Both the position numbers and the translations under genes were made by a program. A stretch of 64,000 bases of DNA, taken from the NCBI RefSeq assembly GCF_003014555.1, contig NZ_PYGE01000005.1, forward strand, positions 1-64,000, read 5' to 3'. Shown here in pieces: positions 1 to 64,000 of the stretch; the stretch's first letter is position 1; every line of letters begins with the position of its first letter. Under the pieces are notes generated by a model that saw only the letters and a program-made list of their open reading frames with translations, did not search any database and was not told where the DNA came from. The stretch is from Haloactinopolyspora alba. Its GTDB lineage: Bacteria > Actinomycetota > Actinomycetes > Jiangellales > Jiangellaceae.

Positions 1-137
1 CCCGGACACCACGCCGCATCACGCTCCACCAACGAGGCCGGCAACGGCGCATCGGGCGCATCGACCCAGGCGTCGACGCCCCACCCGCCCGGACCGTCGT
101 CCGGCGCGTCGACTCCGTCACCCCAACCATCGATCAT
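1..137 (-). CDS. Partial unknown protein, N-terminal 45 codons
   Basis: An open frame runs leftwards from an ATG at 137-135 to the window edge without a stop. The visible 45 residues are rich in Asp, Gly and Trp (MIDGWGDGVDAP at the start, ASLVERDAAW near the edge) and show no signal peptide or membrane segment. Codon use is strongly G/C at third positions, as in the neighbours. I do not recognise the family. Acidic Trp/Gly-rich starts of this kind occur in actinobacterial replication-type or HNH-nuclease proteins, but that is only an impression. It is divergent from the VOC gene at 290. No clear Shine-Dalgarno sequence is seen. Confidence 0.4.
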   Translation of the reverse strand, partial: MIDGWGDGVDAPDDGPGGWGVDAWVDAPDAPLPASLVERDAAWCP

Positions 138-289
138 GCAACCCACGCTATCAGACACGTGTTCGAATCACCAGTCATGGACAGGATCGAGTGTCGCACG
201 TCGAGTACCGTTCTCCGGCGCCGCGGGCACCGCCCTCATGTCCGATCCGTTCAAGACCGGTCCGCTGAAACGGCGCTAGCGTGAGTGGC

Positions 290-700
290 ATGAGCACACC
301 ACGTTTCGCAGCTGTCGGCATCGTCGTGGCCGACATGAGCCGTTCGCTCGCGTTCTACCGGGCCCTCGGTCTGGACATTCCCGCTGAGGCGGACAACGCG
401 CCGCATGCCGAGGCCAATCTGCCCGGCGGTGTACGGCTGCTGTTCGACACCGAGGAGACCGTCCGGTCGTTCGACCCGGACTGGAAGCGCCCCGACGGCG
501 CGCAGATGGGGCTGGCGTTCGAGTGCGACGGCCCGGCGGAGGTCGACAAGGCGTACGCGGACATGGTCGACGCCGGGTACGAAGGACACATGGCGCCGTG
601 GGACGCGTTCTGGGGGCAGCGCTACGCCACCGTGCACGACCCGGACGGCAACGGCGTGGATTTCTTCGCGCCGCTGCCGGTTACGTCAGCAGGGTCGTGA
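290..700 (+). CDS. VOC (glyoxalase/bleomycin-resistance fold) family protein
   Basis: A 136-residue single-domain protein of the vicinal oxygen chelate superfamily. It shows the usual repeated beta-alpha-beta-beta-beta pattern: FAAVGIVVADMSRSLAFY opens the first module and RYATVHDPDGNGVDFFAP closes the second, the latter being the classic C-terminal VOC signature. Such proteins are dioxygenases, isomerases or drug-binding resistance proteins, and the substrate cannot be told here. The ATG at 290 is preferred over the in-frame GTG at 281 because the conserved strand begins immediately after it. The 3' end overlaps the convergent AraC-type gene by 20 bp. Confidence 0.85.
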   Translation: MSTPRFAAVGIVVADMSRSLAFYRALGLDIPAEADNAPHAEANLPGGVRLLFDTEETVRSFDPDWKRPDGAQMGLAFECDGPAEVDKAYADMVDAGYEGHMAPWDAFWGQRYATVHDPDGNGVDFFAPLPVTSAGS

Positions 701-1367
701 GCGTCACGCCGGTGAGCGTCCGTACCTCGCGGGCGAAGTGGGCCTGGTCGGCGTACCCGGCCGTGATCGCGGTGTCCGCGGCTGCGCTACCGCTGCGGCA
801 CAGTTCGAGTGCGCGACCGAGCCGGAGGATGCGCGCGTAGGTCTTGGGTCCGTAGCCGACGGCGTCGAGGCAGCGCCGGTGCAGCTGGCGGGTACTGAGC
901 CCGACGTCGTCGGCGAGCGTGCCCACGGCGGCGTCGCGAGCCAGCCGGTGCATCAGCGCCGCCACCAGCGGGTCGGGTGGGTCCGTGCGCCGCAGCCGGC
1001 CGACGACCGCCGCTTCGAGTTCGGCGCCGGGTCGGGACGCGGCCGCCAGGCGTTCCTCCAGCCGGCGCACGTCAGCGGGCTCCCACACGTGGTCGAGCGG
1101 CACCTGCTGGTCGCGGACGGCGTGTGCCGGGACGCCCACGGCGCGCGGTCCGACGCCGGCGCCGAAGCGAAGCCCGACGTAGTCGGCGTCGTACGTCCAG
1201 TACGCGACGTGACCGGAGGTGTCGGGCCCGGCGATCAGGAGGCGGCCGTCGTGCCAGAGGATGTCCATGCAGCCGTCGGGAAGCACCCGATGCGCCTCTT
1301 CGCGCGCGGCGGTGCGTGCCGACCACACCACTGTGTGGCGCACGGCCGACGGACGCTCCCGGTACAT
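681..1367 (-). CDS. AraC-family transcriptional regulator
   Basis: A 228-residue regulator. The N-terminus (MYRERPSAV, then HRVLPDGCMDILW) matches the DUF6597-type sensor domain of actinobacterial AraC proteins, in which the LPDG-x-x-D-I motif is typical. The C-terminal 90 residues hold the two-helix-turn-helix AraC domain: LADDVGLSTRQLHRRC is the first recognition region and AGYADQAHFAREVRTLTG the second, matching the family's G(Y/F)xDQxHFxREF(R/K)xxxG signature. Convergent with the VOC gene, whose 3' end it overlaps. Its target is not evident; in relatives these regulators often control a neighbouring VOC or methyltransferase gene. Confidence 0.85.
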   Translation of the reverse strand: MYRERPSAVRHTVVWSARTAAREEAHRVLPDGCMDILWHDGRLLIAGPDTSGHVAYWTYDADYVGLRFGAGVGPRAVGVPAHAVRDQQVPLDHVWEPADVRRLEERLAAASRPGAELEAAVVGRLRRTDPPDPLVAALMHRLARDAAVGTLADDVGLSTRQLHRRCLDAVGYGPKTYARILRLGRALELCRSGSAAADTAITAGYADQAHFAREVRTLTGVTLTTLLT

Positions 1368-1427
1368 GTCACCAAGAATGCCAGGGCGCGCCGACAGTGC
1401 CGGAGTGCTCGCCCTGTCCAGCGCGGT

Positions 1428-1979
1428 TCACGTCACGCTCTGCGGTCGTGTCGCGCGCGCCGGAGGCGGGGTGGGCTGGCGCGGAGCCTCCACGGCGGCG
1501 GACAGGCGCCGTAGCGCGTCGGTGGCCACCCGGACGTCTTCGTCGGCGGCGCCGGCGAAGACGTCACTGTGCGCCGCGGTGCTGGCACGTACGGCCCGTT
1601 CCGCGAGGCGCGCCCCTTCCTCGGTGAGCCGGACCCACGAACTCCGGCGGTCGTCCGGATCGTCCTCACGTTCCACCAGCCGGCGACCGACGAGCTCGTT
1701 CGTGACGTTGCTGGTGCCGCCGGACGACATCAGCAGTGACGAGCTCAGCTCGTTCGGCTTCAACCTGTGGGGTGGCGGGCTGCGACGCAACGCCACGAGT
1801 ATCTGGAACTCCGCCACGGTCAGGTCGAAGTCGGGAAGGATCCGCCGGCTCGCTTCGTCCAGATCGGCGGCGAGCACGATGATCCGCTTCGCCAGTTCCG
1901 ATGTCGGCGCCAGGGCCTCCGGGTATTGCGCGCGCCAGTCGGCGAGCAGTTCGGCGACCCGATCGCGGTGTTCCGTCAT
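1428..1979 (-). CDS. MarR-family transcriptional regulator
   Basis: A 183-residue winged-helix regulator. The core runs from about residue 50 to 150: FQILVALRRSP, then a recognition region with GGTSNVTNELVGRRLVERE, then the wing DPDDRRSSWVRLTEEG, which is the standard MarR wing (DxRDRRxxxVxLTxxG). It is divergent from the amidohydrolase gene. The 68-bp gap carries a long inverted repeat that is the obvious operator for repression of both genes. The C-terminal 20 residues (PTPPPARATRPQ) are disordered and outside the fold. The ligand is unknown; by analogy it may be a substrate of the divergent hydrolase. Confidence 0.88.
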   Translation of the reverse strand: MTEHRDRVAELLADWRAQYPEALAPTSELAKRIIVLAADLDEASRRILPDFDLTVAEFQILVALRRSPPPHRLKPNELSSSLLMSSGGTSNVTNELVGRRLVEREDDPDDRRSSWVRLTEEGARLAERAVRASTAAHSDVFAGAADEDVRVATDALRRLSAAVEAPRQPTPPPARATRPQSVT

Positions 1980-1995
1980 GGCTTGAAGAATAGAA

Positions 1996-2039
1996 CCCTT
2001 CGTGATTAGCTTTTCAAAAAGCTTTCTAATGAACGAAGG
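1996..2039. promoter_or_regulatory. Inverted-repeat operator between MarR and amidohydrolase genes
   Basis: The left arm CCCTTCGTGATTAG (1996-2009) is matched in reverse complement by CTAATGAACGAAGG (2026-2039), with one base inserted and one or two mismatches. The 16-base centre is A/T-rich, in sharp contrast to the surrounding DNA. It lies between divergent starts at 1979 and 2048, which is where MarR repressors bind. The right arm covers the amidohydrolase ribosome-binding site (GAAGG at 2035-2039), so a bound repressor would block that gene directly. Confidence 0.6.
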
Positions 2040-2047
2040 TGACGCAC

Positions 2048-3337
2048 ATGCCCACCGACCGCTTCCTGATCCGCAACGGCGTCGTCATCGACACCGAACC
2101 CATGCCGCACGTGCGTCCCGGCGCCGAGGTCCTCGTGGAGAACGGCCAGATCGCCGCCGTCGGCCCGAAACTGCCCGACGGCGGCGCCACGGTCGTCGAC
2201 GCGACCGACCGCATCGTGCTGCCGGGTTTCGTCGACACTCACCGGCACACCTGTCAGACGGTGCTGCGCAGTATCGCCGTCGAGACCGACCTGGCGAACT
2301 ATCTCGACCTGGCGGTGCGCCGGTTGGCCCCGGCGTTCACGCCTGACGACGTCGGTGCCGCGAACCTGGTCGGTGCGCTCGAATGCCTCGACAGCGGCAT
2401 CACGACGCTGCAGGACTTCTCACACGTGCAGTACACGCCCGAGCACACCGAGGCCGCGGTCACCGCGCTGCGATCGGCCGGGATCCGGTCGGTCTTCGGC
2501 TACGCGTTCCCGGTGTTCGACGCCGACGCTCGCAGCCCCGAGGGGGTACGGCGCGCGCGGAGGGACCTGCTCGCCGACGACACCGACCTGGTGACGCTGG
2601 CACTGGCGCCGAACGGGCCCTCGTTCGGGTCGATGGAGCTGGCCGCGGAGGACTGGCGCCTCGCGCGTGAGCTGGGCGTGCGCCTGACCACGCACATCGA
2701 CAGCAATGAGACGGTTCCCCGTCCGGTCGCTGCACTGCGCGAGCATGGCCTGCTGGACGGCGACACGCTCTATGTGCACGGAAACACGCTGGCCGACGAC
2801 GAACTCCGACTGATCGCGGAATCCGGTGGCGCGATGTCGATCGCACCGGCAGTGGAAGCGCGGATGGGCCACGGCCCTGCCGTGGTCGGCCGGTTGCGTG
2901 CCGCCGGAGTCACGACCGGGCTGGGCGTCGACGTGGTGACCACTGTGGCCGGCGACATGTTCTCGTTGATGCGGGCAACGCTGCTCAGCGGACACGACGC
3001 GGGCCACACCGACCTCAGCGCTGCCGAGGTTCTGCGGATGGCCACGCAGGACGGGGCCGATGCGGTGGGGCTCGGCGACAGGGTCGGCTCGCTGCGGTCG
3101 GGCAAGCAGGCCGACCTCGTGCTGCTGCGCGCGGACGACGTCAACCTCGCCGGCGGCCTGCACGACCCGGTCGGGGCGGTGGTGACGGCGGCGCACCCGG
3201 GCAACGTCGACACCGTCCTGGTGGCGGGTCGACCGGTCAAACGCGACGGCCGCGTGACCGGCGCGGACCTGGCCAAGGCCGTCGACGCCGCTACGCGTTC
3301 GGCGGAGTCGCTGGCCGTTCGAGCATCAGCGCGTTGA
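2048..3337 (+). CDS. Amidohydrolase, ATZ/TRZ (chlorohydrolase/cytosine deaminase-like) family
   Basis: A 429-residue metal-dependent hydrolase. The N-terminal beta domain (FLIRNGVVIDTEP) and the return strand near the C-terminus (DLVLLRADDVN, DTVLVAGRPVKRDGRV) frame a TIM barrel. The first metal motif is H65-x-H67 in GFVDTHRHT. Further expected ligands are in LTTHIDSNE and YVHGNTL, with the catalytic Asp in GLGVDVVTT. Members deaminate or dechlorinate N-heterocycles (s-triazines, cytosine, guanine, adenosine analogues). The substrate is not identifiable. The ATG at 2048 has GAAGG at 2035-2039 and is preferred over the GTG at 2039. The 3' end overlaps the convergent PEP mutase-like gene by 47 bp. 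Confidence 0.88.
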   Translation: MPTDRFLIRNGVVIDTEPMPHVRPGAEVLVENGQIAAVGPKLPDGGATVVDATDRIVLPGFVDTHRHTCQTVLRSIAVETDLANYLDLAVRRLAPAFTPDDVGAANLVGALECLDSGITTLQDFSHVQYTPEHTEAAVTALRSAGIRSVFGYAFPVFDADARSPEGVRRARRDLLADDTDLVTLALAPNGPSFGSMELAAEDWRLARELGVRLTTHIDSNETVPRPVAALREHGLLDGDTLYVHGNTLADDELRLIAESGGAMSIAPAVEARMGHGPAVVGRLRAAGVTTGLGVDVVTTVAGDMFSLMRATLLSGHDAGHTDLSAAEVLRMATQDGADAVGLGDRVGSLRSGKQADLVLLRADDVNLAGGLHDPVGAVVTAAHPGNVDTVLVAGRPVKRDGRVTGADLAKAVDAATRSAESLAVRASAR

Positions 3338-4145
3338 GCTCGCCATAGCTGAGGTGGTCGTCGATGCTGGTGTACGTGCCGGTGTCGAACAGTTCGCGGG
3401 CGCTGCGACGCACGACGGCGTACGCGGCGCCGGTGACCGCCGAGCCGAGGCTGACCCGCGCGACGCCGAGCGCTGCGAGCGTCGCGACGTCTGGAGCGCC
3501 GGGACCGGCGAGGATGTTCAGCGGAGCGTCGATGCTGCGGACAAGTGCACCGACTGTGTCCGGGTCGGTGACGCCGGGCACGAAGACGCCGTCGGCGCCG
3601 GCGGCGATGTACGCGGCGGCGCGTTCCAGCGTGTCGGGCAACCGGTCGCCGGGCTCGCCGACCGACCGCAGGAACGCGTCGGCGCGGGCGTTCACGTACA
3701 GCGCGCCCCCGGCGTCGTCGGCCGCGCGCCGGGCCGCGGAGATGCGCTCGGCCTGCTGCTCCGCGGGCCGCTGCGCGCTGGGATCGGCCGGGTGCACGTC
3801 CTCGATGTTGACGCCGACGGCCCCGGCGGCGACGACGTCGCGAACGGTCCGGGCGACGTCGTCGGGCGTGGCGCCGAAACCGCTCTCGATGTCCGCGGTG
3901 ACCGGGACGTCGACGGCGGCGGCGATGCGTTCGGCGGCGGCGAGCGCGGCGTCGCGGCCGATGTGGTCACCGTCCGCGACGCCGACGCTCCACGCCACCC
4001 CGGCGCTGGTGGTCGCCACGGCCGGCGCGCCGGCGGCTTCGACCAGTCGGGCGCTGGGGACGTCCCACGCGTTCGCCAGTGCGAGCGGCCGGCCCGGGCG
4101 ATGCAACGACCGGAACAGCCGAGCTTTGTCCTGCAGCGTCGTCAT
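3291..4145 (-). CDS. Isocitrate lyase/PEP mutase superfamily protein
   Basis: A 284-residue TIM-barrel protein. It starts TTLQDKARLFRSLH, typical of the stand-alone actinobacterial PEP-mutase-like group. Active-site strands are visible: ANAWDVPSARL, the Mg-binding strand TADIESGFGATP, VGVNIEDVHP, and NARADAFL. It lacks the KKCGH loop of true isocitrate lyase, so a carbon-phosphorus mutase, oxaloacetate decarboxylase or 2-methylisocitrate-lyase-type C-C bond reaction is more likely. The start at 4145 is chosen for the conserved N-terminus; an ATG at 4154 is also possible. It is convergent with, and overlaps, the amidohydrolase gene. Confidence 0.85.
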   Translation of the reverse strand: MTTLQDKARLFRSLHRPGRPLALANAWDVPSARLVEAAGAPAVATTSAGVAWSVGVADGDHIGRDAALAAAERIAAAVDVPVTADIESGFGATPDDVARTVRDVVAAGAVGVNIEDVHPADPSAQRPAEQQAERISAARRAADDAGGALYVNARADAFLRSVGEPGDRLPDTLERAAAYIAAGADGVFVPGVTDPDTVGALVRSIDAPLNILAGPGAPDVATLAALGVARVSLGSAVTGAAYAVVRRSARELFDTGTYTSIDDHLSYGELNALMLERPATPPNA

Positions 4146-4266
4146 GCGGGCCATTCCAGCACCCGGCACCGACAACGTCCGGCGGGTTACGGACGCGGAC
4201 CTGAGGTACTGCACGCCCCGACACTCTTCCGCACCTCGGGTGCCCCGCCCGTGCGAAGGATCGAGG

Positions 4267-6288
4267 TCAGCGCATGAGATAAACCTCGAGCGTACTCGGC
4301 TCCGGATGGGGTGGGGGCCACGGCTGGTCGCCGTTGCTGCCCCGGCTCTCCCAGCGCAGGAGATATCGGCCGTCCTCGGATTCTCCGTCATCCCATCGCC
4401 GACGCGTGTGCATCCCCGCGAAGTCGGAGCGGACCTCGGTGATCTCCGCGGGCAGTTGCGGTGTGTCGACCTCGGCGATCGGGCGGAGGGCAGGACTCAG
4501 AATGAACGTCCGCTTGTTGCCCTTGCAGATGAAGTCGAAGCGGATGTTTCCGTCGGGGAGTGGCTCCGGGGCGGTCGTGATGACCTGGGTGATCAAGGTG
4601 CCATAACCGGCGACGAGCCAGCGGCCTTTCCATTGGCTGATCTGGTGACTGACCCAGCCCCTGTTCTCGTAGCGGGCGATGTAGACCTGAGTGTTCCCCT
4701 CGTGGTCGTACTTGTTGTAAGCGATCAGTGCGCGGCCCCGACCGTCGAAGCCGATGTCGCTGTTGCCGTTGAGAATTCCGCCGTTCATGGGGATCGGATC
4801 GACGATGTCGCCGGCACCGTAGGTCATCGGCAGGCTGATGGGAGTTCCGTCGGCGCGATACCAGTTCTCCAGATCGGGGCTCTTGGCGTAGCTGAGGAGT
4901 GCGTTCGTTGCCGCGTCGGGCGTATCCCGCCACACCCAGGCGATGTGGAAGTTGCCGTCGGGCCCCAGGACGGGGCGTTCGACGTAGGCGTTGCGCCGGC
5001 CCTCTCCGTCGTGCAACGGCGTGTCGAGCAGCCGGGACCACTGTGTCGTCGCGGGGTCGTAGACGTTGTAGAGATCCACGCCGTTCCCGCTACCGCCGTC
5101 CCGGTACCGGAACACCAGATCACCACTGGCGTTCTGGAAGAACTCCGGATAGGTCACCTTCAACTCGGTCGCTGCGTCGACCATCGTCGTCACGCGTGTC
5201 AGGGACGTCACGTCCGCGGGCCTGGTGGTGCGGAAATAGACGAGCGGGTCTCCGTGCATGTTGCCGGAGACGTGCAGGTGGCCGGCGGAGTCGACCGCCA
5301 TGGTCACGTAGTTGTGGCTGTCCCAGCCGAGGACGGAGTCCAGCGACTGGGTGGTCCACTCGTCGGCGCCGAGTTGGCGATGCGCAACGGTCATCCGGCG
5401 GTCGGGGTCGTAGTAGCCGACGTACTGGTCCGTGCCCGAGGTCAGCAGGGCCTGCCGGACCGGATGGCCGGACCAGTTCAGGCCGACGACGCTGCTCTCG
5501 ACCACGCTGTCGTGGGTGTCCGGGAGGGTGTAGTCACTGCCCTCGAAGGGGATGTACTGCAGGGGGCCCGGGTCGGGCGCCGACGATTCGGGGACGGACG
5601 TCGTGCCCCTGGCCCGATCGACCGAGATGTGCCCAGCGTTGGTGTAAACCCCCGCCTGGCCACCACTGAGCAACGTGTCGAGCGGAACGACCAGGTCGTT
5701 GTCGAGAAGCGACGTTCCCTCCTCCTCGATCGATACGTGGAGGACCCCCAGGCTCTTCGATCCCACGGTGATCGTGTAGTCGTGGTCCTTGACGACCGGG
5801 ACCGGCCCGCTCGCGAGCAGACCGTCGTCGGCGACGTGCGACTCCGACATCTGGAGCAGTTGCCAGTGCGGCGGGCGAGACCCGTCGCGGGTCACCACGC
5901 GCAGCACGTAGAAGTTCTGCGTGCCGTCACCATTCTCGGAGACGTTGACGGCGACGCCGTACCAGTAGTCGTCGCGTAGGCCGCGAATCGTGGCTGAGAC
6001 AGTGAAACGCCGGCCGAGGGCGAAGCCTGCGCGTACCGCAAGCCGTTCACCCGGGCCGGAGGGTGAGATCAGCCGGTGGTCAGAGATGGTCCAGTCGCCC
6101 CGGAGGATGTTCCAGTCGGCGCCGGGGCCACCATCGGCTCGCGCGAAGTCGTCCTCCCAATTGTGCACGGAGCTGGGCGGAGACGGTGGGGTCGTTTGGC
6201 GCGGTGCGGCGAAACTGGTGGCAGGGGATGCTGTGGTGAGGATCGCCGCGCCACCGATCTTCAGAGCGCTTCGACGAGTCGGCTTCAT
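4267..6288 (-). CDS. Secreted BNR_4 beta-propeller protein, probable polysaccharide lyase or hydrolase of rhamnose-rich glycan
   Basis: A 673-residue exported protein. Residues 1-28 form a Tat signal (KPTRRSALKIGGAAIL, ending near SFAAP). Residues 44-230 look like a concanavalin-type beta-sandwich (WEDDFARADGG, WYGVAVNVSENG). Residues 245-640 form a BNR_4 propeller: D323-S-H325-N326-Y327, then H339-V-S-G-N-M-H345, then Y351-F-R353. This layout is characteristic of the BNR_4 family, which includes ulvan lyases PL24/PL25 and gum-arabic rhamnosyl-glucuronate lyases; in those families His and Tyr/Arg in these strands are catalytic. The neighbouring GH78 gene supports a rhamnose-containing substrate. 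Two LacI-type operator copies lie upstream. The start at 6288 is preferred because it places the Tat motif at the N-terminus; an ATG at 6363 is the alternative. Confidence 0.8.
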   Translation of the reverse strand: MKPTRRSALKIGGAAILTTASPATSFAAPRQTTPPSPPSSVHNWEDDFARADGGPGADWNILRGDWTISDHRLISPSGPGERLAVRAGFALGRRFTVSATIRGLRDDYWYGVAVNVSENGDGTQNFYVLRVVTRDGSRPPHWQLLQMSESHVADDGLLASGPVPVVKDHDYTITVGSKSLGVLHVSIEEEGTSLLDNDLVVPLDTLLSGGQAGVYTNAGHISVDRARGTTSVPESSAPDPGPLQYIPFEGSDYTLPDTHDSVVESSVVGLNWSGHPVRQALLTSGTDQYVGYYDPDRRMTVAHRQLGADEWTTQSLDSVLGWDSHNYVTMAVDSAGHLHVSGNMHGDPLVYFRTTRPADVTSLTRVTTMVDAATELKVTYPEFFQNASGDLVFRYRDGGSGNGVDLYNVYDPATTQWSRLLDTPLHDGEGRRNAYVERPVLGPDGNFHIAWVWRDTPDAATNALLSYAKSPDLENWYRADGTPISLPMTYGAGDIVDPIPMNGGILNGNSDIGFDGRGRALIAYNKYDHEGNTQVYIARYENRGWVSHQISQWKGRWLVAGYGTLITQVITTAPEPLPDGNIRFDFICKGNKRTFILSPALRPIAEVDTPQLPAEITEVRSDFAGMHTRRRWDDGESEDGRYLLRWESRGSNGDQPWPPPHPEPSTLEVYLMR

Positions 6289-6346
6289 GGTCGAGTCACA
6301 TCCTTGTGTTGACAACGGGTTGATCGCCGTAGCGGGCCGGAATCGC

Positions 6347-6358
6347 TTGAACGTTTCA
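6347..6358. promoter_or_regulatory. LacI-type operator copy 1
   Basis: TTGAACGTTTCA with a central CG, typical of LacI-family operators. It lies 59 bp upstream of the preferred start of the secreted BNR_4 gene. It shares GAACGTTTCA with the copy at 7763-7774 in front of the ABC importer. The LacI gene between the two targets is the obvious regulator. Confidence 0.6.
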
Positions 6359-6477
6359 GACATGCTGGATGGGAACCCCTGACTTCCGCATGCATGTCGT
6401 TGGGTGAGTGCGGTTCACGGGCCACCGCTATAGCTGTGCCCAGCGCGTCAGCGAACGATGGTCCGGAAAACTGGTCC

Positions 6478-6489
6478 TAGAACGATTCA
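6478..6489. promoter_or_regulatory. LacI-type operator copy 2
   Basis: TAGAACGATTCA, one base different from the copy at 7763-7774 (TAGAACGTTTCA). It sits in the 260-bp gap between the LacI gene stop (6549) and the BNR_4 gene start (6288), 131 bp from the first copy. The pair could support looping or bracket the BNR_4 promoter. Apart from these sites I see nothing coding in 6289-6548. Confidence 0.5.
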
Positions 6490-6548
6490 GACCGGGACGC
6501 TATCGAGTCGATACCGGTGAGTCAAGGGTGGTGACCGCCGGCCTCGGG

Positions 6549-7550
6549 CTACTGCACGGTGCTGTGACGAACCACGAGCTCGGGCGCGAGCAGCGAAGTC
6601 GAGTGGACATGGCCCGGCTCACGTTCTGCGCGAACCAGGCGGATGGCTTCGGCCGCGATCGCGCTGACCGGCTGGCGGATCGTGGTGAGCGGGACCGACG
6701 ACGTCTGCGCCTGCGCGATGTCGTCACAGCCCATGACGGCGATGTCCCCGGGTACGCGCAGGCCGAGCTCCAGGACGGATTGCTGCAGGCCGATCGCCAG
6801 TTGGTCGTTCGCGGCGAACACGGCGTCCGGGCGCTCGGAAGGTGGTCGAGCGGCAATCTCGCTCCCCGCGCGACGACCTTCGAGGATGGTCTGGTCGAGC
6901 GTATTCAGGCGGTCCACCTGAACCTCACCGAGTTTGTCGCAGTAGGACTCGAGCCCGGACCAGCGGTCGCTGACCTGGTTGGTCGGACCGCCGAGGAAGG
7001 TGATGCGACGGTGGCCGGACTCTACGAGATGCTGGGCGGCCAGGGCCCCCGCGCGGTACCCGTCGAGGCCGGTGAGGCAGAAGTCGCCGGACTCCATTCC
7101 GGATCGGCCGAGGACGACGATCGGCATACCGCGCTGGTGCAGGAGCTGCAACCTGGTCGTGGGAACGTCCTGCAGGGCAAGTAGCATGCCTTCGACCCGC
7201 TGACGCTCGAAAAGGCTGATGTAGCGCTCTTCGCGTTCGGACTCCTGATCGCTGCTGCCAAGGATGACGGTCAACCCTGCGGCCTCGGCGGCGACCTGGC
7301 AGGCGTGCGCCAGCTCGGCGAAGAACGGATTGACGAGGTTCAGCACGACCATGCCGAGCGTCGTCCCACCGCCACGTTTGAGCTGGCGTGCCAGTTCGTT
7401 CGGGACGTAACCGAGCTGGTCCATCGCCGTGCGCACTCGCACCATGGTGTCCGGGGCCACATGATCCGGGCGGTTCAGCACGTTCGAGACAGTTCCGATC
7501 GAGACGCCGGCGCGATCGGCCACATGCTTGAGCCCCACAGGTCGCGGCAT
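6549..7550 (-). CDS. LacI-family transcriptional regulator of the glycan locus
   Basis: A 333-residue regulator. Residues 6-55 are the LacI helix-turn-helix and hinge: LKHVADRAGVSIGTVSNVLN, then LARQLKRGG. The remainder is a periplasmic-binding-protein-like effector domain (LGMVVLNLVNPFFAELAHA; AVFAANDQLAIGLQQSVLELG; VMGCDDIAQAQTS; LTTIRQPVSAIAAEAIRLV), with all standard LacI/GalR landmarks present. The ATG at 7550 has a strong GAAGGAAGG seven bases upstream and begins at the usual point of the fold; the upstream ATG at 7586 has no such site. It lies between its likely targets, the BNR_4 gene and the importer, which share operator-like sequences. Confidence 0.92.
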   Translation of the reverse strand: MPRPVGLKHVADRAGVSIGTVSNVLNRPDHVAPDTMVRVRTAMDQLGYVPNELARQLKRGGGTTLGMVVLNLVNPFFAELAHACQVAAEAAGLTVILGSSDQESEREERYISLFERQRVEGMLLALQDVPTTRLQLLHQRGMPIVVLGRSGMESGDFCLTGLDGYRAGALAAQHLVESGHRRITFLGGPTNQVSDRWSGLESYCDKLGEVQVDRLNTLDQTILEGRRAGSEIAARPPSERPDAVFAANDQLAIGLQQSVLELGLRVPGDIAVMGCDDIAQAQTSSVPLTTIRQPVSAIAAEAIRLVRAEREPGHVHSTSLLAPELVVRHSTVQ

Positions 7551-7868
7551 ACGGTGCCTTCCTTCGTTGTGGCCTGGAACCGACAAATGAAAGCTTTAAG
7601 GTGCGTTCCCGACTGGGCCAACGGTACCTGACAGACGGACGGGAGTCGGACACCTGACTCCCGTGGTCAGCGGCTTCTGTCGGCGACGAGGAGGCTGCTC
7701 GCACGCTGAACGAGCCGAGGGTTCGGCAGTTGACAACGTCAGGGTCCGACTCTAGCGTGCGCTAGAACGTTTCATTCGACGCCGTCGGGGCCTTGGATGC
7801 GCTGTGGCCCATAGATGCACGAACCTGCGTGCCCATCGATCCATCAACGATGAGGAGAGAGTGCAACC
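7551..7868. promoter_or_regulatory. Divergent control region of LacI gene and sugar ABC importer
   Basis: This 318-bp gap has no gene. A palindrome TGAAAGCTTTAA (7588-7599) lies 38 bp upstream of the LacI start and may be autoregulatory, although it differs from the other sites. The operator copy TAGAACGTTTCA (7763-7774) lies about 95 bp upstream of the lipoprotein start. A strong ribosome-binding site GAGGAGAGAG precedes the ATG at 7869. Confidence 0.55.
7763..7774. promoter_or_regulatory. LacI-type operator copy 3
   Basis: TAGAACGTTTCA. It is the best match to the two sites upstream of the BNR_4 gene (11 of 12 bases to 6478-6489, and identical over GAACGTTTCA to 6347-6358). It is located upstream of the importer operon. 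Repression in the absence of the inducing sugar is the expected role. Confidence 0.6.
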
Positions 7869-9215
7869 ATGAGTATCCGTATGTCGCGTGCGACATTCCT
7901 GCGGGCAGCCGCCGGTGCCGGTCTTGGTGCGTTCGTCGCCTCCGGCTGTGGCAGCGAACAGAACAACCGTGGTGGGGCAGGCTCGGTCGAGGGCAGCCAC
8001 ATCATCCTCCAGACCATCACCGCGCTCGAGCCGAACTTCAAGAAGTTCGCCGAGGCCTACACGAAACAGTTTCCGGACCGGACCGTCGAGGTGCGGGCCA
8101 CCACCGACAGTCCGCCGGACTATGCCCAGCAGCTCGCCACTGCCCGGATGAGCGACAGTCTCCCGGACCTGATGTTCAACGTCGATTTTCTCGCCGACAC
8201 CCTGGCCGACAACAACGTCACGCTCGACCTGGCCCCAGGCATCAGCGAGGGCAAGCTGGGTTCGCTGACGATCGACGACTTCATCGACCGCTTCGTCGGG
8301 CAGTACCGGCCGCTCGGCGCCGACGACCAGATCACGGGACTGCCGGTCAGCGCCGACTCGTCCGCGTTGTTCGTGAACAGGACGGTGTTCGATGCCGCAG
8401 GCGTGAGCGAACTCCCGACCGCGAGTTCGAGTTGGGAAGACCTGTACGAGCTCGCGCGGCAGATCCACAACAACTCCGACGGGACGTACCTGGGGATGGA
8501 ACGCCCGCTCGACAACGGGGCAAACCGACTGGTGTACGGCCCGGTTCTGCGAGCATTCGGAGCCACGATCTATGACTTCGATACGAACAGCACCGACATC
8601 GGTAGTGGTGCCGCGCTCGATGGGTGGCGCTTGTTGCTCGACTCCTACGGCGACGTGTCGACGCCGTACTCGGCGAAACCACAATCGGATCCGGCGGAGC
8701 GATTCGATTCCGGGAACGTCGGGATGGCGGTCATGTCGAGTGCGAACGTTCCCGGACTTCGCGGCGCGCTCGAGGGGCAGGACTGGGACGTCGTGCCGAT
8801 GCCGGAGATCAACGGTCAGTCAACGGCCGGCGGTGGTTCCTACGGGCTCTCGATCGCCCAGACCTCGCCGAATCAGGACGCGGCCTTCGCGTTCCTCGCC
8901 TGGTTCTACGACTCCGACGGCGGAATGAAGGTTGCTCAGGAGGTCGCGAACGCCATTCCGCCGACTCTGGAAGGCATCAAGAACGGCGCCTGGCGCGAGC
9001 AGACCCCGCCCGAGAACATCGCCGTGTTCGCCGAGTCGGCGCAGTCGGCGGAGCTGGGCGGGCGGTTCCCCGGGAAGATGCAGAGCCAGGTCTCCCAAGC
9101 ACTGGTGACGGCCGCTCAGCAGGTCTTGCTCGAGGACCGTTCGATCGACGACGCCTACGGAGAAGCGCAGGAGACCATCAACACCACACTGAAAGAGGAG
9201 TCGGGGGACAGTTGA
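7869..9215 (+). CDS. Sugar ABC transporter substrate-binding lipoprotein
   Basis: A 448-residue extracellular solute-binding protein of the carbohydrate-uptake (CUT1) type. The N-terminus SRATFLRAAAGAGLG leads to a lipobox ASGC with the acylated Cys at residue 27, so the mature protein is membrane-anchored. Family landmarks follow: PDLMFNVDFLADTLAD, GLPVSADSSALFVNRTVFDAAGV, and TAGGGSYGLSIAQTSPN, a frequent ligand-site strand. It is the first gene of a run with two permeases. No ATPase gene is present, as is common for CUT1 systems that share an MsiK-type ATPase encoded elsewhere. The ligand is inferred, from locus context, to be a rhamnose-containing oligosaccharide. Confidence 0.92.
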   Translation: MSIRMSRATFLRAAAGAGLGAFVASGCGSEQNNRGGAGSVEGSHIILQTITALEPNFKKFAEAYTKQFPDRTVEVRATTDSPPDYAQQLATARMSDSLPDLMFNVDFLADTLADNNVTLDLAPGISEGKLGSLTIDDFIDRFVGQYRPLGADDQITGLPVSADSSALFVNRTVFDAAGVSELPTASSSWEDLYELARQIHNNSDGTYLGMERPLDNGANRLVYGPVLRAFGATIYDFDTNSTDIGSGAALDGWRLLLDSYGDVSTPYSAKPQSDPAERFDSGNVGMAVMSSANVPGLRGALEGQDWDVVPMPEINGQSTAGGGSYGLSIAQTSPNQDAAFAFLAWFYDSDGGMKVAQEVANAIPPTLEGIKNGAWREQTPPENIAVFAESAQSAELGGRFPGKMQSQVSQALVTAAQQVLLEDRSIDDAYGEAQETINTTLKEESGDS

Positions 9216-9279
9216 TGGTTCCGTGGGACCTGCGCCGGGCCACTTCACCACGTGAAACGGCCTCGCTCGAGGAGCGTCG

Positions 9280-10212
9280 ATGCCTAGCGTGACCAAGCGA
9301 CGCGAACGCGGACCGCGAGCTCGTTCGGGGACCACGTACCGGCGTCACGACAGTGCCGTGGCCGTGGCGTTCCTGTCCCCCGCCATGATCGGCTTCACCG
9401 TCTTCGCGGTGCTGCCGGTCCTCGGGGGACTGGCGCTCGGGCTGTTCGACTGGGACCTGTTCAGTACGCCTCGGTACGTGGGTGCACGCAACTTCGTGCG
9501 CCTGTTCAGCGACCCGACCATGTGGCAGTCACTCTTTGTCACGCTGCAATTCTTGCTGCTCGGTGTGATACCGACCGTTCTGCTCGGCTTCATGCTCGCC
9601 GTTCTCGTGAACTCGAAGTTGCCCGCGGTGCCGGCGCTGCGGCTGCTCTTCTTCGTGCCGATGATCGCGTCGTCGGCAGTGACGGCCCTGGTGTGGGCGA
9701 TGCTTTACAACGAGCGCCAAGGGTTCGTCAACCAGGCGCTGGGAGTCATCGGGGTCGACGGCCCGAACTGGTTGTCGGACACCTTCTGGGCGCTCCCGGC
9801 GCTGGTGATCGTCATGATCTGGAGTGCACTTCCGCTGGTCATCATCCTGTATCTCGCGGGGCTGCAGCGGGTGCCGGACGACATCTATGCGGCCGCCTCG
9901 CTCGACGGGGCAGGTCCTTGGCGTCAGCTGTGGTCGATGACCTGGCCCAGCGTCTGGCCAACCACAGCTCTCGTCCTGGCGTTGCAGGCGATCGGCTTCC
10001 TGAGTGGTTCGTTCGAGATGGCGCTGCTACTGACCGACGGCGGCCCCTTGGGAACCACACAGAGCCTCGCGCTCTACGCCTACCGGGTGGCCTTCAACGA
10101 CCTGAACTTCGGGTACGCAAGCGCGTTGTCGATGTTTCAGCTCGTCGTCTTCGCAGCCATCGTGGGCATCGTCCAGGGTGTTCGCCGCACTCTGCGAAAG
10201 GGAGGACTGTGA
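9280..10212 (+). CDS. Sugar ABC transporter permease (MalF type)
   Basis: A 310-residue membrane protein with about six transmembrane segments: AVAFLSPAMIGFTVFAVLPV first, then segments near residues 85-105, 120-140, 165-185, 220-240 and 280-300. The cytoplasmic EAA loop that contacts the ATPase reads AAASLDGAGPWRQLWSM. The N-terminal basic stretch is typical of MalF-type permeases in actinobacteria. It follows the lipoprotein gene by 64 bp and its stop overlaps the start of the next permease gene (GTGA), so the two are translationally coupled. Confidence 0.92.
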   Translation: MPSVTKRRERGPRARSGTTYRRHDSAVAVAFLSPAMIGFTVFAVLPVLGGLALGLFDWDLFSTPRYVGARNFVRLFSDPTMWQSLFVTLQFLLLGVIPTVLLGFMLAVLVNSKLPAVPALRLLFFVPMIASSAVTALVWAMLYNERQGFVNQALGVIGVDGPNWLSDTFWALPALVIVMIWSALPLVIILYLAGLQRVPDDIYAAASLDGAGPWRQLWSMTWPSVWPTTALVLALQAIGFLSGSFEMALLLTDGGPLGTTQSLALYAYRVAFNDLNFGYASALSMFQLVVFAAIVGIVQGVRRTLRKGGL

Positions 10213-11033
10213 GTCGTACAGCATCTGTGCTGCTGCGGTATCTCGCCATCGCGGTGATCGGGCTGTTGATGGCAGTTCCGCTGCTGTTCATGCTCTCGGG
10301 CTCGTTGAAGTCCGCAGCCGAGGTGTCGCAGTTCCCGCCGTCCTTGCTGCCGTCCGTCCCGATCTGGCAGAACTTCGCCGACGCGTGGGAGTTTCTCACC
10401 CCTCGTGTCGTGGTGAACTCCTTCATCTTCGCGTTCGGCGTGATCCTCGTACAGCTGGCGATTTCCATACCCGCGGCGTTCGCCCTGGCGAAGATTCCCT
10501 TTCGGTGGACGGGACTCATCCTCGGGGTGTTGATCATCCCCCACTTCGTTCCGGGGAACCTCTCGCTCATCCCGCTGTATGTCATCACCAATGAGCTGGG
10601 ACTGCTCAACACCTACGCCGGAATGATCCTGCCGATCGGTGGGCAGTGTGCGTTCGCAGTGTTGCTGTTCCGGCAGTTCTTCGTCACTCTCCCGAAGGGG
10701 TTGACCGATGCTGCCCGTCTCGACGGGGCCGGGTGGTTTCGCGTGCTGACCTCGATCACGATGCCACTGGCCGGCCCGGCAATGGCCACCTACTGTTCGG
10801 TCACCTTCTTGACGGCCTGGAACATGTACATCTGGCCGTTGCTCGCTGCACCAGATCCTGCTCATCGGGTCCTGAACGTGGCACTGGCACCGCTCGCCTC
10901 CGGCTCCAACGTGCAGATCTCGCCCGCTGTGGCGCTGGCCGGCGCGGTTATCGCGATGCTTCCGGTGCTGCTCGTGTTCGTCGTCTCCCAGAAGTGGTAC
11001 GTCAAGGGGGTGGCAGGGACCGGTATCGACTGA
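10209..11033 (+). CDS. Sugar ABC transporter permease (MalG type)
   Basis: A 274-residue partner permease. The first segment is LRYLAIAVIGLLMAVPLLF, followed by the periplasmic loop with FPPSLLPSVPIWQNF, typical of MalG proteins. The EAA loop is DAARLDGAGWFRVLTSI. The C-terminus KWYVKGVAGTGID replaces the more usual GLTAGAVKG ending. The GTG start at 10209 is set by GGAGG at 10201-10205 and a four-base overlap with the previous stop. The frame is also open upstream, but that stretch is the other permease read out of frame. Confidence 0.92.
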   Translation: MSRTASVLLRYLAIAVIGLLMAVPLLFMLSGSLKSAAEVSQFPPSLLPSVPIWQNFADAWEFLTPRVVVNSFIFAFGVILVQLAISIPAAFALAKIPFRWTGLILGVLIIPHFVPGNLSLIPLYVITNELGLLNTYAGMILPIGGQCAFAVLLFRQFFVTLPKGLTDAARLDGAGWFRVLTSITMPLAGPAMATYCSVTFLTAWNMYIWPLLAAPDPAHRVLNVALAPLASGSNVQISPAVALAGAVIAMLPVLLVFVVSQKWYVKGVAGTGID

Positions 11034-11060
11034 GCTGACCGGCACGAACGCCCGGCGGGA

Positions 11061-11096
11061 CGGGCACGTCCCCGGGGCCCGGCCACCGTGTGCCCG
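11061..11096 (+). terminator. Possible hairpin terminator after importer operon
   Basis: CGGGCAC (11061-11067) pairs with GTGCCCG (11090-11096). The loop holds a further GC-rich run, CCCCGGGGCCC. It starts 28 bp after the second permease stop. There is no U-tract, as is common in high-GC actinobacteria. It may partly separate the importer from the rhamnosidase gene. Confidence 0.35.
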
Positions 11097-11177
11097 CCGT
11101 GGTGATCCTGCGGTCCATGCGCTGAGCTCGATCGCCGGACGAAGCGGCCATCAAACGACGACGGCAGCCAGTGACGA

Positions 11178-11306
11178 CTGTTCTTTTCCGTGAACGTGCC
11201 GTTGATGAAGCCGATCGTGGCGACCGTGATCGTGGTGCAGCCGGCGCACATCTTCGCCAACCGTCAAATCGTTGCCGGCAGGAGCTCCGGCGCCGTCAAA
11301 GGCTGA
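11178..11306 (+). pseudogene. Remnant of a MalG-type sugar ABC permease (C-terminus, internally deleted)
   Basis: An in-frame stretch of 42 codons ending in TGA at 11304-11306 reads LFFSVNVPLMKPIVATVIVV and then IFANRQIVAG, SSGAVKG. The first half matches the region just after the EAA loop of MalG-type permeases (FFxVxVPLxKPxxATVxV). The second half matches the very end of the same family (QRQxVAGLTxGAVKG). About 60-80 residues that should lie between are missing, and a stop codon (TGA at 11172-11174) sits just upstream in frame. So this is a decayed permease gene collapsed by internal deletion. It abuts the rhamnosidase gene and suggests that gene once followed a different transporter operon. 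Confidence 0.7.
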
Positions 11307-11337
11307 AATAGCCGAAGCCATTTGGAGTCACGTTCTT

Positions 11338-14139
11338 ATGAGTTCTCGCGTCACCCGGGTGCGGGTGGAACGACGCAATGACGCCGCTTTGGCGGAGATC
11401 CCGGCACCTCGGCTGAGCTGGGTGGTGGAGTCCGAGCAGCCGTGGCAGCAGGCTGCGGCCGAGGTGCGGCTCGACGGTGGCGAGCCGGTCCGGATCGACA
11501 CCGGTGAGTCGGTGTTCGTGAACTGGCCATTCGCGCCGCTGGCCCCGCACGCCCACCACGAGCTGCAGGTGCGGGTCACCTCCATCGAAGGCGTCACCAC
11601 CGACTGGTCTGAGCCCGTTCCGCTGCGCAGCACGTTCCTGGCCGACGGTGACTGGCAGGCCGCCTACATCGGCCTCGCCGAGCCGGACGGCGAAGCGTGC
11701 CCGGGAAGGGCGCGTACCGAGGTCGAGCTCCCGCAGGGTGTGCGACGGGCGATCTTGTACGCCACCGCTGGTGGTGCGTACCAGGTGAGCATCAACGGCG
11801 CCGACGTGGACGACGCGGTGCTCAAGCCAGGGTGGCGCGATTACCACGAGCGGGTCGTGCACGAAGCCACCGACGTGACCGGCCTGGTACGGGCTGGTGC
11901 GAACGCGATCGGGATCCGGTTCGCCGGAGCCTGGTGGACCGAGGAGCTCGGCTTCCAGGCCAACGGTCGCCGGATCTACGGCGACCAGCCGATGGTCGCG
12001 GCACAGCTGCACGTGGAGTTGGTGGACGGCTCGACCCAGGTGATCGGGACGGACGGGACGTGGCGCGCGGCCGCTGTCGGGGAGGTGACGGCGAGCAGCA
12101 TTTACCAGGGCGAGGCGATCGATGCCCGGCGTGCGCTGCCGGGCTGGGATCAGGTGGGCTTCGACGACGCACGCTGGCCGGCCGCCTCCGTGGCTCGGAC
12201 AGACCTGGTTCCGGAAGCGGACCCGGCCGAACCGGTGCGGCGCACCGGGACGCTGGAAGTGGCGGAGGTCATCGCGACGCCGTCGGGCAAGACGATCCTG
12301 GATTTCGGCCAGAACCTGGTGGGCCGGCTGCGGGTGCGGGTGCGGGGCCCGGAAGGCCACGTCATCACGGTGCGCCATGCGGAGGTGCTCGAGCACGGCG
12401 AGCTCGGGGTGCGCCCACTGCGGTACGCGAAGGCGACGGACACGTTCACGTGCTCAGGTGGCGAGGACGTCTTCGAGCCGGAGTTCACCTTTCACGGGTT
12501 CCGTTACGCCGAGATCGAGGGCTGGCCCACGGAGTTCGACCCGGACCTCGACCCGGCTGCGTTCACCGCGGTGGTGGTGGGGTCGGACATGCGGCGCACC
12601 GGGTGGTTCGAGTGCTCGGACGAGCGCGTGAATCGGTTGCACGAGAACGTGGTGTGGGGGATGAAGGGCAATTTCGTCTCCATCCCGACCGACTGCCCGC
12701 AACGCGATGAACGCCTGGGCTGGACCGGAGACATCCAGGTGTTCTCTCCGACCGCGGCCACGCTGTTCGACTCCGACGCCTTCCTCACGTCGTGGTTGCG
12801 AGACGTGGCACTCGAGCAGACCAGGGCCGGCGGGGTCTGCCCGTTCGTGGTGCCCAACGTGCTCGGCCCGCCGGAGCCTGCCGCGGCATGGGGCGATGCG
12901 GCGACCGTGGTGCCGATGGTGCTGTTCGAACGGTTCGGTGACCGGGCGGCACTCGCCGATCAGTACCCGTCGATGAAGGCGTGGGTGGACGTGCTGGTGA
13001 CCCGCGCCGGCGAGCGACTCCTGTGGGAGGGCGGCGCCCAGTTCGGCGACTGGCTCGACCCGGCCGCACCGCCGGACCAGCCGGGTGGCGCTCGGACCGA
13101 CTCCGACATCGTGGCGAGCGCGCATCTGGTGCGTTCCGCCTTGGTGCTGGCCGAGGCGGCCACCGTGCTCGGGCACACCGAGGACGCCGCTCACTACGGT
13201 GACTACGCCGAACGGGCGCGGCAGGCGTGGGTCCGCGAGTACGTCACGGGAGGCGGCCGGATCGTCTCCGACTCGCAGACCGCGTATGCGATGGCCATCG
13301 CCTACGGCCTGGTGGATGCCGAGACCACCCGGGCGATGGGGGACCGGCTGGCCGAGATCGTGCGCCGGGACGGGTACGTGATCGGGACGGGGTTCGTGGG
13401 CACGCCGATCATCGCCGACGCGCTGTGCTCGACCGGGCACGCCGGTGCGGCCGGACGGTTGCTGCTGCAGACCGGTGTTCCCTCCTGGTTGTACGCGGTG
13501 ACCATGGGGGCGACCACCATCTGGGAGCGGTGGGACTCGATGCTCCCGGACGGCACGATCAACCCCGGCGAGATGACGTCCTTCAACCACTACGCCTTCG
13601 GTGCGGTCGCGGACTGGCTGCACCGTCGGGTGGCCGGGCTCGCGCCCGCAGCCCCGGGTTATGCGAGGCTTCGGATGGCGCCGACCCCGATCGAAGGGCT
13701 CGAGCACGCATCCGCGCGACAGGAGACCCCTTACGGGTTCGCCGAGTCCGGGTGGGCGGAAACAGGCAAGGGCATCCTGCGGGTGCACGCCTTCGTCCCG
13801 GCCAACACGACGGCGCAGGTCGCTCTTCCAGGCCAGGAGTCCTTCGAGGTCGGGCCGGGCAGGCACGAGTGGGAGGTGCCGGACACGCGCCGGAGCGGGT
13901 CCATCGGATCGATCGGGTGGGACACGCCGCTCGGTGCCATCGTCGACGATCGCCGGGCGCATGAAGCCCTGCTTGCCGAAGCGTCGGTTCTCGACGCCGG
14001 CCTCGGTGACCGGCTGCGTCGGAAGACCGACTGGCGGGACGGGCAGCATCTGGAGACGACCCTGCACGGAGTTTCCGATGAGGTCCGCGATCAGATCCCG
14101 ACCATGTTCGAGCGGGTGAACGCAGCGCTCGGTCGCTAG
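11338..14139 (+). CDS. GH78 alpha-L-rhamnosidase
   Basis: A 933-residue glycoside hydrolase without a signal peptide, so cytoplasmic. It probably removes terminal alpha-L-rhamnose from imported oligosaccharides. Domain order follows the family: an N-terminal fibronectin-like domain (TRVRVERRNDA, PRLSWVV), two beta-sandwich domains (residues 110-330, with LKPGWRDYHERV), and an (alpha/alpha)6 catalytic barrel from about 390 to 770. The catalytic motif D452-C-P-Q-R-D457-E458-R-L-G-W-T-G-D465 is intact, and GEMTSFNHYAFGAVADWL marks the second active-site loop. The C-terminal sandwich is followed by about 80 extra residues not usual for the family. The start at 11338 has GGAG ten bases upstream; the frame is open upstream through the permease remnant. 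Confidence 0.93.
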   Translation: MSSRVTRVRVERRNDAALAEIPAPRLSWVVESEQPWQQAAAEVRLDGGEPVRIDTGESVFVNWPFAPLAPHAHHELQVRVTSIEGVTTDWSEPVPLRSTFLADGDWQAAYIGLAEPDGEACPGRARTEVELPQGVRRAILYATAGGAYQVSINGADVDDAVLKPGWRDYHERVVHEATDVTGLVRAGANAIGIRFAGAWWTEELGFQANGRRIYGDQPMVAAQLHVELVDGSTQVIGTDGTWRAAAVGEVTASSIYQGEAIDARRALPGWDQVGFDDARWPAASVARTDLVPEADPAEPVRRTGTLEVAEVIATPSGKTILDFGQNLVGRLRVRVRGPEGHVITVRHAEVLEHGELGVRPLRYAKATDTFTCSGGEDVFEPEFTFHGFRYAEIEGWPTEFDPDLDPAAFTAVVVGSDMRRTGWFECSDERVNRLHENVVWGMKGNFVSIPTDCPQRDERLGWTGDIQVFSPTAATLFDSDAFLTSWLRDVALEQTRAGGVCPFVVPNVLGPPEPAAAWGDAATVVPMVLFERFGDRAALADQYPSMKAWVDVLVTRAGERLLWEGGAQFGDWLDPAAPPDQPGGARTDSDIVASAHLVRSALVLAEAATVLGHTEDAAHYGDYAERARQAWVREYVTGGGRIVSDSQTAYAMAIAYGLVDAETTRAMGDRLAEIVRRDGYVIGTGFVGTPIIADALCSTGHAGAAGRLLLQTGVPSWLYAVTMGATTIWERWDSMLPDGTINPGEMTSFNHYAFGAVADWLHRRVAGLAPAAPGYARLRMAPTPIEGLEHASARQETPYGFAESGWAETGKGILRVHAFVPANTTAQVALPGQESFEVGPGRHEWEVPDTRRSGSIGSIGWDTPLGAIVDDRRAHEALLAEASVLDAGLGDRLRRKTDWRDGQHLETTLHGVSDEVRDQIPTMFERVNAALGR

Positions 14140-14180
14140 TCGCCTGGGCGCCGACACACCTTCCGGCCGCGGCGATCGGA

Positions 14181-15242
14181 TCACCCTCGATCCGTGACCA
14201 CGAACTCGGCGCCGGCGGCCAGGGCCACCTCGGGGCCGAAGAGCCCGGCCGGGGTGAACGCACCTGGGCGGCCCTCGCCCTTGGCCAGGCGCCGGGCCAC
14301 CTCGGTGACGGCGCCGACCGTGAACGTCATGCCCTCGCCGGTGCGCAACCAGCCCTCACGCACACGACCGGACGGCCATTCGACTCGGGCTCGGCCCCAG
14401 GACGATCGGCGCGGGCGCTCCTTGGCCGTGGTCATCTTGATGCGGGCGAGCCGCCGAGTGGCGAAGCCGGCCAGGCCGGGCAGCCGCAGCACGCCACCGA
14501 TCGCGGGCATAGCCGCTCGGACGACCGGGTTGGCCGGAACGAGCGCCGAGGCGCCGATCACCGACGCAGCACCGCTGGCCTGCCAGGCCGCAAAAAGCTC
14601 ACCGCTGCCCAGCGAGCCGGTGGTGACCACGTCCCCGTCGGGGGTGGTCAACTGCTCGTCGGCACCGCCGGCTCGAGCACGCACCATCCGGCCCCGCCGC
14701 ACCTCGCGGCCGCCGTCGACCAACTCTTGCACGATGGTGGCGGCCAGGGCCTCACCGAGGACGCCGGGTTCGATCGCGACTGACGCGACGGCGTCGACGC
14801 GTACTCGCGAGGGCGTTTCGTCGGCCTCCAGCAGGTACAGCAGGATGCCCTCGGTCGCGAGCACGCCGAACCCCACCCCGGAAACCAGCGTGCGACCGGT
14901 CGCCGCCGCCTCCCGATCCATGCGGTGGAGCAGCTGGAACGCGCTCAGTTCGTTGGCGACGTCGACGTAGTGGGTGCCTGGCGGACAGGCACGCGCGACC
15001 TGCGGAGCCGTGACCGCGAACGGGCCCACCGTGTTGATCACGACGGTCGGCGCCTCGGCGGCCAGCTGCGCGCAGACCTCGTCGAGCGAGCCGGCAACCG
15101 CTCGGGCGTCCGGACTCACATGGTTGAGCCGCTCGCGATCGCGGCCGGCGACCACCACCTCGGCGCCCGCCTGTTGCAGGTGCGCCACCACGTTGCGGCC
15201 GACCCGTCCGGTCGCGCCGAGCACCCAGATCTCACCGGTCAT
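14181..15242 (-). CDS. Saccharopine dehydrogenase-like NAD(P)-binding protein
   Basis: A 353-residue Rossmann-fold oxidoreductase. The dinucleotide-binding start is IWVLGATGRVGRNVV (GxxGxxG), then VVVAGRDRERLN. The strand TVVINTVGPFAVTAP and the following GTHYVDVANEL are hallmarks of the saccharopine-dehydrogenase-like/trans-acting enoyl reductase group. No membrane segment is present, unlike the mycobacterial enoyl reductases, and its substrate is unknown. It is divergent from a TetR gene, and its promoter region contains a 14-bp perfect inverted repeat, so it is the most likely target of that regulator. Reads as full length; the ATG at 15242 is the first of the fold. Confidence 0.85.
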   Translation of the reverse strand: MTGEIWVLGATGRVGRNVVAHLQQAGAEVVVAGRDRERLNHVSPDARAVAGSLDEVCAQLAAEAPTVVINTVGPFAVTAPQVARACPPGTHYVDVANELSAFQLLHRMDREAAATGRTLVSGVGFGVLATEGILLYLLEADETPSRVRVDAVASVAIEPGVLGEALAATIVQELVDGGREVRRGRMVRARAGGADEQLTTPDGDVVTTGSLGSGELFAAWQASGAASVIGASALVPANPVVRAAMPAIGGVLRLPGLAGFATRRLARIKMTTAKERPRRSSWGRARVEWPSGRVREGWLRTGEGMTFTVGAVTEVARRLAKGEGRPGAFTPAGLFGPEVALAAGAEFVVTDRG

Positions 15243-15250
15243 GTTCGCCT

Positions 15251-15311
15251 CCATAGTGATGACATGTCGTGTCATCACTATGGCACAGTACGACACGACG
15301 TGTCATCACTA
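15251..15311. promoter_or_regulatory. TetR operators: 14-bp perfect inverted repeat plus second half-site copy
   Basis: CCATAGTGATGACA (15251-15264) and TGTCATCACTATGG (15270-15283) are perfect reverse complements around a five-base centre. The half-site TGTCATCACTA recurs at 15301-15311, 31 bp (three turns) further on, opposite GACAC at 15292-15296. The second site ends just before the TetR start codon. Bound dimers would block both divergent genes and autoregulate the regulator. Confidence 0.75.
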
Positions 15312-15322
15312 GAATGCGCCGC

Positions 15323-15901
15323 ATGGGTCGATGGCAGCCGGGCGCGCGAGAACGGCTCGAGCGGGCCGCGCTCGAGCTGTTCCTCGAGCGGGGCTTCACC
15401 GAGACCACCGTGCCGCAGATCACGGCGCGGGCCGGGCTCACGACCCGGACGTTCTTCCGGTACTTCGCCGACAAGCGCGAGGTGTTGTTCACAGGCGAGG
15501 AACTGGTACCCGAGCGGGTGGCACACCTCATGGCGCAGGCCCCGCCGTCGCTCGGCCCGATGGAACTGATCACCGAGATCCTGACCTCGAGCGCGGCCGA
15601 GATCCTCGAGCGCCGCGACCTCGACTACGTGCTGCGCCGACGGGCCGCGATCGACGCCGAACCCGCCCTGCGCGAGCGCGAGCTGCGCAAGTTCTCGCTG
15701 CTGTCCGAGGCCCTGGAGCAGGGATTCCGCGACCGTGGCGTCGACGACCTGACCGCCCGGCTGGCGGCCGAGGTCGCCGTGAGCACCTTCCGAACAGCGG
15801 TGACCCGCTGGCTCGACCAGCACGGCGACCCCGACCTGCCGGCCATGATCAACCAGACCCTGTCGGCCATGAGGCGCTTGACGAGTACGCCATCGGCTTA
15901 G
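15323..15901 (+). CDS. TetR-family transcriptional regulator
   Basis: A 192-residue regulator. The DNA-binding domain occupies the first 55 residues: ARERLERAALELFLERGFTETTVPQITARAG, then LTTRTFFRYFADKREVLF, a clear TetR_N with the TFFRYFxxK recognition end. The rest is a helical ligand-binding domain (LLSEALEQGFRDRG). Starts are possible at 15314 and 15323; the latter begins MGRWQPGARERL, the usual start of this subgroup. No Shine-Dalgarno is present, so translation may be leaderless. Its stop overlaps by three bases the stop of the convergent NAD-binding protein gene. Confidence 0.9.
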   Translation: MGRWQPGARERLERAALELFLERGFTETTVPQITARAGLTTRTFFRYFADKREVLFTGEELVPERVAHLMAQAPPSLGPMELITEILTSSAAEILERRDLDYVLRRRAAIDAEPALRERELRKFSLLSEALEQGFRDRGVDDLTARLAAEVAVSTFRTAVTRWLDQHGDPDLPAMINQTLSAMRRLTSTPSA

Positions 15902-16551
15902 TGGCAGAGGTTGACCTGTTCCCTGTGGTGCTCGCCCTTCTCGATCAGGTCGACGAGTCCGAGGGCGTAGTCCGCGGCGGAGATCGCGCCGCCGTCCTCG
16001 GGCTGGACCGCGACCTCGTCGCCGAGCCGGTAACGGCCGAGGTGCTCGGCGGGCATCTGGGCGCCGAACCTGAGCGCCGGGCTCACGTAGACCCAGTCGA
16101 GTGTCGCTGGCGTGGCCGGGAGATCCTCGACGATGAACGCCGCTCCGTCACGGATCTCAGCGTGCAGCTCCTCGGGGATCATGCTGAAGTGGCCGAGGTC
16201 GTCCACGAAGCGATCCGCGCCGGGTGCCGGCCGCAGGGACGAGGCGCCGCCGACGATGTACAGGCGTACGCCCGCGGGGTCGGCCACCCGCGCGATGGTG
16301 CGGTGGACGTCGCGGGCGTAGCCGACCGGGCCGCGAGGGGCGATGGCGTCCACAACGATGTCGAAACCCTCGATCGCCGCCGAGAGCGTTGCTTCGTCGG
16401 TGGCGTCGCCCTGGACATAGGTCACGTTCGGGATGGGTGCGTCGGGGCGCGAGCGGCTCAGTGCGGTGACGTCGTGACCGCGAGCAGCGGCCTCCGCGGC
16501 GATGGCCGAGCCGGCGTAGCCGGTGCCGCCGATGACGGTGATGCGAGACAT
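15898..16551 (-). CDS. NAD(P)H-binding (atypical SDR) protein
   Basis: A 217-residue Rossmann protein. The nucleotide motif is ITVIGGTGYAGSAIAAEA (GGTGxxG), followed by the strand VTALSRSRPD and YVQGDATDEATLSAAIEGFD. This is the NAD(P)H-binding/YwnB-like atypical short-chain dehydrogenase group, which often lacks the catalytic Tyr-x-x-x-Lys; no such motif is obvious here. Members include flavin reductase-like and quinone-responsive proteins. The ATG at 16551 has AAAGG at good spacing. The gap 16552-16695 to the next gene has no feature I can name. Confidence 0.85.
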   Translation of the reverse strand: MSRITVIGGTGYAGSAIAAEAAARGHDVTALSRSRPDAPIPNVTYVQGDATDEATLSAAIEGFDIVVDAIAPRGPVGYARDVHRTIARVADPAGVRLYIVGGASSLRPAPGADRFVDDLGHFSMIPEELHAEIRDGAAFIVEDLPATPATLDWVYVSPALRFGAQMPAEHLGRYRLGDEVAVQPEDGGAISAADYALGLVDLIEKGEHHREQVNLCH

Positions 16552-16695
16552 GAGCTGCCTTTCTACGGGACGAAGTGGCGTCGGACGAGCCACTGAGATC
16601 ACCGTATGAGAGCAACTCTCCAACGGGAAGTAGGCACTTTGTGGTAACCACCCGGTCCGAGTCGGTGCCCTGGTTGCCGGTGCCGGCTCGGGAGG

Positions 16696-17112
16696 TCACT
16701 CACCCGCAAAATCCGCGGCCGTGATCCCGTCGGCGTGACCCTCCGGCCACTGGACGAGTTCGATCAGGTAGCCGTCGGGATCGTGCAGGGTGGTCACCAG
16801 GGGCTCGTCCGGTCCGGCGGTCGGCTCGGCCGGGTCGGCGTCGATGCCGTGGGCGGCCAGTGCGGCGATGGTGGCACGCAGGTCGTCGACCTTGATCGCG
16901 AGGTGGTTGAACCCGCCCACCGCTTGGACGGGACGCGCCGGGTCGTGCACCAGCTCGACCGTGACGAAGGGGTCGTCCGGCAGTTGGAGCATGGTCAGGC
17001 TTCCGAACGGGGTCTCGGGAACGCGGCCGAGTTCCGTGTAGCCGAGCGCCTTGTAGAACGCGAGTGATCGGTCCAGGTCGGTGACCCGGAGTCCGGTGAG
17101 GAGGGTGCGCAC
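16696..17112 (-). CDS. VOC family protein, lactoylglutathione-lyase-like
   Basis: A 138-residue protein with two VOC modules. The first begins LTGLRVTDLDRSLAFYKALGY and the second FNHLAIKVDDLRATIAAL, ending TTLHDPDGYLIELVQW. The positions where glyoxalase I carries metal ligands show His (FNHLA) and Glu (LIELVQ), so a metal centre is possible. It lies four bases beyond the stop of the upstream FAD-oxidase gene on the same strand and is probably co-transcribed with it. Substrate unknown. Confidence 0.85.
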   Translation of the reverse strand: MRTLLTGLRVTDLDRSLAFYKALGYTELGRVPETPFGSLTMLQLPDDPFVTVELVHDPARPVQAVGGFNHLAIKVDDLRATIAALAAHGIDADPAEPTAGPDEPLVTTLHDPDGYLIELVQWPEGHADGITAADFAGE

Positions 17113-17115
17113 GGG

Positions 17116-18489
17116 TCACCTGCCTGACGGCGAGACGTTGTGGTTCAGGTGGAACACGTTGTCGGGGTCCCATCGGTCCTTGACCGCGGTGAGCCCGGCC
17201 AGCTTGTGCTGAGGGTAGGCCCGACCTACGCCCTCAATGCCCTCGTCGGTGAGGGCGTTGACGTAGGCGCCGCTCGCGTACGGCTCGATGGTCGCGCCGT
17301 ACCGCCGTGCGGCGGCGATCCGGCCGTCGTCCTCGCCGGAATCGCCCCAGCGCGAGGCGGAGACGAACTCCACCAGCGCATCGCGATGGCTGAACGCCGT
17401 CTCGTCGTCGCCGACGTCGGCGATCGCTCCGCCGTAGGCCTGAAGGGAAGCGTTGGGCAGCAACTCACCCGAGCCGTCCGGAGTGCCCCGGAGCAGGAAC
17501 GCCTCGATGGCCTCGTCGGGGAGCTCGCGCAGGTAGTGGCCCTTCCAGTAGCGACGCCAGGCGTGCCCCTCGACGTCGTCCTCGAGGCGCTGAAGGTCGA
17601 CGTACGCATGCTCGGTGATGCTCCGATCGACGGCTGTGCCGATCGCCGCGAACTGGCGTTGCAGGTCCCGACTGCCGTCCGGGTCACCGACCCAGACGAA
17701 CCCGAGGCTCGCGCGCGGCCGGTCGCCGTCGGTGCCGACCCAGGCCTTCAGCGTCGCCTGTCGCGGGGCCGACTCGATGAGGTCACGCCAGCGCCTCAGG
17801 GCCTGAGCCGCGTCGTCGAGGGTGAACCCGTACGCGGCGACGACCGCCTGGCCGGCCACCGGATGCAGCCGGAACTCGAACTCGGTGACGACGCCGAAGT
17901 TTCCGCCGCCACCGCGCAGCGCCCAGTGCAGGTCACCGTTCTCGGTCGCACTCGCCGTGACGGTCTCGCCGGTCGCCGTCACTACTTCGAACGACTCGAC
18001 GTTGTCGCAGCTCAGCCCGAACTGCCGGGCCAGCCAGCCCATACCGCCCCCGAGGGTCAGCCCGCCGACACCGGTGTGGGAGACGTTGCCGGCGGTGGTG
18101 GCCAATCCGTACGGCCGGGTCGCCTGGTCAAGCGCGCCGAGCAATGCTCCGCCCTGAATCCGGGCGCGCCGGGCGGCCGGATCCACCGTTACTGCGTTCA
18201 TCGGGGTGAGGTCGAGCATCAGGCCGTCCTCGGGCACCGCGTGGCCGATGACCGAGTGGCCACCGCCCTTGATACCGATCTCCAGGTCGTGCTGGCGCGC
18301 GTAGCGGATCGCCGCCGCGACGTCGTCCCTGCCCGCACACTGCACGATGACCTTCGGCCGGCGGTCGACCATGGCGTTCCAGAGGGATCGGGCACCGTCG
18401 TATCCGTGTTCGCCGGGCACGAGGACCCGTCCGGCGATGGCGTCGTCGATTGTGGCCGTTGCCGCTGTGGTGGTCGTTCGTCGGGACAT
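17116..18489 (-). CDS. FAD-linked (berberine bridge enzyme-like) oxidoreductase
   Basis: A 457-residue oxidase of the PCMH/BBE family. The FAD-binding region carries the covalent-flavin His in IGIKGGGHSVIGHAV. The second binding stretch GNVSHTGVGGLTLGGGMGWL has His-Thr where bicovalent members carry a linking Cys, so the flavin is expected to be singly attached. The C-terminal BBE signature is present near the end (YPQHKLAGLTAVKDRWDPDNVFHLNHNV). Family members oxidise alcohols, sugars or alkaloid-like substrates with oxygen. The ATG at 18489 is preceded by GGGAG. It heads a two-gene unit with the VOC gene at 16696. Confidence 0.9.
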   Translation of the reverse strand: MSRRTTTTAATATIDDAIAGRVLVPGEHGYDGARSLWNAMVDRRPKVIVQCAGRDDVAAAIRYARQHDLEIGIKGGGHSVIGHAVPEDGLMLDLTPMNAVTVDPAARRARIQGGALLGALDQATRPYGLATTAGNVSHTGVGGLTLGGGMGWLARQFGLSCDNVESFEVVTATGETVTASATENGDLHWALRGGGGNFGVVTEFEFRLHPVAGQAVVAAYGFTLDDAAQALRRWRDLIESAPRQATLKAWVGTDGDRPRASLGFVWVGDPDGSRDLQRQFAAIGTAVDRSITEHAYVDLQRLEDDVEGHAWRRYWKGHYLRELPDEAIEAFLLRGTPDGSGELLPNASLQAYGGAIADVGDDETAFSHRDALVEFVSASRWGDSGEDDGRIAAARRYGATIEPYASGAYVNALTDEGIEGVGRAYPQHKLAGLTAVKDRWDPDNVFHLNHNVSPSGR

Positions 18490-18610
18490 GGCACTCCCAT
18501 CGTCCGGTTCAGCCGGCGGCGATCCGGAAACGCGGCCGGATGAGCCCAGAACGATACTGTGTGGCCGCGACGAGCTGGTGCGCAACGCTCGTGACACACT
18601 AAGCCCCTCG

Positions 18611-18706
18611 TCAGTCCCCGGCGCCGATGGCGTCGACCGGCCGGGTCCGCATCGACGCGCGGGCCGGAACGGCGATCGACAGCACGCCGAGCAGCGCCGT
18701 CGTGCC
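18611..18706 (-). pseudogene. C-terminal remnant of an FtsX-type ABC permease
   Basis: Thirty-one codons ending in TGA (18611-18613) read GTTALLGVLSIAVPARAS and MRTRPVDAIGAGD. This matches the last transmembrane helix and tail of FtsX/MacB-like permeases, whose usual ending is ALLGVLxIAVPARxALRTRPVDAIG. Nothing of the remaining 800 or so residues is present. The homology stops at about 18707, where the LuxR remnant on the opposite strand begins. Confidence 0.6.
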
Positions 18707-18713
18707 GACGATC

Positions 18714-18902
18714 CCGAGATACGGTGAGGTGCTGGCGCTGATGGCCGAGGGCCGGGGCAACACCGAGATCGCGGAGACGCTGGTCGTCAACGAGACGGGC
18801 GTCAGCAAGCACATCCGCAGCATCTTCGCGAAGCTCGGCCTGGAGCCCAGCGACAGTGGCCACCGCCGGGTGCTCGCGGTGCTGGCGTACCTGCGGTCCT
18901 GA
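18714..18902 (+). pseudogene. C-terminal HTH remnant of a LuxR-type response regulator
   Basis: Sixty-two codons carry an almost complete LuxR HTH (VLALMAEGRGNTEIAETL, VNETGVSKHIRSIFAKLGL) and the typical tail SGHRRVLAVLAYLRS of NarL-type regulators. The receiver domain and the start of the HTH (normally LTPREREVL) are lost; only PRYGEVL remains. The frame is open upstream to an ATG at 18627, but that part is the FtsX remnant read backwards. Translation of a free HTH domain cannot be ruled out. Confidence 0.65.
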
Positions 18903-18915
18903 GCCGGGGGTCCGG

Positions 18916-19344
18916 TCAGCCGCCGACGGCGGTGCGCTGGCGCCGTAGCCCCTCCTCGAGCCGCGCGGTGTCCTCGAGGACGTAGTCGTCCACCATCCGC
19001 CCCCAGCGGATGCGTACCCACTGGACCCCTTCGTTGGTGTACTGCGCGCCGTCCGCGAGGGTGGCGTCGACGGTGAGCCGGACGATCACCGTGGTGTTCC
19101 ACGGCCACCCCTTGACGACGATCTCGGTGGGCCGCAGCCGCAGCCCCGGCAGCAGTTCCGCCGCCCGTGCGAACCAGTCCTCGAACGCCTGGCGCCCTTG
19201 CAGGTCGGCGCCGAGCGCGGAGTCGCCGGCGAACCGGAAGCGCAGATCGGGAGCGGCCTGGGCGACGGCCAGGCGGTAGTCGCCGGTCTCGGTGACGCGC
19301 TTCCAGAGGTGGCGCACCTTGGCGCGCACGATCGCGTGATACAT
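18916..19344 (-). CDS. SnoaL-like (NTF2 fold) protein
   Basis: A 142-residue single-domain protein. Hydrophobic and aromatic patterning fits the cone-shaped NTF2/SnoaL fold: HAIVRAKVRHLWKRV as first helix, LRFRFAGDSALGADLQGR as first strand pair, AFEDWFARAAELLPGLRL, and the closing strand VQWVRIRWGRMVDDYVLED. These proteins are small isomerases, hydrolases or ligand binders. The ATG at 19344 has GGGAG at good spacing. It is divergent from an HxlR regulator whose paired CTTG-N7-CAAG sites lie between them, so it is probably under that regulator's control. Confidence 0.8.
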   Translation of the reverse strand: MYHAIVRAKVRHLWKRVTETGDYRLAVAQAAPDLRFRFAGDSALGADLQGRQAFEDWFARAAELLPGLRLRPTEIVVKGWPWNTTVIVRLTVDATLADGAQYTNEGVQWVRIRWGRMVDDYVLEDTARLEEGLRRQRTAVGG

Positions 19345-19370
19345 CTCGATGCTCCCGTCTGAGCTCGTCA

Positions 19371-19427
19371 CTTGCGAACAACAAGTTGTGATCGGACTCT
19401 ATCAACGTGTCGCTTGCTCTTGGCAAG
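19371..19427. promoter_or_regulatory. Paired HxlR operators, CTTG-N7-CAAG
   Basis: Two sites with the same layout lie in the 99-bp gap between divergent starts: CTTG-cgaacaa-CAAG at 19371-19385 and CTTG-ctcttgg-CAAG at 19413-19427. Their centres are 42 bp apart, exactly four helical turns, so two regulator dimers would sit on the same DNA face. Each site is extended by A/G and T on the outside. Confidence 0.65.
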
Positions 19428-19443
19428 TGACTAGGCTGTGGGG

Positions 19444-19947
19444 ATGGACCGGGACCGCTTCGCCACCGTCGCCTGCTCGATCGCCCGAACCGCCGGCGTC
19501 GTCGCCGACCCGTGGACGCTGCTGGTGCTGCGCGACCTGTTCCTCGGCGTCCACCGCTACGAGGAACTGCGCCGGGACCTCGGCGTGGCGACGAACGTGC
19601 TGGCCGACCGGCTCGACCGGCTGACGGAGGCCGGCCTGATCAGCAGGCACGAGTACCAGCGGGCACCGGTGCGGCACGAGTACCGGCTCACCGACGCCGG
19701 GCACGACCTGTACGGCGTGGTGCTGTCCCTGATGGCGTGGGGCGACCGGCACCTGGCACCAGACGGTCCACCGATGCTGCTGACCCACGACACGTGCGGG
19801 CACGACACCGCCCCCGTCGTCGCGTGCGGCCGGTGCGGCGGCGAGCTGACCGACGCCGACGTCACGGTCGCGCCCGGCCCGGGCGGCCGGCACGCGCCCG
19901 GAACGACGGTGATCGCCGAACGCCTCGCCGGGCCACCCGAGCACTGA
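19444..19947 (+). CDS. HxlR-family transcriptional regulator
   Basis: A 167-residue winged-helix regulator. The N-terminal 100 residues show the HxlR core: CSIARTAGVVADPWTLLVLRDLFLG, then ELRRDLGVATNVLADRLDRL, then GLISRHEYQRAPVRHEYRLT. An extra C-terminal part contains THDTCGHDT and ACGRCGGEL, a possible zinc ribbon with two Cys pairs seen in a subgroup of these proteins. It is probably autoregulated through the sites at 19371-19427. The ATG at 19444 is preferred over a GTG at 19438. Confidence 0.88.
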   Translation: MDRDRFATVACSIARTAGVVADPWTLLVLRDLFLGVHRYEELRRDLGVATNVLADRLDRLTEAGLISRHEYQRAPVRHEYRLTDAGHDLYGVVLSLMAWGDRHLAPDGPPMLLTHDTCGHDTAPVVACGRCGGELTDADVTVAPGPGGRHAPGTTVIAERLAGPPEH

Positions 19948-20007
19948 AGACCGGTGGACGCGACAGGGGTGCCGGGGCGAGGCTGATCACCGGGAGAGGT
20001 GATGTGA

Positions 20008-21231
20008 ATGGCCGAGCGCCCGTTCGTGGTCGTCGGAGCCGGCCTGGCCGGCGCCAAGACCGTCGAGGAGTTGCGAGAACAGGGCTTCGACGGACCGATC
20101 ATGCTGGTCGGAGACGAGCCGGAACGTCCGTACGAGCGTCCGCCGCTGTCCAAGGAGTGTCTGGCCGGTTCGGCCACGCTGGACAGCGCCTACGTCCACG
20201 CCCCTGACTGGTATGCCGCCCACGACGTCGACCTGCGGCTGGAGACGCCGGTGACCCGGATCGACCGGGCCGTGCACCAGATCGAGACGGTCGACGGTGT
20301 CCGGCACGACTACGCCAAGCTGCTGCTGGCCACCGGGTCGGCGCCGCGGCCGCTGCCGGTGCCAGGGGGCGACGCGACCGGCGTGCACTACCTGCGTCGT
20401 ATGGACGATTCCCGGCGGATCAAGGACACCATCGGGTCGGTGGCGCACCTGCTGGTGGTCGGCGGCGGCTGGATCGGCCTGGAGGTCGCGTCGGCCGCCC
20501 GCGGCGCCGGCGTCGACGTCACCGTGGTCGAGGCGCTGCCGCTGCCGTTGCAGCAGCCGCTGGGTCCTGAGCTGGCGCGGGTCTTCGCCGACCTGCATCT
20601 CGAGCACGGGGTGACGCTGCGCACCGGCGTGACGGTCGAGCGTGTCGTCGTCGCTGGTGACGTCGCCGTGGGCGCGCGGCTCAGCGACGGCAGCGAGATC
20701 GAGGCGGAGGCGGTCGTCGTCGGCGTCGGCGCGGCGCCGAACGTCGGGCTGGCCACCGCGGCCGGGCTGGAGGTGGCCGACGGCGTCGTCGCGGACGCCG
20801 GGCTGCGCACCAGCGATCCGGACATCGTCGTCGCCGGTGACGTGGCGGAGGCGACGCACCCGCTGCTGGGCCGGCGGGTACGGGTGGAGCACTGGGCGAA
20901 CGCGCTGAACCAGCCGGCGACGGCCGCGGCGACGATGCTCGGGGCCGACGTGCGCTACGAAGAGCTGCCGTACTTCTTTACGGACCAGTACGACCTGGGC
21001 ATGGAGTATCACGGCGACATCGGCCCGGACGGTTACGACGACGTCGTCGTCCGCGGCGACTCGGACGGACGCGAGTTCGTCGCCTTCTGGCTGCGCGACC
21101 GCCGCGTCCTGGCGGGCATGAACGTCAACGTCTGGGACGTCGGCGAGGCGGTCAAGGCGCTGATCCGGTCCGGCGTCCAGGTCGACCCGCGTCGGCTGGC
21201 CGACCTCGACGTGCCGCTGCCGACCTCGTGA
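20008..21231 (+). CDS. NAD(P)/FAD-dependent ferredoxin reductase-type oxidoreductase
   Basis: A 407-residue flavoprotein of the rubredoxin/ferredoxin reductase group. The FAD motif is FVVVGAGLAGAKTVEEL and the NAD(P)H motif LLVVGGGWIGLEVASAARGAG. Also visible are PYERPPLSKECL, the family signature after the first Rossmann unit, and IVVAGDVAEATHPL, the FAD-binding GD motif. The C-terminal 80 residues form the reductase C domain. Such enzymes pass electrons to [2Fe-2S] ferredoxins of Rieske oxygenases or P450s; no ferredoxin or oxygenase gene is adjacent here. The ATG at 20008 is preceded by GGGAGAGGTGA. Confidence 0.9.
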   Translation: MAERPFVVVGAGLAGAKTVEELREQGFDGPIMLVGDEPERPYERPPLSKECLAGSATLDSAYVHAPDWYAAHDVDLRLETPVTRIDRAVHQIETVDGVRHDYAKLLLATGSAPRPLPVPGGDATGVHYLRRMDDSRRIKDTIGSVAHLLVVGGGWIGLEVASAARGAGVDVTVVEALPLPLQQPLGPELARVFADLHLEHGVTLRTGVTVERVVVAGDVAVGARLSDGSEIEAEAVVVGVGAAPNVGLATAAGLEVADGVVADAGLRTSDPDIVVAGDVAEATHPLLGRRVRVEHWANALNQPATAAATMLGADVRYEELPYFFTDQYDLGMEYHGDIGPDGYDDVVVRGDSDGREFVAFWLRDRRVLAGMNVNVWDVGEAVKALIRSGVQVDPRRLADLDVPLPTS

Positions 21232-21252
21232 CGATCACGGCGTAGGGCGGCT

Positions 21253-21741
21253 TCAGTCGACGGGTCGGCTCAGCCACTGTGAGTCGGCCATGACCGTCCG
21301 GCCGCCGAACTCGTGGAAGCCGTTCCATACCTGTATCCGGGACGGCGCCAGGCGGAGGTACTCGAATCCGGGCATGACGCGCGGGTCGTGCGACACGACC
21401 GCGTACGCGTCCGCGGTGTCCGGATCCATGTCGGCGACGGGCACGACGGCGACCTGACCGTCGATCATCACGACGTCGTCGGTGCTGCCGATGGCTACCC
21501 GCGCCCGCCCCGTTGCTCGCACGTTCGCCATCGTCCGACTGCGCGTGGCCGTGGCCAGGATGAGGTCCGAGCCTTCCAGGACGTAGCTGACCGGAATCAT
21601 GTGGCCATGATCACCGGCGGCGGTGCACAGCCACAGTTGATGGTTCTGCTGCAGAGTGCGTTGGGCGTCGAGGCGCCGCTGCTCGAGTGACCGTGGCGTC
21701 GGGGCTGTGATGGTGTCGTTCACAAGTAGGTAAGCTGCCAC
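21253..21741 (-). CDS. Pyridoxamine 5'-phosphate oxidase-like flavin-binding protein
   Basis: A 162-residue split-barrel protein. The pattern LWLCTAAGDHGHMIPVSYVLEGSDL followed by TATRSRTMANVRATGRARVAIG fits the PNPOx-like FMN/F420-binding fold, in which the second strand and the SRTMANV turn contact the cofactor phosphate. The late strand RLAPSRIQVWNGF is also typical (SRIQVW). It may be a flavin- or F420-dependent reductase, or a haem-utilisation-type protein. The GTG start at 21741 has no good ribosome site and may be leaderless. Divergent from the deazaflavin-dependent gene at 21828. Confidence 0.85.
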   Translation of the reverse strand: MAAYLLVNDTITAPTPRSLEQRRLDAQRTLQQNHQLWLCTAAGDHGHMIPVSYVLEGSDLILATATRSRTMANVRATGRARVAIGSTDDVVMIDGQVAVVPVADMDPDTADAYAVVSHDPRVMPGFEYLRLAPSRIQVWNGFHEFGGRTVMADSQWLSRPVD

Positions 21742-21827
21742 TTACTGATATCGAAGTCAAGCGTGCGGATCATAGGCTGCCGGTGAGACCCTCGGGCCGC
21801 GGGTCAGCAGACCAGGAGGAGGGCACG

Positions 21828-22250
21828 GTGCGAGACGCGACGGCACGTCGACTGTCCCGGCTGCACGCCGCCGTCTACCGGTTGACCGGCGGACGGATCG
21901 GGCGGCGGCTAGTGCGCAACGACATGCTCGTGCTCACCACGACGGGCTCCAGGACCGGCAGGCCGCACACCGTCCCGCTGCTGTACCTGCGCGACGGCGA
22001 CGCGCTCGTGGTCATCGCCTCGTGGGGCGGGAGGCCGCAGCATCCGCAGTGGTACACGAACCTGGTCGCGAATCCGCGGGCGACCGTGCAGGTCGACTCG
22101 CGGCGCTGGACGGTCCGCGCCCGCACGGCGACGCCGGACGAAAGGGCGGTGTGGTGGCCCCGGGTGCTGGCCACGTACAAGGGATACCGGCTGTACGAGT
22201 CCAACACCGACCGGGTGATCCCGGTGGTGTTCCTCGAGCCTGAACGGTGA
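21828..22250 (+). CDS. Deazaflavin (F420)-dependent nitroreductase family protein
   Basis: A 140-residue protein of the Ddn family (DUF385). Signature elements are LVLTTTGSRTGRPHTVPLLYL, the conserved TTGRKTG-like phosphate loop, then VVIASWGGRPQHPQWYTNLVANP, the most recognisable Ddn motif. The end reads RVIPVVFLEPE, as in the family. Relatives use reduced F420 to reduce quinones or nitro compounds at the membrane. The GTG at 21828 has AGGAGGAGG just upstream and is preferred over the frame's ATG-less extension to 21783. Confidence 0.9.
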   Translation: MRDATARRLSRLHAAVYRLTGGRIGRRLVRNDMLVLTTTGSRTGRPHTVPLLYLRDGDALVVIASWGGRPQHPQWYTNLVANPRATVQVDSRRWTVRARTATPDERAVWWPRVLATYKGYRLYESNTDRVIPVVFLEPER

Positions 22251-22261
22251 TCACCGCACCG

Positions 22262-22876
22262 TCAACCGGCCCGCGGGACCAGCCCGTGCGTGAGTGCCTC
22301 GGTCATCGTCCGCAGCAGCGAACGCAGTTCCGCCTCGGTGCGGCGCAGGCCGTCCGGGCGCCAGCCGAGACTGATCACCCCGTTCCATGACGCCCACAGC
22401 GCGGTGGCCAGCTCCTCGGGGTCGCCGGCGACCAGGTCGCCCGCGTCCATGCCGCGTCGTAACGCGTCCGCGAGCCGGCTGTTCTGCTGGTCCACGCGCC
22501 GCGCCAGCCGGTCGGCGACCTCCCGGCCGGCCGGATACGTCCCGGGATCGGCCGGGAAGGCCAGCATCCGGAAGTACTCCGGATGGTCGACGTAGAAGGT
22601 CGCGTACTGATCCGCGGCCGCGCGTATCTGCTCGACCGGGCCGCGGTCGTCGGTGTACGCCCGGTCCATGTACATCAGGTCGGCATCGAGTGCGCGCTCG
22701 ACGACGGACGCGTACAGGCCGGTCTTGGAGCCGAAGAGGTTGTATATCGAGCCGACCGCTACTCCGGCCCGGCGTGCGATCTCCCCGACCGTCACCGTGT
22801 CGACCGCGCGCTCGCCGAAGATCTCCTCGGCGGCCGCGATGAGCACGTCCGTCGTGCGGCGCCTGCGCGGGTCCAT
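22262..22876 (-). CDS. TetR-family transcriptional regulator
   Basis: A 204-residue regulator. The HTH domain is in the first 60 residues: TTDVLIAAAEEIFGERAVDTVTV, GEIARRAGVAVGSIYNLFGSK. The ligand domain contains YATFYVDHPEYFRML and TALWASWNGVISLGWRP, typical of the TetR_C group found with lipid or xenobiotic efflux systems. The ATG at 22876 opens the fold. The 119-bp region upstream holds an inverted repeat and a repeated AACCGTTGCA motif. Convergent with the Ddn-type gene. Confidence 0.9.
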   Translation of the reverse strand: MDPRRRRTTDVLIAAAEEIFGERAVDTVTVGEIARRAGVAVGSIYNLFGSKTGLYASVVERALDADLMYMDRAYTDDRGPVEQIRAAADQYATFYVDHPEYFRMLAFPADPGTYPAGREVADRLARRVDQQNSRLADALRRGMDAGDLVAGDPEELATALWASWNGVISLGWRPDGLRRTEAELRSLLRTMTEALTHGLVPRAG

Positions 22877-22905
22877 GACCACTCCAAGACCACTCGATGC
22901 CCAAG

Positions 22906-22976
22906 TTTCGTGGAACCGTTGCACGAAATGTTCAGCGGCTGCGAGCATACGACGACTACTTCATGCAACCGTTGCA
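22906..22976. promoter_or_regulatory. TetR operator candidates: TTTCGTG/CACGAAA repeat and repeated AACCGTTGCA
   Basis: TTTCGTG (22906-22912) and CACGAAA (22922-22928) form a perfect inverted repeat around nine bases. AACCGTTGCA occurs at 22914-22923 and again at 22967-22976, 53 bp apart (five turns); the second copy lies inside a perfect palindrome TGCAAC-c-GTTGCA (22964-22976). All lie between divergent starts at 22876 and 22996. Confidence 0.5.
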
Positions 22977-22995
22977 AGACATCGGGGGTGTGGCC

Positions 22996-23466
22996 GTGAC
23001 GGACTGGGCGAAGGTGCATGCCGAAGTCGTCGACGAGTTCGCGCGCGGGTGGGCGGCGCCGGGGCCGCACGCCTGGGACGGATTCCTGGCCGACGACGTC
23101 GAGATGGTGCAGCCGATGCTGCGCGACGGCCGCGGCCGGACGTCCTGGCGCGAGGAGACGGAGCGGCTGCTGGAGCTGCTGCCCGATCTGCGCGGCGAAG
23201 TGCTCACGTGGGCCGGCCGCGCCGACCGGCTGTTCATCGAGCTGCGCCTGACCGCCACTCTCGGGCGGACGCCGCTCGAGGTGCGGGTCGTCGATCAGCT
23301 GGCGCTGACACCGACCGGCACCGTCGTCCGCCGCGAATCGTTCTTCGACCCGGCGCCGATGGTGCGCGCGGTTCTCCGTAGCCCGGGGCACTGGCCCGCC
23401 TGGTGGCGTTCCGGCGTGGGGCCGCTGCTGGCCAGGCGGCGGTTGGGCCGGCCGAGGCGGGCATGA
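22996..23466 (+). CDS. SnoaL-like (NTF2 fold) protein
   Basis: A protein of about 156 residues. VHAEVVDEFARGWAAPGPHAWDGFLADDVEMVQPML gives the first helix and strand of a SnoaL-like domain, and TERLLELLPDLRGEVLTW, LFIELRLTATLG, RVVDQLALTPTG follow the fold to its last strands. The tail (GPLLARRRLGRPRRA) is basic. The start is uncertain: GTG at 22996 has GGGGG at 22983-22987, while GTG 22990 and ATG 22963 are in frame. Divergent from the TetR gene and probably its target. Confidence 0.75.
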   Translation: MTDWAKVHAEVVDEFARGWAAPGPHAWDGFLADDVEMVQPMLRDGRGRTSWREETERLLELLPDLRGEVLTWAGRADRLFIELRLTATLGRTPLEVRVVDQLALTPTGTVVRRESFFDPAPMVRAVLRSPGHWPAWWRSGVGPLLARRRLGRPRRA

Positions 23467-23509
23467 CGGCCGACACGGAGGTCGCGGGCGGGTGGCGGTG
23501 GCGCACCAC

Positions 23510-23899
23510 CTACGGCTGGCTGCCCTGCGTGGGGTGATCGGTCTTGTCGGAGGGCGCCACGGGCTCGATGGGAATGCCCAGCCGGGTCGCGCGCTCGGTG
23601 CCCCAGTCGTGCAAGCCCTGCAGGACCGGGCCGAGCGCCCGGCCGTGGGTGGTGAGCTGGTAAGAGACCGGCGCGGGTACGCCGTCGTGCACCGTGCGCT
23701 CGACCAACCCGGCTCGCTCCAGTTCGCGCAACCGCTGGGTGAGCATCTTCTCGCTGACGTCCGGCATCCGGCGCCGCAGCTCACCATAGCGGTGCGCGCC
23801 CTCCTTGAGGTGCGCCAGCACGACCGGCGTCCAGCGCCGGCCGAGCACGTCCATCGCGACCTCGACCGCGCAGTAGTACCTCGTCCGTGCCGTGCTCAC
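23510..23899 (-). CDS. HxlR-family transcriptional regulator
   Basis: A 129-residue regulator consisting of the HxlR domain alone. It has RTRYYCAVEVAMDVLGRRWTPVVLAHLKEG with the family's conserved Cys before the first helix and the R/K-W-x-x-x-VL motif. Then HRYGELRRRMPDVSEKMLTQRLRELE and the wing YQLTTHGRAL follow. The Cys can make this a redox or electrophile sensor, as in YodB and HypR. The GTG start at 23899 is set by GGAGG upstream. The gene is divergent from the globin/monooxygenase fusion; an AAGTGCGTACTT palindrome lies between. Confidence 0.88.
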   Translation of the reverse strand: MSTARTRYYCAVEVAMDVLGRRWTPVVLAHLKEGAHRYGELRRRMPDVSEKMLTQRLRELERAGLVERTVHDGVPAPVSYQLTTHGRALGPVLQGLHDWGTERATRLGIPIEPVAPSDKTDHPTQGSQP

Positions 23900-23924
23900 G
23901 ACTCTCGTTCCTCCCCGCACCACG

Positions 23925-23936
23925 AAGTGCGTACTT
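23925..23936. promoter_or_regulatory. Putative HxlR operator AAGTGCGTACTT
   Basis: AAGT-gcgt-ACTT inverted repeat in the 62-bp gap between the divergent HxlR gene and the globin fusion gene. A related element, AGTGCGTTACATACT, lies in front of the HxlR gene near 63534. HxlR operators are typically short AGT/ACT-type inverted repeats. Confidence 0.45.
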
Positions 23937-23961
23937 GTCGGCTGTCGTGATCCGGTGTTCG

Positions 23962-24723
23962 ATGACAGGCGTGATCATCGAATACATCCCCTACCGGATA
24001 TCAGACCACGACGCGGCCGAGTTCGTGGCCGCGTACCGGCGCGCGGCCGAGTCGCTGGCCGCGGCTCCCGAGTGCGTCGACTACGAGCTCACCCGGTGCA
24101 TGGAGGATCCCGAGCACTTCGTCCTGAGGATCACCTGGACGTCCGTCGAAGCCCATCTCGAGGGGTTCCGCCGCGGCCCGTCGTTCCGTGCGTTCTTCGC
24201 CGAGATCCAGCCGTACGTGGGCGCGATCGAGGAGATGCGCCATTACGAGCCGGTGGGGGTACACGGGAGCGGCGCTGCGACGCCGTCGCTGTACTCGTGG
24301 GCGGGTGGCGCTGCTGCGCTGGACGAACTCTGCGCGGTCTTCTATCGAGCGGTGTTCGCCGACCCCGAGCTCGCGCCGCTGTTCCGCGACATGGATCCCG
24401 GCCATCCGCACCACGTGGCGCGCTGGCTGGGTGAGGTGTTCGGCGGGCCGGCGGTGTACTCCGAGGCGCGGGGCGGGCACGCTCACATGATCACGCGGCA
24501 TCTGGGCAGGGGGATCACCGAACCCCAGCGGCGTCGCTGGATGCAGCTGTTGATCGACGCCGCGGACGAGGTCGGGTTGCCCTCCGACCCGGAGTTCCGG
24601 GCCGCGTTCGTCGGCTACCTGGAGTGGGGGACGCGGATGGCGGTGCAGTTGTCCGCGCCAGGTGTCGAGCCCGACCTGACCGAGCCGATGCCGACGTGGG
24701 GCTGGGCGGTGGCGCCGCGCTAG
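23962..24723 (+). CDS. Antibiotic-biosynthesis-monooxygenase / group II truncated haemoglobin fusion
   Basis: A 253-residue two-domain protein. Residues 1-95 are an ABM-type dimeric alpha/beta domain (VIIEYIPYRISDHDAAEFVAAY, VLRITWTSVEAHLEGFR). Residues 110-235 are a group II truncated globin: YSWAGGAAALDELCAVFYRAVF with B10 Tyr at 128, LFRDMDPGHPHHVARWLGEVFGG, the proximal (F8) His180 in TRHLGRGIT, and the group's invariant G8 Trp193. A comparable globin-ABM chimera has been described in Streptomyces avermitilis. A role in haem-dependent oxygen, peroxide or nitric-oxide chemistry, coupled to quinone or polyketide oxidation by the ABM part, is inferred. It is divergent from an HxlR regulator. 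Confidence 0.88.
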   Translation: MTGVIIEYIPYRISDHDAAEFVAAYRRAAESLAAAPECVDYELTRCMEDPEHFVLRITWTSVEAHLEGFRRGPSFRAFFAEIQPYVGAIEEMRHYEPVGVHGSGAATPSLYSWAGGAAALDELCAVFYRAVFADPELAPLFRDMDPGHPHHVARWLGEVFGGPAVYSEARGGHAHMITRHLGRGITEPQRRRWMQLLIDAADEVGLPSDPEFRAAFVGYLEWGTRMAVQLSAPGVEPDLTEPMPTWGWAVAPR

Positions 24724-24950
24724 CCCGAGGGCTGCAGCTCTCGCGTCGCGGTCACCCGTACGCTGCCGCACACCTCGCACGGCATGCCCGCGTCGGGCGA
24801 CATGCTCGGCAGGCCGCCGCGGGACCACATGCACAGCTCGGCGCCGTCGGGGTCCTGGCTGTGGCGGGCCTCGTACGTCACCGACCAGCGGTTCCCGCAG
24901 TCGGGGCAACTGAACGTGTACCGATCGTGCGTGATGTACGTCTCGTGCAC
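24720..24950 (-). CDS. Small zinc-ribbon protein
   Basis: A 76-residue protein with two Cys pairs: FSCPDCGNRW near the N-terminus and MPCEVCGSVRVTA near the C-terminus. Together they make a four-Cys zinc ribbon around a central VTYEARHSQDPDGAELCMW stretch. No DNA-binding or enzymatic domain is attached. The GTG start at 24950 has GGTGG upstream and is preferred because no ATG is available. It overlaps the globin fusion stop by four bases (convergent) and is divergent from the MarR gene. Function not recognised. Confidence 0.65.
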   Translation of the reverse strand: MHETYITHDRYTFSCPDCGNRWSVTYEARHSQDPDGAELCMWSRGGLPSMSPDAGMPCEVCGSVRVTATRELQPSG

Positions 24951-24967
24951 GGTGGACCACCACCCTG

Positions 24968-24996
24968 TTGCCGTAGGCAAACGTTGCTCTGTGCAA
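24968..24996. promoter_or_regulatory. TTGC/GCAA repeat array at MarR promoter
   Basis: TTGCC-gta-GGCAA (24968-24980) overlaps GCAA-acg-TTGC (24977-24987), which overlaps TTGC-tctgt-GCAA (24984-24996). The same four-base half-site thus appears four times in alternating orientation. It is followed directly by an A/T-rich -10-like element (AATAAT) and the MarR GTG start at 25008, which has no ribosome-binding site and is probably leaderless. Confidence 0.5.
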
Positions 24997-25007
24997 TAAT
25001 GTAGCGC

Positions 25008-25517
25008 GTGAGCCCCGGAACGTCGAGCGGATCGCCCGAGAACGACGCACTCGTCGAGGCAGTCGTTCGGGGGAGCCGCGCCCTGGTCGCCATCACCGCC
25101 CGGTCGCTGGCCGGAGGCGGGGACGACGTCACACTGCCGCAGTACCGCCTGCTCGTCGTCCTCACCACTCGCGGGCCGCAGCGGCTGCGCGATCTCGCCG
25201 TCAACCTCGGCGTGAACCCGTCCACCGCCACCCGGATGTGCGACCGGCTGCACCGCAAAGGTCTGCTCACCCGGCGTCCGGTGCCGGACGACCGGCGCGC
25301 GGTCGAGCTCGTCATCTCCGACGACGGGCGCGCCATGGTCGAGCGCGTGCTCGAGCAGCGCCGCGCCGAGGTCGGCCGGTTGCTCACCACGCTCACCCCC
25401 GAGCAGCGGGTGCGTGCCGCCGAAGGGCTGCAGATCCTGGCCGAAGCCACCGGCGAGCCGGCGCGGCAGGGCGACGTCGTCGAATCGCCGGTCGGGGAGG
25501 CCGACGTTCACGCATGA
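25008..25517 (+). CDS. MarR-family transcriptional regulator
   Basis: A 169-residue regulator. VTLPQYRLLVVLTTRGPQRLRDLAVNLGVN is the dimerisation helix and first part of the winged helix. NPSTATRMCDRLHRKGLLTRR is the recognition helix, and DDRRAVELVISDDGRAMV is the wing, slightly changed from the usual DxRDRR. The tail (GDVVESPVGEADVHA) is disordered. The GTG at 25008 fits a leaderless mRNA. The divergent neighbour is the zinc-ribbon gene. Confidence 0.88.
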   Translation: MSPGTSSGSPENDALVEAVVRGSRALVAITARSLAGGGDDVTLPQYRLLVVLTTRGPQRLRDLAVNLGVNPSTATRMCDRLHRKGLLTRRPVPDDRRAVELVISDDGRAMVERVLEQRRAEVGRLLTTLTPEQRVRAAEGLQILAEATGEPARQGDVVESPVGEADVHA

Positions 25518-25596
25518 GACGGCCCGAGCGCGCGGATGGCGGGCTCGGCCTTCGGCGGGATGTCGGACGTGCTGTCGCCGACGAGCCCGGGTCCCC

Positions 25597-26577
25597 TCAG
25601 CCCTGTTGGGCCGCGCCGGCGCCCGTGACGGGCAGCACCGGGTAGGCGACCTTGATGCCGTGCAGATCGAGGCCGGCCTTCAGGTGCGCGCGCAGCGCGC
25701 GGCCGAGCGCCCACTGCGAACCGGGACGGGTGGTGACCATGACGCGGACCGTGACGGCGCCGTTGCCGATGGCGACGACACCGGCGATGTCCGGGCGCTC
25801 CAGGATCTGCGGAGCGAACTGCTCGTCGTCGGCGAACTGGTCGATGCTCGCCTGGATGACCCGCTTGGCGTCCTCGAGATCGACGGAGTAGTCCAGCGGC
25901 AGCTCGACGACGACGTTGGCCCAGTCCTGGTTCATGTTGCACACGCGCATGATCTCGCCGTTGCGCACGTACCAGAGGCCGCCGTTGAGGTCGCGGATCT
26001 TGGTGACTCGCAGGCTGACGGCCTCGACCGTCCCCACCGCGTCGCCCACGTCGACGACGTCACCGACGCCGTACTGGTCTTCGGACATCATGAAGATGCC
26101 GGACACGAAGTCCTGGACCAGGCTCTGCGCGCCGAAGGCGACAGCCAGGCCGAGGACGCCGGCGCTGGCCAGGATGGGACCGATGTTGATGCCGACCTGG
26201 CTCAGGATGGTGACGATCGCCACCCCGAAGACGACGAAGCTGGCGACGCTCTTCAGCACGGACGCGATGGTGTCGGCGCGCATCTGCTGCCGCTCGACGC
26301 GGGAGTTCTGCGACGGCTCGACCAGGCGCCCGGCGAACCGCGACCGAGTGCGCTGCTGCGAAACCACCATCCGGTTCGCCAGCTTGTCGATGACCCGGCT
26401 CAGCACGGCCCGCAACACCAGGGCCACGACCACGATGATGACGATGTTGATGACGCCCGAGATGAGGGCACTGGAGTTGTCGTCGAACCACTCCGTCACC
26501 GGATTGGCCCGGATGACCGAGGCATCCGCCACGGCCTCCACGGGCACGCCGGCTGCCAGGATGAGGGACGTTGGCAC
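25597..26577 (-). CDS. MscS-family small-conductance mechanosensitive channel
   Basis: A 326-residue membrane protein. Transmembrane helices are at about residues 38-58 (SALISGVINIVIIVVVALVL), 105-125 and 128-150. The pore helix is GVLGLAVAFGAQSLVQDFVSGIFM, a very good match to the MscS TM3 consensus (GLxxGFGAQxLVxDxxSG). The beta domain follows at GVGDVVDVGDAVGTVEAVSLRVTKIRDLNG, then WYVRNGEIMRVCNMNQDW. It releases solutes on hypo-osmotic shock. The GTG start at 26577 has GGGAG at nine bases; the preceding open frame is rejected for lack of a start and hydrophobic start. Confidence 0.92.
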   Translation of the reverse strand: MPTSLILAAGVPVEAVADASVIRANPVTEWFDDNSSALISGVINIVIIVVVALVLRAVLSRVIDKLANRMVVSQQRTRSRFAGRLVEPSQNSRVERQQMRADTIASVLKSVASFVVFGVAIVTILSQVGINIGPILASAGVLGLAVAFGAQSLVQDFVSGIFMMSEDQYGVGDVVDVGDAVGTVEAVSLRVTKIRDLNGGLWYVRNGEIMRVCNMNQDWANVVVELPLDYSVDLEDAKRVIQASIDQFADDEQFAPQILERPDIAGVVAIGNGAVTVRVMVTTRPGSQWALGRALRAHLKAGLDLHGIKVAYPVLPVTGAGAAQQG

Positions 26578-26706
26578 GAGAGAATCTCCCTTCGGTGTCC
26601 TCGTGGCCGCCGGAGCGTCCGGCGGGCACGGCCGGCACATCCACGGCCGACGCTCTCAGCAGCCTGGCACGCCGGGGCGCGAAGTTCGAAATGCGAGAGT
26701 ACGTGA

Positions 26707-27735
26707 ATGTTCGACATCACAGACTTGTCCGTGCCGATCGTCGCCGCGCCGATGGCGGGAGGACCGTCCACACCAGCGCTTGCGACGGCCGTCGGCGACG
26801 CGGGCGGGCTCGGCTTTCTCGCTGCCGGGTACGCGGCGCCGGCCACTGTCGCCGAGCAGATCCGGCAGGTGCGCAGCGCGACCACTGCGCCGTTCGGGGT
26901 GAACGTCTTCGTGCCCGGGGCGCCGGCCGACCCGGCCGCGGTGGCCGCATACCGGGCGGAACTGGAACCCGAAGCGGCTCGGTACGACGCCGACCTCCCC
27001 GAACCCGATCCCGGTGACGACGACCACTGGGACGACAAGCTGGCTCTGCTCGTGGACGACCCCGTTCCCGTCGTGTCGTTCACCTTCGGCGTCCCGGACC
27101 GCGACGTCGTGCAGCGGCTGCGTGCCGCGGGAAGCGCGGTGTTGGTCACCGTCACCTCGCCCGGCGAGGCAGCGGCGGCGGTGTCGGCCGGGGCGGACGT
27201 GTTGTGCGTTCAGGGCCCGGAAGCCGGTGGTCACCGCGGGACGTTCGACCCCGAGGCGGATCCGGACCCGACGCCGTTGCCGGCGCTGCTGGCGGCGGTG
27301 ACCGCGATGTCGCCGATCCCGGTGGTCGCGGCCGGTGGCATCATGACCGGCGACGACGTCGCCGCCGCGATGCGCGCCGGAACCGTCGCCGTCCAGCTCG
27401 GTACCGCCTTCCTTCGCACGCCCGAGTCCGGGGCTCGCCGTGCGCACAAGGACGCGCTCGCCGACGCGCGGTTCGACACGACGACGCTGACGCGCGCGTT
27501 CTCGGGACGCTGGGCGCGCGGTCTGCGGAACGGGTTCGTCGACGCGCACCCGGACGCACCGGCGGGCTACCCGATGGTGGATCAGATGACGAAGCCGCTG
27601 CGGGCTGCCGCGGCTGCCCTTGGTGACCCGGAACGGATGTCGCTGTGGGCGGGCACCGGGTACCGAGCGGCCACCGAGGAGCCGGCGGCGACGGTCACGA
27701 CGCGGTTGTGGGAGCGAGCGCGGAACTCGCGCTGA
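26707..27735 (+). CDS. Nitronate monooxygenase (2-nitropropane dioxygenase-like)
   Basis: A 342-residue FMN-dependent TIM-barrel enzyme. The first strand is VPIVAAPMAGGPSTPALA, matching the class I nitronate monooxygenase start. Further landmarks are PFGVNVFVPG, ADVLCVQGPEAGGHRG (flavin phosphate and catalytic His loop) and PVVAAGGIMTGDDVAAAM. The C-terminal WAGTGYR is common in actinobacterial members. It oxidises alkyl nitronates, with propionate 3-nitronate as the usual physiological toxin. It is transcribed alone; the 129 bp upstream separate it from the mechanosensitive channel gene on the other strand. Confidence 0.9.
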   Translation: MFDITDLSVPIVAAPMAGGPSTPALATAVGDAGGLGFLAAGYAAPATVAEQIRQVRSATTAPFGVNVFVPGAPADPAAVAAYRAELEPEAARYDADLPEPDPGDDDHWDDKLALLVDDPVPVVSFTFGVPDRDVVQRLRAAGSAVLVTVTSPGEAAAAVSAGADVLCVQGPEAGGHRGTFDPEADPDPTPLPALLAAVTAMSPIPVVAAGGIMTGDDVAAAMRAGTVAVQLGTAFLRTPESGARRAHKDALADARFDTTTLTRAFSGRWARGLRNGFVDAHPDAPAGYPMVDQMTKPLRAAAAALGDPERMSLWAGTGYRAATEEPAATVTTRLWERARNSR

Positions 27736-27757
27736 CGGGGTGCCGACGTGGCCCGGG

Positions 27758-28633
27758 CTACGCGTTCCGGTCGATGCGTGGCGGCCCCTGCTTGACCCGG
27801 CGGCGTATCGGGTCGAGGCGGTCGAACACACCGTCGTGGAACGGCACCCGCTCGTCCCACCACGTCGCCCCGGCGTCCGCGAGGGGACCGACCACGTCGG
27901 GAGCGGTGGCCGGCTCGGTGGCGCCACCGACGACGAACTCGAACGGCTCGTCCTCGCGGCCTGCTTCGGCACGCATCGCACGGACCGTGTCGTGCCAGTC
28001 CCGCACCTCGTCCAGCGGCGACGGGACCGCATCGAACCCGCCGGTCATGAGCGGTATGGACCCGTCCCAGCGTGCGGCACGGCGCAGCGGAGCGCGGTGC
28101 GGCCAGCGCCCGCCGACCCAGATGGGCACCCGGGGCCGTTGTACCGGCGTCGGCAGGAACGTGGCATCACGCACCGTGACGTGCTCGCCCTCGTAGTCGA
28201 CCGGTCCGCCCGACCAGGCAGCGGCCAGCACGTCCAGACTTTCGTCCAGGCGGCGCGCCAGCACCCGGGCGTCGTCCGGCTCGCCGAACGTCGCGTACTC
28301 GTCCTCGAGAGGCGCACCCAGCCCGACGCCGAGGATCGTGCGGCCGCCGCTGAGCCGGTCCAGAGTGGTGACCTCGCGGGCCAGCTTCTGTGGGCGGCGA
28401 CGTGGCACCGGCGTGATCATCGTTCCCAGACGTAACCGTCGGGTGGCCGTCGCGGCCGCGGCGAGCAGGATCCACGGATCGGCGATGTGGCGGCGCCGGG
28501 TCTTCTCCTCGAGGACGTGGTCCCAGACGAACAGGGCGTCCCAGCCGGCGTCCTCGGCGGTACGGGCCAGCTCGGCGAACGTAGCGGGGTCGGCGAAGTC
28601 GCCGAAGTTCGGGACGTTGATCGAACAGCGCAT
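27758..28633 (-). CDS. LLM class flavin-dependent oxidoreductase
   Basis: A 291-residue bacterial luciferase-like enzyme. SINVPNFGDFADPATFAELA starts the barrel. AEDAGWDALFVWDHVL, RLRLGTMITPVPRRRPQKLAREVTTLDRLSGGRTILGVGLG and RPRVPIWVGGRWPHRAPLRRAARWDG give the complete family signature. The VWDH and GTMITP strands are typical of F420-dependent members in actinobacteria, though FMN cannot be excluded. Substrate unknown. It converges with the nitronate monooxygenase gene. Confidence 0.9.
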   Translation of the reverse strand: MRCSINVPNFGDFADPATFAELARTAEDAGWDALFVWDHVLEEKTRRRHIADPWILLAAAATATRRLRLGTMITPVPRRRPQKLAREVTTLDRLSGGRTILGVGLGAPLEDEYATFGEPDDARVLARRLDESLDVLAAAWSGGPVDYEGEHVTVRDATFLPTPVQRPRVPIWVGGRWPHRAPLRRAARWDGSIPLMTGGFDAVPSPLDEVRDWHDTVRAMRAEAGREDEPFEFVVGGATEPATAPDVVGPLADAGATWWDERVPFHDGVFDRLDPIRRRVKQGPPRIDRNA

Positions 28634-28680
28634 ACGGACAGCCTCGCACCGTCCACCGACAATGTCGGAGCGCGGTGTGA

Positions 28681-29928
<1,248 letters not shown>

Positions 29929-30080
29929 AGCGGGTCACGGTGTCACGGACCCGGGCATGGCTGCCACGTGGCCGCGCCGTGTCGCATCGAATCGTGATCA
30001 ACGCCGCCCCGGCGGCCGGACGTGGCGGCGTCTGGCCGCGATGTCCCGCCCGTGGCCGACAGCGGGCTACCGTACGGTTG

Positions 30081-33000
30081 GTGACGATCGAGTTGGCGCT
30101 GCTACCGCGGGTGTCGTACCGCGGGCGGGAGATCACCGGGCACCGGCTGCGTGGTCTACTGGCGTTGCTCGCCGGCGACCTGCACGCCGGCTGCAGCACC
30201 GCGCGGCTCGTCGAAGGGATCTGGCCGGACGAGCAACCGGAGAACCCGGCCAAGGCGCTGCAGATCCTCGTCTCCCGGACGCGCACGCAGTTCGGATCCG
30301 GCCTCATCACCAGTACGCCCACCGGTTACCGGCTGTCGCTGACCGACGAGCAGGTCGACACGTCGGCCGTGCTGCTGCACGCTTCGGCGGCGGCTGCGCA
30401 CGCCCGCGCCGGAGACCACACGGCCGCGCTCGCCGAGGCGGAGTCCGGGCTGGGGTTGTGGGGCGAGCGCGGCGTCGAGGGTTCCCCGGAGGCCGACCCG
30501 GTGTCGGCGCTGCGGGCCGACAGAGTCGCGACACGCAGGAGCCTGCTCCGTGCCCGTGCGCTGGCGTTGTCCCGGTTGGGCCGGCGCGGCGAGGCACTGG
30601 AGCCGCTGGCCGAGCTGGTGGCCGAGCGCCCTCGCGACGAGGAACTGCTGCTCGAGATGCTGCGCTGCGAGGCGGACACGTCCGGTCCGGCGGCCGCGCT
30701 GGCCCGGTACGAGGCGTACCGGCGCTCGCTGCGTGACGAGTTGGGTGTGGACCCCGGCGCCGCGCTGCAGACCGAGCACCAGCAGCTGTTGCGGGCCGGC
30801 GCGCCGCCGGTCCGGCACGGCGTCGTGCACGAGCCGAACCCCCTGCTCGGGCGGGACCGTGACGTCACAGCGGTGGCGGAGCTGGTGCGCGCGTCTCGTG
30901 TGACGTCCGTCGTCGGGCCGGGCGGGCTCGGCAAGACGCGGCTGGCGCACGCGGTCAGCCGGGAAGCCGAGCAACGGGCCGTGTACGTCGTGGGGCTCGC
31001 CGGTGTCGGCCGGGACGAGGACGTCGCGGGCGAGGTCGCCTCGGCGCTCGGCGTGGGGGAGTCTCGCCGGGCCTCGATCAGTGCGGTGACCGGTCCGGCG
31101 GAACTGCTGACCGGCATCGTCGGTGCCCTCGGCACCGTTCCCACGCTGCTGGTGCTGGACAACTGCGAACACGTCGTCGACGGCGCCGCCGAGCTGGTGC
31201 GGGCGCTGGTGTCGATGCACCCCGACGTGCGGGTGCTGACCACCAGCCGCGCTCCGCTCGGACTCTCCTCGGAGGCGGTCCACCAGCTGCCGGAGCTGGA
31301 GCTGGCGACGACGACGGAGCTGTTCGCCCAGCGCGCCAGGGCGGCCAGACCGGGCGTCGAGCTGCCCGCGGCCGAGGTCGAGCAGTTGTGCCGGAACCTG
31401 GACGGTCTGCCGCTGGCCGTGGAGCTCGCCGCGGCGCGGGTACGCGCATTGTCGGTCGCGGAGATCGCCCGCCGGCTGGACGACCGCTTCGACCTGCTGC
31501 GCGGCAGCAGCCGGGACGCGCCGCGGCGGCACCACACGCTGCACGCCGTCGTCGACTGGAGCTGGAACCTGCTGGACCCCGCCGGGCAGGCGGCGATGCG
31601 TGCGCTGTCGGTCTTCCCCGGCGGGTTCACCGCCGACGCGGCCCGGTATCTGCTCGACGACGCCGACGTCGTCGCGACTCTCGAGCATCTCGCCGACCAG
31701 TCGCTGCTCAAGGTGGCCGACACCGAGACGGGCACCCGGTTCTCGATGCTCGAGACGGTGCGCGAGTTCGGCGCCGCCCGCCGGCGGACCGCCGGGGAGG
31801 ACGACCTGGTGGTCGATCGCCTGCTCGCATGGGCACGCGACTTCGGCCTGGAGCACCACGAGGGCCCGCTCGGCGCCGACCCGGCCGCGATGATCGCGCG
31901 GATCCGGGCCGAGCAGGACAACCTCGCGCTGGCGCTGCGGTACGGCCTCGCGCGCGACGACGGCGCGACCGTCGCGGCGACGACGGCGGTGCTCGTCGGG
32001 CTGTGGGGCGTGGACTCCAACTTCGTGCGCATCCTGTCGACGACTGCCCAGACCGCGCGGCTGCTGTCGCACTTCCGGCCGGAGCCCGGCATGGTCGAGG
32101 TCACCCGCACGGCGACGACGCTGTGTGCGGTGGTCTCGTACCTCATCGAGGGACCCAACGCGATGCGTGTGCTGGTTGCGCCGCGCCGGTTGCCGGCCGC
32201 GCCGCCGGACACCCTGATCCGGGCGGCGACGGCCGTGCTGGCGGCCGCCGGCGACATCGGCGGGTCGCAGAGCCCGGCGCTGCGCGCGCTCTGCGCCAGC
32301 GACGAGCCGCTGCTCGCCGGCGTCGCGAACACGCTCGCCAGCTTCCTCGCGGAGACCGAGGGCGACGTACACGGCGCGTTCACGGCCGCGGAGGCCATGC
32401 TCGACGCGTTCGGCCCCCGCGGCAGCGCGATGATGCGGATGCTCGCCCACTCCAGGGCCGGTGAACTGTGCATGCAGCTCGAGCGCGGCGCCGACGCGGT
32501 GCATCACCTCACCTCCGCGCTCGCACTGGACGCCGATCTGCGTGCGCGCTCCGACGAGGTCGGTTTCCGCTGGGCGCTCGCGCTCGCCAACCTGCAGGTG
32601 GGCGCCGTCGACGAGGCCGCACGGTGGCTGGAGCTCGCCGCGTCGCACCAGTCGGACGACGACATCGAGACGCTCACGTTCGGTATCGGTGTCCGGGCGG
32701 AGACGGCGCTCGTGCGCGGCGACGTCTCTGCCGGCCTGCGGCTGTGGCGCCGCGCCGTCGACGAACTGCGCAGTCCGGCCGCCGCGGACATCGCGGCCGA
32801 TCCGGGAGGCGCCGGCCGGTCCTGGGTGGCCGAGGTCGAGGCCATCGCGGTCGTCGCGCACGCCCGGAACGACCGCGTCGACCTGGTCCAGGACATCGTC
32901 GGCGAGCTGCCGGACAAGCTGTCGAGCATGCTGACGCTTCCGACGGACCGGCCGCCGCCGCACGTCCTGGAGCGCGCCGCGTGCGGAGGGCTGCTGATGG

Positions 33001-33266
33001 CGCTGGCCATGGTCCACCTGCACCACGGACGGCACACCGGCGAGACCTCCGCGAGCACCTGGGCGCCGCGAGTGGTCGCGTTGGCGGAGCGCTTCGACGC
33101 GCCGCGACGGTTCCAGCCGACCATGTCGACCGCGCGCTGCCGGGCGGCCGCCGAGCAGGCCGACGGCCCGGCGTACGCCGACGGGGTGTCGGCGTACGCC
33201 GGGCTCGACCTGGACGAGCTGCGCGCCGCCGCGCTCGAGGCGCTGCGGACGCGGCCGTCAGCGTGA
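30081..33266 (+). CDS. AfsR/SARP-like regulator: winged helix, BTAD and NB-ARC-type ATPase
   Basis: A 1061-residue regulator. Residues 1-90 resemble an OmpR-type winged helix (RLRGLLALLAGDLHAGCSTARLVEGIWPDE, STPTGYRLSLTDEQ). Residues 95-250 form the bacterial transcriptional activation domain (ALARYEAYRRSLRDELGVDPGAAL). Residues 260-560 are an STAND ATPase with Walker A GPGGLGKTRLA, Walker B LLVLDNCEHV, VLTTSRAPL and LDGLPLAVELAAARVRAL. The rest is helical TPR-like repeats. These proteins activate secondary-metabolite or transport genes on ligand or ATP binding. The GTG at 30081 lacks a ribosome-binding site; TACCGT at 30070-30075 fits a -10 of a leaderless transcript. Its 3' end overlaps the convergent ABC permease gene. 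Confidence 0.85.
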   Translation: MTIELALLPRVSYRGREITGHRLRGLLALLAGDLHAGCSTARLVEGIWPDEQPENPAKALQILVSRTRTQFGSGLITSTPTGYRLSLTDEQVDTSAVLLHASAAAAHARAGDHTAALAEAESGLGLWGERGVEGSPEADPVSALRADRVATRRSLLRARALALSRLGRRGEALEPLAELVAERPRDEELLLEMLRCEADTSGPAAALARYEAYRRSLRDELGVDPGAALQTEHQQLLRAGAPPVRHGVVHEPNPLLGRDRDVTAVAELVRASRVTSVVGPGGLGKTRLAHAVSREAEQRAVYVVGLAGVGRDEDVAGEVASALGVGESRRASISAVTGPAELLTGIVGALGTVPTLLVLDNCEHVVDGAAELVRALVSMHPDVRVLTTSRAPLGLSSEAVHQLPELELATTTELFAQRARAARPGVELPAAEVEQLCRNLDGLPLAVELAAARVRALSVAEIARRLDDRFDLLRGSSRDAPRRHHTLHAVVDWSWNLLDPAGQAAMRALSVFPGGFTADAARYLLDDADVVATLEHLADQSLLKVADTETGTRFSMLETVREFGAARRRTAGEDDLVVDRLLAWARDFGLEHHEGPLGADPAAMIARIRAEQDNLALALRYGLARDDGATVAATTAVLVGLWGVDSNFVRILSTTAQTARLLSHFRPEPGMVEVTRTATTLCAVVSYLIEGPNAMRVLVAPRRLPAAPPDTLIRAATAVLAAAGDIGGSQSPALRALCASDEPLLAGVANTLASFLAETEGDVHGAFTAAEAMLDAFGPRGSAMMRMLAHSRAGELCMQLERGADAVHHLTSALALDADLRARSDEVGFRWALALANLQVGAVDEAARWLELAASHQSDDDIETLTFGIGVRAETALVRGDVSAGLRLWRRAVDELRSPAAADIAADPGGAGRSWVAEVEAIAVVAHARNDRVDLVQDIVGELPDKLSSMLTLPTDRPPPHVLERAACGGLLMALAMVHLHHGRHTGETSASTWAPRVVALAERFDAPRRFQPTMSTARCRAAAEQADGPAYADGVSAYAGLDLDELRAAALEALRTRPSA

Positions 33267-34049
33267 CGGGTCGCGGTTGTACAGCTTCTTCGCCCACAGG
33301 TAGCTGACCAGCGCGATGCCGACGCACCACCCGACGGCGACGACGCCGTCGTTGCCGATCGAGGTGCCCAGCAGCAGTCCGCGCAACGTCTCCATGATCG
33401 GCGTGAACGGCTGGTACTCGGCGAACCAGCGCAGCCCGGTGGCCATCGAGTCGGTGGGCACGAACCCGCTGCCGAGGAACGGCAGCAGGATCAGCGGCAT
33501 CGGCAGGTTGCTCGCGGACTCGACGTTCCTGGCCACCAGGCCCAGCGCGACCGACAGCCAGGTGAGCGCGAAGATCAGCAGGGTCAGCAGGCCGATGACC
33601 GCGAGCCACTCGAGCGGCCCGGCCGTCGGCCGGAACCCGACCAGCAACGCGACGCCGACGACGACGGCGATGCCCACGATCGTCTGGACCATGCTGCCCA
33701 GGACGTGCCCGGTCAGTACCGAGGCGCGGGAGATGGCCATGGTGCGGAACCGGGCGATGATCCCCTCGTTCATGTCCATGGCCACGGAGATCGCCGTTCC
33801 CTGCGCCGCGCCGGCGACCCCCAGCAGCAGGATGCCCGGCGCCACGTAGTTGACGTAGTCGTCACTGCCGGCGACCGGGCCGCCGAGGCCGGCGCCCAGC
33901 GTGTCCCCGAAGACGTAGACGAACAACAGCAGGAAGATCACCGGGATGCCGGCGACGATCATGGTGACGGACGGGTAGCGGACGGCGTGGCGCAGGTTGC
34001 GGCGCAGCATCGTCGCGGAGTCGGTCAGCGCGAGGGTAATCGTGCTCAT
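33258..34049 (-). CDS. ABC-2 type drug exporter permease (DrrB-like)
   Basis: A 263-residue membrane protein with six predicted helices: VTMIVAGIPVIFLLLFVYVFG first, then YVAPGILLLGVAGAAQG, VQTIVGIAVVVGVALLVG, WLAVIGLLTLLIFALTWLSVALGL, and a last pair with ESASNLPMPLILLPFLGSGFVP and VGWCVGIALVSYLW. The SASNLPMPLxxLPFLSSGFVP motif is diagnostic of DrrB/ABC-2 exporters of the daunorubicin-resistance type. Its start overlaps the stop of the ATPase gene by four bases (ATGA). Confidence 0.92.
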   Translation of the reverse strand: MSTITLALTDSATMLRRNLRHAVRYPSVTMIVAGIPVIFLLLFVYVFGDTLGAGLGGPVAGSDDYVNYVAPGILLLGVAGAAQGTAISVAMDMNEGIIARFRTMAISRASVLTGHVLGSMVQTIVGIAVVVGVALLVGFRPTAGPLEWLAVIGLLTLLIFALTWLSVALGLVARNVESASNLPMPLILLPFLGSGFVPTDSMATGLRWFAEYQPFTPIMETLRGLLLGTSIGNDGVVAVGWCVGIALVSYLWAKKLYNRDPSR

Positions 34050-35002
34050 CGGACGGTCACCTTCTCTTCGTCGGCGGTGGGGTGGCCGGTGAGGGCGAAG
34101 AACACGTCGTCCAGGTCCGGCGTGTGCACGGTCAGCTCCTCGACCTCGATCGACTCGTCGTCGAGCCGGTCGAGCAGTGCCTTCAGCGAACGCAGGCTGC
34201 CGTCGCTAGGGACCTTCAGGGTGAGCGCGTCGTCGTCGCCCGTCGCATGGCCGAGCGTCTGGGTGGCGGACTCGAGCCCGCGCGCGTCGGCGAACCGCAG
34301 CCGCAGGTGCCCGCCGGGGACGCGGCGCTTGAGCTGCTCCGGCGTGCCCTCGGCGACCAGCCGGCCCTGGTCGAGGACCGCGATCCGGTCGGCGAGCTCG
34401 TCCGCCTCGTCCAGGTACTGCGTGGTCAGGAAGATCGTCACCCCGCCGGCCACGAGGTCGCGGACGATCTGCCACATGGTGTGCCGCGCCCGCGGGTCGA
34501 GACCGGTCGTCGGCTCGTCGAGGAACACGATGGCCGGATCGCCGACCAGCCCCATCGCGAGGTCCAGTCGACGGCGCATGCCGCCGGAGTACGTGGTGGC
34601 GGGCTTACGGGCCGCATCGGCCAGGTCGAACCGCTCGAGCAGCTCGGCGGTCTTGCGCCGCCCCTCCCGCTTGCCCAGATGGTGCAGGTCGGCCATCAGG
34701 ATCAGGTTCTCCTCGCCGGTCAGCAGGTTGTCCACCGCCGAGAACTGGCCGGTGACGCCGATCGCCGCGCGTACCGCGTCCGGTTCCCGGGCCAGGTCGT
34801 GGCCGGCGACCCGGACGTCGCCGGCGTCGGCGCCGATGAGCGTGGACAGGATCTGCACCGCGGTGGTCTTGCCGGCGCCGTTGGGCCCGAGCAGCGAGAA
34901 GATCGTTCCGGTGGTGACGTCCAGGTCGATGCCGTCCAGCACCAGGTGGTCGCCGTAGGACTTGCGCAGCCCGGTCACCGCGATGGCGGCTTCGGATGTC
35001 AT
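34046..35002 (-). CDS. ABC exporter ATP-binding protein (DrrA-like)
   Basis: A 318-residue ATPase. Walker A is GPNGAGKTT, the Q-loop GQFSAVDNLLTG, the signature motif YSGGMRRRLDLAMGL, Walker B IVFLDEPTTGLDPRARHTMW and the H-loop position is TTQYLDEADELADRI. Here the usual His is replaced by Gln (FLTTQYL), as is standard in the DrrA subfamily. The C-terminal DrrA extension ends EELTVHTPDLDDVFFALTG. It partners with the permease gene directly downstream. The operon lies 119 bp downstream of a two-component system on the same strand, which probably controls it. Confidence 0.92.
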   Translation of the reverse strand: MTSEAAIAVTGLRKSYGDHLVLDGIDLDVTTGTIFSLLGPNGAGKTTAVQILSTLIGADAGDVRVAGHDLAREPDAVRAAIGVTGQFSAVDNLLTGEENLILMADLHHLGKREGRRKTAELLERFDLADAARKPATTYSGGMRRRLDLAMGLVGDPAIVFLDEPTTGLDPRARHTMWQIVRDLVAGGVTIFLTTQYLDEADELADRIAVLDQGRLVAEGTPEQLKRRVPGGHLRLRFADARGLESATQTLGHATGDDDALTLKVPSDGSLRSLKALLDRLDDESIEVEELTVHTPDLDDVFFALTGHPTADEEKVTVR

Positions 35003-35121
35003 GGTCGTGCTCCCTCGGCTCGTCGCTGCGTGGCCGGTGCGGCCACGACTGCGTCGATCGTGGGCGGAGCTCGGATCACGCCGGTTTCACGACGGCTTCG
35101 TCCGGTTTCAGTCCCGGCGGG

Positions 35122-36195
35122 TCAGTGGTGCAGGCTGAGCCGGAACACGCAGCCGTCGCCGTCGGGTCCGGGGGAGCTGAGGGTCAGCCAGCCGCCGTGC
35201 GCCTCGGCGACCTGGCGGGCGATCGGCAGCCCCAGTCCCGTGCCGGCGGAGTCGTGTCCGGCGGTTTCGCGCTCGCCGCTCCAGAACCGTGCGAACACGT
35301 CCGCCTGTTCACCGGCCGGGATGCCGGGGCCGTGGTCGGTGACGGCGATGACGGCGTCGGCGGCGGTGACCTCGACGTCGACCCGCACGGCCGAGCCGCC
35401 GGGTGCGTGCCGCACGGCGTTGTCGACGAGATTGGCGACCGCGCGCCGCACGGTCGCGGTGTCGACGCTGCTCGGCGCCGGAGACGGGCCGCTGACCGCG
35501 ATCTCGACGTCGCGGGCGGCGGCGACGGCTGCGGCCTGCTCGGTGACCTCACGCACGACGTCCATCAGGTCGGCCGGTCGCCGGTGCAGGGCGCGGGCGC
35601 GGCCGCGCGCGTCGGCGAGCAGCTCGTCGAGCGTCGCCCGCATCCGTTCGGCCGCCTTCCGCGAACGCTGCAGGCCCGCACGGTAGACGTCGACGGTCGG
35701 GCTCGGGTGGGCCAGCATCACCTCGGCGTTCGACGTCAGCACGGACAGCGGCACCCGGAGGTCGTGGCTGGTCTCCTCGATGAGCCGCTGCTGGATCCGC
35801 TGGGACTCCTCCAGCCGGTCGAGCATCGAGTCGAAACTCGCGGCGAGGGCCAGCACCTCGCGCGGGGCGCGGTCGAGCGCGATCCGGCGGCCGAGATCGC
35901 TGCCCTCGATCTCCTCGGCCACCGAGCGCACCCGCTCGATCGGGCGGACCGCCCGTCCCGCCCACCACCAGGCCCCGGCGGCGGCGACCGGAGCGAGCGC
36001 CAGAACGGTCCCGATCAGCCAGGGCGAGCGCTCGGCGGTGGTCTCGTGAGTGACGACGGCGCCGTCCCGTTCCTCGACCCGGGTGTCGACGTCGGTCGCG
36101 AGGACCACGCCGAACAGCAGCAACGCGGGAACGTAGCTGGCCAGGAACCCGAGCAGCGCCAGCCGCACCCGCAGCGAGCCCCACAGCCGGGTCAC
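35122..36195 (-). CDS. Sensor histidine kinase
   Basis: A 357-residue membrane kinase. Transmembrane helices are at residues 11-33 (RLALLGFLASYVPALLLFGVV) and 59-80 around a short extracytoplasmic loop of about 25 residues. HAMP covers 81-133. The H-box is ETSH144DLRVPLS, the N-box NLVDNAVRHAPGG and the G-box DHGPGIP and GTGLGLPIA. The short sensor loop suggests it reads the membrane or intramembrane drugs rather than a soluble ligand, as in other kinases beside DrrAB-type exporters. The GTG start at 36195 overlaps the regulator's stop (GTGA), so the pair is translationally coupled. Confidence 0.92.
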   Translation of the reverse strand: MTRLWGSLRVRLALLGFLASYVPALLLFGVVLATDVDTRVEERDGAVVTHETTAERSPWLIGTVLALAPVAAAGAWWWAGRAVRPIERVRSVAEEIEGSDLGRRIALDRAPREVLALAASFDSMLDRLEESQRIQQRLIEETSHDLRVPLSVLTSNAEVMLAHPSPTVDVYRAGLQRSRKAAERMRATLDELLADARGRARALHRRPADLMDVVREVTEQAAAVAAARDVEIAVSGPSPAPSSVDTATVRRAVANLVDNAVRHAPGGSAVRVDVEVTAADAVIAVTDHGPGIPAGEQADVFARFWSGERETAGHDSAGTGLGLPIARQVAEAHGGWLTLSSPGPDGDGCVFRLSLHH

Positions 36196-36863
36196 GAGCC
36201 CGCCTCCAGCCGGTAGCCGACGGTGGAGACCGTGACGATCACCGCGGGACGGCCCAGCTTTCTGCGCAGCCGGCTGAGGATGACCCGCACCGATGACGTG
36301 AACGGGTCGGCGTTCGCGTCCCAGACGTGCTCGAGCAGGTCCTCGGCCGACAGCACCTGGCCGGGGTGGTGCATGAAGTACCGGAGCAGCGAGAACTCCC
36401 GGGGTGTGAGGTCCAGCTCGACGTCGGCGCGCCACGCCCGGTGTGTCGCGGGGTCGAGGGTCAGGTCGCCGGCGCGCAGGGTGGAGCCGTGCTGGTCGGA
36501 GCGCCGGCCGAGCGCGCGCAGCCTGGCGACGAGCTCGGCGAAGTCGAACGGCTTGACGAGGTAGTCGTCCGCGCCGGCGTCCAGCCCGTCGACCCGGTCG
36601 TCGACGGCGTCGCGCGCGGTCAGCACCAGCACCCGTGCCGGACGTCGCAGCTGGGGGTCGTGGCCGAGCCGGCGCAGCAGGTCGAGCCCGTCGCCGTCGG
36701 GCAGGCCCAGGTCGAGGCACGCGACGTCGTAGGTGGTGGTGCGCAGCATCTCGTCGGCCGCGTCATGCGTGCCCGCGACGTCGACGGCGTACGACTCGTT
36801 CCGGAGGCCCAGCGCGACGACCTCCGCGAGATCGTCGTCGTCCTCCACGAGCAGGATGCGCAT
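36192..36863 (-). CDS. OmpR-family response regulator
   Basis: A 223-residue regulator. The receiver has acidic pocket EDDD, phospho-acceptor D51 (CLDLGLPDGDG), T82 and K104 (DDYLVKPFDFAELVARL). The winged helix follows: LDLTPREFSLLRYFMHHPGQVLSAEDLLEHVWD and SVRVILSRLRRKLG, ending VSTVGYRLEAG. It is upstream of and coupled to the kinase gene and lies 28 bp after the serine hydrolase stop. The operon hydrolase-regulator-kinase-ATPase-permease all run leftwards. Confidence 0.93.
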   Translation of the reverse strand: MRILLVEDDDDLAEVVALGLRNESYAVDVAGTHDAADEMLRTTTYDVACLDLGLPDGDGLDLLRRLGHDPQLRRPARVLVLTARDAVDDRVDGLDAGADDYLVKPFDFAELVARLRALGRRSDQHGSTLRAGDLTLDPATHRAWRADVELDLTPREFSLLRYFMHHPGQVLSAEDLLEHVWDANADPFTSSVRVILSRLRRKLGRPAVIVTVSTVGYRLEAGS

Positions 36864-36891
36864 GAGCGAAGTCTCCCAGCGGCCCGACGGG

Positions 36892-38553
36892 TCACGGTGC
36901 TGATCGCGCGGTCGTCCGGCCAGTGGGTCCGGAAACCGTCATGTCGCCGTCCTCGAACCGCACCGTCGTCGCGGCGCCGCCGCCGGCCGGGTCGTCCGGC
37001 CGGAACGCGCCGTCGTTGGACGGCCGGACCAGCAGCGTCGGTGGATCGGTCGGCCCCTCCGCACCCGCGATCCCGCCGTGCTCGTCCAGCGCGTACCACA
37101 GCATGATCGTCTCTTCTGCCGCCGTGACGACGACGTAGGTGCGCAGTTCGCCTTCGGAGGTGATGGTGCCGGCCAGGTCGACGTTCCGGATCGCGCCGAT
37201 GTCCGACGCCAGCAGCGCGCGCTCGTCCCTGCCCTCCTGGGTCTCGCCCGCGAGCAGCGACAGCACGGCGTCCTCGTGGGCGGCCGCGTCGTCGGACGTG
37301 ACACCGCGCGGCGGCGGGAACAGGGCGGCGACGGCGTCGGGGCCGTGCGCGGTGATCGCGAGCCCGGCATCGCGTACGGCCACCGTGTACGAACCTGCCG
37401 TCGGCAGCTCGTACCGGCCGGCGGCCGCGGCCAGCTCCTCCGGGTCGGCCGCGACGGCAGAGGTGTCGGGTGCCGGCACCGGCTCCCCGGTCACGAGCGC
37501 CGGGCCCACCGCCTGCAGCAGTTCTTCCGCCGTGATCGCCGGCGTGTTCGAAGCCACGGTGATCACCTGTTCGGTACGCGGCACCCAGAGGGCGACCACG
37601 TCGTGCCCGATGTCACCGCCGCCACCCGCCGCGGTCAGGAACGGTTCTCCGTACCTCGATGCGTCGTGGGACACCCACCCGGCGTCCCCGGCGGCACCGC
37701 GAGCCACCACCTGACCGGTGAACAGCGCATGCGTCCAGACGGCGAGCTCGGGCGTCGTCATGGCCAGTCCGCCGTTGCCGCGCAACGCCCAGTGCGGCCC
37801 GGCGAAGTCGCCGGTCGCCTCCGTGGGCCCGCCGTCGAGGTAGCCGACGGCGCGCGGTCCGGGCGCGGCCGGCTCGCCGTCCCAGAACCCGCCGGCGACG
37901 TCACCGTCCGGGAGCGGCAGGACCCGCGACGCCAGGTACTCGCGGAATCCCGACCCGGAGACCTCTTCGACGATCAACGCCAGCAGCGTGTACCCGGCGT
38001 TCGAGTACAGGTGATCCGTTCCCGGTTCGAAGGCGAGTTCCAGCTCGGCGATCGCGGCGACCGCGGCCGCGCGGTCCAGCGGCTCGTGGTCCTGGCCGTG
38101 CGAGCCGGTCAGGCCGCTGGTGTGCCGCAGGAGCTGCTCGACGGTGACCGACGCGACCGCGCCGTCGAGGCCGTCGACGACGTCGCCGGCGCGATCGCCG
38201 AGATCGAGCTGCCCGCTGTCGACGAGATCGGCGACCGCGGCGGCGGTGAACGCCTTGGTGACCGAGCCGATGCTGAACACCGTGTCGGGGGTGTTGGGCG
38301 TCGCCGTGGCGCGGTCGGCCAGGCCGTAGGCGGCACGGCAGTCGAACTCGCCGGCGGTGGACACCGTGATCGAACCGCTGAACCCGGCCTCGCCCCACGC
38401 GGCCAGCGCGTCGGCGAGCCCGTCCGGGCACTGCGTCACCACCGCGCTGGTGTCCGGGGTGGAGGTCGCGGGTGGGTCCGGAGTGTCGGCGTCGTTCGTA
38501 CACGCGGTCAGCGCCGCCAGCGCCGCCATCGCGGCTCCCACACGTCGGTTCAT
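36892..38553 (-). CDS. Secreted lipoprotein serine hydrolase, beta-lactamase/DD-peptidase (AmpC-like) family
   Basis: A 553-residue extracytoplasmic enzyme. The signal MNRRVGAAMAALAALTAC ends in a lipobox with Cys18. The catalytic domain (residues 45-380) carries S97-V-T-K100 in VFSIGSVTKAF and Y183-S-N185 in HLYSNAGY, the two standard motifs of class C beta-lactamase-like esterases and D-aminopeptidases. A C-terminal domain of about 150 residues (AAAGRYELPTAGSYTVAVRD) resembles the DUF3471/lipocalin-like add-on of this group. The substrate may be a cell-wall peptide or beta-lactam-like ester. Upstream of, and co-directional with, a two-component system and drug exporter. Confidence 0.88.
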   Translation of the reverse strand: MNRRVGAAMAALAALTACTNDADTPDPPATSTPDTSAVVTQCPDGLADALAAWGEAGFSGSITVSTAGEFDCRAAYGLADRATATPNTPDTVFSIGSVTKAFTAAAVADLVDSGQLDLGDRAGDVVDGLDGAVASVTVEQLLRHTSGLTGSHGQDHEPLDRAAAVAAIAELELAFEPGTDHLYSNAGYTLLALIVEEVSGSGFREYLASRVLPLPDGDVAGGFWDGEPAAPGPRAVGYLDGGPTEATGDFAGPHWALRGNGGLAMTTPELAVWTHALFTGQVVARGAAGDAGWVSHDASRYGEPFLTAAGGGGDIGHDVVALWVPRTEQVITVASNTPAITAEELLQAVGPALVTGEPVPAPDTSAVAADPEELAAAAGRYELPTAGSYTVAVRDAGLAITAHGPDAVAALFPPPRGVTSDDAAAHEDAVLSLLAGETQEGRDERALLASDIGAIRNVDLAGTITSEGELRTYVVVTAAEETIMLWYALDEHGGIAGAEGPTDPPTLLVRPSNDGAFRPDDPAGGGAATTVRFEDGDMTVSGPTGRTTARSAP

Positions 38554-38681
38554 GCGGCTGGACGGTACGGGCGCGCCGGTGAACCGGATGTGAACGAGTG
38601 CCGGTCCCACGGCCCATCCTCTCCACCGCCCGCGTCTTGGGGATCTCCCCCAGCCGGTTCCGTGAGCCTGGTGGGGCTCTT

Positions 38682-38742
38682 GTTGCCTGTGCGTCGCGGA
38701 CGGGGTCCGCTCGGCTCGGTCCATCCGCGACGCACAGGCAAC
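38682..38742. repeat. Perfect 19-bp inverted repeat with 23-nt loop
   Basis: GTTGCCTGTGCGTCGCGGA (38682-38700) is exactly the reverse complement of the 19 bases at 38724-38742. The right arm ends at the stop codon of the LLM remnant on the minus strand. Neither side has a T-run. The stem is far longer than the other hairpins in this window. It could be a bidirectional terminator, a REP-like element or the scar end of a lost mobile element. The rest of 38554-38741 has no other feature. Confidence 0.7.
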
Positions 38743-39038
38743 TAGCCGGCTTCTTGGCGTGATTCCGGGTGCTCCAGCTCCCGCGCGGCCGCGGTGAGTG
38801 TGGCCACGGTCTCCTCGGTCCACGGGCCGGCCGTGACGACGACGGCGTGGTCGATCCCGAGTTCGGCGAGGGCGCCGCATCGCTCGGCGAACGCCTGCGG
38901 CGATTCGTGCGGCTCGAGGCGGGTGGCGACGGTCTTGTCGATCTGCTCGTACGGCCGGCCGACCTCCGCGCAGTGCCCGGCGAGGACGTCGAGTTTGTGC
39001 CGGATGGTGTGGCCGCCGTCGGGGGTGACCCGGCTCAT
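38742..39038 (-). pseudogene. C-terminal remnant of an LLM-class F420-dependent oxidoreductase
   Basis: Ninety-eight codons from an ATG at 39038 read IRHKLDVLAGHCAEVGRPYEQIDKT and then ERCGALAELGIDHAVVVTAGPWT. This is the last third of actinobacterial LLM-class F420-dependent enzymes (HKLDVLxxHCxxVGRPYxxIEKT and the closing ALGVDHAIV strand). The flavin/F420 barrel start and all active-site strands are missing, so the product cannot be a functional oxidoreductase. The homology ends near 39035, where the LuxR remnant starts on the other strand. Confidence 0.7.
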
Positions 39039-39044
39039 GGCCTC

Positions 39045-39293
39045 ATGCTCGCCGCGACGATCGCCGGCGCCTACGGCTTCACCGAGCGGGAGCGGGCCAT
39101 CACCGCGCTGGTGGCGCGAGGGCTGAGCACGGCCGAGATCGCGGACAGGCTGCACCTGTCCGCGTACACCGTGCAGGACCACCTGAAGGCGATCTTCACC
39201 AAGTCGGGTACCGGATCGCGTGGCGAACTCGTCTCCCGTCTCTTCCTCGATCACCACGTCGCTCGGCTGGACGGAGCGCCCGGGCACTCCTGA
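39045..39293 (+). pseudogene. C-terminal HTH remnant of a LuxR-family regulator
   Basis: Eighty-two codons from an ATG at 39045 read TIAGAYGFTERERAITALVARG, STAEIADRLHLSAYTVQDHL and SGTGSRGELVSRLFLDHH. This is a complete LuxR HTH plus the tail of the GAF- or PAS-containing regulators, whose usual preceding sequence is LAPLIxxAYGLTERER. The sensory domain is absent. The fold is intact, so a free DNA-binding domain could be made if the ATG is used, but there is no ribosome-binding site. Confidence 0.6.
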
Positions 39294-39431
39294 TGCCGGT
39301 GTGGCGTGGCCTCCCTGAGCCGGATCGAACCGCCGGTCGGCCACGGTCGGAGCGCGTACGGCGTGATGAAAGGAAGAAGAAAGATCTCTCCGCGACTGTG
39401 GCGTCATCCGATGCGCCCACGGGAGACAGTG

Positions 39432-39482
39432 ATGACGACACCACGCAGTTCCGCGCAATCCGACACCGACGCGACGATGTGA
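39432..39482 (+). CDS. Possible 16-residue leader ORF upstream of the FAD monooxygenase
   Basis: ATG at 39432 with GGGAGA at 39421-39426 opens a 16-codon frame (MTTPRSSAQSDTDATM) closed by TGA at 39480-39482, 13 bases before the next start. The main gene has only a poor ribosome-binding site of its own, so the leader could feed ribosomes to it. No biased codon run is seen. The rest of 39294-39495 is non-coding with an A/G-rich tract (AAAGGAAGAAGAAAG) near 39369. Confidence 0.3.
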   Translation: MTTPRSSAQSDTDATM

Positions 39483-39495
39483 GCGAGTCACCGGC

Positions 39496-40935
39496 ATGCG
39501 AATCGTCGTCATCGGAGGCAGCGCCGCAGGTTTGGCAGCGGCGCTTCTTCTTGCCCGGGACGGTCACCGGGTGGACGTGATCGACCGGGACGACCTGGAA
39601 CCCGCAGTGGACGTGGAGACTGCCGCGGCGACATCGTTTCGACGGACCGCGCCCCACCTCGTGCATCTGCACCAGGTGATGCCACTGGCCCGCAGCCTGC
39701 TGCTCGAGCGGCTGCCCGACGTGTACGCCGGGCTCCTGCGGGCCGGGGCCGTCGAGTCGCCGGTGACCGACCGGATGCCTCCGACGCTGACCGACCGGTC
39801 GCGGCACCCCGGGGACGAGGAGCTGACCGCACTACAGATCCGGCGCTCCACGTTCGACTGGGTGCTACGGGGCGCCTCGGCGGAGCAGCAGGGGGTCCGA
39901 CTGGTCGGGCGTACGCCGGTGACAGGACTCGTCGTGAGCGACGGCGATCCTCGGCGCGTGGTCGGAGTGCGCACCGAGGCGGGCGAGCGTCGCGCCGATG
40001 TCGTCATCGATGCGTCGGGTCGCCGGTCATCGGTCGGGGAGTGGCTCGTCGCGGAGGGAGCTCGCCGTCCGGAGCGCACGGCCGCCCCGTGCGGGATCGC
40101 GTACCACTCGCGACACTACCGGTTGCGCGGCGACGCGCCCCGGCCCGCGCCGAGCCGGATCTCGGTCATCGCGCCGCTGCCGCACTTCACGTTCGGGGCG
40201 GTGACCGCGGACAACGGTGTGCTGAGCACCGTGCTGTGCCCCCTGCTGGCGGATGCGCCGTTGCGCGCGCTGCGGCGCCCGGACGCGCACGACGCCGCGC
40301 TGCGTACGGTTCCCGGCTTGCGTCCATGGCTGGCCGTCGCGGATCCGATCACGCCGGTGCACACCATGGGCGGCTTACACGACACCCTCACGCACCTGGT
40401 CGTGGACGGAAGGCCGGTGGTGCTCGGGCTCCACGCCATCGGGGATGCGATGTGTACGACGAACCCGACGCTCGGGCGCGGCCTGTCCATGGCGTTGCAG
40501 GGCGCGACCGACCTGGCCACGGCACTCGGGCAGTATCCGGACGACCCCGAAGAGCAGGCCCGGGCGATGGCGGCGTCGACGGCGGAGCACGTCACGCCCT
40601 GGTTCGTCGAGCAGTTGCACGTGGACTCCACCCGCGTCTGCGACATGCGGCGTGCGCTGGCCGGGGAACCGCCGGCACTGACGCCGGAGTTCGGCGAGCG
40701 GGTCGAGCCAGGACAGCTGCGGGCGGCGGCGATGCTGGACCCGACCGTGTTCCGCGCCCTGATGTCGCTCATCAGCATGACCGTCACTCCGCGTGAGGTA
40801 TACGGCGATCCCCGGATCCGGGAACGCGTCAGGACGGTGCTCGCCGCATCGGACGGATTCACGACCGGCTCCGGTGCGTCTCGTCACGACGTACTGGCCG
40901 CCATCGCGGACCCGCGTGCCGCCGCCACGGCATGA
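39496..40935 (+). CDS. FAD-dependent monooxygenase/halogenase-like oxidoreductase
   Basis: A 479-residue flavoprotein. The N-terminal FAD motif is RIVVIGGSAAGLAAALLLARDGHRVDVIDRDD. The second motif lies at VVLGLHAIGDAMCTTNPTLGRGLSMALQG, where GDA contacts the FAD ribityl chain, as in the p-hydroxybenzoate hydroxylase group. There is no WxWxIP motif of tryptophan halogenases. The C-terminal 100 residues are helical. A secondary-metabolite or aromatic hydroxylation role fits the neighbouring exporter and SARP regulator. It overlaps the next gene by four bases (ATGA), so this is an operon. Confidence 0.85.
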   Translation: MRIVVIGGSAAGLAAALLLARDGHRVDVIDRDDLEPAVDVETAAATSFRRTAPHLVHLHQVMPLARSLLLERLPDVYAGLLRAGAVESPVTDRMPPTLTDRSRHPGDEELTALQIRRSTFDWVLRGASAEQQGVRLVGRTPVTGLVVSDGDPRRVVGVRTEAGERRADVVIDASGRRSSVGEWLVAEGARRPERTAAPCGIAYHSRHYRLRGDAPRPAPSRISVIAPLPHFTFGAVTADNGVLSTVLCPLLADAPLRALRRPDAHDAALRTVPGLRPWLAVADPITPVHTMGGLHDTLTHLVVDGRPVVLGLHAIGDAMCTTNPTLGRGLSMALQGATDLATALGQYPDDPEEQARAMAASTAEHVTPWFVEQLHVDSTRVCDMRRALAGEPPALTPEFGERVEPGQLRAAAMLDPTVFRALMSLISMTVTPREVYGDPRIRERVRTVLAASDGFTTGSGASRHDVLAAIADPRAAATA

Positions 40936-41567
40936 CCGCGCTCCTGCCGAGTACGCCGATGCTGCTCGCGTTCGTCGGCGCATCGCTCGTGACGCTCGCC
41001 GTTCCCGGCCCGTCCGTAGTGTACGTGGTCGCACGCAGTATCGAGCAGGGGCGTCGTGCCGGGCTGTGTTCCGTACTCGGCCTCGAGACTGGCGCCTCAC
41101 TCCACGTGCTGGCCGCGACGGTCGGGCTGGCCACCCTCCTCGCATCCTCCGAAGCCGCACTCACCGCGACCAGGGTCGCCGGCGGCGGTTACCTGATCTG
41201 GCTGGCGAGCCGGGAGTTCCGCAAGACACGCGATGCGCTCCTCCGAGGGAGCGCGGCGGCCTACGACGCGGGTCCGTTGCGGACGTATCTCGACGGGGTG
41301 CTCATCGACCTGTTGAACCCCAAGACCGCGTTGTTCTTCCTGGCGTTCCTGCCGCAGTTCGTCGATCCCTCGAAGGCGGCGGCGCCGCAGTTCGCCGGCC
41401 TGGGCGCGCTGTTCGTCGGATTGGCCGCCCTGGTCGACAGTGGCTACGCCGTCCTCGCCAGTCGGCTCTCCGAACGACTGCGTTCATCGCCCCGCGCCCA
41501 GCACCACCTGCGAAGGGCCACGGGTGGCGTGTACCTGACCCTCGGGGCAGTGTCGGCCATCGCGTAG
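40932..41567 (+). CDS. LysE/RhtB-family amino-acid or metabolite exporter
   Basis: A 211-residue membrane protein with six predicted helices. The family signature is early: FVGASLVTLAVPGPSVVYVVARSIEQGRRAGLCSVLGLETGA (the usual PGPxxxxVxxxxxxxGRRAGLxxxxGxxxG). The loop LIDLLNPKTALFFLAFLPQFVDP is also diagnostic. It exports small amphipathic metabolites such as amino acids or homoserine lactones. Translationally coupled to the FAD monooxygenase gene, whose product it may help export. Confidence 0.92.
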   Translation: MTALLPSTPMLLAFVGASLVTLAVPGPSVVYVVARSIEQGRRAGLCSVLGLETGASLHVLAATVGLATLLASSEAALTATRVAGGGYLIWLASREFRKTRDALLRGSAAAYDAGPLRTYLDGVLIDLLNPKTALFFLAFLPQFVDPSKAAAPQFAGLGALFVGLAALVDSGYAVLASRLSERLRSSPRAQHHLRRATGGVYLTLGAVSAIA

Positions 41568-41596
41568 TCCGAAAGGAGGTGGGCCACACTGGAGAC

Positions 41597-44515
41597 GTGG
41601 AGTTCGCGGTACTCGGTCCGCTGGTCGTCCGGCACGCCGGGGACGACATCAGGGTGTCCGGCCGGCTGCAGCGGACCCTGCTCGGCGTGCTGTTGTTTCA
41701 CGCCGACGCGGTCGTGTCGCGCGACGCGCTCACCGACGCGCTGTGGGGCGCGCGTCCCGGTGACCGGGCCGAGGCCAACCTCTACCTTGGTGTCCACCGG
41801 CTCCGTCGCAAACTGCCTGACCCAGGTCGGCTCACCGCCGAACCCGGCGGCTACCGGCTTCGGGTCCGTCCTGGTGAGCTCGACGTCGAGCGCTTCGAGG
41901 TGCTGCTCGACGAGGGCCACGCGCTGCTCGCGACCGATCCGGCGCGGGCCGTCGAGCGGATACGGGCGGCGGCGGACCTCTGGCGCGGCGAACCGTACAC
42001 CGGACTCGACGTGCCAGCGCTGGCCGTCGAGGCGCAACGGCTCACCGAACGGCGGCTCGGCGGCCTGACCGACCTGTACGACGCCGAACTGACCCGTGGA
42101 CGGCACTCCGCCGTCGTAGGTGAACTCGTCGAGGAGGTCCGCCGGCACCCCCTGCACGAACGGCTGCACGCGCTACTGATGACGGCCCTGTACCGCAGCG
42201 GACGCCAGGGCGACGCGCTCGCCGCCTATCGTCGGGCCCGTCACGTTCTCGTCGAGGAGCTCGGCCAGGAACCGGGTCCTGAGCTACGCGACGTCGAGCG
42301 GCGGATCCTCGCCGGCGAGCCGGTCGAGCCGACGGGTGAGCAGCCGTCGCTTCCGGTGCCACGGCAGCTCCCGGGTGCCGTGTCGGGCTTCACGGGTCGT
42401 GGTGGACCGCTCGTCACCCTCGACCGTCTGCTCCGGGATCCACTCGACGGCCGGACCCAGCTGACGGTCGCGACCATCTCCGGCACCGGCGGCGTCGGCA
42501 AGACAGCGCTCGCTCTGGAGTGGGCGCACCGGGTTCGGGAGCGCTTCCCCGACGGGCAGCTCTATGTAGACCTGCACGGGTTCGGCCCGGAACCACCCCG
42601 GCCCTCCGGCGATGCCCTGGCCGGGTTCCTCCGTGCTCTCGGGGTCGGCGGCGCATCGATCCCGGCAGAGACCGGCGAACGAGCCGCGCAGTTCCGGACC
42701 CTCGTCAGCGGGAAACAGATGCTGATCGTGCTCGACAACGCCGCCGACGCCGAGCACGTGCGTCCACTGCTTCCGGGCGGGGCGACCTGTCGGGTCCTCG
42801 TCACCAGCCGAGACTCGTTGGTCGGCCTGGTCGCGCGAGACGGCGCGCACCGGATCCTGCTCGACCGACTGTCCCGGGTGGATGCGCTCGCGCTGCTCGA
42901 GCAGCTGGTTGGGCCCCGGGTCCGGGCCGAGCCGGATGCGGCGTCCGAGCTCATCGACCGATGCGACTGCCTACCCCTCGCGGTGCGGATCGCGGGCGAA
43001 CTGATGAACGCGCACCCCGACCGGCCGATCGCCGAGCTCGCCGCCGAGTTCGCGGACCAACGGTCCGCACTGGACGTCCTGGACGCCGGCGGGGACGAGG
43101 CAACCGCGGTCCGTACGGTCTTTTCCTGGTCCTACCGGAGACTGCCGCCAGACGTCGCGCGTGCGTTCCGGCTGCTCGGACTGCACCCCGGCTACGACCT
43201 CGGCCTTCGTGCCTGCTCAGCGCTGTTCGGCGCGGATCCGACGGCTACTCGTTCCCGGCTTCGTGCTCTGCTCCGGGCGCACCTGCTCGACGAGGTGGCG
43301 GGCCGCTACCGGATGCACGACCTGCTGCGTGCCTACGCTCTGGACAGGTGCCGGTGCGTCGACGACGCGGCGGAGCGTGGCGCGGCGCTGGACCGGTTGT
43401 GCGACCACTATGCCGTGTCCGCGGCTCGCGCCGTGCGCGACGATCCGGACTGGCTCGCGGGCGAGCGGACCAACCTGGCGATGGTGGCCCGGCATGCTGC
43501 CGACACCGGGCGGTCGTCGGTGCCGATCGACATGGCCAAGAGCCTGCGCAGCCACCTCAAGAACGAGGGACACCACGACCAGGCGCTGGTGATCTACGGT
43601 GCGGCACTGGATGCGGCACAGCAGCAGGACGATGCGGTGGCCGAGGCCGACGCTCACCGGTTCCTCGGGGCAACCTACCGCCGCATCGGGTGGCTGTCCG
43701 ACGCCTATGAGCACATGCATCGCGCCTACCGTTGTTACCGCCGTGGTGGAACGGACATCCAGCAGATGCTGCAGCTGGACAACGTGGGTGTGACCTGTAC
43801 CTGGCTCGGCCGGTACACCGAGGCGCTGGACTACCTGAACCGGTCACTCGAGCTCGCACGCGGGCTCGGTGACCGCGGCCGATTCTGGGAGAGTGCGGCC
43901 CTGACGTACCTCGGTCAGGCCCGGCTCTACCTCGGTGAGCCCGAGCGGGCGCTGGTGGCCGCCGCCGAGGCGCTGAACAACGCCGTCGGGCGCGACCGTC
44001 GGCTTATCGGCGATGCGGAGACGATGGCCGGCTTCGCCTGCGAGCGGCTCGGCCGCCATGACGAAGCGCGCCAGCACCTCGAGCGCGCGTGGGCGATCGG
44101 CCTCGAGGAGGGGACGAACCTGCTGCTGGCCTACCTGTCCCCATTGGCGCGCGTGTACTGGCACCTCGGCCGCCCCGAGGACGCTTACGGCCATGCGCAC
44201 CGCTGTCTCGCCATCACCGAGCGGACGAACGAGCGCACGATGGAACCCGACGTCCGGATCACACTCGGCGAGCTGTACCGGCTCGACGGTTCGCACGGGC
44301 CCGCGTCCACCGAGTTTCGCGCCGCGCTCGCTTCGGCCGAGGCAGTAGGTCTGCCGTACCAGCAGGCGCGCGCCGAGCTCGGGATCGGCGACGCGCTCGA
44401 CGGGCTGGGCGACCGTGCCGAGGCACGGCGACACTGGCAGGCGGCCGGGGAGATCTGGACCGGGGTCGGTTCGGCCGACGCGGAATGGGCCGCGTCCCGG
44501 CTCGCCGCCGGGTGA
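41597..44515 (+). CDS. SARP/AfsR-type regulator with NB-ARC ATPase and TPR domains
   Basis: A 972-residue regulator. Residues 1-95 are the winged helix (FAVLGPLVVRHAGDDIRVSG, LGVLLFHADAVVSRDALTDALWG). Residues 97-245 form the BTAD (GLTDLYDAELTRGRHSAVV, LMTALYRSGRQGDALAAYRRARHVLVEELGQEPG). From 265 there is an NB-ARC ATPase with Walker A ISGTGGVGKTALALEWAH, Walker B LIVLDNA, VLVTSRDSL and CLPLAVRIAGEL, then about six TPRs (TYLGQARLYLGEPERALVAAAEAL). It probably activates the monooxygenase-exporter pair just upstream. AAAGGAGGTGG (41572-41582) is unusually far from the chosen GTG; an in-frame GTG at 41579 is too close. Confidence 0.9.
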   Translation: MEFAVLGPLVVRHAGDDIRVSGRLQRTLLGVLLFHADAVVSRDALTDALWGARPGDRAEANLYLGVHRLRRKLPDPGRLTAEPGGYRLRVRPGELDVERFEVLLDEGHALLATDPARAVERIRAAADLWRGEPYTGLDVPALAVEAQRLTERRLGGLTDLYDAELTRGRHSAVVGELVEEVRRHPLHERLHALLMTALYRSGRQGDALAAYRRARHVLVEELGQEPGPELRDVERRILAGEPVEPTGEQPSLPVPRQLPGAVSGFTGRGGPLVTLDRLLRDPLDGRTQLTVATISGTGGVGKTALALEWAHRVRERFPDGQLYVDLHGFGPEPPRPSGDALAGFLRALGVGGASIPAETGERAAQFRTLVSGKQMLIVLDNAADAEHVRPLLPGGATCRVLVTSRDSLVGLVARDGAHRILLDRLSRVDALALLEQLVGPRVRAEPDAASELIDRCDCLPLAVRIAGELMNAHPDRPIAELAAEFADQRSALDVLDAGGDEATAVRTVFSWSYRRLPPDVARAFRLLGLHPGYDLGLRACSALFGADPTATRSRLRALLRAHLLDEVAGRYRMHDLLRAYALDRCRCVDDAAERGAALDRLCDHYAVSAARAVRDDPDWLAGERTNLAMVARHAADTGRSSVPIDMAKSLRSHLKNEGHHDQALVIYGAALDAAQQQDDAVAEADAHRFLGATYRRIGWLSDAYEHMHRAYRCYRRGGTDIQQMLQLDNVGVTCTWLGRYTEALDYLNRSLELARGLGDRGRFWESAALTYLGQARLYLGEPERALVAAAEALNNAVGRDRRLIGDAETMAGFACERLGRHDEARQHLERAWAIGLEEGTNLLLAYLSPLARVYWHLGRPEDAYGHAHRCLAITERTNERTMEPDVRITLGELYRLDGSHGPASTEFRAALASAEAVGLPYQQARAELGIGDALDGLGDRAEARRHWQAAGEIWTGVGSADAEWAASRLAAG

Positions 44516-44518
44516 GTG

Positions 44519-45370
44519 CTACGGCCGCACCGGTTCCGCGCCGTTCTGGGCCAGGAACGCCGTCAGTACCCGGACGAGTTCCTCGGGTTGGTCCTCCGGG
44601 ATCAGCGTGCCCGAGTCCGCGATCTCCACGAGCTGGGCGTTCGGCAGCAGCTCAGTGAGTTTCTCACCGTGCTCAGGCGGCATCATCATGTCGTCGGTGG
44701 CCCAGACCACGAGTACGGGCCGGTCGAAGTCGCGCAGCCGCTCGCTCCACTCCAGCAGCACCTCGCGGGGCGGCGCGGAGGTGGCGAATTTGGCAAGGTC
44801 GCGGCGGATCCGCCTACTGGCAGTCGCGGGGGCGAACCAGTCGTCGAGCACCTCGTCGGGGATGCCGTGCCGCGTCAGCCCGCCGTAGGCCCTCTTGTCG
44901 TGCCGGAAGAACCGCAGGCGGAACAGCTGCATCAGCAGCCAGACGCCGCCGGGGACCTTCGCCACCCCTGTCAACGGCCGTGCGGGTGCGGGCGGGAAGT
45001 TGTCGAAGGCCTCGCAGGCCACCATGGCCATCCGGGCGACTCGGCCGGCCTCGCCCTCGGTCACGAGGAACTGTGCGCCGCCCCAGTCGTTCATCACCAG
45101 TGTGACATCGGTGAGATCCAGCGCCTCCAGGAACTCCCCGAGCAGCAGGGCGATACCGCGCTGCGTCAGGTCGGCGTCCGGTTTCATCGGTGTGCGGTGC
45201 GCACCGAGCGGCAGCGTGGGCAGTACGCACCGGTACCCGGCCAGCCGAGGTACGACCTTGCGCCACTGGCTCCCGTTCATCGGGAACCCGTGAGTGAACA
45301 CCAGAACCGGACCGTCGCCGCCGGTGTCCTGGTAATCGATGCCGCCTGCGGAGAGCTCGACCCGTGGCAC
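44519..45370 (-). CDS. Alpha/beta hydrolase with Asp nucleophile position and missing catalytic His
   Basis: A 283-residue alpha/beta-hydrolase fold protein. The oxyanion loop is FTHGFPMNGSQW. The nucleophile elbow is VMND95WGGAQF, an Asp at the position that is Ser in esterases, as in haloalkane dehalogenases and epoxide hydrolases (H/N-D-W-G-G). The acid lies in VLVVWATDDMMMP. Where the catalytic His normally stands (DSGHxxxxExPE) this protein has ADSGT255LIPEDQPEE. A His-less subgroup of these hydrolases exists among actinobacteria, so reduced or different chemistry is possible. The gene starts after a 65-bp gap beyond the DUF998-like gene on the same strand. Confidence 0.85.
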   Translation of the reverse strand: MPRVELSAGGIDYQDTGGDGPVLVFTHGFPMNGSQWRKVVPRLAGYRCVLPTLPLGAHRTPMKPDADLTQRGIALLLGEFLEALDLTDVTLVMNDWGGAQFLVTEGEAGRVARMAMVACEAFDNFPPAPARPLTGVAKVPGGVWLLMQLFRLRFFRHDKRAYGGLTRHGIPDEVLDDWFAPATASRRIRRDLAKFATSAPPREVLLEWSERLRDFDRPVLVVWATDDMMMPPEHGEKLTELLPNAQLVEIADSGTLIPEDQPEELVRVLTAFLAQNGAEPVRP

Positions 45371-45435
45371 GGTTCCTCCAATTCCCGAGCTGGAGCTTTA
45401 CGGTACGTGAGCAGGTGTCCGTGGTGGCGACGGGT

Positions 45436-46125
45436 CTACGTCGACTGACGGCGATGGGCGTCGGGATGCGGAATGATTCGGTACAGGTGGACGGACAACG
45501 CGGCCAGCCACGCCCACCCGGCGACGACGGCAACCCAGAGAGCGACGACGCCCGCGGTCTCGGTGGCCAGCGCGGCCCCTGCCACGAAGCCGACGACGAT
45601 CACCACCGCGCTCGTGTACGAGTAGCGCGTCCAGCGCGTCTCGCCGCGACGCGCACACCAGCCGCCCACGACGACGGCGGCGACGGCGAGGGCCACGAAT
45701 CCGATCGCACCGAACGCGAGGTGCAGCACCCCGCTCACCGTGCCGTCGCTCGACGCGCCCTCGGGAAAGCCGGCCGTCGGGTCGGGCGGGAAGACCCCGC
45801 TCGCGATCAGACAGCCGCCGTAGCCGCCGACCAGCCCGGCAGCTCGTGATGCGACGGCCGACCCGGCCAGGGCACGCGCGAAACCGATCGCCGCGGCGAT
45901 GACCATCAGCCCCACCACGATGATGTTCACCCGCTGGATCCATCCGAAGTCGCCGAGCATCAGCAGACTCAGCGCATGCTGTGAGAAGTCGAATCCGTCC
46001 CGGGTCAGACCGAGCGTGACACCGACGACGAGGTAGACGGCGCCGGCGAGCACTCCGTAGCCGAGCAGCGAGCGAGTGACGGCTGCGGCCCTGTCGAATC
46101 CGTTCTGCGCTGGCTGGTCATCCAT
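45436..46125 (-). CDS. DUF998-like integral membrane protein
   Basis: A 229-residue protein with about six transmembrane helices: LLGYGVLAGAVYLVVGVTLGL, then WIQRVNIIVVGLMVIAAAIGFA, AAGLVGGYGGCLIASGVF, LHLAFGAIGFVALAVAAVVVGGW, YTSAVVIVVGFVAGAALA and GVVALWVAVVAGWAWLAALSV. The motif HALSLLMLGDFGWIQR followed by IASGVFPPDPTAGFP is characteristic of DUF998 family proteins. Function unknown. The ATG at 46125 has GGGAGGAGC. The 223-bp region 46126-46348 upstream is non-coding and contains a TATACAT element at 46252-46258. Confidence 0.82.
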   Translation of the reverse strand: MDDQPAQNGFDRAAAVTRSLLGYGVLAGAVYLVVGVTLGLTRDGFDFSQHALSLLMLGDFGWIQRVNIIVVGLMVIAAAIGFARALAGSAVASRAAGLVGGYGGCLIASGVFPPDPTAGFPEGASSDGTVSGVLHLAFGAIGFVALAVAAVVVGGWCARRGETRWTRYSYTSAVVIVVGFVAGAALATETAGVVALWVAVVAGWAWLAALSVHLYRIIPHPDAHRRQST

Positions 46126-46348
46126 GGTCTTGCTCCTCCCGCGTCGTCTTGCGCAGCCGCCGGACCGGCAGTCACGGATCGCATCATCGTCGCGGCCGCG
46201 CAGGGCCGTTGCGTCCGTCGGCAATCGACAATGCGTCTCCGTCACTCGACGTATACATACCGCGTGCAGACGACGCCCGCCGACGGCTGGCCACGGGTAG
46301 CGGTGGTGAGAGGCTGGACCCCGGAACATCAACGTCCCGGAGCAGACC

Positions 46349-46924
46349 GTGGATATCGATCTGGCTGTCACGACCGTGGTGCTCGTCGAGGGCGAGAGCG
46401 ATCGATCCGCGCTCGAAAGCCTCGCCGCACGACGCGGCCGGGACCTCGCCGGCGACGGCGTCGCGGTCGTGGCCATGGGCGGTGCCACCAACGTCGGACA
46501 CTACCTGCGACACTTCGGCCCGGCGGGCCGCGGCCTCGAGGTGGCCGGGCTGTACGACGAGGCCGAGGAGCGGTTCTTCCGCAACGGGCTGGCGTCGGCG
46601 GGGCTCGGCGACGTCAGCACGCGAGGCGAGCTCGAAGCCCTCGGCTTCTTCGTCTGCGTGCGGGACCTCGAGGACGAGCTGATCCGCGCCGTCGGTGTGG
46701 CCACGGTGCTGGAGCTCGTCGCCGACGAAGGCGAACTGTCGTCGTTCCGCGTGTTGCAGAACCAGCCCGCGCACCGCGGCCGGAACACCCACGACCAGCT
46801 GCGACGGTTCATCGGGACCCGGGCGGGGCGCAAGATCCGGTACGGCCGGCTGCTGGCCGAGGCGGTCGATCTCGACCGGGTCCCGGCGTCGCTGGACGGT
46901 GTGCTCGAGCAGTTGCCCCGCTAG
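46349..46924 (+). CDS. Stand-alone TOPRIM domain protein (OLD-nuclease-like)
   Basis: A 191-residue protein. The TOPRIM core is TTVVLVEGESDRSALESLAARR, with the invariant Glu14 followed by ESD. Then VAVVAMGGATNVGHYLRHF and VAGLYDEAEERFF supply the second acidic motif of the fold. In OLD-family nucleases this domain follows an ABC ATPase; here there is none, and the C-terminus (HDQLRRFIGTRAGRKIRYGRLLAEAV) resembles the tail of the OLD TOPRIM unit. A stand-alone form is widespread in actinobacteria. It could be a metal-dependent nuclease or a nucleotidyl transfer enzyme. The GTG at 46349 follows GGAGCAGACC. Confidence 0.82.
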   Translation: MDIDLAVTTVVLVEGESDRSALESLAARRGRDLAGDGVAVVAMGGATNVGHYLRHFGPAGRGLEVAGLYDEAEERFFRNGLASAGLGDVSTRGELEALGFFVCVRDLEDELIRAVGVATVLELVADEGELSSFRVLQNQPAHRGRNTHDQLRRFIGTRAGRKIRYGRLLAEAVDLDRVPASLDGVLEQLPR

Positions 46925-47009
46925 GGCGTGTCATGTCCCGCGACGCCACGGCCCGAGGGCGATGGCATCCGGTGTCTCGGTGACCAGCCCGCGCGGTTAT
47001 GGTCGACCG

Positions 47010-47444
47010 ATGGCGTCGGTCAAGCAGTTCCAAGTCACCTTCGACTGCGCGGAACCTGAGCGCGTCGCTCGGTTCTGGTGCGAGGTGTTGGGGTACGTCG
47101 TACCGCCGCCTCCGGACGGGTTCGCTACCTGGGACGATTTCAATCGCTCGCTGCCGGCGGAGGACCGGGGTTCGGCGTTCGCCTGCGTTGATCCCTCAGG
47201 GGTAAGCCCGCGGCTGTTCTTCCAGCGCGTTCCCGAAGGCAAGACCGTCAAGAACCGGGTGCATCTCGACGTGCGGGTCGGCACCGGGCTCGTGGGCGAA
47301 GAGCGCCTCGCCGCGCTCGAGGCCGAGTGCGCTCGGCTGGTCGCGCTCGGCGCGGTACGTGTGCGGCTACTGCCCGCAGATGACGACAACGAGTCGTGCA
47401 TCGTGATGCAGGACATCGAGGGCAACGAGTTCGATCTCGACTGA
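47010..47444 (+). CDS. VOC family protein (glyoxalase-like)
   Basis: A 144-residue VOC protein. It starts VKQFQVTFDCAEPERVARFWCEVLGYV, typical of the actinobacterial Glyoxalase_6 group, and continues RLFFQRVPEGKTVKNRVHLDVRV with the conserved KxxKNRxHLD stretch before the second module. The last strand is CIVMQDIEGNEFDL. Members are often annotated as resistance or unknown proteins. A stable hairpin at 47599-47645 lies 155 bp downstream. Confidence 0.88.
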   Translation: MASVKQFQVTFDCAEPERVARFWCEVLGYVVPPPPDGFATWDDFNRSLPAEDRGSAFACVDPSGVSPRLFFQRVPEGKTVKNRVHLDVRVGTGLVGEERLAALEAECARLVALGAVRVRLLPADDDNESCIVMQDIEGNEFDLD

Positions 47445-47552
47445 CGGGCCGCGAACGTGTCCGCGCTCCGTCCGCATGCGAGTTGCGAGTGGAGAACTGC
47501 CTGACCATCCGGGGATGTGCGGTGGTGCCCTCGGCGTGGCTCGTACAGCATC

Positions 47553-47645
47553 TACAATAAGGGGATCGCGTCGTGAGCTGCGGGTCTTCGGATGCATGTG
47601 AGGCCGGGCTGGTTCGCATCTGTCGTGGCTTCCAGCCCGGCCTCA
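47553..47645 (+). ncRNA. Possible short transcript: TACAAT promoter element to strong hairpin
   Basis: TACAAT (47553-47558) is an excellent -10 element in a region with no gene on the plus strand. A perfect 14-bp stem, TGAGGCCGGGCTGG (47599-47612) with CCAGCCCGGCCTCA (47632-47645), lies about 40 bases beyond. Together they could produce a transcript of about 80 nt. No good -35 is visible and the hairpin could simply end the VOC transcript or act on both strands, so this remains a weak call. Confidence 0.25.
47599..47645. terminator. 14-bp perfect hairpin between convergent VOC and SDR genes
   Basis: Perfect stem TGAGGCCGGGCTGG / CCAGCCCGGCCTCA with a 19-nt loop. The right arm overlaps the stop codon of the minus-strand SDR gene (47643-47645). 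Symmetric position between two convergent genes makes a bidirectional terminator the simplest reading. The rest of 47445-47598 is non-coding. Confidence 0.6.
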
Positions 47646-48662
47646 AATGAGTTGGCGCTGGGCGAGGCTGCGTCCGGTCTCCTCGATCGTGTCGGGGATC
47701 GAGCGGAGCGGCCGGGCCAGAAGCGCCTCGACGGGCGTGTGGTCGAAACGCTGTGCCGAGCCGATCAGCCATCGGTTGTCGCGCAGCTGGGGTTCGAACA
47801 CGCTCGCGAGCCAGGTAAGCCAGGTCGGCATGGCCCGCTTGGGGATCTTTTTGCTCTCCTCGGGCAGCCGCTCGCGGAGCACCGCGGCGGCATCGATGAG
47901 CGAGGACGGGTCGGTCGCGACGATCGTGCGTGTCGCACCCGCCGTTTCTGAAGTCATCGCCGCGATGTGCGCATCGGCTGTGTCTCGTACGTGTACCCAC
48001 GGAAGCCGCAGGTCCGGGACCATCGGCAGCGCTCCGGCCATGATCTGCTGGATCGCCGAGACCGATGTGCCCGGATCGTCGGAGAGGAGGGGCCCGATGA
48101 CCGTGCCCGGGTTGATGACGGCGAGCCGGTCGCGCGCGCCGCGACGGTCGGCGATGTCCCACGCCGCACGCTCGGCCCGCGCCTTCGACGTCACGTAGGC
48201 ACCGAGGTCGCGGCGATCGGGCGGGGTCCAGTCGGATGCCGTGAAGATGTGATCGCTGCTCGCCGGGGCGTACTGCACCGCCGCCAGAGACGAGGTGACG
48301 ACCACGCGATCCACGCCTGCGTCGAGCGCCGCGTCAACTGCCCGCGTCGTGCCCGCCACGGCGGGTCGGATCAGGTCATCCGGATCCTTCGGCTTCGTCG
48401 TGACGAATGGGGAAGCGACGTGCAGCACGAACCGGCAGCCCGCGGCCGCAGCCGCCCATCCCTCGTCCGACAGCAGATCGAGCTGCCGGATCTCCAGCAA
48501 CGTGTCGTCCGCGCCTGCCGCTGTCACAGCGGCGCGCACCTCGGCGGCCCGCGTCTGCGACCTCACCGACCCGCGCACCGCATATCCGCGCCGCAGCAGC
48601 TCCGCCGCGATGTGACCGCCGATGAACCCGGAAACGCCCGTGACCAAGACCCTGTCCACCAT
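47643..48662 (-). CDS. NAD-dependent epimerase/dehydratase, extended SDR (dihydroflavonol reductase-like)
   Basis: A 339-residue extended short-chain dehydrogenase. The nucleotide motif is VLVTGVSGFIGGHIAAELLRRGYAVRGSVRS. FVLHVASPF, RVVVTSSLAAVQYAP and the catalytic Tyr-x-x-x-Lys at AYVTSKARAERAAW follow, then VINPGTVIGPLLSD and WVHVRDTADAHI. This matches the dihydroflavonol-4-reductase-like bacterial group. The substrate is probably a carbonyl compound, not necessarily a flavonoid. The ATG at 48662 has GAGGTGG just upstream. Divergent from a TetR gene with a long inverted repeat between them. Confidence 0.9.
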   Translation of the reverse strand: MVDRVLVTGVSGFIGGHIAAELLRRGYAVRGSVRSQTRAAEVRAAVTAAGADDTLLEIRQLDLLSDEGWAAAAAGCRFVLHVASPFVTTKPKDPDDLIRPAVAGTTRAVDAALDAGVDRVVVTSSLAAVQYAPASSDHIFTASDWTPPDRRDLGAYVTSKARAERAAWDIADRRGARDRLAVINPGTVIGPLLSDDPGTSVSAIQQIMAGALPMVPDLRLPWVHVRDTADAHIAAMTSETAGATRTIVATDPSSLIDAAAVLRERLPEESKKIPKRAMPTWLTWLASVFEPQLRDNRWLIGSAQRFDHTPVEALLARPLRSIPDTIEETGRSLAQRQLI

Positions 48663-48686
48663 ACCCACCTCACTATCGACTCGAAT

Positions 48687-48728
48687 CTTGACGCTGAGCA
48701 GTTTACAGCCGGTCTGCTCACTGTCAAG
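48687..48728. promoter_or_regulatory. Long inverted repeat between SDR and TetR genes
   Basis: CTTGACGCTGAGCAG (48687-48701) pairs with CTGCTCACTGTCAAG (48714-48728) at 13 of 15 positions around a 12-base centre. It lies in the 77-bp gap between the divergent SDR (48662) and TetR (48740) starts, 11 bp before the TetR ATG. It is the natural operator for repression of both genes. Confidence 0.65.
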
Positions 48729-48739
48729 ATGAGATCCTG

Positions 48740-49372
48740 ATGGCAACCACAGAGCCTGCGTCGGCCGACCGCTACCACCACGGCAATCTGCGCGCGGCAC
48801 TACTGGACAGCGCGCTCGAGGTGCTCTGCGAGAAGGGAGTCGCCGGGTTCAGCATGCGCGAGGCCGCACGGCGGGCTGGAGTGTCGCAATCCGCTCCCAA
48901 GCACCACTTCGGCGATACCCGCGGGCTGCTCGGCGCGCTTGCCACGCGTGCCTACCGCAGGCTCTGCGACCAGGTGGAGGCGGTGGAGCTCGTCGGACGC
49001 GACGTGCGGGAGCGGATCGCGGCACTCTCGGCCGAATACGTCGCGTTCGCCCGGGACAACCGCGCGCTGTTCGACCTCATGTGGCGCACGTCCCAGTTCG
49101 ATTTCAATGATCCAGATCTGATCGAGCAGAAGCACCGGGCGCTGCGCGCCCTGGACCGTGGCCTGCGCGGCCAGGATGCGCAGCTACCGGACGGTGCGAA
49201 CCCGGCGCGGGTATCGAGCCACGCAGTGTGGTCACTTGTACATGGATACACAATCCTCGCGTTGGAGGGCGCGATCGACGGGGACACCTCAGATCCGTTG
49301 ACGAGCGACTTGCTTCCCGCGATGCTGCAGCTCCTCGATGTGTCCCAGACCGCCTGCGACGAGCCTCGGTAG
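48740..49372 (+). CDS. TetR-family regulator, WHG-domain type
   Basis: A 210-residue regulator. YHHGNLRAALLDSALEVLCEKG is the characteristic start of the WHG subgroup (YHHGNLRxALL). The HTH is SMREAARRAGVSQSAPKHHFGDTRGLL and the C-terminal WHG domain holds WSLVHGYTILALEGAID, which names the subgroup. It probably represses the divergent SDR gene through the repeat at 48687-48728. The ATG at 48740 has only GAGAT upstream. Confidence 0.9.
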   Translation: MATTEPASADRYHHGNLRAALLDSALEVLCEKGVAGFSMREAARRAGVSQSAPKHHFGDTRGLLGALATRAYRRLCDQVEAVELVGRDVRERIAALSAEYVAFARDNRALFDLMWRTSQFDFNDPDLIEQKHRALRALDRGLRGQDAQLPDGANPARVSSHAVWSLVHGYTILALEGAIDGDTSDPLTSDLLPAMLQLLDVSQTACDEPR

Positions 49373-49498
49373 CTGATCGGCTATGCGGCCGGCGACGGGC
49401 AGTAGGCCGAACGAACGGCTCAATCGCGAGATCCGTCGCCGCGCCGACGTCGTGGGCATCTTCCCGATCGCGACGCCATCATGACCACGTTTCGCAGG

Positions 49499-49574
49499 TG
49501 GTGCCCTCGGCAGGATTCGAACCTGCGACACTCCGCTTAGGAGGCGGATGCTCTATCCCCTGAGCTACGAGGGC
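49499..49574 (-). tRNA. tRNA-Arg (anticodon CCU)
   Basis: A full cloverleaf reads on the minus strand from 49574. The acceptor GCCCTCG pairs with CGAGGGC. The D-loop sequence is AGCTCAGGGGATAGAGC. The anticodon loop CTCCTAA is closed by CCGC/GCGG, giving anticodon CCU (Arg, AGG codon). The T-arm GCAGGTTCGAATCCTGC is perfect. The discriminator is A and a 3' CCA is encoded (49499-49501). The 124 bp between it and the TetR stop at 49372 hold nothing I recognise. Confidence 0.97.
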
Positions 49575-49650
49575 GGGCGCGCCGGACCAGGTTACCGGTT
49601 CGACGGACACCTGGCCCGTCGGAGGTGACCACCTGGCTCGCGCCGGACCA

Positions 49651-50103
49651 TCAGTGCGCCGCCGAGTGGCCCGAGTTGCCGGAGGCGATGATGGTGCCCT
49701 GCGCGGCGGCGCACAGGGTGGGCACTCCGTCGTCATCCAGGATCTGCAGGTCACAGCGGCACGTGGCCTGCCGGCGCGAGGCGTGGATCACCTGGGCACG
49801 AGCACGCAGCCGGTTGCCCTGCGCCGGCCGCAGGTAGCTGATCGTCAGGCCGCTGGTCAGCACCGACGGGCCCAGCGAGCTGCCACCGGCGAACGTGATC
49901 GAGTTGTCGGCCGCGTACGCCAGCACCCCGCCGTGCAGGTAGCCGTTCTGCTGCAGCAGGTCGTCGCGGACGTCCAGCTCCAGGGTGGCCTCGCCGCGGC
50001 CGAACGTCGTCAGTTGCGCGCCGAGCAGCGAGCTGAACGGCTGCGCGGCCAGCACCTCCGTCGCCATGTCCAGTGTCAGTCCGCCCGTGGTGTCGTACGC
50101 CAT
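49651..50103 (-). CDS. PaaI-family hotdog-fold thioesterase
   Basis: A 150-residue acyl-CoA thioesterase of the hotdog fold. The central motif DDLLQQNGYLHGGVLAYAADNSITFAGG has the HGG turn and the Asp in the long helix expected of PaaI-type enzymes. The strands TSGLTISYLRPAQGNRLRARAQVIH and CRCDLQILDDDG complete the fold. It hydrolyses aryl- or short-chain acyl-CoA. It begins 32 bp after the trpS stop on the same strand and may be co-transcribed. Confidence 0.9.
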   Translation of the reverse strand: MAYDTTGGLTLDMATEVLAAQPFSSLLGAQLTTFGRGEATLELDVRDDLLQQNGYLHGGVLAYAADNSITFAGGSSLGPSVLTSGLTISYLRPAQGNRLRARAQVIHASRRQATCRCDLQILDDDGVPTLCAAAQGTIIASGNSGHSAAH

Positions 50104-50135
50104 CGCCGTCTCCGATCCGCCCCGTGGTGATGGTC

Positions 50136-51185
50136 TCAGTACTTCATACCCAACGCGGTGTGGACGCGCTGCAGAGTTCGGTCGGCCTCGGCGTTCGCGC
50201 GTTCCGCGCCGGCGAGCAGGACCCGTTCGACCAGGCCCGGCTCGGCGGCGTACTCGGCGCGGCGGGCGCGCACCGGACGCAGCTCCTCGTTCACGGCCTC
50301 GGTGACCAGCGCCTTGAGCGCGGAGGAGCCTTGGGGCCCGATACCTTCGGCGACGGACTCCGGCGTCTGCCCGGTGGCCAGCGCCGCGGTCAGCACCAGG
50401 GACGACACGCCGGGACGGGTCTGCGGGTCGTAGGTGATGACCCGCTCGTCGTCGGTGACCGCGCGGCGGACGAGCCGGGCCGTGTCGTCCTCGGACGCTC
50501 GCAGGTCGATCGCGTTCCCGCGGCTCTTGCTCATCTTGGTTCCGTCGATGCCCAGCAGCCTGGGCGCGGGCGAGAGCAGCGCCTGCGGCTCGGTGAACAC
50601 CGGCTGCTCACCGCCGTGGCTGTCGTTGAACCGGCGCGCGATCTGACGGGTCTGTTCCACGTGCGGCAGCTGGTCCTGCCCGACCGGCACCAGCGTGCCG
50701 TGGCAGAACAGGATGTCCGCCGCCTGGTGCACCGGGTACGTGAGCAGCAGGCCGCTCAGGGAGGAGACGCCGGCGCTCGCGGCTTCGTCCTTGACGGTGG
50801 GGTTGCGGCGTAGTTCCGCGACCGTCGTCAGCGCCAGGAACGGCAGCATGAGCTGGTTGAGGGCGGGCACGGCGCTGTGCGCGAAGATCGTCGTGCGCCG
50901 TGGGTCGATGCCGGCCGCGAGGTTGTCGAGGACGACCTCGTGCACGTTCGCGGCGATCTCGCCCGGTGCGGCCCGGTCGGTGATGACCTGGTAGTCGGCG
51001 ACGACGAGGAAGGTGTCGACGCCGAGGCGTTGCAGACGGACGCGGTTGCGCAGCGTCCCGAAGTAGTGCCCGAGATGCAGCGGGCCCGTCGGGCGGTCGC
51101 CGGTGAGGACGCGGTGACGGCTCGGGGCCGCTGTGACGGCGTCGTCGTCGGCGAGCAGGGAGGTCGAAGTCGTGGTGACGGTCAT
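50136..51185 (-). CDS. trpS: Tryptophanyl-tRNA synthetase
   Basis: A 349-residue class I synthetase that charges tRNA-Trp. The HIGH-type motif is in GDRPTGPLHLGHYFGT and the KMSKS motif is intact in GTKMSKSRGN. FLVVADYQVITD is the Trp/ATP-side strand of the family. The gene is preceded by a leader peptide with two adjacent Trp codons and two hairpins. This is the arrangement described for the auxiliary, indolmycin-resistant TrpRS1 of Streptomyces coelicolor, so this may be that inducible type rather than the housekeeping enzyme; no second trpS is in view. The ATG at 51185 has GGAG ten bases upstream. Confidence 0.93.
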   Translation of the reverse strand: MTVTTTSTSLLADDDAVTAAPSRHRVLTGDRPTGPLHLGHYFGTLRNRVRLQRLGVDTFLVVADYQVITDRAAPGEIAANVHEVVLDNLAAGIDPRRTTIFAHSAVPALNQLMLPFLALTTVAELRRNPTVKDEAASAGVSSLSGLLLTYPVHQAADILFCHGTLVPVGQDQLPHVEQTRQIARRFNDSHGGEQPVFTEPQALLSPAPRLLGIDGTKMSKSRGNAIDLRASEDDTARLVRRAVTDDERVITYDPQTRPGVSSLVLTAALATGQTPESVAEGIGPQGSSALKALVTEAVNEELRPVRARRAEYAAEPGLVERVLLAGAERANAEADRTLQRVHTALGMKY

Positions 51186-51239
51186 GGTGGCAGTGCTCCG
51201 GAGGTCGGGCCGCCGCGTGCCACGGACCTGTCACTGCTG

Positions 51240-51301
51240 ACCGGCCGCCGACGCGGCGACCGGTGAGGACGTGTTCGCTCAGGCCGCCTGTAGCGGCGGC
51301 C
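51240..51301 (-). promoter_or_regulatory. trpS transcription attenuator hairpins
   Basis: On the minus strand, hairpin 1 (51301-51282) has GGCCGCC pairing with GGCGGCC and begins in the codons just after the two Trp codons. Hairpin 2 (51264-51240) has ACCGG-t-CGCCG pairing with CGGCG-g-CCGGT around CGT and lies directly downstream of the leader stop. GGCGGCC occurs in the 3' arms of both hairpins, so the first arm could pair with either, giving mutually exclusive folds. A ribosome stalled at the Trp codons would cover hairpin 1 and change the balance. There is no U-run after hairpin 2. Confidence 0.65.
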
Positions 51302-51326
51302 ACCACGCGAACACGACGGACGTCAT
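51279..51326 (-). CDS. trpS leader peptide with tandem Trp codons
   Basis: ATG at 51326 opens a 15-residue frame MTSVVFAWWPPLQAA ending in TGA (51279-51281). Two adjacent TGG codons (51305-51300) sit immediately before the first hairpin. Trp is rare, so adjacent Trp codons in a short ORF 94 bp upstream of a Trp-tRNA synthetase are very unlikely by chance. Low charged tRNA-Trp should stall the ribosome here and allow read-through into trpS. A ribosome-binding site is not obvious; the mRNA may start at or close to the ATG. Confidence 0.8.
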   Translation of the reverse strand: MTSVVFAWWPPLQAA

Positions 51327-51379
51327 GCTGCCGATGATACCGCTGATCATGTTTCGATCGCGGTCCACATCGACGGCGG

Positions 51380-51877
51380 TCAGCTCAGCGACGTGCAGTC
51401 GGCGCCGGCGCTGTTCACCTCGGCGACGAACGCGGCGGTGAGTTCCGCCGCCTCGGTCAGCTCACCGGAACCGACCGTGGCGGAGCCGGCCAGTGTGTCC
51501 CATGCGTCCTGCGCCCGGTCGCCGGCGATGACCGCGCCGGTGACGGCGGAGTCGCTGTTCGGCACCGGAAGGTCGCGCACGGCCGAGGCCAGCGCCCGTG
51601 TCGCGGCACCGACGGCCGAGACGTTGCCGACATGGGTGCGCGCCGCGGTGTCCTCGGTCATCACCGGGTGTTCCTCGGCGACTCTCGCGCACACGCTGCT
51701 GACCGAGGCGATCCAGTCCTCCAGCGTCAGGTCGTCCCCGTCGCCGGAGGTGACCAGCACAACCCCGCCCGCGGTGGCGGTGACCAGGAACGCCGACAAC
51801 GCCGCCAGGGTCTGCCCGGGGCGGCGGGCCGGCCGCCGGTGGGCGGCGGTCGAGGGCATCTCCTCCAGCAGTCTCAC
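51380..51877 (-). CDS. Membrane-anchored secreted protein of unknown function
   Basis: A protein of about 165 residues. A basic N-terminus (STAAHRRPARRPGQ) precedes one transmembrane helix (TLAALSAFLVTATAGGVVLV). The remainder is extracytoplasmic: DLTLEDWIASVSSVCARVAEEH, SAVGAATRALASAVRDLPVP and a C-terminal AGADCTSL. The two Cys residues could form a disulfide. The helical pattern with a Cys near the first helix resembles small actinobacterial DUF-type lipoproteins of unknown role. The start is uncertain: GTG 51877 has GAGAGG at good spacing, while ATG 51859 has GGAGG too close. Confidence 0.6.
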   Translation of the reverse strand: MRLLEEMPSTAAHRRPARRPGQTLAALSAFLVTATAGGVVLVTSGDGDDLTLEDWIASVSSVCARVAEEHPVMTEDTAARTHVGNVSAVGAATRALASAVRDLPVPNSDSAVTGAVIAGDRAQDAWDTLAGSATVGSGELTEAAELTAAFVAEVNSAGADCTSLS

Positions 51878-52095
51878 TCGTGCGCCTCTCGTCTCGTCGA
51901 GTCGCCGTCCAGCGTGCCGGCGTCGTCCTGCGTTCGATGACCGCGACACTGTAAACCGTCATGATCACGATGTGGACGGACATGGGTCCCGGCAGCGGCG
52001 TGCCGGGCCGCCCGGCGCGACTCGGATGCCCCCGTGTTCGACCCATTCGGCCTGTCTGCACAGCATCCGGGCGGCTCCGCACTAACCTCTGCCCC

Positions 52096-52131
52096 GTGAG
52101 GTATCCGGCCCCGACCCCCGATCGCCCGTGA
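52096..52131 (+). CDS. Possible leaderless 11-residue upstream ORF coupled to the helicase-like gene
   Basis: GTG at 52096 opens an 11-codon frame (MRYPAPTPDRP) whose TGA stop (52129-52131) overlaps the helicase-like gene's GTG start (52128-52130) in the GTGA arrangement. TAACCT at 52083-52088 is a good -10 for a transcript beginning at 52096, making the short frame leaderless. The large gene has no ribosome-binding site of its own, so translation could reach it by termination-reinitiation. Confidence 0.35.
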   Translation: MRYPAPTPDRP

Positions 52132-55100
52132 GTGCGGCGCGAGCCGACGCCGCCGACCCGGCTCCGACGCGTGCGGAGCTGGTGAGCCGCGCCGTCGACC
52201 AGTGGAGTGCCGACGTGTCCGCGCTGGGCGGGCGCGATCCGTTGCTGTCGTATCGCGACCTCAAGGTGGGCACGCTCGATCTCGCCGCGGCCGAGGCGGA
52301 GGCCCGGAAGGCCCTGCTTGCGGGCGAACGGGTCCTGGTCTCCAAGCTCTTCCCGTACGAGCCGCTGCGCAGCACGGCGCTGCGATCGGTGCGCGCCATC
52401 CGGGACAAGGCGCGGGAGCTGGCGGAGGAACGCGGCCTCCCGGTCTGCTACCTGGCGGTCGGCGTCGCCACTTGGGCGAACCCGTTCGCGGCCCGTCGCC
52501 CGAGCGCCCCTGTCGTGCTCCGGTCGGCGATGGTCACGGCTCGCGACCCCGCCGAGACCGACTTCTCGGTCACCGTCGCCGACGACCCGTTCGTCAATCC
52601 GGTCCTGCTGCACGCCCTGGACACCCAGCTCGGCCTCCGGTTCGACGCCGACGACCTGCGCGACCCGGCCGGACGGCTGCGCTACGCCACGGTGGTCGAG
52701 CGGCTGCGCGAGTTCGCGCCGCCGCACGTCGTGGACGGGTTCTCGATCGCGCACCGCGCCGTGCTGGCGACGTTCAGCACGGCGCCGCTGACCCTCTCGC
52801 GTGATCTCTCCGCGAGCGGCGGCGACCTGTACAGCCACGAGGCGGTGGCCGCGCTCGCCGGCGACCCTCCGGCGCTGAACTCGGTGGCGCGGCCCGGCGC
52901 CGCCGCCGAGCAGCGGTTCCGGGTCTTCGACACCGATGCCGAGCAGGACACCATCGTCTCGGTGGCCGCGGGCGGGGGGCACCTGCGGGTGGAGGCCGCA
53001 CCGGGAACCGGGCGGACCCAGACGGTCGCGGCCGTCGTCTCCGAGCTCGTGGGGCGCGGGCAGCGGGTGCTCGTCGTCGGGCAGAAGCGCACCACGCTGG
53101 ACAGCCTGGTCGACCGGCTGGACACCGCGGGACTGCGAGACGTGGTCCTGGACTTCGACCGGACCGCTCCGGCGGCCGCGGTCGAGCAGATCGGCGAGAC
53201 GGCGCGGCAGCTGGCCCGCCAGACCCCCGCGGCCGACGACGCCGACGCCGGGGGCCGTGCCGACGTGGCCGCGGCCGACCTGGACGCCTACCGCGACGCG
53301 ATCCACCGTGTCCGCCGTCCGTCCGGCACGTCGGCGTACGACGCCATGGTCCATGTCGCGACCGCTCCGGAGGAACGACGCAGCACCGCCCGGGTCACGC
53401 CGGAGGTGCTCGCCGAGGCCGACAGCACAGACACCGTGCGGGCGCGGCTGCGTGAGTTCGCCGACCTCGGTGGGCTGCGGCTCGACCGCGACACGTCCGC
53501 CTGGTACGGCGTCGACGTGCCGTCCGTGCAGGCGGCCGACGATCTGATGACCACCGTGACCGGCCTGCGCGAGCACGTGCTGCCGAGTCTGCGTGACTCC
53601 GCGACCCGCTCGGCCGTCGAGGTCGGGCTGGCCGGGCCGAACACGGTGGCCGAGTGCCTCGAGGTCGTCGACCTTCTCGGTTCCGTGTCCGGAACCGTCG
53701 AGGCCCTGGGCGCGCGGATCTGGGACGAGCCGCTCGCCGAGCTCGCCGTGGCCACGGGCGACCGGATGTATCGCGCCGAGAGCGACACCACCGTCGGGTT
53801 CCTCGCCCGGCGCCGGCTGCGCAAGCGGCTGGCCGAGACCACCGGACCCATCGGGCGGCAGGACCGCGCCCAGGTGCACCGCCAGCTCCTGGCCGCGCGC
53901 GAGCAGCTCGCCACCTGGCAGGCACGCTCACGCGACGGCAAGGCGCCGCGCACCGGCCCGCACCTGCCCGCGGCCGTCGAGGCGGCCGCCGCCGTCCGCG
54001 CCGAGCTGGCCACGCTCGCGCAGGCGCACCCGCGTGCCGGGGACCTCGCCGAGCTTCCGGTCGGCGAGGCGGCGGCGAGGCTGGACGATCTCATCGCCGA
54101 CGAGCAGAACCTGCGGTCGATGCCGCGCATCTACGAGCTGCAGGCCGAGCTCTCCGCCGCGGGGCTCGACGACCTGCTGGCCGAGCTGCGCAGCCGCGAC
54201 GTCGAGCCCAAACACATCGAAGAGATCTTCGACTACACGTGGTACCGCTCCCTGCTCGACTACTGGAGCCGCACCGACGCCGTGCTCACCTGGTTCGATC
54301 GGCGGCGGTTCGAGGACCGGGTGTCGGAGTTCTGTGCGTTCGACATCGACGACCAGCGCAGCGCGGCGCGCCGGGTGCTGCACGGCCGGCACCGCCACTT
54401 CGCCGCCGTCGCGGAGGAGTACGAGGGGCAGGCGGCCGTGCTCACCGAGTCGAGCGCCGACTCGCTGCCGCCGACACCGCGCGAACTTGTCGAGCAGGCG
54501 CCCGAGGTGGCGCTGTCGGCCGTGCCGTGCTGGGTCGCGTCCCCGTTGACGGTCGCTGACGCACTGCCGCCGCGGCAGCTGTTCGACGTGGTCGTCATCG
54601 AGGACGCCGGGCGGCTCGCGGTCGCCGAGGCGGTGCCGTCCATCGCGCGGGCCGAGCGGCTGGTGCTCATGGGCGACGACGAGGTGGCGCGCCCGCCGTT
54701 CACCACGGCGGTCGAGCCGGCGCCCGACCCGGACGAGCACGAGGGGCCGTGGGGCCAGGATCCGCCGGCGTCGGTGGTCGACCTGCTCCGCGGGGTGCTG
54801 CCGGAGCGGTTCCTGACCGGGCAGTACCGGGTCCGCGACCACCGGCTGGTGGGCTTCGCCGCGCACTCCACCTACGCGGGCCGGCTGACGACGGTCCCCG
54901 GCGTCGGCGGCCAGGGCCGCCTGGTCATGGATGTGGTCGATGCCGCGCCGGACGCGGACGACCCCGTCGACAGCGCTACGGCCGAGGTCGACCGCGTCGT
55001 CGAGCTGGTGCTCGAGCACGTGCGCACCCGCCCGCACGAGAGTCTGGGCGTGGTCACGCTCGGGCCGCGGCACGCGGAACGCCTCGACGCGGCGCTGCGG

Positions 55101-56330
55101 CGGGCACTGATCCGCGCGCCCGAGGTCGCCGGCTACCTCCGCGGCGACCGTGCCGAGCCGTTCTTCATCAAGAACGTCGAGCAGGTCGGCGGGGACGCCC
55201 GGGACGCGATCATCCTCAGCCTCGGGTACGGACGCTCCGTCGACGGGCGCATCCTGTACCGCTTCGGCGCCCTGGGCCGCCCCGGTGGTGAGCGCAGGCT
55301 GACCGCGGCGGCGACGTGCGCGCGTGAGCGGATGACCGTGGTCGCGACGTTCAGCGCCGACGACCTGAGCCCGCGGCGGCTGACCTCGGCGGGGGCTCAG
55401 GCGCTTGGCCGGTTCCTCAGTTATGTCCAGCACGGCGCGAGCACCGTCGAACCGGACGGACCGGGCGCCCCCGACGCGGTCGAGGCGCATTCGACGCCGC
55501 CGCGTGATGCCGACGCGTTCGCCGGCGTGGTGGCCGAGCGGCTGCGCGAGGCCGGCGTCGCAGCGGTCGTGGTGGGCCACGGCGGCCCGAACGGCATCGC
55601 CGTCGCGGTACGCCACCCCGTCCGAAGCGACCGGTTCGTGCTGGCGGTCGAGACGGACGGTCCCGCCTACGCGGCGCGCCGCGGAACCCGGGAGCGTGAG
55701 CGGCTGCGCCCGGCGCAGTTGCGCCGGCTGGGCTGGAACGTCCACCGGGTGTGGTCGGCGGCGTGGGCCGCGGACCCCGAGGGCGAGGTCCGGCGGCTGG
55801 TGGCCGCGTACGAGCAGGCGGTCTCCGACGCCGACGCGTACGACTGGGCCGTGGCTGCGGCCGAGGCGGACGTCGTCGCGGGCATGCCGGAGGACCCGTT
55901 CGAGGCCGAGTCCGACGCCGCGGACACGGAGGCCGAGAACACCGGAGACACCGAGAACACCGGAGACACCGAGAACACCGGAGACACCGGGGACGACCCC
56001 GACCCCACCGCCGGCGCGGCCGGCGACGCGGCGGACACGGCGGCCGACGACGACGCGGGCGCCGGGCAGGACACGGCTGCGGACGGCACGACGACCGGCA
56101 CGAAGCCGGTGCGGCCGCTGCTGGCCGCGGGCCGCTCGGTGAGCGAGTACGCCGGACGCGAGCTGGCTGCGCTGGCCCGATGGGCCGAGGACGCGGGCAC
56201 CGCACGGCGTGAGGACGACCTCGTCGACGTGCTCGCCGCGGAGCTGCAGTTGGCCGTCGACGACGCCCGTACCGCCGACGTGTTGCGGCACGCGGTGCGG
56301 GTGGCCCGCGCCGGAGCGCCCGTCCTCTAG
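52128..56330 (+). CDS. Large helicase-like protein with C-terminal restriction-endonuclease-like domain
   Basis: A 1400-residue protein related to actinobacterial DUF4011/SF1-helicase proteins. The P-loop region is VEAAPGTGR296TQTVAAVV, with Arg in place of the invariant Lys of Walker A. Walker B is VVVIE825D826AGRLAVAEAV, with the usual Asp-Glu order reversed. Later helicase stretches are LTGQYRVRDHRLVGFAAHS and VEQVGGDARDAIILSLGYG. The domain around residues 1140-1230 is REase_MTES_1575-like (LAVE1175TDGPAYAARRGTRER, LGWNVHRVWSAAW), a Vsr/PD-(D/E)xK fold. Residues 1270-1289 carry three ENTGDT repeats in an acidic linker. It may act in DNA repair or defence; altered Walker residues question normal ATP use. 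Confidence 0.8.
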   Translation: MSAARADAADPAPTRAELVSRAVDQWSADVSALGGRDPLLSYRDLKVGTLDLAAAEAEARKALLAGERVLVSKLFPYEPLRSTALRSVRAIRDKARELAEERGLPVCYLAVGVATWANPFAARRPSAPVVLRSAMVTARDPAETDFSVTVADDPFVNPVLLHALDTQLGLRFDADDLRDPAGRLRYATVVERLREFAPPHVVDGFSIAHRAVLATFSTAPLTLSRDLSASGGDLYSHEAVAALAGDPPALNSVARPGAAAEQRFRVFDTDAEQDTIVSVAAGGGHLRVEAAPGTGRTQTVAAVVSELVGRGQRVLVVGQKRTTLDSLVDRLDTAGLRDVVLDFDRTAPAAAVEQIGETARQLARQTPAADDADAGGRADVAAADLDAYRDAIHRVRRPSGTSAYDAMVHVATAPEERRSTARVTPEVLAEADSTDTVRARLREFADLGGLRLDRDTSAWYGVDVPSVQAADDLMTTVTGLREHVLPSLRDSATRSAVEVGLAGPNTVAECLEVVDLLGSVSGTVEALGARIWDEPLAELAVATGDRMYRAESDTTVGFLARRRLRKRLAETTGPIGRQDRAQVHRQLLAAREQLATWQARSRDGKAPRTGPHLPAAVEAAAAVRAELATLAQAHPRAGDLAELPVGEAAARLDDLIADEQNLRSMPRIYELQAELSAAGLDDLLAELRSRDVEPKHIEEIFDYTWYRSLLDYWSRTDAVLTWFDRRRFEDRVSEFCAFDIDDQRSAARRVLHGRHRHFAAVAEEYEGQAAVLTESSADSLPPTPRELVEQAPEVALSAVPCWVASPLTVADALPPRQLFDVVVIEDAGRLAVAEAVPSIARAERLVLMGDDEVARPPFTTAVEPAPDPDEHEGPWGQDPPASVVDLLRGVLPERFLTGQYRVRDHRLVGFAAHSTYAGRLTTVPGVGGQGRLVMDVVDAAPDADDPVDSATAEVDRVVELVLEHVRTRPHESLGVVTLGPRHAERLDAALRRALIRAPEVAGYLRGDRAEPFFIKNVEQVGGDARDAIILSLGYGRSVDGRILYRFGALGRPGGERRLTAAATCARERMTVVATFSADDLSPRRLTSAGAQALGRFLSYVQHGASTVEPDGPGAPDAVEAHSTPPRDADAFAGVVAERLREAGVAAVVVGHGGPNGIAVAVRHPVRSDRFVLAVETDGPAYAARRGTRERERLRPAQLRRLGWNVHRVWSAAWAADPEGEVRRLVAAYEQAVSDADAYDWAVAAAEADVVAGMPEDPFEAESDAADTEAENTGDTENTGDTENTGDTGDDPDPTAGAAGDAADTAADDDAGAGQDTAADGTTTGTKPVRPLLAAGRSVSEYAGRELAALARWAEDAGTARREDDLVDVLAAELQLAVDDARTADVLRHAVRVARAGAPVL
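55935..55988 (+). repeat. Three perfect 18-bp tandem repeats
   Basis: GAGAACACCGGAGACACC is repeated three times without change (55935-55952, 55953-55970, 55971-55988), coding for (ENTGDT)3 in an acidic, disordered linker between the nuclease-like domain and the C-terminal helices of the helicase-like protein. Identical copies point to recent slippage and likely length polymorphism between strains. Confidence 0.9.
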
Positions 56331-56372
56331 CATTCCAGCTGGTGCGTCCGGCGGGGACGTGAGCGCACCTCG

Positions 56373-56428
56373 GTGAGAAAATCGACGGATGGCGCCGGTT
56401 TCGCGCTGTGACGCGTCACTTTTCTCAC
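56373..56428. promoter_or_regulatory. Nested inverted repeats downstream of helicase-like gene
   Basis: GTGAGAAAA (56373-56381) pairs with TTTTCTCAC (56420-56428). Just inside the right arm is a perfect 12-bp palindrome, GTGACGCGTCAC (56408-56419). The A/T-rich arms end in T-runs on both strands, so it may be a terminator for the helicase-like gene, or an operator. It lies in the 315-bp gap 56331-56645, in which I see no gene. Confidence 0.5.
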
Positions 56429-56595
56429 TGAAGTGCGTTCAGATCCCCAAGGTAAGGCCGGCCAACGACTTTGGCGCCGCGGACTCCGTCAGCGCCCACC
56501 CGCCCGGGGACAGCAGATGTTGCCACCGCCGGCACCGGGTCTCGGTCATGATCGTCCGACACGTTGGCCGAGACACCTCACCGGCGGTCTCGCGT

Positions 56596-56629
56596 GTTCT
56601 ACGCTGGGGGTCTTCCATCGGCGTAGAAC
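56596..56629 (+). promoter_or_regulatory. Hairpin in front of the CBS gene ribosome-binding site
   Basis: GTTCTACGC (56596-56604) pairs perfectly with GCGTAGAAC (56621-56629), immediately followed by AGGGGGCGGA (56631-56640), the ribosome-binding site, and the TTG start at 56646. It could be an operator around the transcription start or a 5'-UTR stem affecting translation. Confidence 0.5.
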
Positions 56630-56645
56630 CAGGGGGCGGATCGTC

Positions 56646-57104
56646 TTGCGTGTCGCCGAGATCATGACCAGTGCGGCTGTGACCGACTCGACCAGCGGAA
56701 CGTTGCGGACCGCGGCCGAGTCGATGTGGCGGCAGCAGACCGGCTCGCTCGTCATCGTCGACGGAGGCTCGATCGTCGGCATCATCACCGAACGTGACGT
56801 GCTGCGGGCGCTGGCGCGCGGCGCCGACCCGGATGCGGAGCCCATCACGGGCGTGCTGACGCGCGAGCTCATCACCGTCCCCTCCGACACGCCGGTGCGT
56901 GAGGCGGCGCGGCTGATGGCGCAGAACTGGATCCGTCACCTGCCGATCATCGAGAACGGCGAGCTGGTCGGCATCCTCAGCCAGCGCGACGTGACGGGCG
57001 TTTTCGCGGCGCTGTGGCACGAGTTCGGGGTGCCCGAGATCGACGTCGACAGCCTCGTCCGTGAGCGCCGGCTGGAACGGATCGAAGCCGGCGACCTCGA
57101 CTAG
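56646..57104 (+). CDS. CBS-domain pair protein
   Basis: A 152-residue protein made of two CBS motifs: VAEIMTSAAVTDSTSGTL with GSLVIVDGGSIVGIITERDVLRAL, then VLTRELITVPSDTPVREAARLMAQNWIRHLPIIENGELVGILSQRDV. The G-I-I-T/S-x-R-D ends bind the ribose-phosphate of adenosyl ligands (AMP, ATP, NAD). No effector domain is attached. It probably senses energy charge and regulates a partner. The TTG at 56646 has a strong ribosome-binding site and gives the expected MRVAEIMT start; the ATG at 56664 would cut the first motif. Confidence 0.88.
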   Translation: MRVAEIMTSAAVTDSTSGTLRTAAESMWRQQTGSLVIVDGGSIVGIITERDVLRALARGADPDAEPITGVLTRELITVPSDTPVREAARLMAQNWIRHLPIIENGELVGILSQRDVTGVFAALWHEFGVPEIDVDSLVRERRLERIEAGDLD

Positions 57105-57131
57105 ACCGGACTTGCCGGAAGGACTTCAGGT

Positions 57132-57272
57132 ATGACGACCGGACCGGAGCGCGACGACGAGTTCGACGTGCTGCCCGACATCACGTCGGACGAGCAGCAC
57201 CGCGGGTGGGGCGACCCCGAGGACGCCGACGACGACCGGCTGCTGGCCGAACGCCCGCCGCACTGGTCGTGA
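57132..57272 (+). CDS. Small acidic actinobacterial protein, 46 residues
   Basis: ATG at 57132 with GGAAGGACTTCAGGT upstream opens a 47-codon frame. The sequence reads DEFDVLPDITSDEQHRGWGD in the first half and DRLLAERPPHW at the end. I recognise the pattern LPDxTxDE-xxGWGE-DDxRLLxxxPPHW from many actinobacterial genomes, where it is an unannotated or hypothetical small protein. Very acidic with no Cys and no membrane segment. It follows the CBS gene by 27 bp and is likely co-transcribed. Function unknown. Confidence 0.8.
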   Translation: MTTGPERDDEFDVLPDITSDEQHRGWGDPEDADDDRLLAERPPHWS

Positions 57273-57284
57273 CGGCCGAGCGGA

Positions 57285-57686
57285 TCAGACCTCGGCGTCC
57301 GGGCGCTGACGGCGCAGTTCGTCGCGGATCTCGCGCAGCAGCAGCACGTCCTCGGTGGGCTCGTCCGGGGCGGCTTCGTCGGCCGCGGCCTGGCGTTCCC
57401 GCATCCGGTTGATCGGCAGCACGATGACGAAGTAGATGGCGGCGGCGACCACGACGAAGTTGAACGCCGCGGCGAGGATCAGCCCGATGGAGAAGTCGGC
57501 GTCGTTGATGGTGAAGTTGCCGACGCTGGTCAGGTCCGGTTGCCCGAAGATCGCCGCGACCAGCGGGTTGATCAGCCCGTCGACCACGGCGGTGACGATC
57601 TGGGTGAACGCGGCGCCGATGACGACGGCGACGGCCAGTTCGACCACGCTGCCTCGGCTGACGAAGTCGCGGAAACCCTTGAGCAC
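57285..57686 (-). CDS. mscL: Large-conductance mechanosensitive channel
   Basis: A 133-residue channel. MLKGFRDFVSRGSVVELAVAVVIGAAFTQIVTAVVDGLINPLV is the classic MscL N-terminal helix and TM1 (F-x-x-F-x-x-R-G-x-x-x-x-L-A-V-x-V-x-x-G). TM2 is FSIGLILAAAFNFVVVAAAIYFVIVLPIN, followed by a charged cytoplasmic helix (LLLREIRDELRRQ). It opens under membrane tension to release solutes. The window also has an MscS gene at 25597. It converges with the small acidic gene and lies downstream of the SAF gene on the same strand. Confidence 0.96.
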   Translation of the reverse strand: MLKGFRDFVSRGSVVELAVAVVIGAAFTQIVTAVVDGLINPLVAAIFGQPDLTSVGNFTINDADFSIGLILAAAFNFVVVAAAIYFVIVLPINRMRERQAAADEAAPDEPTEDVLLLREIRDELRRQRPDAEV

Positions 57687-57815
57687 GGCTGCTCCTCCTG
57701 CGGTTCGATGCCGACCGGGGCCACACCCTAGCCGAAATCCGTTGCCGGTAGCGCGCCGTCACGGGCCGCGGGCTCCGCTGCGATGTCGTGAAGTCCGGCG
57801 ATCGCGTCGGCGTCT

Positions 57816-58442
57816 CTACGGCGCCGCGCCGAGGGTGAACGACAACCGTGAGGAAACCGCCGCGGCAGCCAGATCGGCGGCCTGGCCGGGCGTGGCGGCG
57901 ACCATGAGCAGCGCTCCGGTAGCGGCGGTGTCGTCGTCGCCCGTGGCCCGGGCGAGCACCGGCACGCCGGAGGCGACGACGTCGGTTCGCCCGGCGCCGT
58001 TCAGCGCCGTGCCGAGCACGTCGATGCGGTCGCCGTGGCGCAGGTACGCCGCCGCACCAGGGTCGGCGAGCCGGATCGGCGTCGCGACCAGCCCGCTTCC
58101 CCAGCCGCGGAGCAGGCCGGGTCCCAGAACACGCCGGTCCGTGATCGCCTCGCCGGCGCGCACCGGACCTGCGAGCACGCGTCCGACGGCGTCGTCGCCC
58201 AGCACCCCGCCAGGAACCGCGTCGGGCGGCATGCTCGCCGTCGTGAGGTCGTCCGCGGTGATGGTCGTGCCGCCGGCGAGGTCGCGCTCGGCGACGGTGA
58301 CCTTCTCCTGATCGGGAGCCGGCGGTGACGCGGCTTCGACGGCGAGCGCCACGGCGGCCGCGGCGAGTCCGCCGGCGAGCAGGCGACGGTGCCACGAGGC
58401 GGTGCCGGCCAGGCGGTGAGCGAGGGCGCGTACGTCGTTCAT
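57816..58442 (-). CDS. SAF-domain (CpaB/RcpC-like) protein
   Basis: A 208-residue protein with one N-terminal transmembrane helix (RLLAGGLAAAAVALAVEAA) and an extracytoplasmic SAF domain: KVTVAERDLAGGTTITADDLTTASMP, then VLGDDAVGRVLAGPVRAGEAITDRRVLG. The second half (LRHGDRIDVLGT, LLMVAATPGQAADLAAAAVSSRLSFTL) matches the RcpC domain of pilus assembly protein CpaB. No other pilus genes are present; in actinobacteria this gene is commonly found alone between fmdB and mscL, as here. Probably an envelope protein of unknown role. Confidence 0.85.
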   Translation of the reverse strand: MNDVRALAHRLAGTASWHRRLLAGGLAAAAVALAVEAASPPAPDQEKVTVAERDLAGGTTITADDLTTASMPPDAVPGGVLGDDAVGRVLAGPVRAGEAITDRRVLGPGLLRGWGSGLVATPIRLADPGAAAYLRHGDRIDVLGTALNGAGRTDVVASGVPVLARATGDDDTAATGALLMVAATPGQAADLAAAAVSSRLSFTLGAAP

Positions 58443-58526
58443 GCCGACGACGCTAGACCGGGAGGAACCCTCGCCGGGGGTTGTCCACAGGCCGGATCCG
58501 CCGCCGTGGCCGTCGGGTGACGCTCG

Positions 58527-58946
58527 TCAGGCCGCGGAGGACCCGGCGGTCGACTTGGTGGAGCCGGAATCCGACGAACCGGAACCGGACGAGCCCGATG
58601 ACCCCGACGAACCGGACGAGCTCGACGAGTCCGAGCCGGACGAGCTTCCGGACGACGAACTGTCGCCGGAGGACCCGCTCGACGAGTCGCTCGAGGACGA
58701 TCCGGAGCCGTTCGAGGACGAGGCGTCACTGCTCGCGGACGAGTCCCCGGACGAGGAGGACCCGTTTCCGGCACGGCTGTCGTTGCGGTAGAACCCGGAG
58801 CCCTTGAACACGACGCCAACGGCGGAGAAGACCTTGCGCAGCCGGCCGCTGCACGCGGGGCATTCGGTCAGGGAGTCGTCGGTGAAGCTCTGCACCGCTT
58901 CGAGCTCTTCGCCGCATTCGGTGCAGGCGTATTGATACGTGGGCAC
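58527..58946 (-). CDS. FmdB-family zinc-ribbon protein with long Ser/Gly tail
   Basis: A 139-residue protein. MPTYQYACTECGEELEAVQSF and LTECPACSGRLRKVFSAVGVVFKGSGFYRND form the FmdB_CxxC_CxxC domain with C8-x-x-C11 and C29-x-x-C32 as zinc ligands. Residues 60-139 are almost only Ser and Gly with some Asp, longer than in most relatives, and probably disordered. FmdB proteins are putative regulators first linked to formamidase and amidase genes, but most are of unknown role. The opposite strand has an apparent acidic ORF that only mirrors this Ser codon run. Confidence 0.9.
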   Translation of the reverse strand: MPTYQYACTECGEELEAVQSFTDDSLTECPACSGRLRKVFSAVGVVFKGSGFYRNDSRAGNGSSSSGDSSASSDASSSNGSGSSSSDSSSGSSGDSSSSGSSSGSDSSSSSGSSGSSGSSGSGSSDSGSTKSTAGSSAA

Positions 58947-59055
58947 GCGTGGTTCCTCCTGGGTTCGGGTGAGAGCGGCGTGTTAGCACTCAGGGCCCTC
59001 GACTGCCAATAATGCGCCCTCCGGGGGTGGATTGTCCACGTGGACGCCCGCGGGA

Positions 59056-59664
59056 TCAGGTGCGCAGGGCGTGGACGACCCCCGCGGCGGCTATGGCCCA
59101 CAGGACGCTGCCGAGCGTGCCGATGATGAACCGCTCGGACGCCGGCGGACGGTTGAGCTCGGGGAACCGGCCGAGACCCTTCATGCCCAGGACCAGCGCC
59201 AGACCCTCCGGCCAGCCGGCCAGCAGGGTGGCCGTGACGGCGACCCGTTCGAGGACGCCGATGGCCGCGCCGCCGCGCAGCGTCCGCGGATCGGACACCG
59301 CGGCGACCGTGGCGGCGCGGGTGTCGATCGGCGCGCTCGCCCCGGTGGCGTCGACGTCGTCCACGGCCTGCTCGGCGCCGCGGCCACTGTGGTCGGCGAG
59401 GCGCAGCAGTGCCGTCGCGACGATGCCGCCGCAGGAGGCCGCGGCAACCACCGCGGTCACGCTGGCGAGCGTCACGACGTTGTCGCCGGCCTCCTCGCCG
59501 GCGAGCCCGGCAAGTGCGGCGACGCCCAGCAGCAGCGCGGGCACGGCCGCGGCGGTGACCACGTGGGTGGTGCCGGGAAGTGCGGTGCGGCGTTCGGTCA
59601 GCAGCCACCAGCCGCCACCGGCGATCGCCGCGGCGGCCGTCAGGATGATCGCGGCGACGTTCAT
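59056..59664 (-). CDS. Membrane protein partner of SatD
   Basis: A 202-residue protein with about five transmembrane helices: AAIILTAAAAIAGGGWWLL, VVTAAAVPALLLGVAALAGLA, VVTLASVTAVVAAASCGGIVATAL, RVAVTATLLAGWPEGLALVLGM and FIIGTLGSVLWAIAAAGVVHAL. The stretch LERVAVTATLLAGWPEG-LALVLGMKGLGRFPEL followed by SERFIIGTLGSVLWA is distinctive of proteins encoded beside satD. Start and upstream stop overlap (ATGA), so it is co-translated with SatD. Function unknown; a role linked to envelope or acid stress is only suggested by the name of the partner. Confidence 0.75.
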   Translation of the reverse strand: MNVAAIILTAAAAIAGGGWWLLTERRTALPGTTHVVTAAAVPALLLGVAALAGLAGEEAGDNVVTLASVTAVVAAASCGGIVATALLRLADHSGRGAEQAVDDVDATGASAPIDTRAATVAAVSDPRTLRGGAAIGVLERVAVTATLLAGWPEGLALVLGMKGLGRFPELNRPPASERFIIGTLGSVLWAIAAAGVVHALRT

Positions 59665-60266
59665 CGTGTGCGCCCAGCGGCCCGTTCGGACTTGGCGAGC
59701 AGCCGGGCGACGACCGGGCGCACGTCCCGCTCCTGCTGCCAGAGCGCCACCGCCAGCCGTTGGCCGACCGCCTGGCGGCTCACGCCCAGCCGCTCGGCCG
59801 CGTCGGCGAACGTGTGTGCCTCAGCCATGAGGTCGACGGCCTCCCAGCCCGTGTCGGTGCGTCGTGCCAGTACCGCCGCGAGCAAGGACAGCACCGCGTC
59901 GGCGTCGTGAGCGTACTCGTCGGCTCCGACAACGGCGACGTGGTGCGTGCGCTGTTTGGCCTCGTCCAACGCCGAGCGCGCGTGCACGAAGGCCGGTCCG
60001 CGGGCGGTGCGGGTGCTGGCCGGCAGCGGCTCGTCGGCCGGGCCGACGCCGAGGCCCACGCTCCACGAGCCGTGGCGGACCAGCGCGAGGGCCGCGTCCA
60101 CCGCGTCGGCCGCGTCGGCGAGCATGCCCTGGAACTCGTCGCCGGCGGTCCGTTCGAACGGCAGCGTCGGCGCGGGGATCCGGCGTCGCAGCACGGCGAT
60201 GCCCTCGTCCACCAGATCGCGCCCGCGCCTGCTGCCACGCTGGTCGACGGTCAGCACGTACGGCAT
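59661..60266 (-). CDS. SatD-family protein
   Basis: A 201-residue protein of the SatD family (PF16264). YVLTVDQRGSRRGRDLVDEG and FERTAGDEFQGMLADAADAVDAAL give the N-terminal domain, which resembles a nucleotide-cyclase-like fold. VGLGVGPADEPLPASTRTARGPAFVHARSALDEAKQR is the most conserved region. The C-terminal helix-turn-helix is FADAAERLGVSRQAVGQRL. DNA binding is therefore likely. Two copies of the palindrome AAGGCT-xxx-GCCTT lie just upstream, so autoregulation is probable. No clear ribosome-binding site; the operator is 6 bp from the ATG at 60266. Confidence 0.82.
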   Translation of the reverse strand: MPYVLTVDQRGSRRGRDLVDEGIAVLRRRIPAPTLPFERTAGDEFQGMLADAADAVDAALALVRHGSWSVGLGVGPADEPLPASTRTARGPAFVHARSALDEAKQRTHHVAVVGADEYAHDADAVLSLLAAVLARRTDTGWEAVDLMAEAHTFADAAERLGVSRQAVGQRLAVALWQQERDVRPVVARLLAKSERAAGRTR

Positions 60267-60271
60267 TCCGT

Positions 60272-60313
60272 AAGGCTATGGCCTTTCAGTTTACGGAGCA
60301 AGGCTTTAGCCTT
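60272..60313. promoter_or_regulatory. Two tandem palindromes AAGGC-N4-GCCTT at satD promoter
   Basis: AAGGC-tatg-GCCTT (60272-60285) and AAGGC-ttta-GCCTT (60300-60313), 28 bp apart. CCGTAA (60268-60273) and TTACGG (60291-60296) form a further inverted repeat bracketing the first. They lie between divergent satD (60266) and the penicillin acylase gene (60382), next to the satD start. A helix-turn-helix protein such as SatD itself is the likely ligand. Confidence 0.6.
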
Positions 60314-60381
60314 TCTTGCTGGCGTCAAAGGCGACAGGCCTGCTTTCCCACGTCAGTCGTCACGTCGCCTACCCTGATCCG

Positions 60382-62949
60382 GTGACTCGGCGCCGGATCG
60401 TCATCGCACTCTCCTCCGTGGCCGGGTTGCTGGTTCTGGCGCTGATCGCGGCGACCGTGTTGAGCATCTGGTCGGTGCGCCGGCCGTTCCCCGAGTACGA
60501 CGGTTCGGCGACGGTGCCGCGGCTCAGCGGCGACGCCGAGATCGTCCGCGACCAGCACGGCATCCCGCACATCTACGCCGACACCCCCGAGGACCTGTTC
60601 CGGGCCCAGGCATACGCGCAGGCCCAGGACCGGTTCTGGCAGATGGACTTCCGCCGCCACGTCACGGCCGGACGGCTGTCCGAGCTGTTCGGCCCGGACC
60701 AGGTCGAGACCGACACGTTCGTGCGCACCCTGGGGTGGCGGCGCACCGCCGAGCAGGAACTTCCGCTGATCAAGCCGGAGACGCGCCGCTACCTCGAGGC
60801 CTACGCCGACGGTGTGAACGCCTGGCTCGACCATCACTCCGGTGGTGACCTGGGCCTCGCGTACACACTGCTCGGCCTGACCGGCGGCGACGACTCCCCG
60901 GAGGACTGGACGGCGGTCGACTCGCTGAGCTGGCTGAAGGCGATGGCGTGGGATCTGCGCGGCAATCTCCAGGACGAGATCTCCCGGGCGCTGCTGGCGG
61001 CGGAGCTGCCGATCGACCGCGTCGAACAGCTCTACCCGGGGCAGGCCGAGATCAGCGAGCCGATCGTGGACGACCGCGACGTCGACCCGCGCCCGCCGGA
61101 GGCGATCACCGGTGCCGACGGCTCCCCGGTCCCGGTCGAGTCGGTGGACTCGCTGCAGTCCGCGGCGGCGTTCCTGGACTCCGCGCCGGCGCTGCTGGGC
61201 GCCGGCGACGGCATCGGCTCGAACTCGTGGGTGGTGGGCGGCACGCACACCGAGTCCGGCACTCCGCTGCTGGCGAACGACCCGCACCTCGCCCCGACGA
61301 TGCCGTCCACCTGGTACCAGGTGGGACTGCACTGCCGCGACGTCGGCCCGGAATGCCCGTTCGACGTCGTGGGCTACTCCTTCGCCGGCCTGCCGGGCGT
61401 GGTCATCGGGCACAACCAGGACGTCGCCTGGGGGTTCACCAACCTGGGACCGGACGTCAGCGACCTCTACCTCGAGCAGGTCCGCGGCGACACCTACCGC
61501 GTCGGCGACAGCTGGGAGCCGATGCAGACCCGCGAAGAGACCATCGAGGTGGCCGGCGGTGACGACGTCACCATCACGGTCCGCTCCACCCGACACGGCC
61601 CCGTCCTGTCCGACCACGACGAACGCATCGCCGACGTCGGCGACGCCATGGCCGGCGCGGTGGGCGACGATCGCCCGCCCGCGGAGAACGAGTACGCGGT
61701 GGCGCTGCGCTGGACCGCCCTGGACCCGGGCCGGACCGCCGACGCCCTGTTCGCGCTCAACCGGGCGCACGACTGGGCGTCGTTCCGCGCCGCCGCGTCC
61801 TGGTTCGAGGTGCCGGCGCAGAATCTGGTGTACGCCGACGTGAACGGCAACATCGGTTACCAGGCGCCCGGGCGTATCCCGGTGCGTGACTCGGGTGACG
61901 GCCGGTACCCGGTACCCGGCTGGACGGACGAACACGAATGGGCCGGGTTCATCCCGTTCGACGAGCTGCCGAGTGTGCTGAACCCGCAGGACGGTTACAT
62001 CGTCACGGCGAACCAGCCGGTGACCAGCGACCGTTACCCGTTCCTGCTCACCGCGGACTTCGACGCCGGGCAGCGGGCGGGCCGCATCGACGAGCTGCTG
62101 TCCTCGGCCATCGAAGCGGAGGAGCCGATCACCGCGGACGTCATGACCGACATCCAGATGGACACGCACAGCGAGCTGGCCGACATCCTCGTGCCGTACC
62201 TGAGCGAGCTGGACGCGCCGGACGGTTACTACGGCGACGGCCTGCGGCTGCTGGACGGCTGGGACCACGCCATGGACGCCGACTCCGCCGCGGCGGCCTA
62301 CTTCAACGTGGTGTGGCGCAACCTGCTGGAGCTGACGTTCCACGACGAGCTGCCCGAGGACACCTGGCCGCGTGGCGACGGACGCTGGTTCGAGGTCGTC
62401 CGGAATCTCCTGGAGCGACCCGACGACCCGTACTGGGACGACGTCCGTTCCGAGAGCGTCGACGAGAACCGTGACCTGATCCTGATCGAGGCGGTACGCG
62501 ACGCGCGCAACGAGCTGACGGCCCTGCAGGGCAAGGACGCGTCGCAGTGGGAGTGGGGCCGCCTGCACGCGCTGACGCTGACCGAGCAGACCTTCGGCAC
62601 CTCAGGGATCGGGCCGGTGGAGGCGCTGTTCAACCGCGGCCCGCTGGAGGTCGGCGGCGGCACCTCGATCGTGCAGGCCACCGGCTGGGACACGGTGGAG
62701 GGCTACGAGACGGTGTGGGCGCCGTCGATGCGGATGATCGTGAACCTCGGCGACCTGGGCGCGTCCCGGTGGATCGACCTGACCGGCGTCAGCGGCCACC
62801 CGTACCACGAGCACTACGGCGACCAGGCCGAGCTCTGGCGCACCGGCGGGACGCTGCCGATGCGGTGGGGCTCCGACGCCGTGCGCGACGCCGCCGAGCA
62901 CACGTTCACGCTGTCGCCTCCGGACACCGAGTCGCGCCCGCCGGACTGA
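60382..62949 (+). CDS. Penicillin acylase-family (Ntn) amidohydrolase
   Basis: An 855-residue precursor. A membrane anchor/signal (RRRIVIALSSVAGLLVLALIAATVLSIW) begins it. The alpha-chain region has VRDQHGIPHIYADTPEDLFRAQAYAQAQDRFWQMDFRR, a hallmark of the S45 family. The autocleavage point is GIGS280NSWVVGG, with Ser280 as the N-terminal nucleophile of the beta chain (SN-x-W motif). LLANDPHLAPTMPSTWYQVGL follows, and DLTGVSGHPYHEHYGDQAELW near the end is typical. Enzymes of this family cleave acyl amides: penicillins, acyl-homoserine lactones or lipopeptides. The GTG at 60382 has TACCCT at 60370-60375 as a -10 and no ribosome site, so it is probably leaderless. Confidence 0.93.
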   Translation: MTRRRIVIALSSVAGLLVLALIAATVLSIWSVRRPFPEYDGSATVPRLSGDAEIVRDQHGIPHIYADTPEDLFRAQAYAQAQDRFWQMDFRRHVTAGRLSELFGPDQVETDTFVRTLGWRRTAEQELPLIKPETRRYLEAYADGVNAWLDHHSGGDLGLAYTLLGLTGGDDSPEDWTAVDSLSWLKAMAWDLRGNLQDEISRALLAAELPIDRVEQLYPGQAEISEPIVDDRDVDPRPPEAITGADGSPVPVESVDSLQSAAAFLDSAPALLGAGDGIGSNSWVVGGTHTESGTPLLANDPHLAPTMPSTWYQVGLHCRDVGPECPFDVVGYSFAGLPGVVIGHNQDVAWGFTNLGPDVSDLYLEQVRGDTYRVGDSWEPMQTREETIEVAGGDDVTITVRSTRHGPVLSDHDERIADVGDAMAGAVGDDRPPAENEYAVALRWTALDPGRTADALFALNRAHDWASFRAAASWFEVPAQNLVYADVNGNIGYQAPGRIPVRDSGDGRYPVPGWTDEHEWAGFIPFDELPSVLNPQDGYIVTANQPVTSDRYPFLLTADFDAGQRAGRIDELLSSAIEAEEPITADVMTDIQMDTHSELADILVPYLSELDAPDGYYGDGLRLLDGWDHAMDADSAAAAYFNVVWRNLLELTFHDELPEDTWPRGDGRWFEVVRNLLERPDDPYWDDVRSESVDENRDLILIEAVRDARNELTALQGKDASQWEWGRLHALTLTEQTFGTSGIGPVEALFNRGPLEVGGGTSIVQATGWDTVEGYETVWAPSMRMIVNLGDLGASRWIDLTGVSGHPYHEHYGDQAELWRTGGTLPMRWGSDAVRDAAEHTFTLSPPDTESRPPD

Positions 62950-62977
62950 CGTCGACGCACGCCACTCGCCGCGGTCC

Positions 62978-63024
62978 GGCGACACCGAGCTTCCACATGG
63001 TCGCTCTGGCGACACCGAGCTTCC
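62978..63024 (+). repeat. Direct repeat GGCGACACCGAGCTTCC, two copies
   Basis: The 17-base sequence GGCGACACCGAGCTTCC is present at 62978-62994 and 63008-63024, 30 bp apart, in the non-coding gap after the acylase gene. The second copy contributes to the hairpin at 63013-63030. The origin is probably a small duplication. Confidence 0.8.
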
Positions 63025-63030
63025 TCGGTG
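63013..63030 (+). terminator. Short hairpin with CUUC loop after penicillin acylase gene
   Basis: CACCGAG (63013-63019) pairs with CTCGGTG (63024-63030) around CTTC, a stable tetraloop. It is 64 bp downstream of the acylase stop and 20 bp before the end of the convergent HxlR gene. It is probably a terminator for one or both. Confidence 0.5.
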
Positions 63031-63049
63031 CGCGAGCCCGCTCCGTCCG

Positions 63050-63496
63050 TCACGGCTGACCGGTGCGAGGGGAGACGTCGGACTCGTCGTAGCGTTCGCG
63101 CGCGGCGGCGACGTAACCCCGATGCTCTTCGGCCCAGTCGATCAGCGTGCCGACCTGTGCCGAGAGCGTCTCTCCGACGGGGGTCAGGTCGTAATCGACC
63201 CGCGGCGGTGACGTGGGCGTCACGGTCCGTGAGACGAGCCCGTCGCGCTCGAGGCCGCGCAACGTGCGGGTGAGCATGCGCTGGGAGATCCCGTCGATCG
63301 CGCGGTGGAGTTCGGCGTAGCGGCGAGGGCCGTCCCGGAGCAGCGCCATCACCAGGACGCTCCACTTGTCGCCGACCCGGTCGAGCACGTCACGCAGCTG
63401 GCACGCAGGGGTGTCGTGGCCGATCGGCTCGGTCTCGGGGCGCACCCCACGCACATCGGTGTGCGGTCGGCGATCCAAAGTGCCTTCTTCCCCCAT
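63050..63496 (-). CDS. HxlR-family transcriptional regulator
   Basis: A 148-residue regulator. CQLRDVLDRVGDKWSVLVMALLRDGPRRYAELHRAIDG is the start of the HxlR domain with its conserved Cys and D-K-W motif. ISQRMLTRTLRGLERDGLVSRTVTPTSPPRVDYDLTPVGETL completes the winged helix. The C-terminus is a short helix and a basic tail. The ATG at 63496 is used; 63529 is also in frame. Divergent from a quinone oxidoreductase gene, the usual partner of HxlR redox sensors such as YodB/HypR. Confidence 0.88.
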   Translation of the reverse strand: MGEEGTLDRRPHTDVRGVRPETEPIGHDTPACQLRDVLDRVGDKWSVLVMALLRDGPRRYAELHRAIDGISQRMLTRTLRGLERDGLVSRTVTPTSPPRVDYDLTPVGETLSAQVGTLIDWAEEHRGYVAAARERYDESDVSPRTGQP

Positions 63497-63533
63497 CTGG
63501 CCATGGTCGCGGAGACTGGAGGCACGCACAAGG

Positions 63534-63548
63534 AGTGCGTTACATACT
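63534..63548. promoter_or_regulatory. Putative HxlR operator before oxidoreductase gene
   Basis: AGTGCGTTACATACT is an imperfect inverted repeat (AGTGCG against AGTATG) 30 bp upstream of the oxidoreductase start and inside the divergent region of the HxlR gene. It resembles the AAGTGCGTACTT element at 23925-23936 in front of another HxlR gene. Confidence 0.4.
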
Positions 63549-63578
63549 CTTCGTACCTAGGCAAGGGATTCCACGCAG

Positions 63579-64000
63579 ATGCGCGCCGTCGCTTTCACCG
63601 ATTTCGATCAGTCCGCAGCTCTCCTCGACGTCCCCGCCCCCGAACCGGGTCCCGGGGAGGTGGTGGTGCGCGTCTCGCACTCGTCGGTCAACGGGTTCGA
63701 CCTGGGTGTCCTGGGCGGGTTCCTCCAAGGCGCCTACGAGTACGAGTTCCCGGTCGTACTGGGCAAGGACTTCGCCGGCGTCGTCACCGGCGTCGGGCAG
63801 GACGTGTCCGAACAGTCGGTCGGTGACGAGGTCTTCGGCGTGGTGATGCGCCCCACTCTCGGCCAAGGTGGCTTGGCCGAGTACGTCGCCGTCCCTGCTG
63901 GGTACGGCGTCGCGACCCGCCCGGCCGGCCTGGAGCCCGAGGGCGCCGCCGCGCTGGCGTTGGCGGGAACCGCGGCAGCGAACGCCGTGACGGCGGCCGA
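63579..64000 (+). CDS. NADP-dependent zinc-type/quinone oxidoreductase (MDR family), partial
   Basis: The first 140 codons of a medium-chain dehydrogenase/reductase, cut by the window end. MRAVAFTDFDQSAALLDVPAPEPGPGEVVVRVSHSSVNGFDL is the standard start, then VLGKDFAGVVTGVGQDV (the GxDFAGxVxxVG motif) and GQGGLAEYVAVPAG. No structural-zinc Cys cluster is seen in the visible part. This fits the quinone oxidoreductase group, which reduces quinones or enones with NADPH. The cofactor-binding GxGxxG is beyond the edge. Divergent from, and probably regulated by, the HxlR protein. Confidence 0.88.
   Translation, partial: MRAVAFTDFDQSAALLDVPAPEPGPGEVVVRVSHSSVNGFDLGVLGGFLQGAYEYEFPVVLGKDFAGVVTGVGQDVSEQSVGDEVFGVVMRPTLGQGGLAEYVAVPAGYGVATRPAGLEPEGAAALALAGTAAANAVTAA

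Follow-up and report, generated by a model that had tools for sequence, protein, structure and literature searches.

A short-form DUF4011 helicase-nuclease with degenerate catalytic motifs, conserved in Jiangellaceae and probably retained for a non-catalytic function

The window, i.e. the whole 64,000-nucleotide stretch of Haloactinopolyspora alba DNA analysed here (contig NZ_PYGE01000005.1, positions 1 to 64,000), encodes a 1400-residue protein in which the layout of a helicase-nuclease is combined with altered catalytic motifs. Read from the sequences, motif loss, conservation, synteny, selection and predicted fold point to a vertically inherited pseudo-helicase/pseudo-nuclease which is retained for a non-catalytic job, a reading to which we assign a probability of about 0.7. 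Such a protein would not hydrolyse ATP; it would presumably bind nucleic acid and may fill its cellular role together with a partner. In this family, a large gene has repeatedly been stripped of its ATPase motifs and usually of its nuclease Asp, yet has been kept in place.

Overall architecture

The open reading frame starts with a GTG codon and comprises the following features:

52128..56330, + strand: CDS, 1400 aa, short-form DUF4011/SF1 helicase-like/MTES_1575 nuclease-like protein with degenerate catalytic motifs (ORF, Pfam, orthologues)
52377..52619, + strand: DUF4011 match, residues 84–164 (Pfam, 31.8 bits, cut-off 22.2)
55518..55808, + strand: MTES_1575 Vsr-like nuclease-like domain, residues 1131–1227 (Pfam, 66.5 bits, cut-off 38.2)
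55933..55989, + strand: 18-bp tandem repeat, 3.2 copies, 100% match, coding for part of an acidic linker of ENTGDT units
56100..56327, + strand: C-terminal tail, residues 1325–1400, kept in Jiangellaceae, missing in locus L022, no Pfam match

Both the DUF4011 and the MTES_1575 domain exceed their Pfam gathering scores, and the latter match bears out the restriction-endonuclease-like domain proposed in the first-pass annotation. An AAA_11 match (residues 270–333, 25.7 bits) stays slightly below its cut-off of 27, and neither a HEPN nor a transglutaminase match was found with Pfam. The acidic ENTGDT linker precedes the C-terminal tail, which can tentatively be aligned with the C-terminal region of long paralogues; we infer that this tail may be of winged-helix nature.

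Degeneration of the catalytic motifs

The helicase motifs are located as follows:

52998..53021, + strand: degenerate Walker A/motif I, residues 291–298, APGTGRTQ; Arg296 (codon 53013–53015) in place of Lys
54588..54608, + strand: degenerate Walker B/motif II, residues 821–827, in the stretch VVVI-E825-D826-AG; Glu825-Asp826 in place of Asp-Glu
54672..54686, + strand: motif III, residues 849–853, GDDEV; Val853 stands where Gln is canonical, GD kept
55185..55205, + strand: motif V region, residues 1020–1026, VGGDARD; in comparison with the canonical VQGDERD, Gln (Gly1021) and Glu are replaced, RD kept
55314..55325, + strand: motif VI, residues 1063–1066, TCAR; canonical TRAR, first Arg replaced by Cys1064

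The two exchanges noted in the first-pass annotation, Arg296 for the P-loop Lys (A-P-G-T-G-R296-T-Q) and Glu-Asp for Asp-Glu at positions 825–826, were thus confirmed, and occupy the places at which an active SF1 helicase carries a GxGK[ST] P-loop and a DE Walker B. An alternative P-loop, which had been named as a possible objection, was sought throughout the 1400 residues; the sequence GK[ST] is absent, and hence there is no second P-loop of that form. Of the catalytic Asp and the ExD motif of active MTES_1575 nucleases, only the latter (ETD) is kept; the first catalytic Asp is replaced by Ala1158 (codon 55599–55601), and the predicted death of the nuclease rests mainly on this single residue. 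The layout, previously described as well conserved, is so with respect to domain order and predicted fold but not to the active sites, where motifs III, V and VI and the nuclease Asp have changed. The motif evidence makes the suggested loss of ATP hydrolysis very likely and is compatible with a role as a scaffold.

Conservation across the short-form family

The gene is present in all 22 Jiangellaceae genomes searched, with Arg in 21 and Thr in one at the position of the P-loop Lys. With Lys missing from all 22 orthologues, neither a sequencing error nor a change confined to one strain can be the cause; the Arg is a trait of the subgroup, and the simple strain decay considered earlier is not seen. 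Within the family the nearly invariant Arg is embedded in a kept GTG-TQT context, Glu825 is found in 19 and Asp826 in 21 of the 22 proteins, and Gln273 of the Q-motif is common to all. The Gln residues of motifs III and V are gone from nearly all of them, and the first Arg of motif VI is Cys in 14 and Arg in eight. The Glu of the ExD motif is present in 21/22, and is missing in five of ten long paralogues. The GD of motif III, the RD of motif V, the second Arg of motif VI and the Asp of the ExD motif are kept in nearly all proteins, which makes a residual activity conceivable.

For the wider comparison, 60 regions, about one per genus among the matched places, were picked before their P-loops had been seen; the two short frames of G172 and G192 and most frames longer than roughly 1900 aa were omitted. 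The short frames from G140, G168, G172 and G192 terminate at contig ends. Duplicates of included genes (L031–L038, L103, L104) and a 575-aa fragment (L097) were left out before alignment, and motif and conservation counts exclude two broken or truncated long paralogues (L043, L045) and a frame cut at a contig end (L141).

The P-loop Lys is missing in 83 of the 91 aligned short-form proteins, the other eight having intact ATPase motifs. It is also missing in five out of five further short-form proteins of one family (f51), which stand outside both this alignment and the 80-locus context set described below. A stray [AG]x4GK[ST] occurs elsewhere in 5/83 Lys-less proteins. In the sister lineages most substitutes for Lys are not Arg; A, V, G, T and Q are among them. 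Among the tree rows, the Walker B DE is intact in 18/18 with Lys and in 0/74 without, and the nuclease Asp is kept in 18/18 versus 14/74; the first Arg of motif VI is retained in 42 of the 74 Lys-less rows. Damage to motifs III and V is likewise frequent in the short-form family. The first nuclease Glu is variable even among Lys-bearing short forms (present in 1/8). Catalytic motifs erode stepwise from lineage to lineage, the P-loop alignment of the most eroded rows being uncertain. All ten long paralogues counted (frames of 1690–2357 aa) have Lys and Walker B intact, and three Lys-keeping long paralogues (L039, L040, L042) come from genomes of the same family. Within one order, 141 of 149 genomes yielded matches, some of which are long paralogues; three genomes of this sample, one of them only 62% complete, had no match at E ≤ 1e-6.

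Phylogeny, selection and predicted fold

The short forms, including the window protein, constitute a clade of their own apart from the long paralogues (82-row and 31-row clades, support 100). The 92-row tree was calculated with FastTree, which issued a warning on two long branches (L137, L129), after removal of 12 rows (nine close Jiangella rows, L043, L045 and L141). For a 35-row tree and the AU test, LG+G4 without a mixture model was used. According to this test, Lys loss occurred at least twice (p=0.013). After removal of L094, L105 and L106, a single clade of the remaining Lys-less rows was not rejected (p=0.123), and thus only two losses are statistically supported. Independent-pairs tests were non-significant, the two to three pairs being too few to reach significance.

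The dN/dS ratio ranges from 0.147 to 0.332 in 13 Lys-less pairs and is 0.261 in one intact pair. Of 94 positions with no or almost no variation among Lys-bearing forms, 10 are catalytic and 84 are not. In 61 Lys-less proteins outside Jiangellaceae, mean retention is 0.33 at the catalytic versus 0.64 at the other positions (Mann-Whitney p=0.004), and the corresponding values for the 22 Jiangellaceae proteins are 0.34 and 0.77 (p=0.002). Moreover, 34 of 115 short-form-specific residues are more than 80% conserved in the same 61 proteins.

AF2 models of the window protein and of a homologue without a recognisable P-loop reached pLDDT values of 88.9 and 86.9, respectively, and the top structural matches of both are Upf1-type helicases. 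The predicted model of the window protein displays two Upf1-type RecA-like domains (Foldseek, 4b3f, E 1.3e-11; VIA Z 20.7 for 4b3g over 489 residues with 19% identity and 19.9 for Dna2, 5ean, over 490 residues with 15% identity). AddAB chains appear only among the lower Foldseek rows. A RecC chain is not named among the best 50 fold matches, which is no evidence against similarity.

Genomic context

Downstream of the gene, three neighbours can be observed:

56433..57104, + strand: CBS-domain gene, next downstream, about 100 bp behind, adjacent in some Jiangellaceae only
57285..57686, - strand: mscL, convergent neighbour, conserved across loci
58527..58946, - strand: fmdB-type zinc ribbon gene, conserved neighbour

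Of 80 loci compared (this set omits L141 and L152), 67 have mscL and/or fmdB nearby, among them seven of the eight with Lys. The earlier statement that no partner genes are adjacent therefore needs qualification for the convergent mscL and fmdB and, in part of the family, for the CBS-domain gene on the same strand; otherwise it stands, and no conserved partner was found for the short-form protein. A second DUF4011-type ATPase acting with it, as had been proposed, was rejected, since a search of the genome at E ≤ 1 returned only the gene itself; an unrelated partner could still serve.

An OLD-like TOPRIM ORF is located 5 kb upstream in the window. Ten neighbouring window genes were scanned; the other nine contain no defence-type domains, and a RecB/AddA domain is found in none of the ten. 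In genus g6, a defence island between the gene and mscL was considered and rejected: the insert at L048 carries other types of ORFs, by eye methyltransferase-like, WYL/HTH-regulator-like and epoxide-hydrolase-like. An SOS-regulated repair gene was likewise rejected, as none of 115 loci (long paralogues and duplicate entries for one gene are counted in) has the exact box GAACN4GTTC from -350 to +300 relative to the open frame.

Comparison with known systems

The closest known systems are the long DUF4011 helicase-nucleases (ProA, NF058533; Hhe, NF042953; PADLOC PDC-S37), which are clearly homologous and share the order DUF4011, SF1 helicase, MTES_1575. In contrast to these, the short form represents a supported branch of its own, mostly syntenic and mostly motif-dead. 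Upf1, Ighmbp2, Sen1 and Dna2 are active SF1B enzymes, which the window protein resembles in predicted fold with only 19% and 15% identity in the alignments given above. PriA is an SF2 helicase, and D. radiodurans PriA thus differs from the window protein in superfamily as well as in role. In that pseudohelicase, a natural, clade-wide exchange of GKT for GRT is accompanied by a poor Walker B; ATP is not hydrolysed and DNA binding is kept (PMC4504706). MTES_1575 of Microbacterium testaceum is described as a combination of SF1 helicase, Vsr-REase, transglutaminase, HEPN and wHTH (PMC3710099). It has the nuclease domain family in common with the window protein, again together with an SF1 helicase, but the latter shows no HEPN or transglutaminase match and has lost the nuclease Asp. 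RecC, an inactivated helicase joined to an inactivated nuclease (PMC1185551), offers a model of how the protein might work, with both catalytic units dead and the fold kept for DNA handling. However, RecC contains a PD-(D/E)xK-type domain and acts within RecBCD, whereas the window protein combines Upf1-like domains with a Vsr-like domain and belongs to no known complex. Pseudohelicases are known as single cases (RecC, Deinococcus PriA, Utp25), and no account of a short-form DUF4011/MTES_1575 pseudo-helicase family was found in the literature searched.

Functional interpretation

The constancy of Arg296, Glu825, Asp826 and Gln273 in Jiangellaceae would agree with a still-active NTPase, in which Arg296 and the swapped Glu-Asp form a working alternative site of a re-tuned helicase. 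This is unlikely, however, given the loss of the motif III and V Gln from nearly all 22 proteins and of the motif VI Arg from 14, the variety of residues replacing Lys in sister lineages, and the finding (PMC4504706) that Lys-to-Arg at the same site abolishes the ATPase of E. coli PriA and that D. radiodurans PriA with its natural Arg is inactive. Quite improbable is a role in anti-phage defence like that of ProA, Hhe or PDC-S37, to which the PADLOC match (PDC-S37, E 1e-155), the NCBIfam matches to ProA (485.5 bits) and Hhe (273.4 bits) and the nearby TOPRIM ORF could be taken to point. The latter two scores lie far below the equivalog cut-offs of 1500 and 2000 bits, the TOPRIM ORF is unmatched in the 31 loci compared, and the remaining neighbours scanned lack defence-type domains. 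Moreover, the gene occurs in every Jiangellaceae genome searched, in a conserved place beside mscL/fmdB and not in a variable island, its GC content of 75% (69–73% in the surroundings) shows no foreign dip, and its catalytic motifs are lost, whereas both Lys and Walker B are retained in all ten of the long relatives counted. The defence link suspected in the first-pass annotation is not supported by context, and the case cautions that homology alone is insufficient for labelling such genes defence systems.

Stepwise erosion and the three genomes without a match might also be seen as signs of a decaying gene, a pseudogene in slow motion. We regard this as very improbable in view of open frames of 1192–1734 codons in the 91 aligned proteins (from loci chosen for long frames), dN/dS values of about 0.15–0.33, the conserved short-form-specific residues, the confident predicted fold and the matches in 141/149 genomes, long paralogues included. 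A purely GC-driven change of Lys to Arg, devoid of functional significance, is scarcely credible: the sequence contains no more than 10 Lys among its 1400 residues at 75% GC, but long paralogues of same-family genomes keep the P-loop Lys, replacements in sister lineages are mostly other than Arg, and no Lys-less row retains the Walker B DE.

The preferred reading of a retained pseudo-helicase/pseudo-nuclease would start from a short form that was still active, with a DUF4011 SF1 helicase joined to a Vsr-like nuclease, and that lay beside mscL/fmdB in Actinomycetes. The ATPase centre would have been switched off in Jiangellaceae and in most sampled families of another order, the one to which genome G067 belongs; a small group branching within the intact forms would have lost it separately. 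Usually the nuclease Asp would have gone as well. Purifying selection has held the fold, a set of short-form-specific residues and the chromosomal position. At present, the protein may serve without ATP turnover as a nucleic-acid-binding platform or as a subunit without activity of its own in a larger housekeeping complex, working in a mode like that of RecC or Deinococcus PriA while probably being a member of neither. Its rigid GTGRTQ loop makes it conceivable that the Jiangellaceae protein still binds nucleotide but does not hydrolyse it; against the preferred reading, the near-constant Arg and the kept GTG-TQT in Jiangellaceae could indicate that the site still works in some way. For nucleotide binding without hydrolysis, RAD51 K133R provides a comparison.

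More broadly, the odds are about even that this is a near-universal, vertically inherited actinomycete family in which an active helicase-nuclease, possibly once a defence enzyme that became domesticated beside mscL/fmdB, turned on two occasions at least, and probably on three, into a housekeeping factor that handles nucleic acids without catalysis, with intermediate stages alive at one locus. If so, enzyme-to-scaffold conversion would be recurrent and order-wide, with intermediates that can be compared in place. Intact orthologues, fully eroded ones and those in between, most of which share one locus, form a natural series, which renders the role of a catalysis-free helicase-nuclease fold directly testable. 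The stages surviving at the P-loop Lys site comprise Arg, Thr, Gln, Gly, Ala and complete erosion.

Active-site residues of the window protein

Coordinates of the gene and of its downstream neighbour in the window:

52128-56330, + strand, window protein ORF, 1400 aa
56433-57104, + strand, CBS-domain gene, starting about 100 bp behind the window protein gene

In the window protein, Pfam places DUF4011, an SF1 AAA region and, at the C-terminus, an MTES_1575 REase-like domain. The first-pass annotation had described a P-loop with Arg296 and a Walker B motif with Glu825-Asp826, both of which were confirmed in the translated ORF. Further substitutions affect motif III (Gln to Val853), motif V (Gln to Gly1021), motif VI (Arg to Cys1064) and the first nuclease Asp (Ala1158). 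An alternative P-loop of the GK[ST] form can be dismissed, this pattern being absent from all 1400 residues. A perfect 18-bp tandem repeat of 3.2 copies (55933-55989) encodes an acidic ENTGDT linker; the region varies in length, being far more extended in certain Jiangella orthologues such as L010, a frame of 1652 codons.

Decay restricted to this strain is ruled out as the origin of Arg296. The family of the window genome also contains genomes whose copy is identical to that in named Jiangella records, on which the assignment to Jiangellaceae rests. The gene is present in all 21 other Jiangellaceae genomes searched and, with the window included, the P-loop residue is Arg in 21 of 22 proteins and Thr in the remaining one (L022). 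The alignment proposed in the first-pass annotation therefore reveals Arg to be subgroup-wide, and the trait is real and clade-wide.

Erosion of the catalytic motifs

Over 91 short-form proteins, the orthologue group of the window protein, position 296 is occupied by Arg (24), Ala (13), Val (13), Thr (9), Gly (9), Lys (8), Gln (5), Leu (3), Ser (2) and five other residues found once each. The order sample spans 20 families, 17 of which are represented at the P-loop among these proteins, and Lys occurs in two of the 17 (f33 and f42); the eighth Lys-bearing short form, L089, belongs to a family outside the sample (f26). In an eighteenth family added to these (f51), all five short forms combine Ala with a dead Walker B motif, with fmdB nearby in four and the SAF gene in all five, while f49 and f53 contributed only contig-cut pieces without the P-loop.

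The 92 tree rows compared comprise 18 with Lys (10 long paralogues, 8 short forms) and 74 without. A complete Walker B DE is found in 18/18 Lys rows versus 0/74 Lys-less rows, the nuclease Asp in 18/18 versus 14/74 and the motif VI Arg in 18/18 versus 42/74. Among Lys-less proteins from beyond Jiangellaceae (61 in all), variability of the Lys column lies at the 84th percentile; GD of motif III, RD of motif V, the second Arg of motif VI and the ExD Asp of the nuclease lie at the 0-6th percentile. The ExD Glu is missing in 5/10 long paralogues, yet present in 21/22 Jiangellaceae, and the first nuclease Glu is found in one of eight Lys-bearing short forms; judged from these residues, the putative loss of the nuclease is a less clean picture than that of the ATPase. 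Three intact short forms reach Pfam AAA_11 scores of 70-80 bits; the score drops to 25.7 in the window protein and 24.1 in L092, and the short forms L096, L121 and L112 have no match at E<=0.01.

In both trees the short form is a single clade with a support of 100, in which L089 branches at the base and the other Lys-bearing rows lie within one inner clade. Parsimony on both trees yields three changes. An AU test rejects the grouping of all Lys-less rows (p=0.013), but not after removal of L094, L105 and L106 (p=0.123), which supports at least two losses.

Conservation, selection and predicted fold

As a control, the 94 columns that hardly or never vary among Lys-bearing forms were divided into 10 catalytic and 84 other columns. 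Mean conservation of the catalytic columns was 0.33 versus 0.64 for the others in the same set of 61 Lys-less proteins (p=0.004) and 0.34 versus 0.77 in Jiangellaceae (p=0.002), the p values being a guide only because the rows share kinship. Many of the worst-kept of the 84 columns adjoin helicase motifs (898-902, 828, 290), so that the contrast is conservative. Among 115 short-form-specific residues, 34 are still more than 80% conserved in the 61 Lys-less proteins, and 27 of the 34 are located at 52-186, in the N-terminal region, or at 399-706, in the helical insert, a hint as to where the retained function lies. dN/dS (NG86, own script) ranges from 0.147 to 0.332 in 13 Lys-less pairs and is 0.261 in the intact pair L119/L120.

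The AF2 model of window protein residues 30-1229 (pLDDT 88.9, pTM 0.79) displays a P-loop-like strand-loop-helix predicted at high confidence, and a 1200-residue part of L116, a protein without a recognisable P-loop, reaches a pLDDT of 86.9. The nearest solved folds are Ighmbp2, Dna2, Upf1, Aquarius and senataxin/Sen1.

Genomic neighbourhood

Neighbours were compared in 80 loci, drawn from an initial set of regions and from 60 more that sample the order of genome G067 at roughly one locus per genus. In the window the gene is followed by the CBS gene, mscL, a SAF-domain gene and fmdB. fmdB occurs in 58 loci, mscL in 55 (downstream and convergent in 51 of the 80), and at least one of both in 67, two of which (L112, L148) depend on an mscL-like frame on an unexpected strand; among the 13 loci with neither, some regions end early. 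Seven of the eight Lys-bearing orthologues share this chromosomal place, the exception being L089.

Further along, same-strand genes recur (penicillin acylase in 29 loci, rimJ-like in 36 and moeA-like in 24, the latter two labels assigned by eye), generally on the far side of the convergent mscL and fmdB. A same-strand CBS-domain gene comes next in 13/31 loci (two genes counted twice), confined to Jiangellaceae and missing in its genera g2, g5 and g6. Consequently, no operon partner common to several families was found, with about 2 kb read upstream in the 60 regions. Within the window, the CBS-domain gene could be co-transcribed with the window protein gene. Adenine nucleotides are frequent ligands of CBS domains.

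On the other side, a gene for a 349-aa tryptophanyl/tyrosyl-type tRNA synthetase (50136-51185, - strand) adjoins the gene in Jiangella loci and was not found in loci of g2, g5 and g6. A stand-alone 191-aa OLD-like TOPRIM protein (PF20469; 46349-46924, + strand) has no match in the 31 compared loci. The sole tRNA detected in the window is tRNA-Arg (CCT; 49499-49574, - strand).

Proposed role

In PriA, the identical Lys-to-Arg change abolishes ATPase activity (PMC4504706); by this analogy and from the altered motifs, hydrolysis would be lost in the window protein. The rigid GTGRTQT of Jiangellaceae suggests that nucleotide binding without turnover may persist in this family; where erosion has gone furthest, binding too seems to be gone. 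RecC, a helicase-nuclease with both units dead, is retained for DNA handling (PMC1185551), and a similar non-catalytic role can be envisaged for the window protein family.

A role in defence, suspected for related DUF4011/REase proteins in the first-pass annotation, is not supported for the window protein. The window protein is genuinely homologous to the anti-phage proteins ProA, Hhe and PDC-S37, but its scores remain under the cut-offs of ProA and Hhe. Genomic context, wide distribution and the loss of motifs weigh against a defence link. A DUF4011 gene is present in every P. aeruginosa isolate, flanking a defence hotspot (PMC10250203); thus, other core members exist. Taken together, an old pseudo-helicase/pseudo-nuclease family explains the data better than either gene breakage or a function in defence.

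Distribution

Across the class, 148 genomes were sampled. Of these, 28 contain relatives recognised by a 440-aa stretch of the window protein (E<=1e-20) and 29 contain relatives recognised by a 17-row profile (E<=1e-30); both counts take in long paralogues, and 11 of the genomes in each are Jiangellaceae. Within G067's order, at a guess Actinomycetales in the wide sense, the profile has matches in 141/149 genomes at E<=1e-30, short and long forms taken together, some genomes carrying long paralogues as well or instead. Five of the other eight give weaker matches, down to E 6.8e-10, and three give nothing at E<=1e-6, one of these being just 62% complete.

One genome with a dead short form also encodes a distant relative of 1578 codons with an intact GPPGTGKT loop (L169, G215:C9:10700-27600). 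The long paralogue L043 (G012:C3:373500-381000) is apparently split into two frames of 1291 and 965 codons; its relative L042 (G010) is a single frame of 1771 codons.
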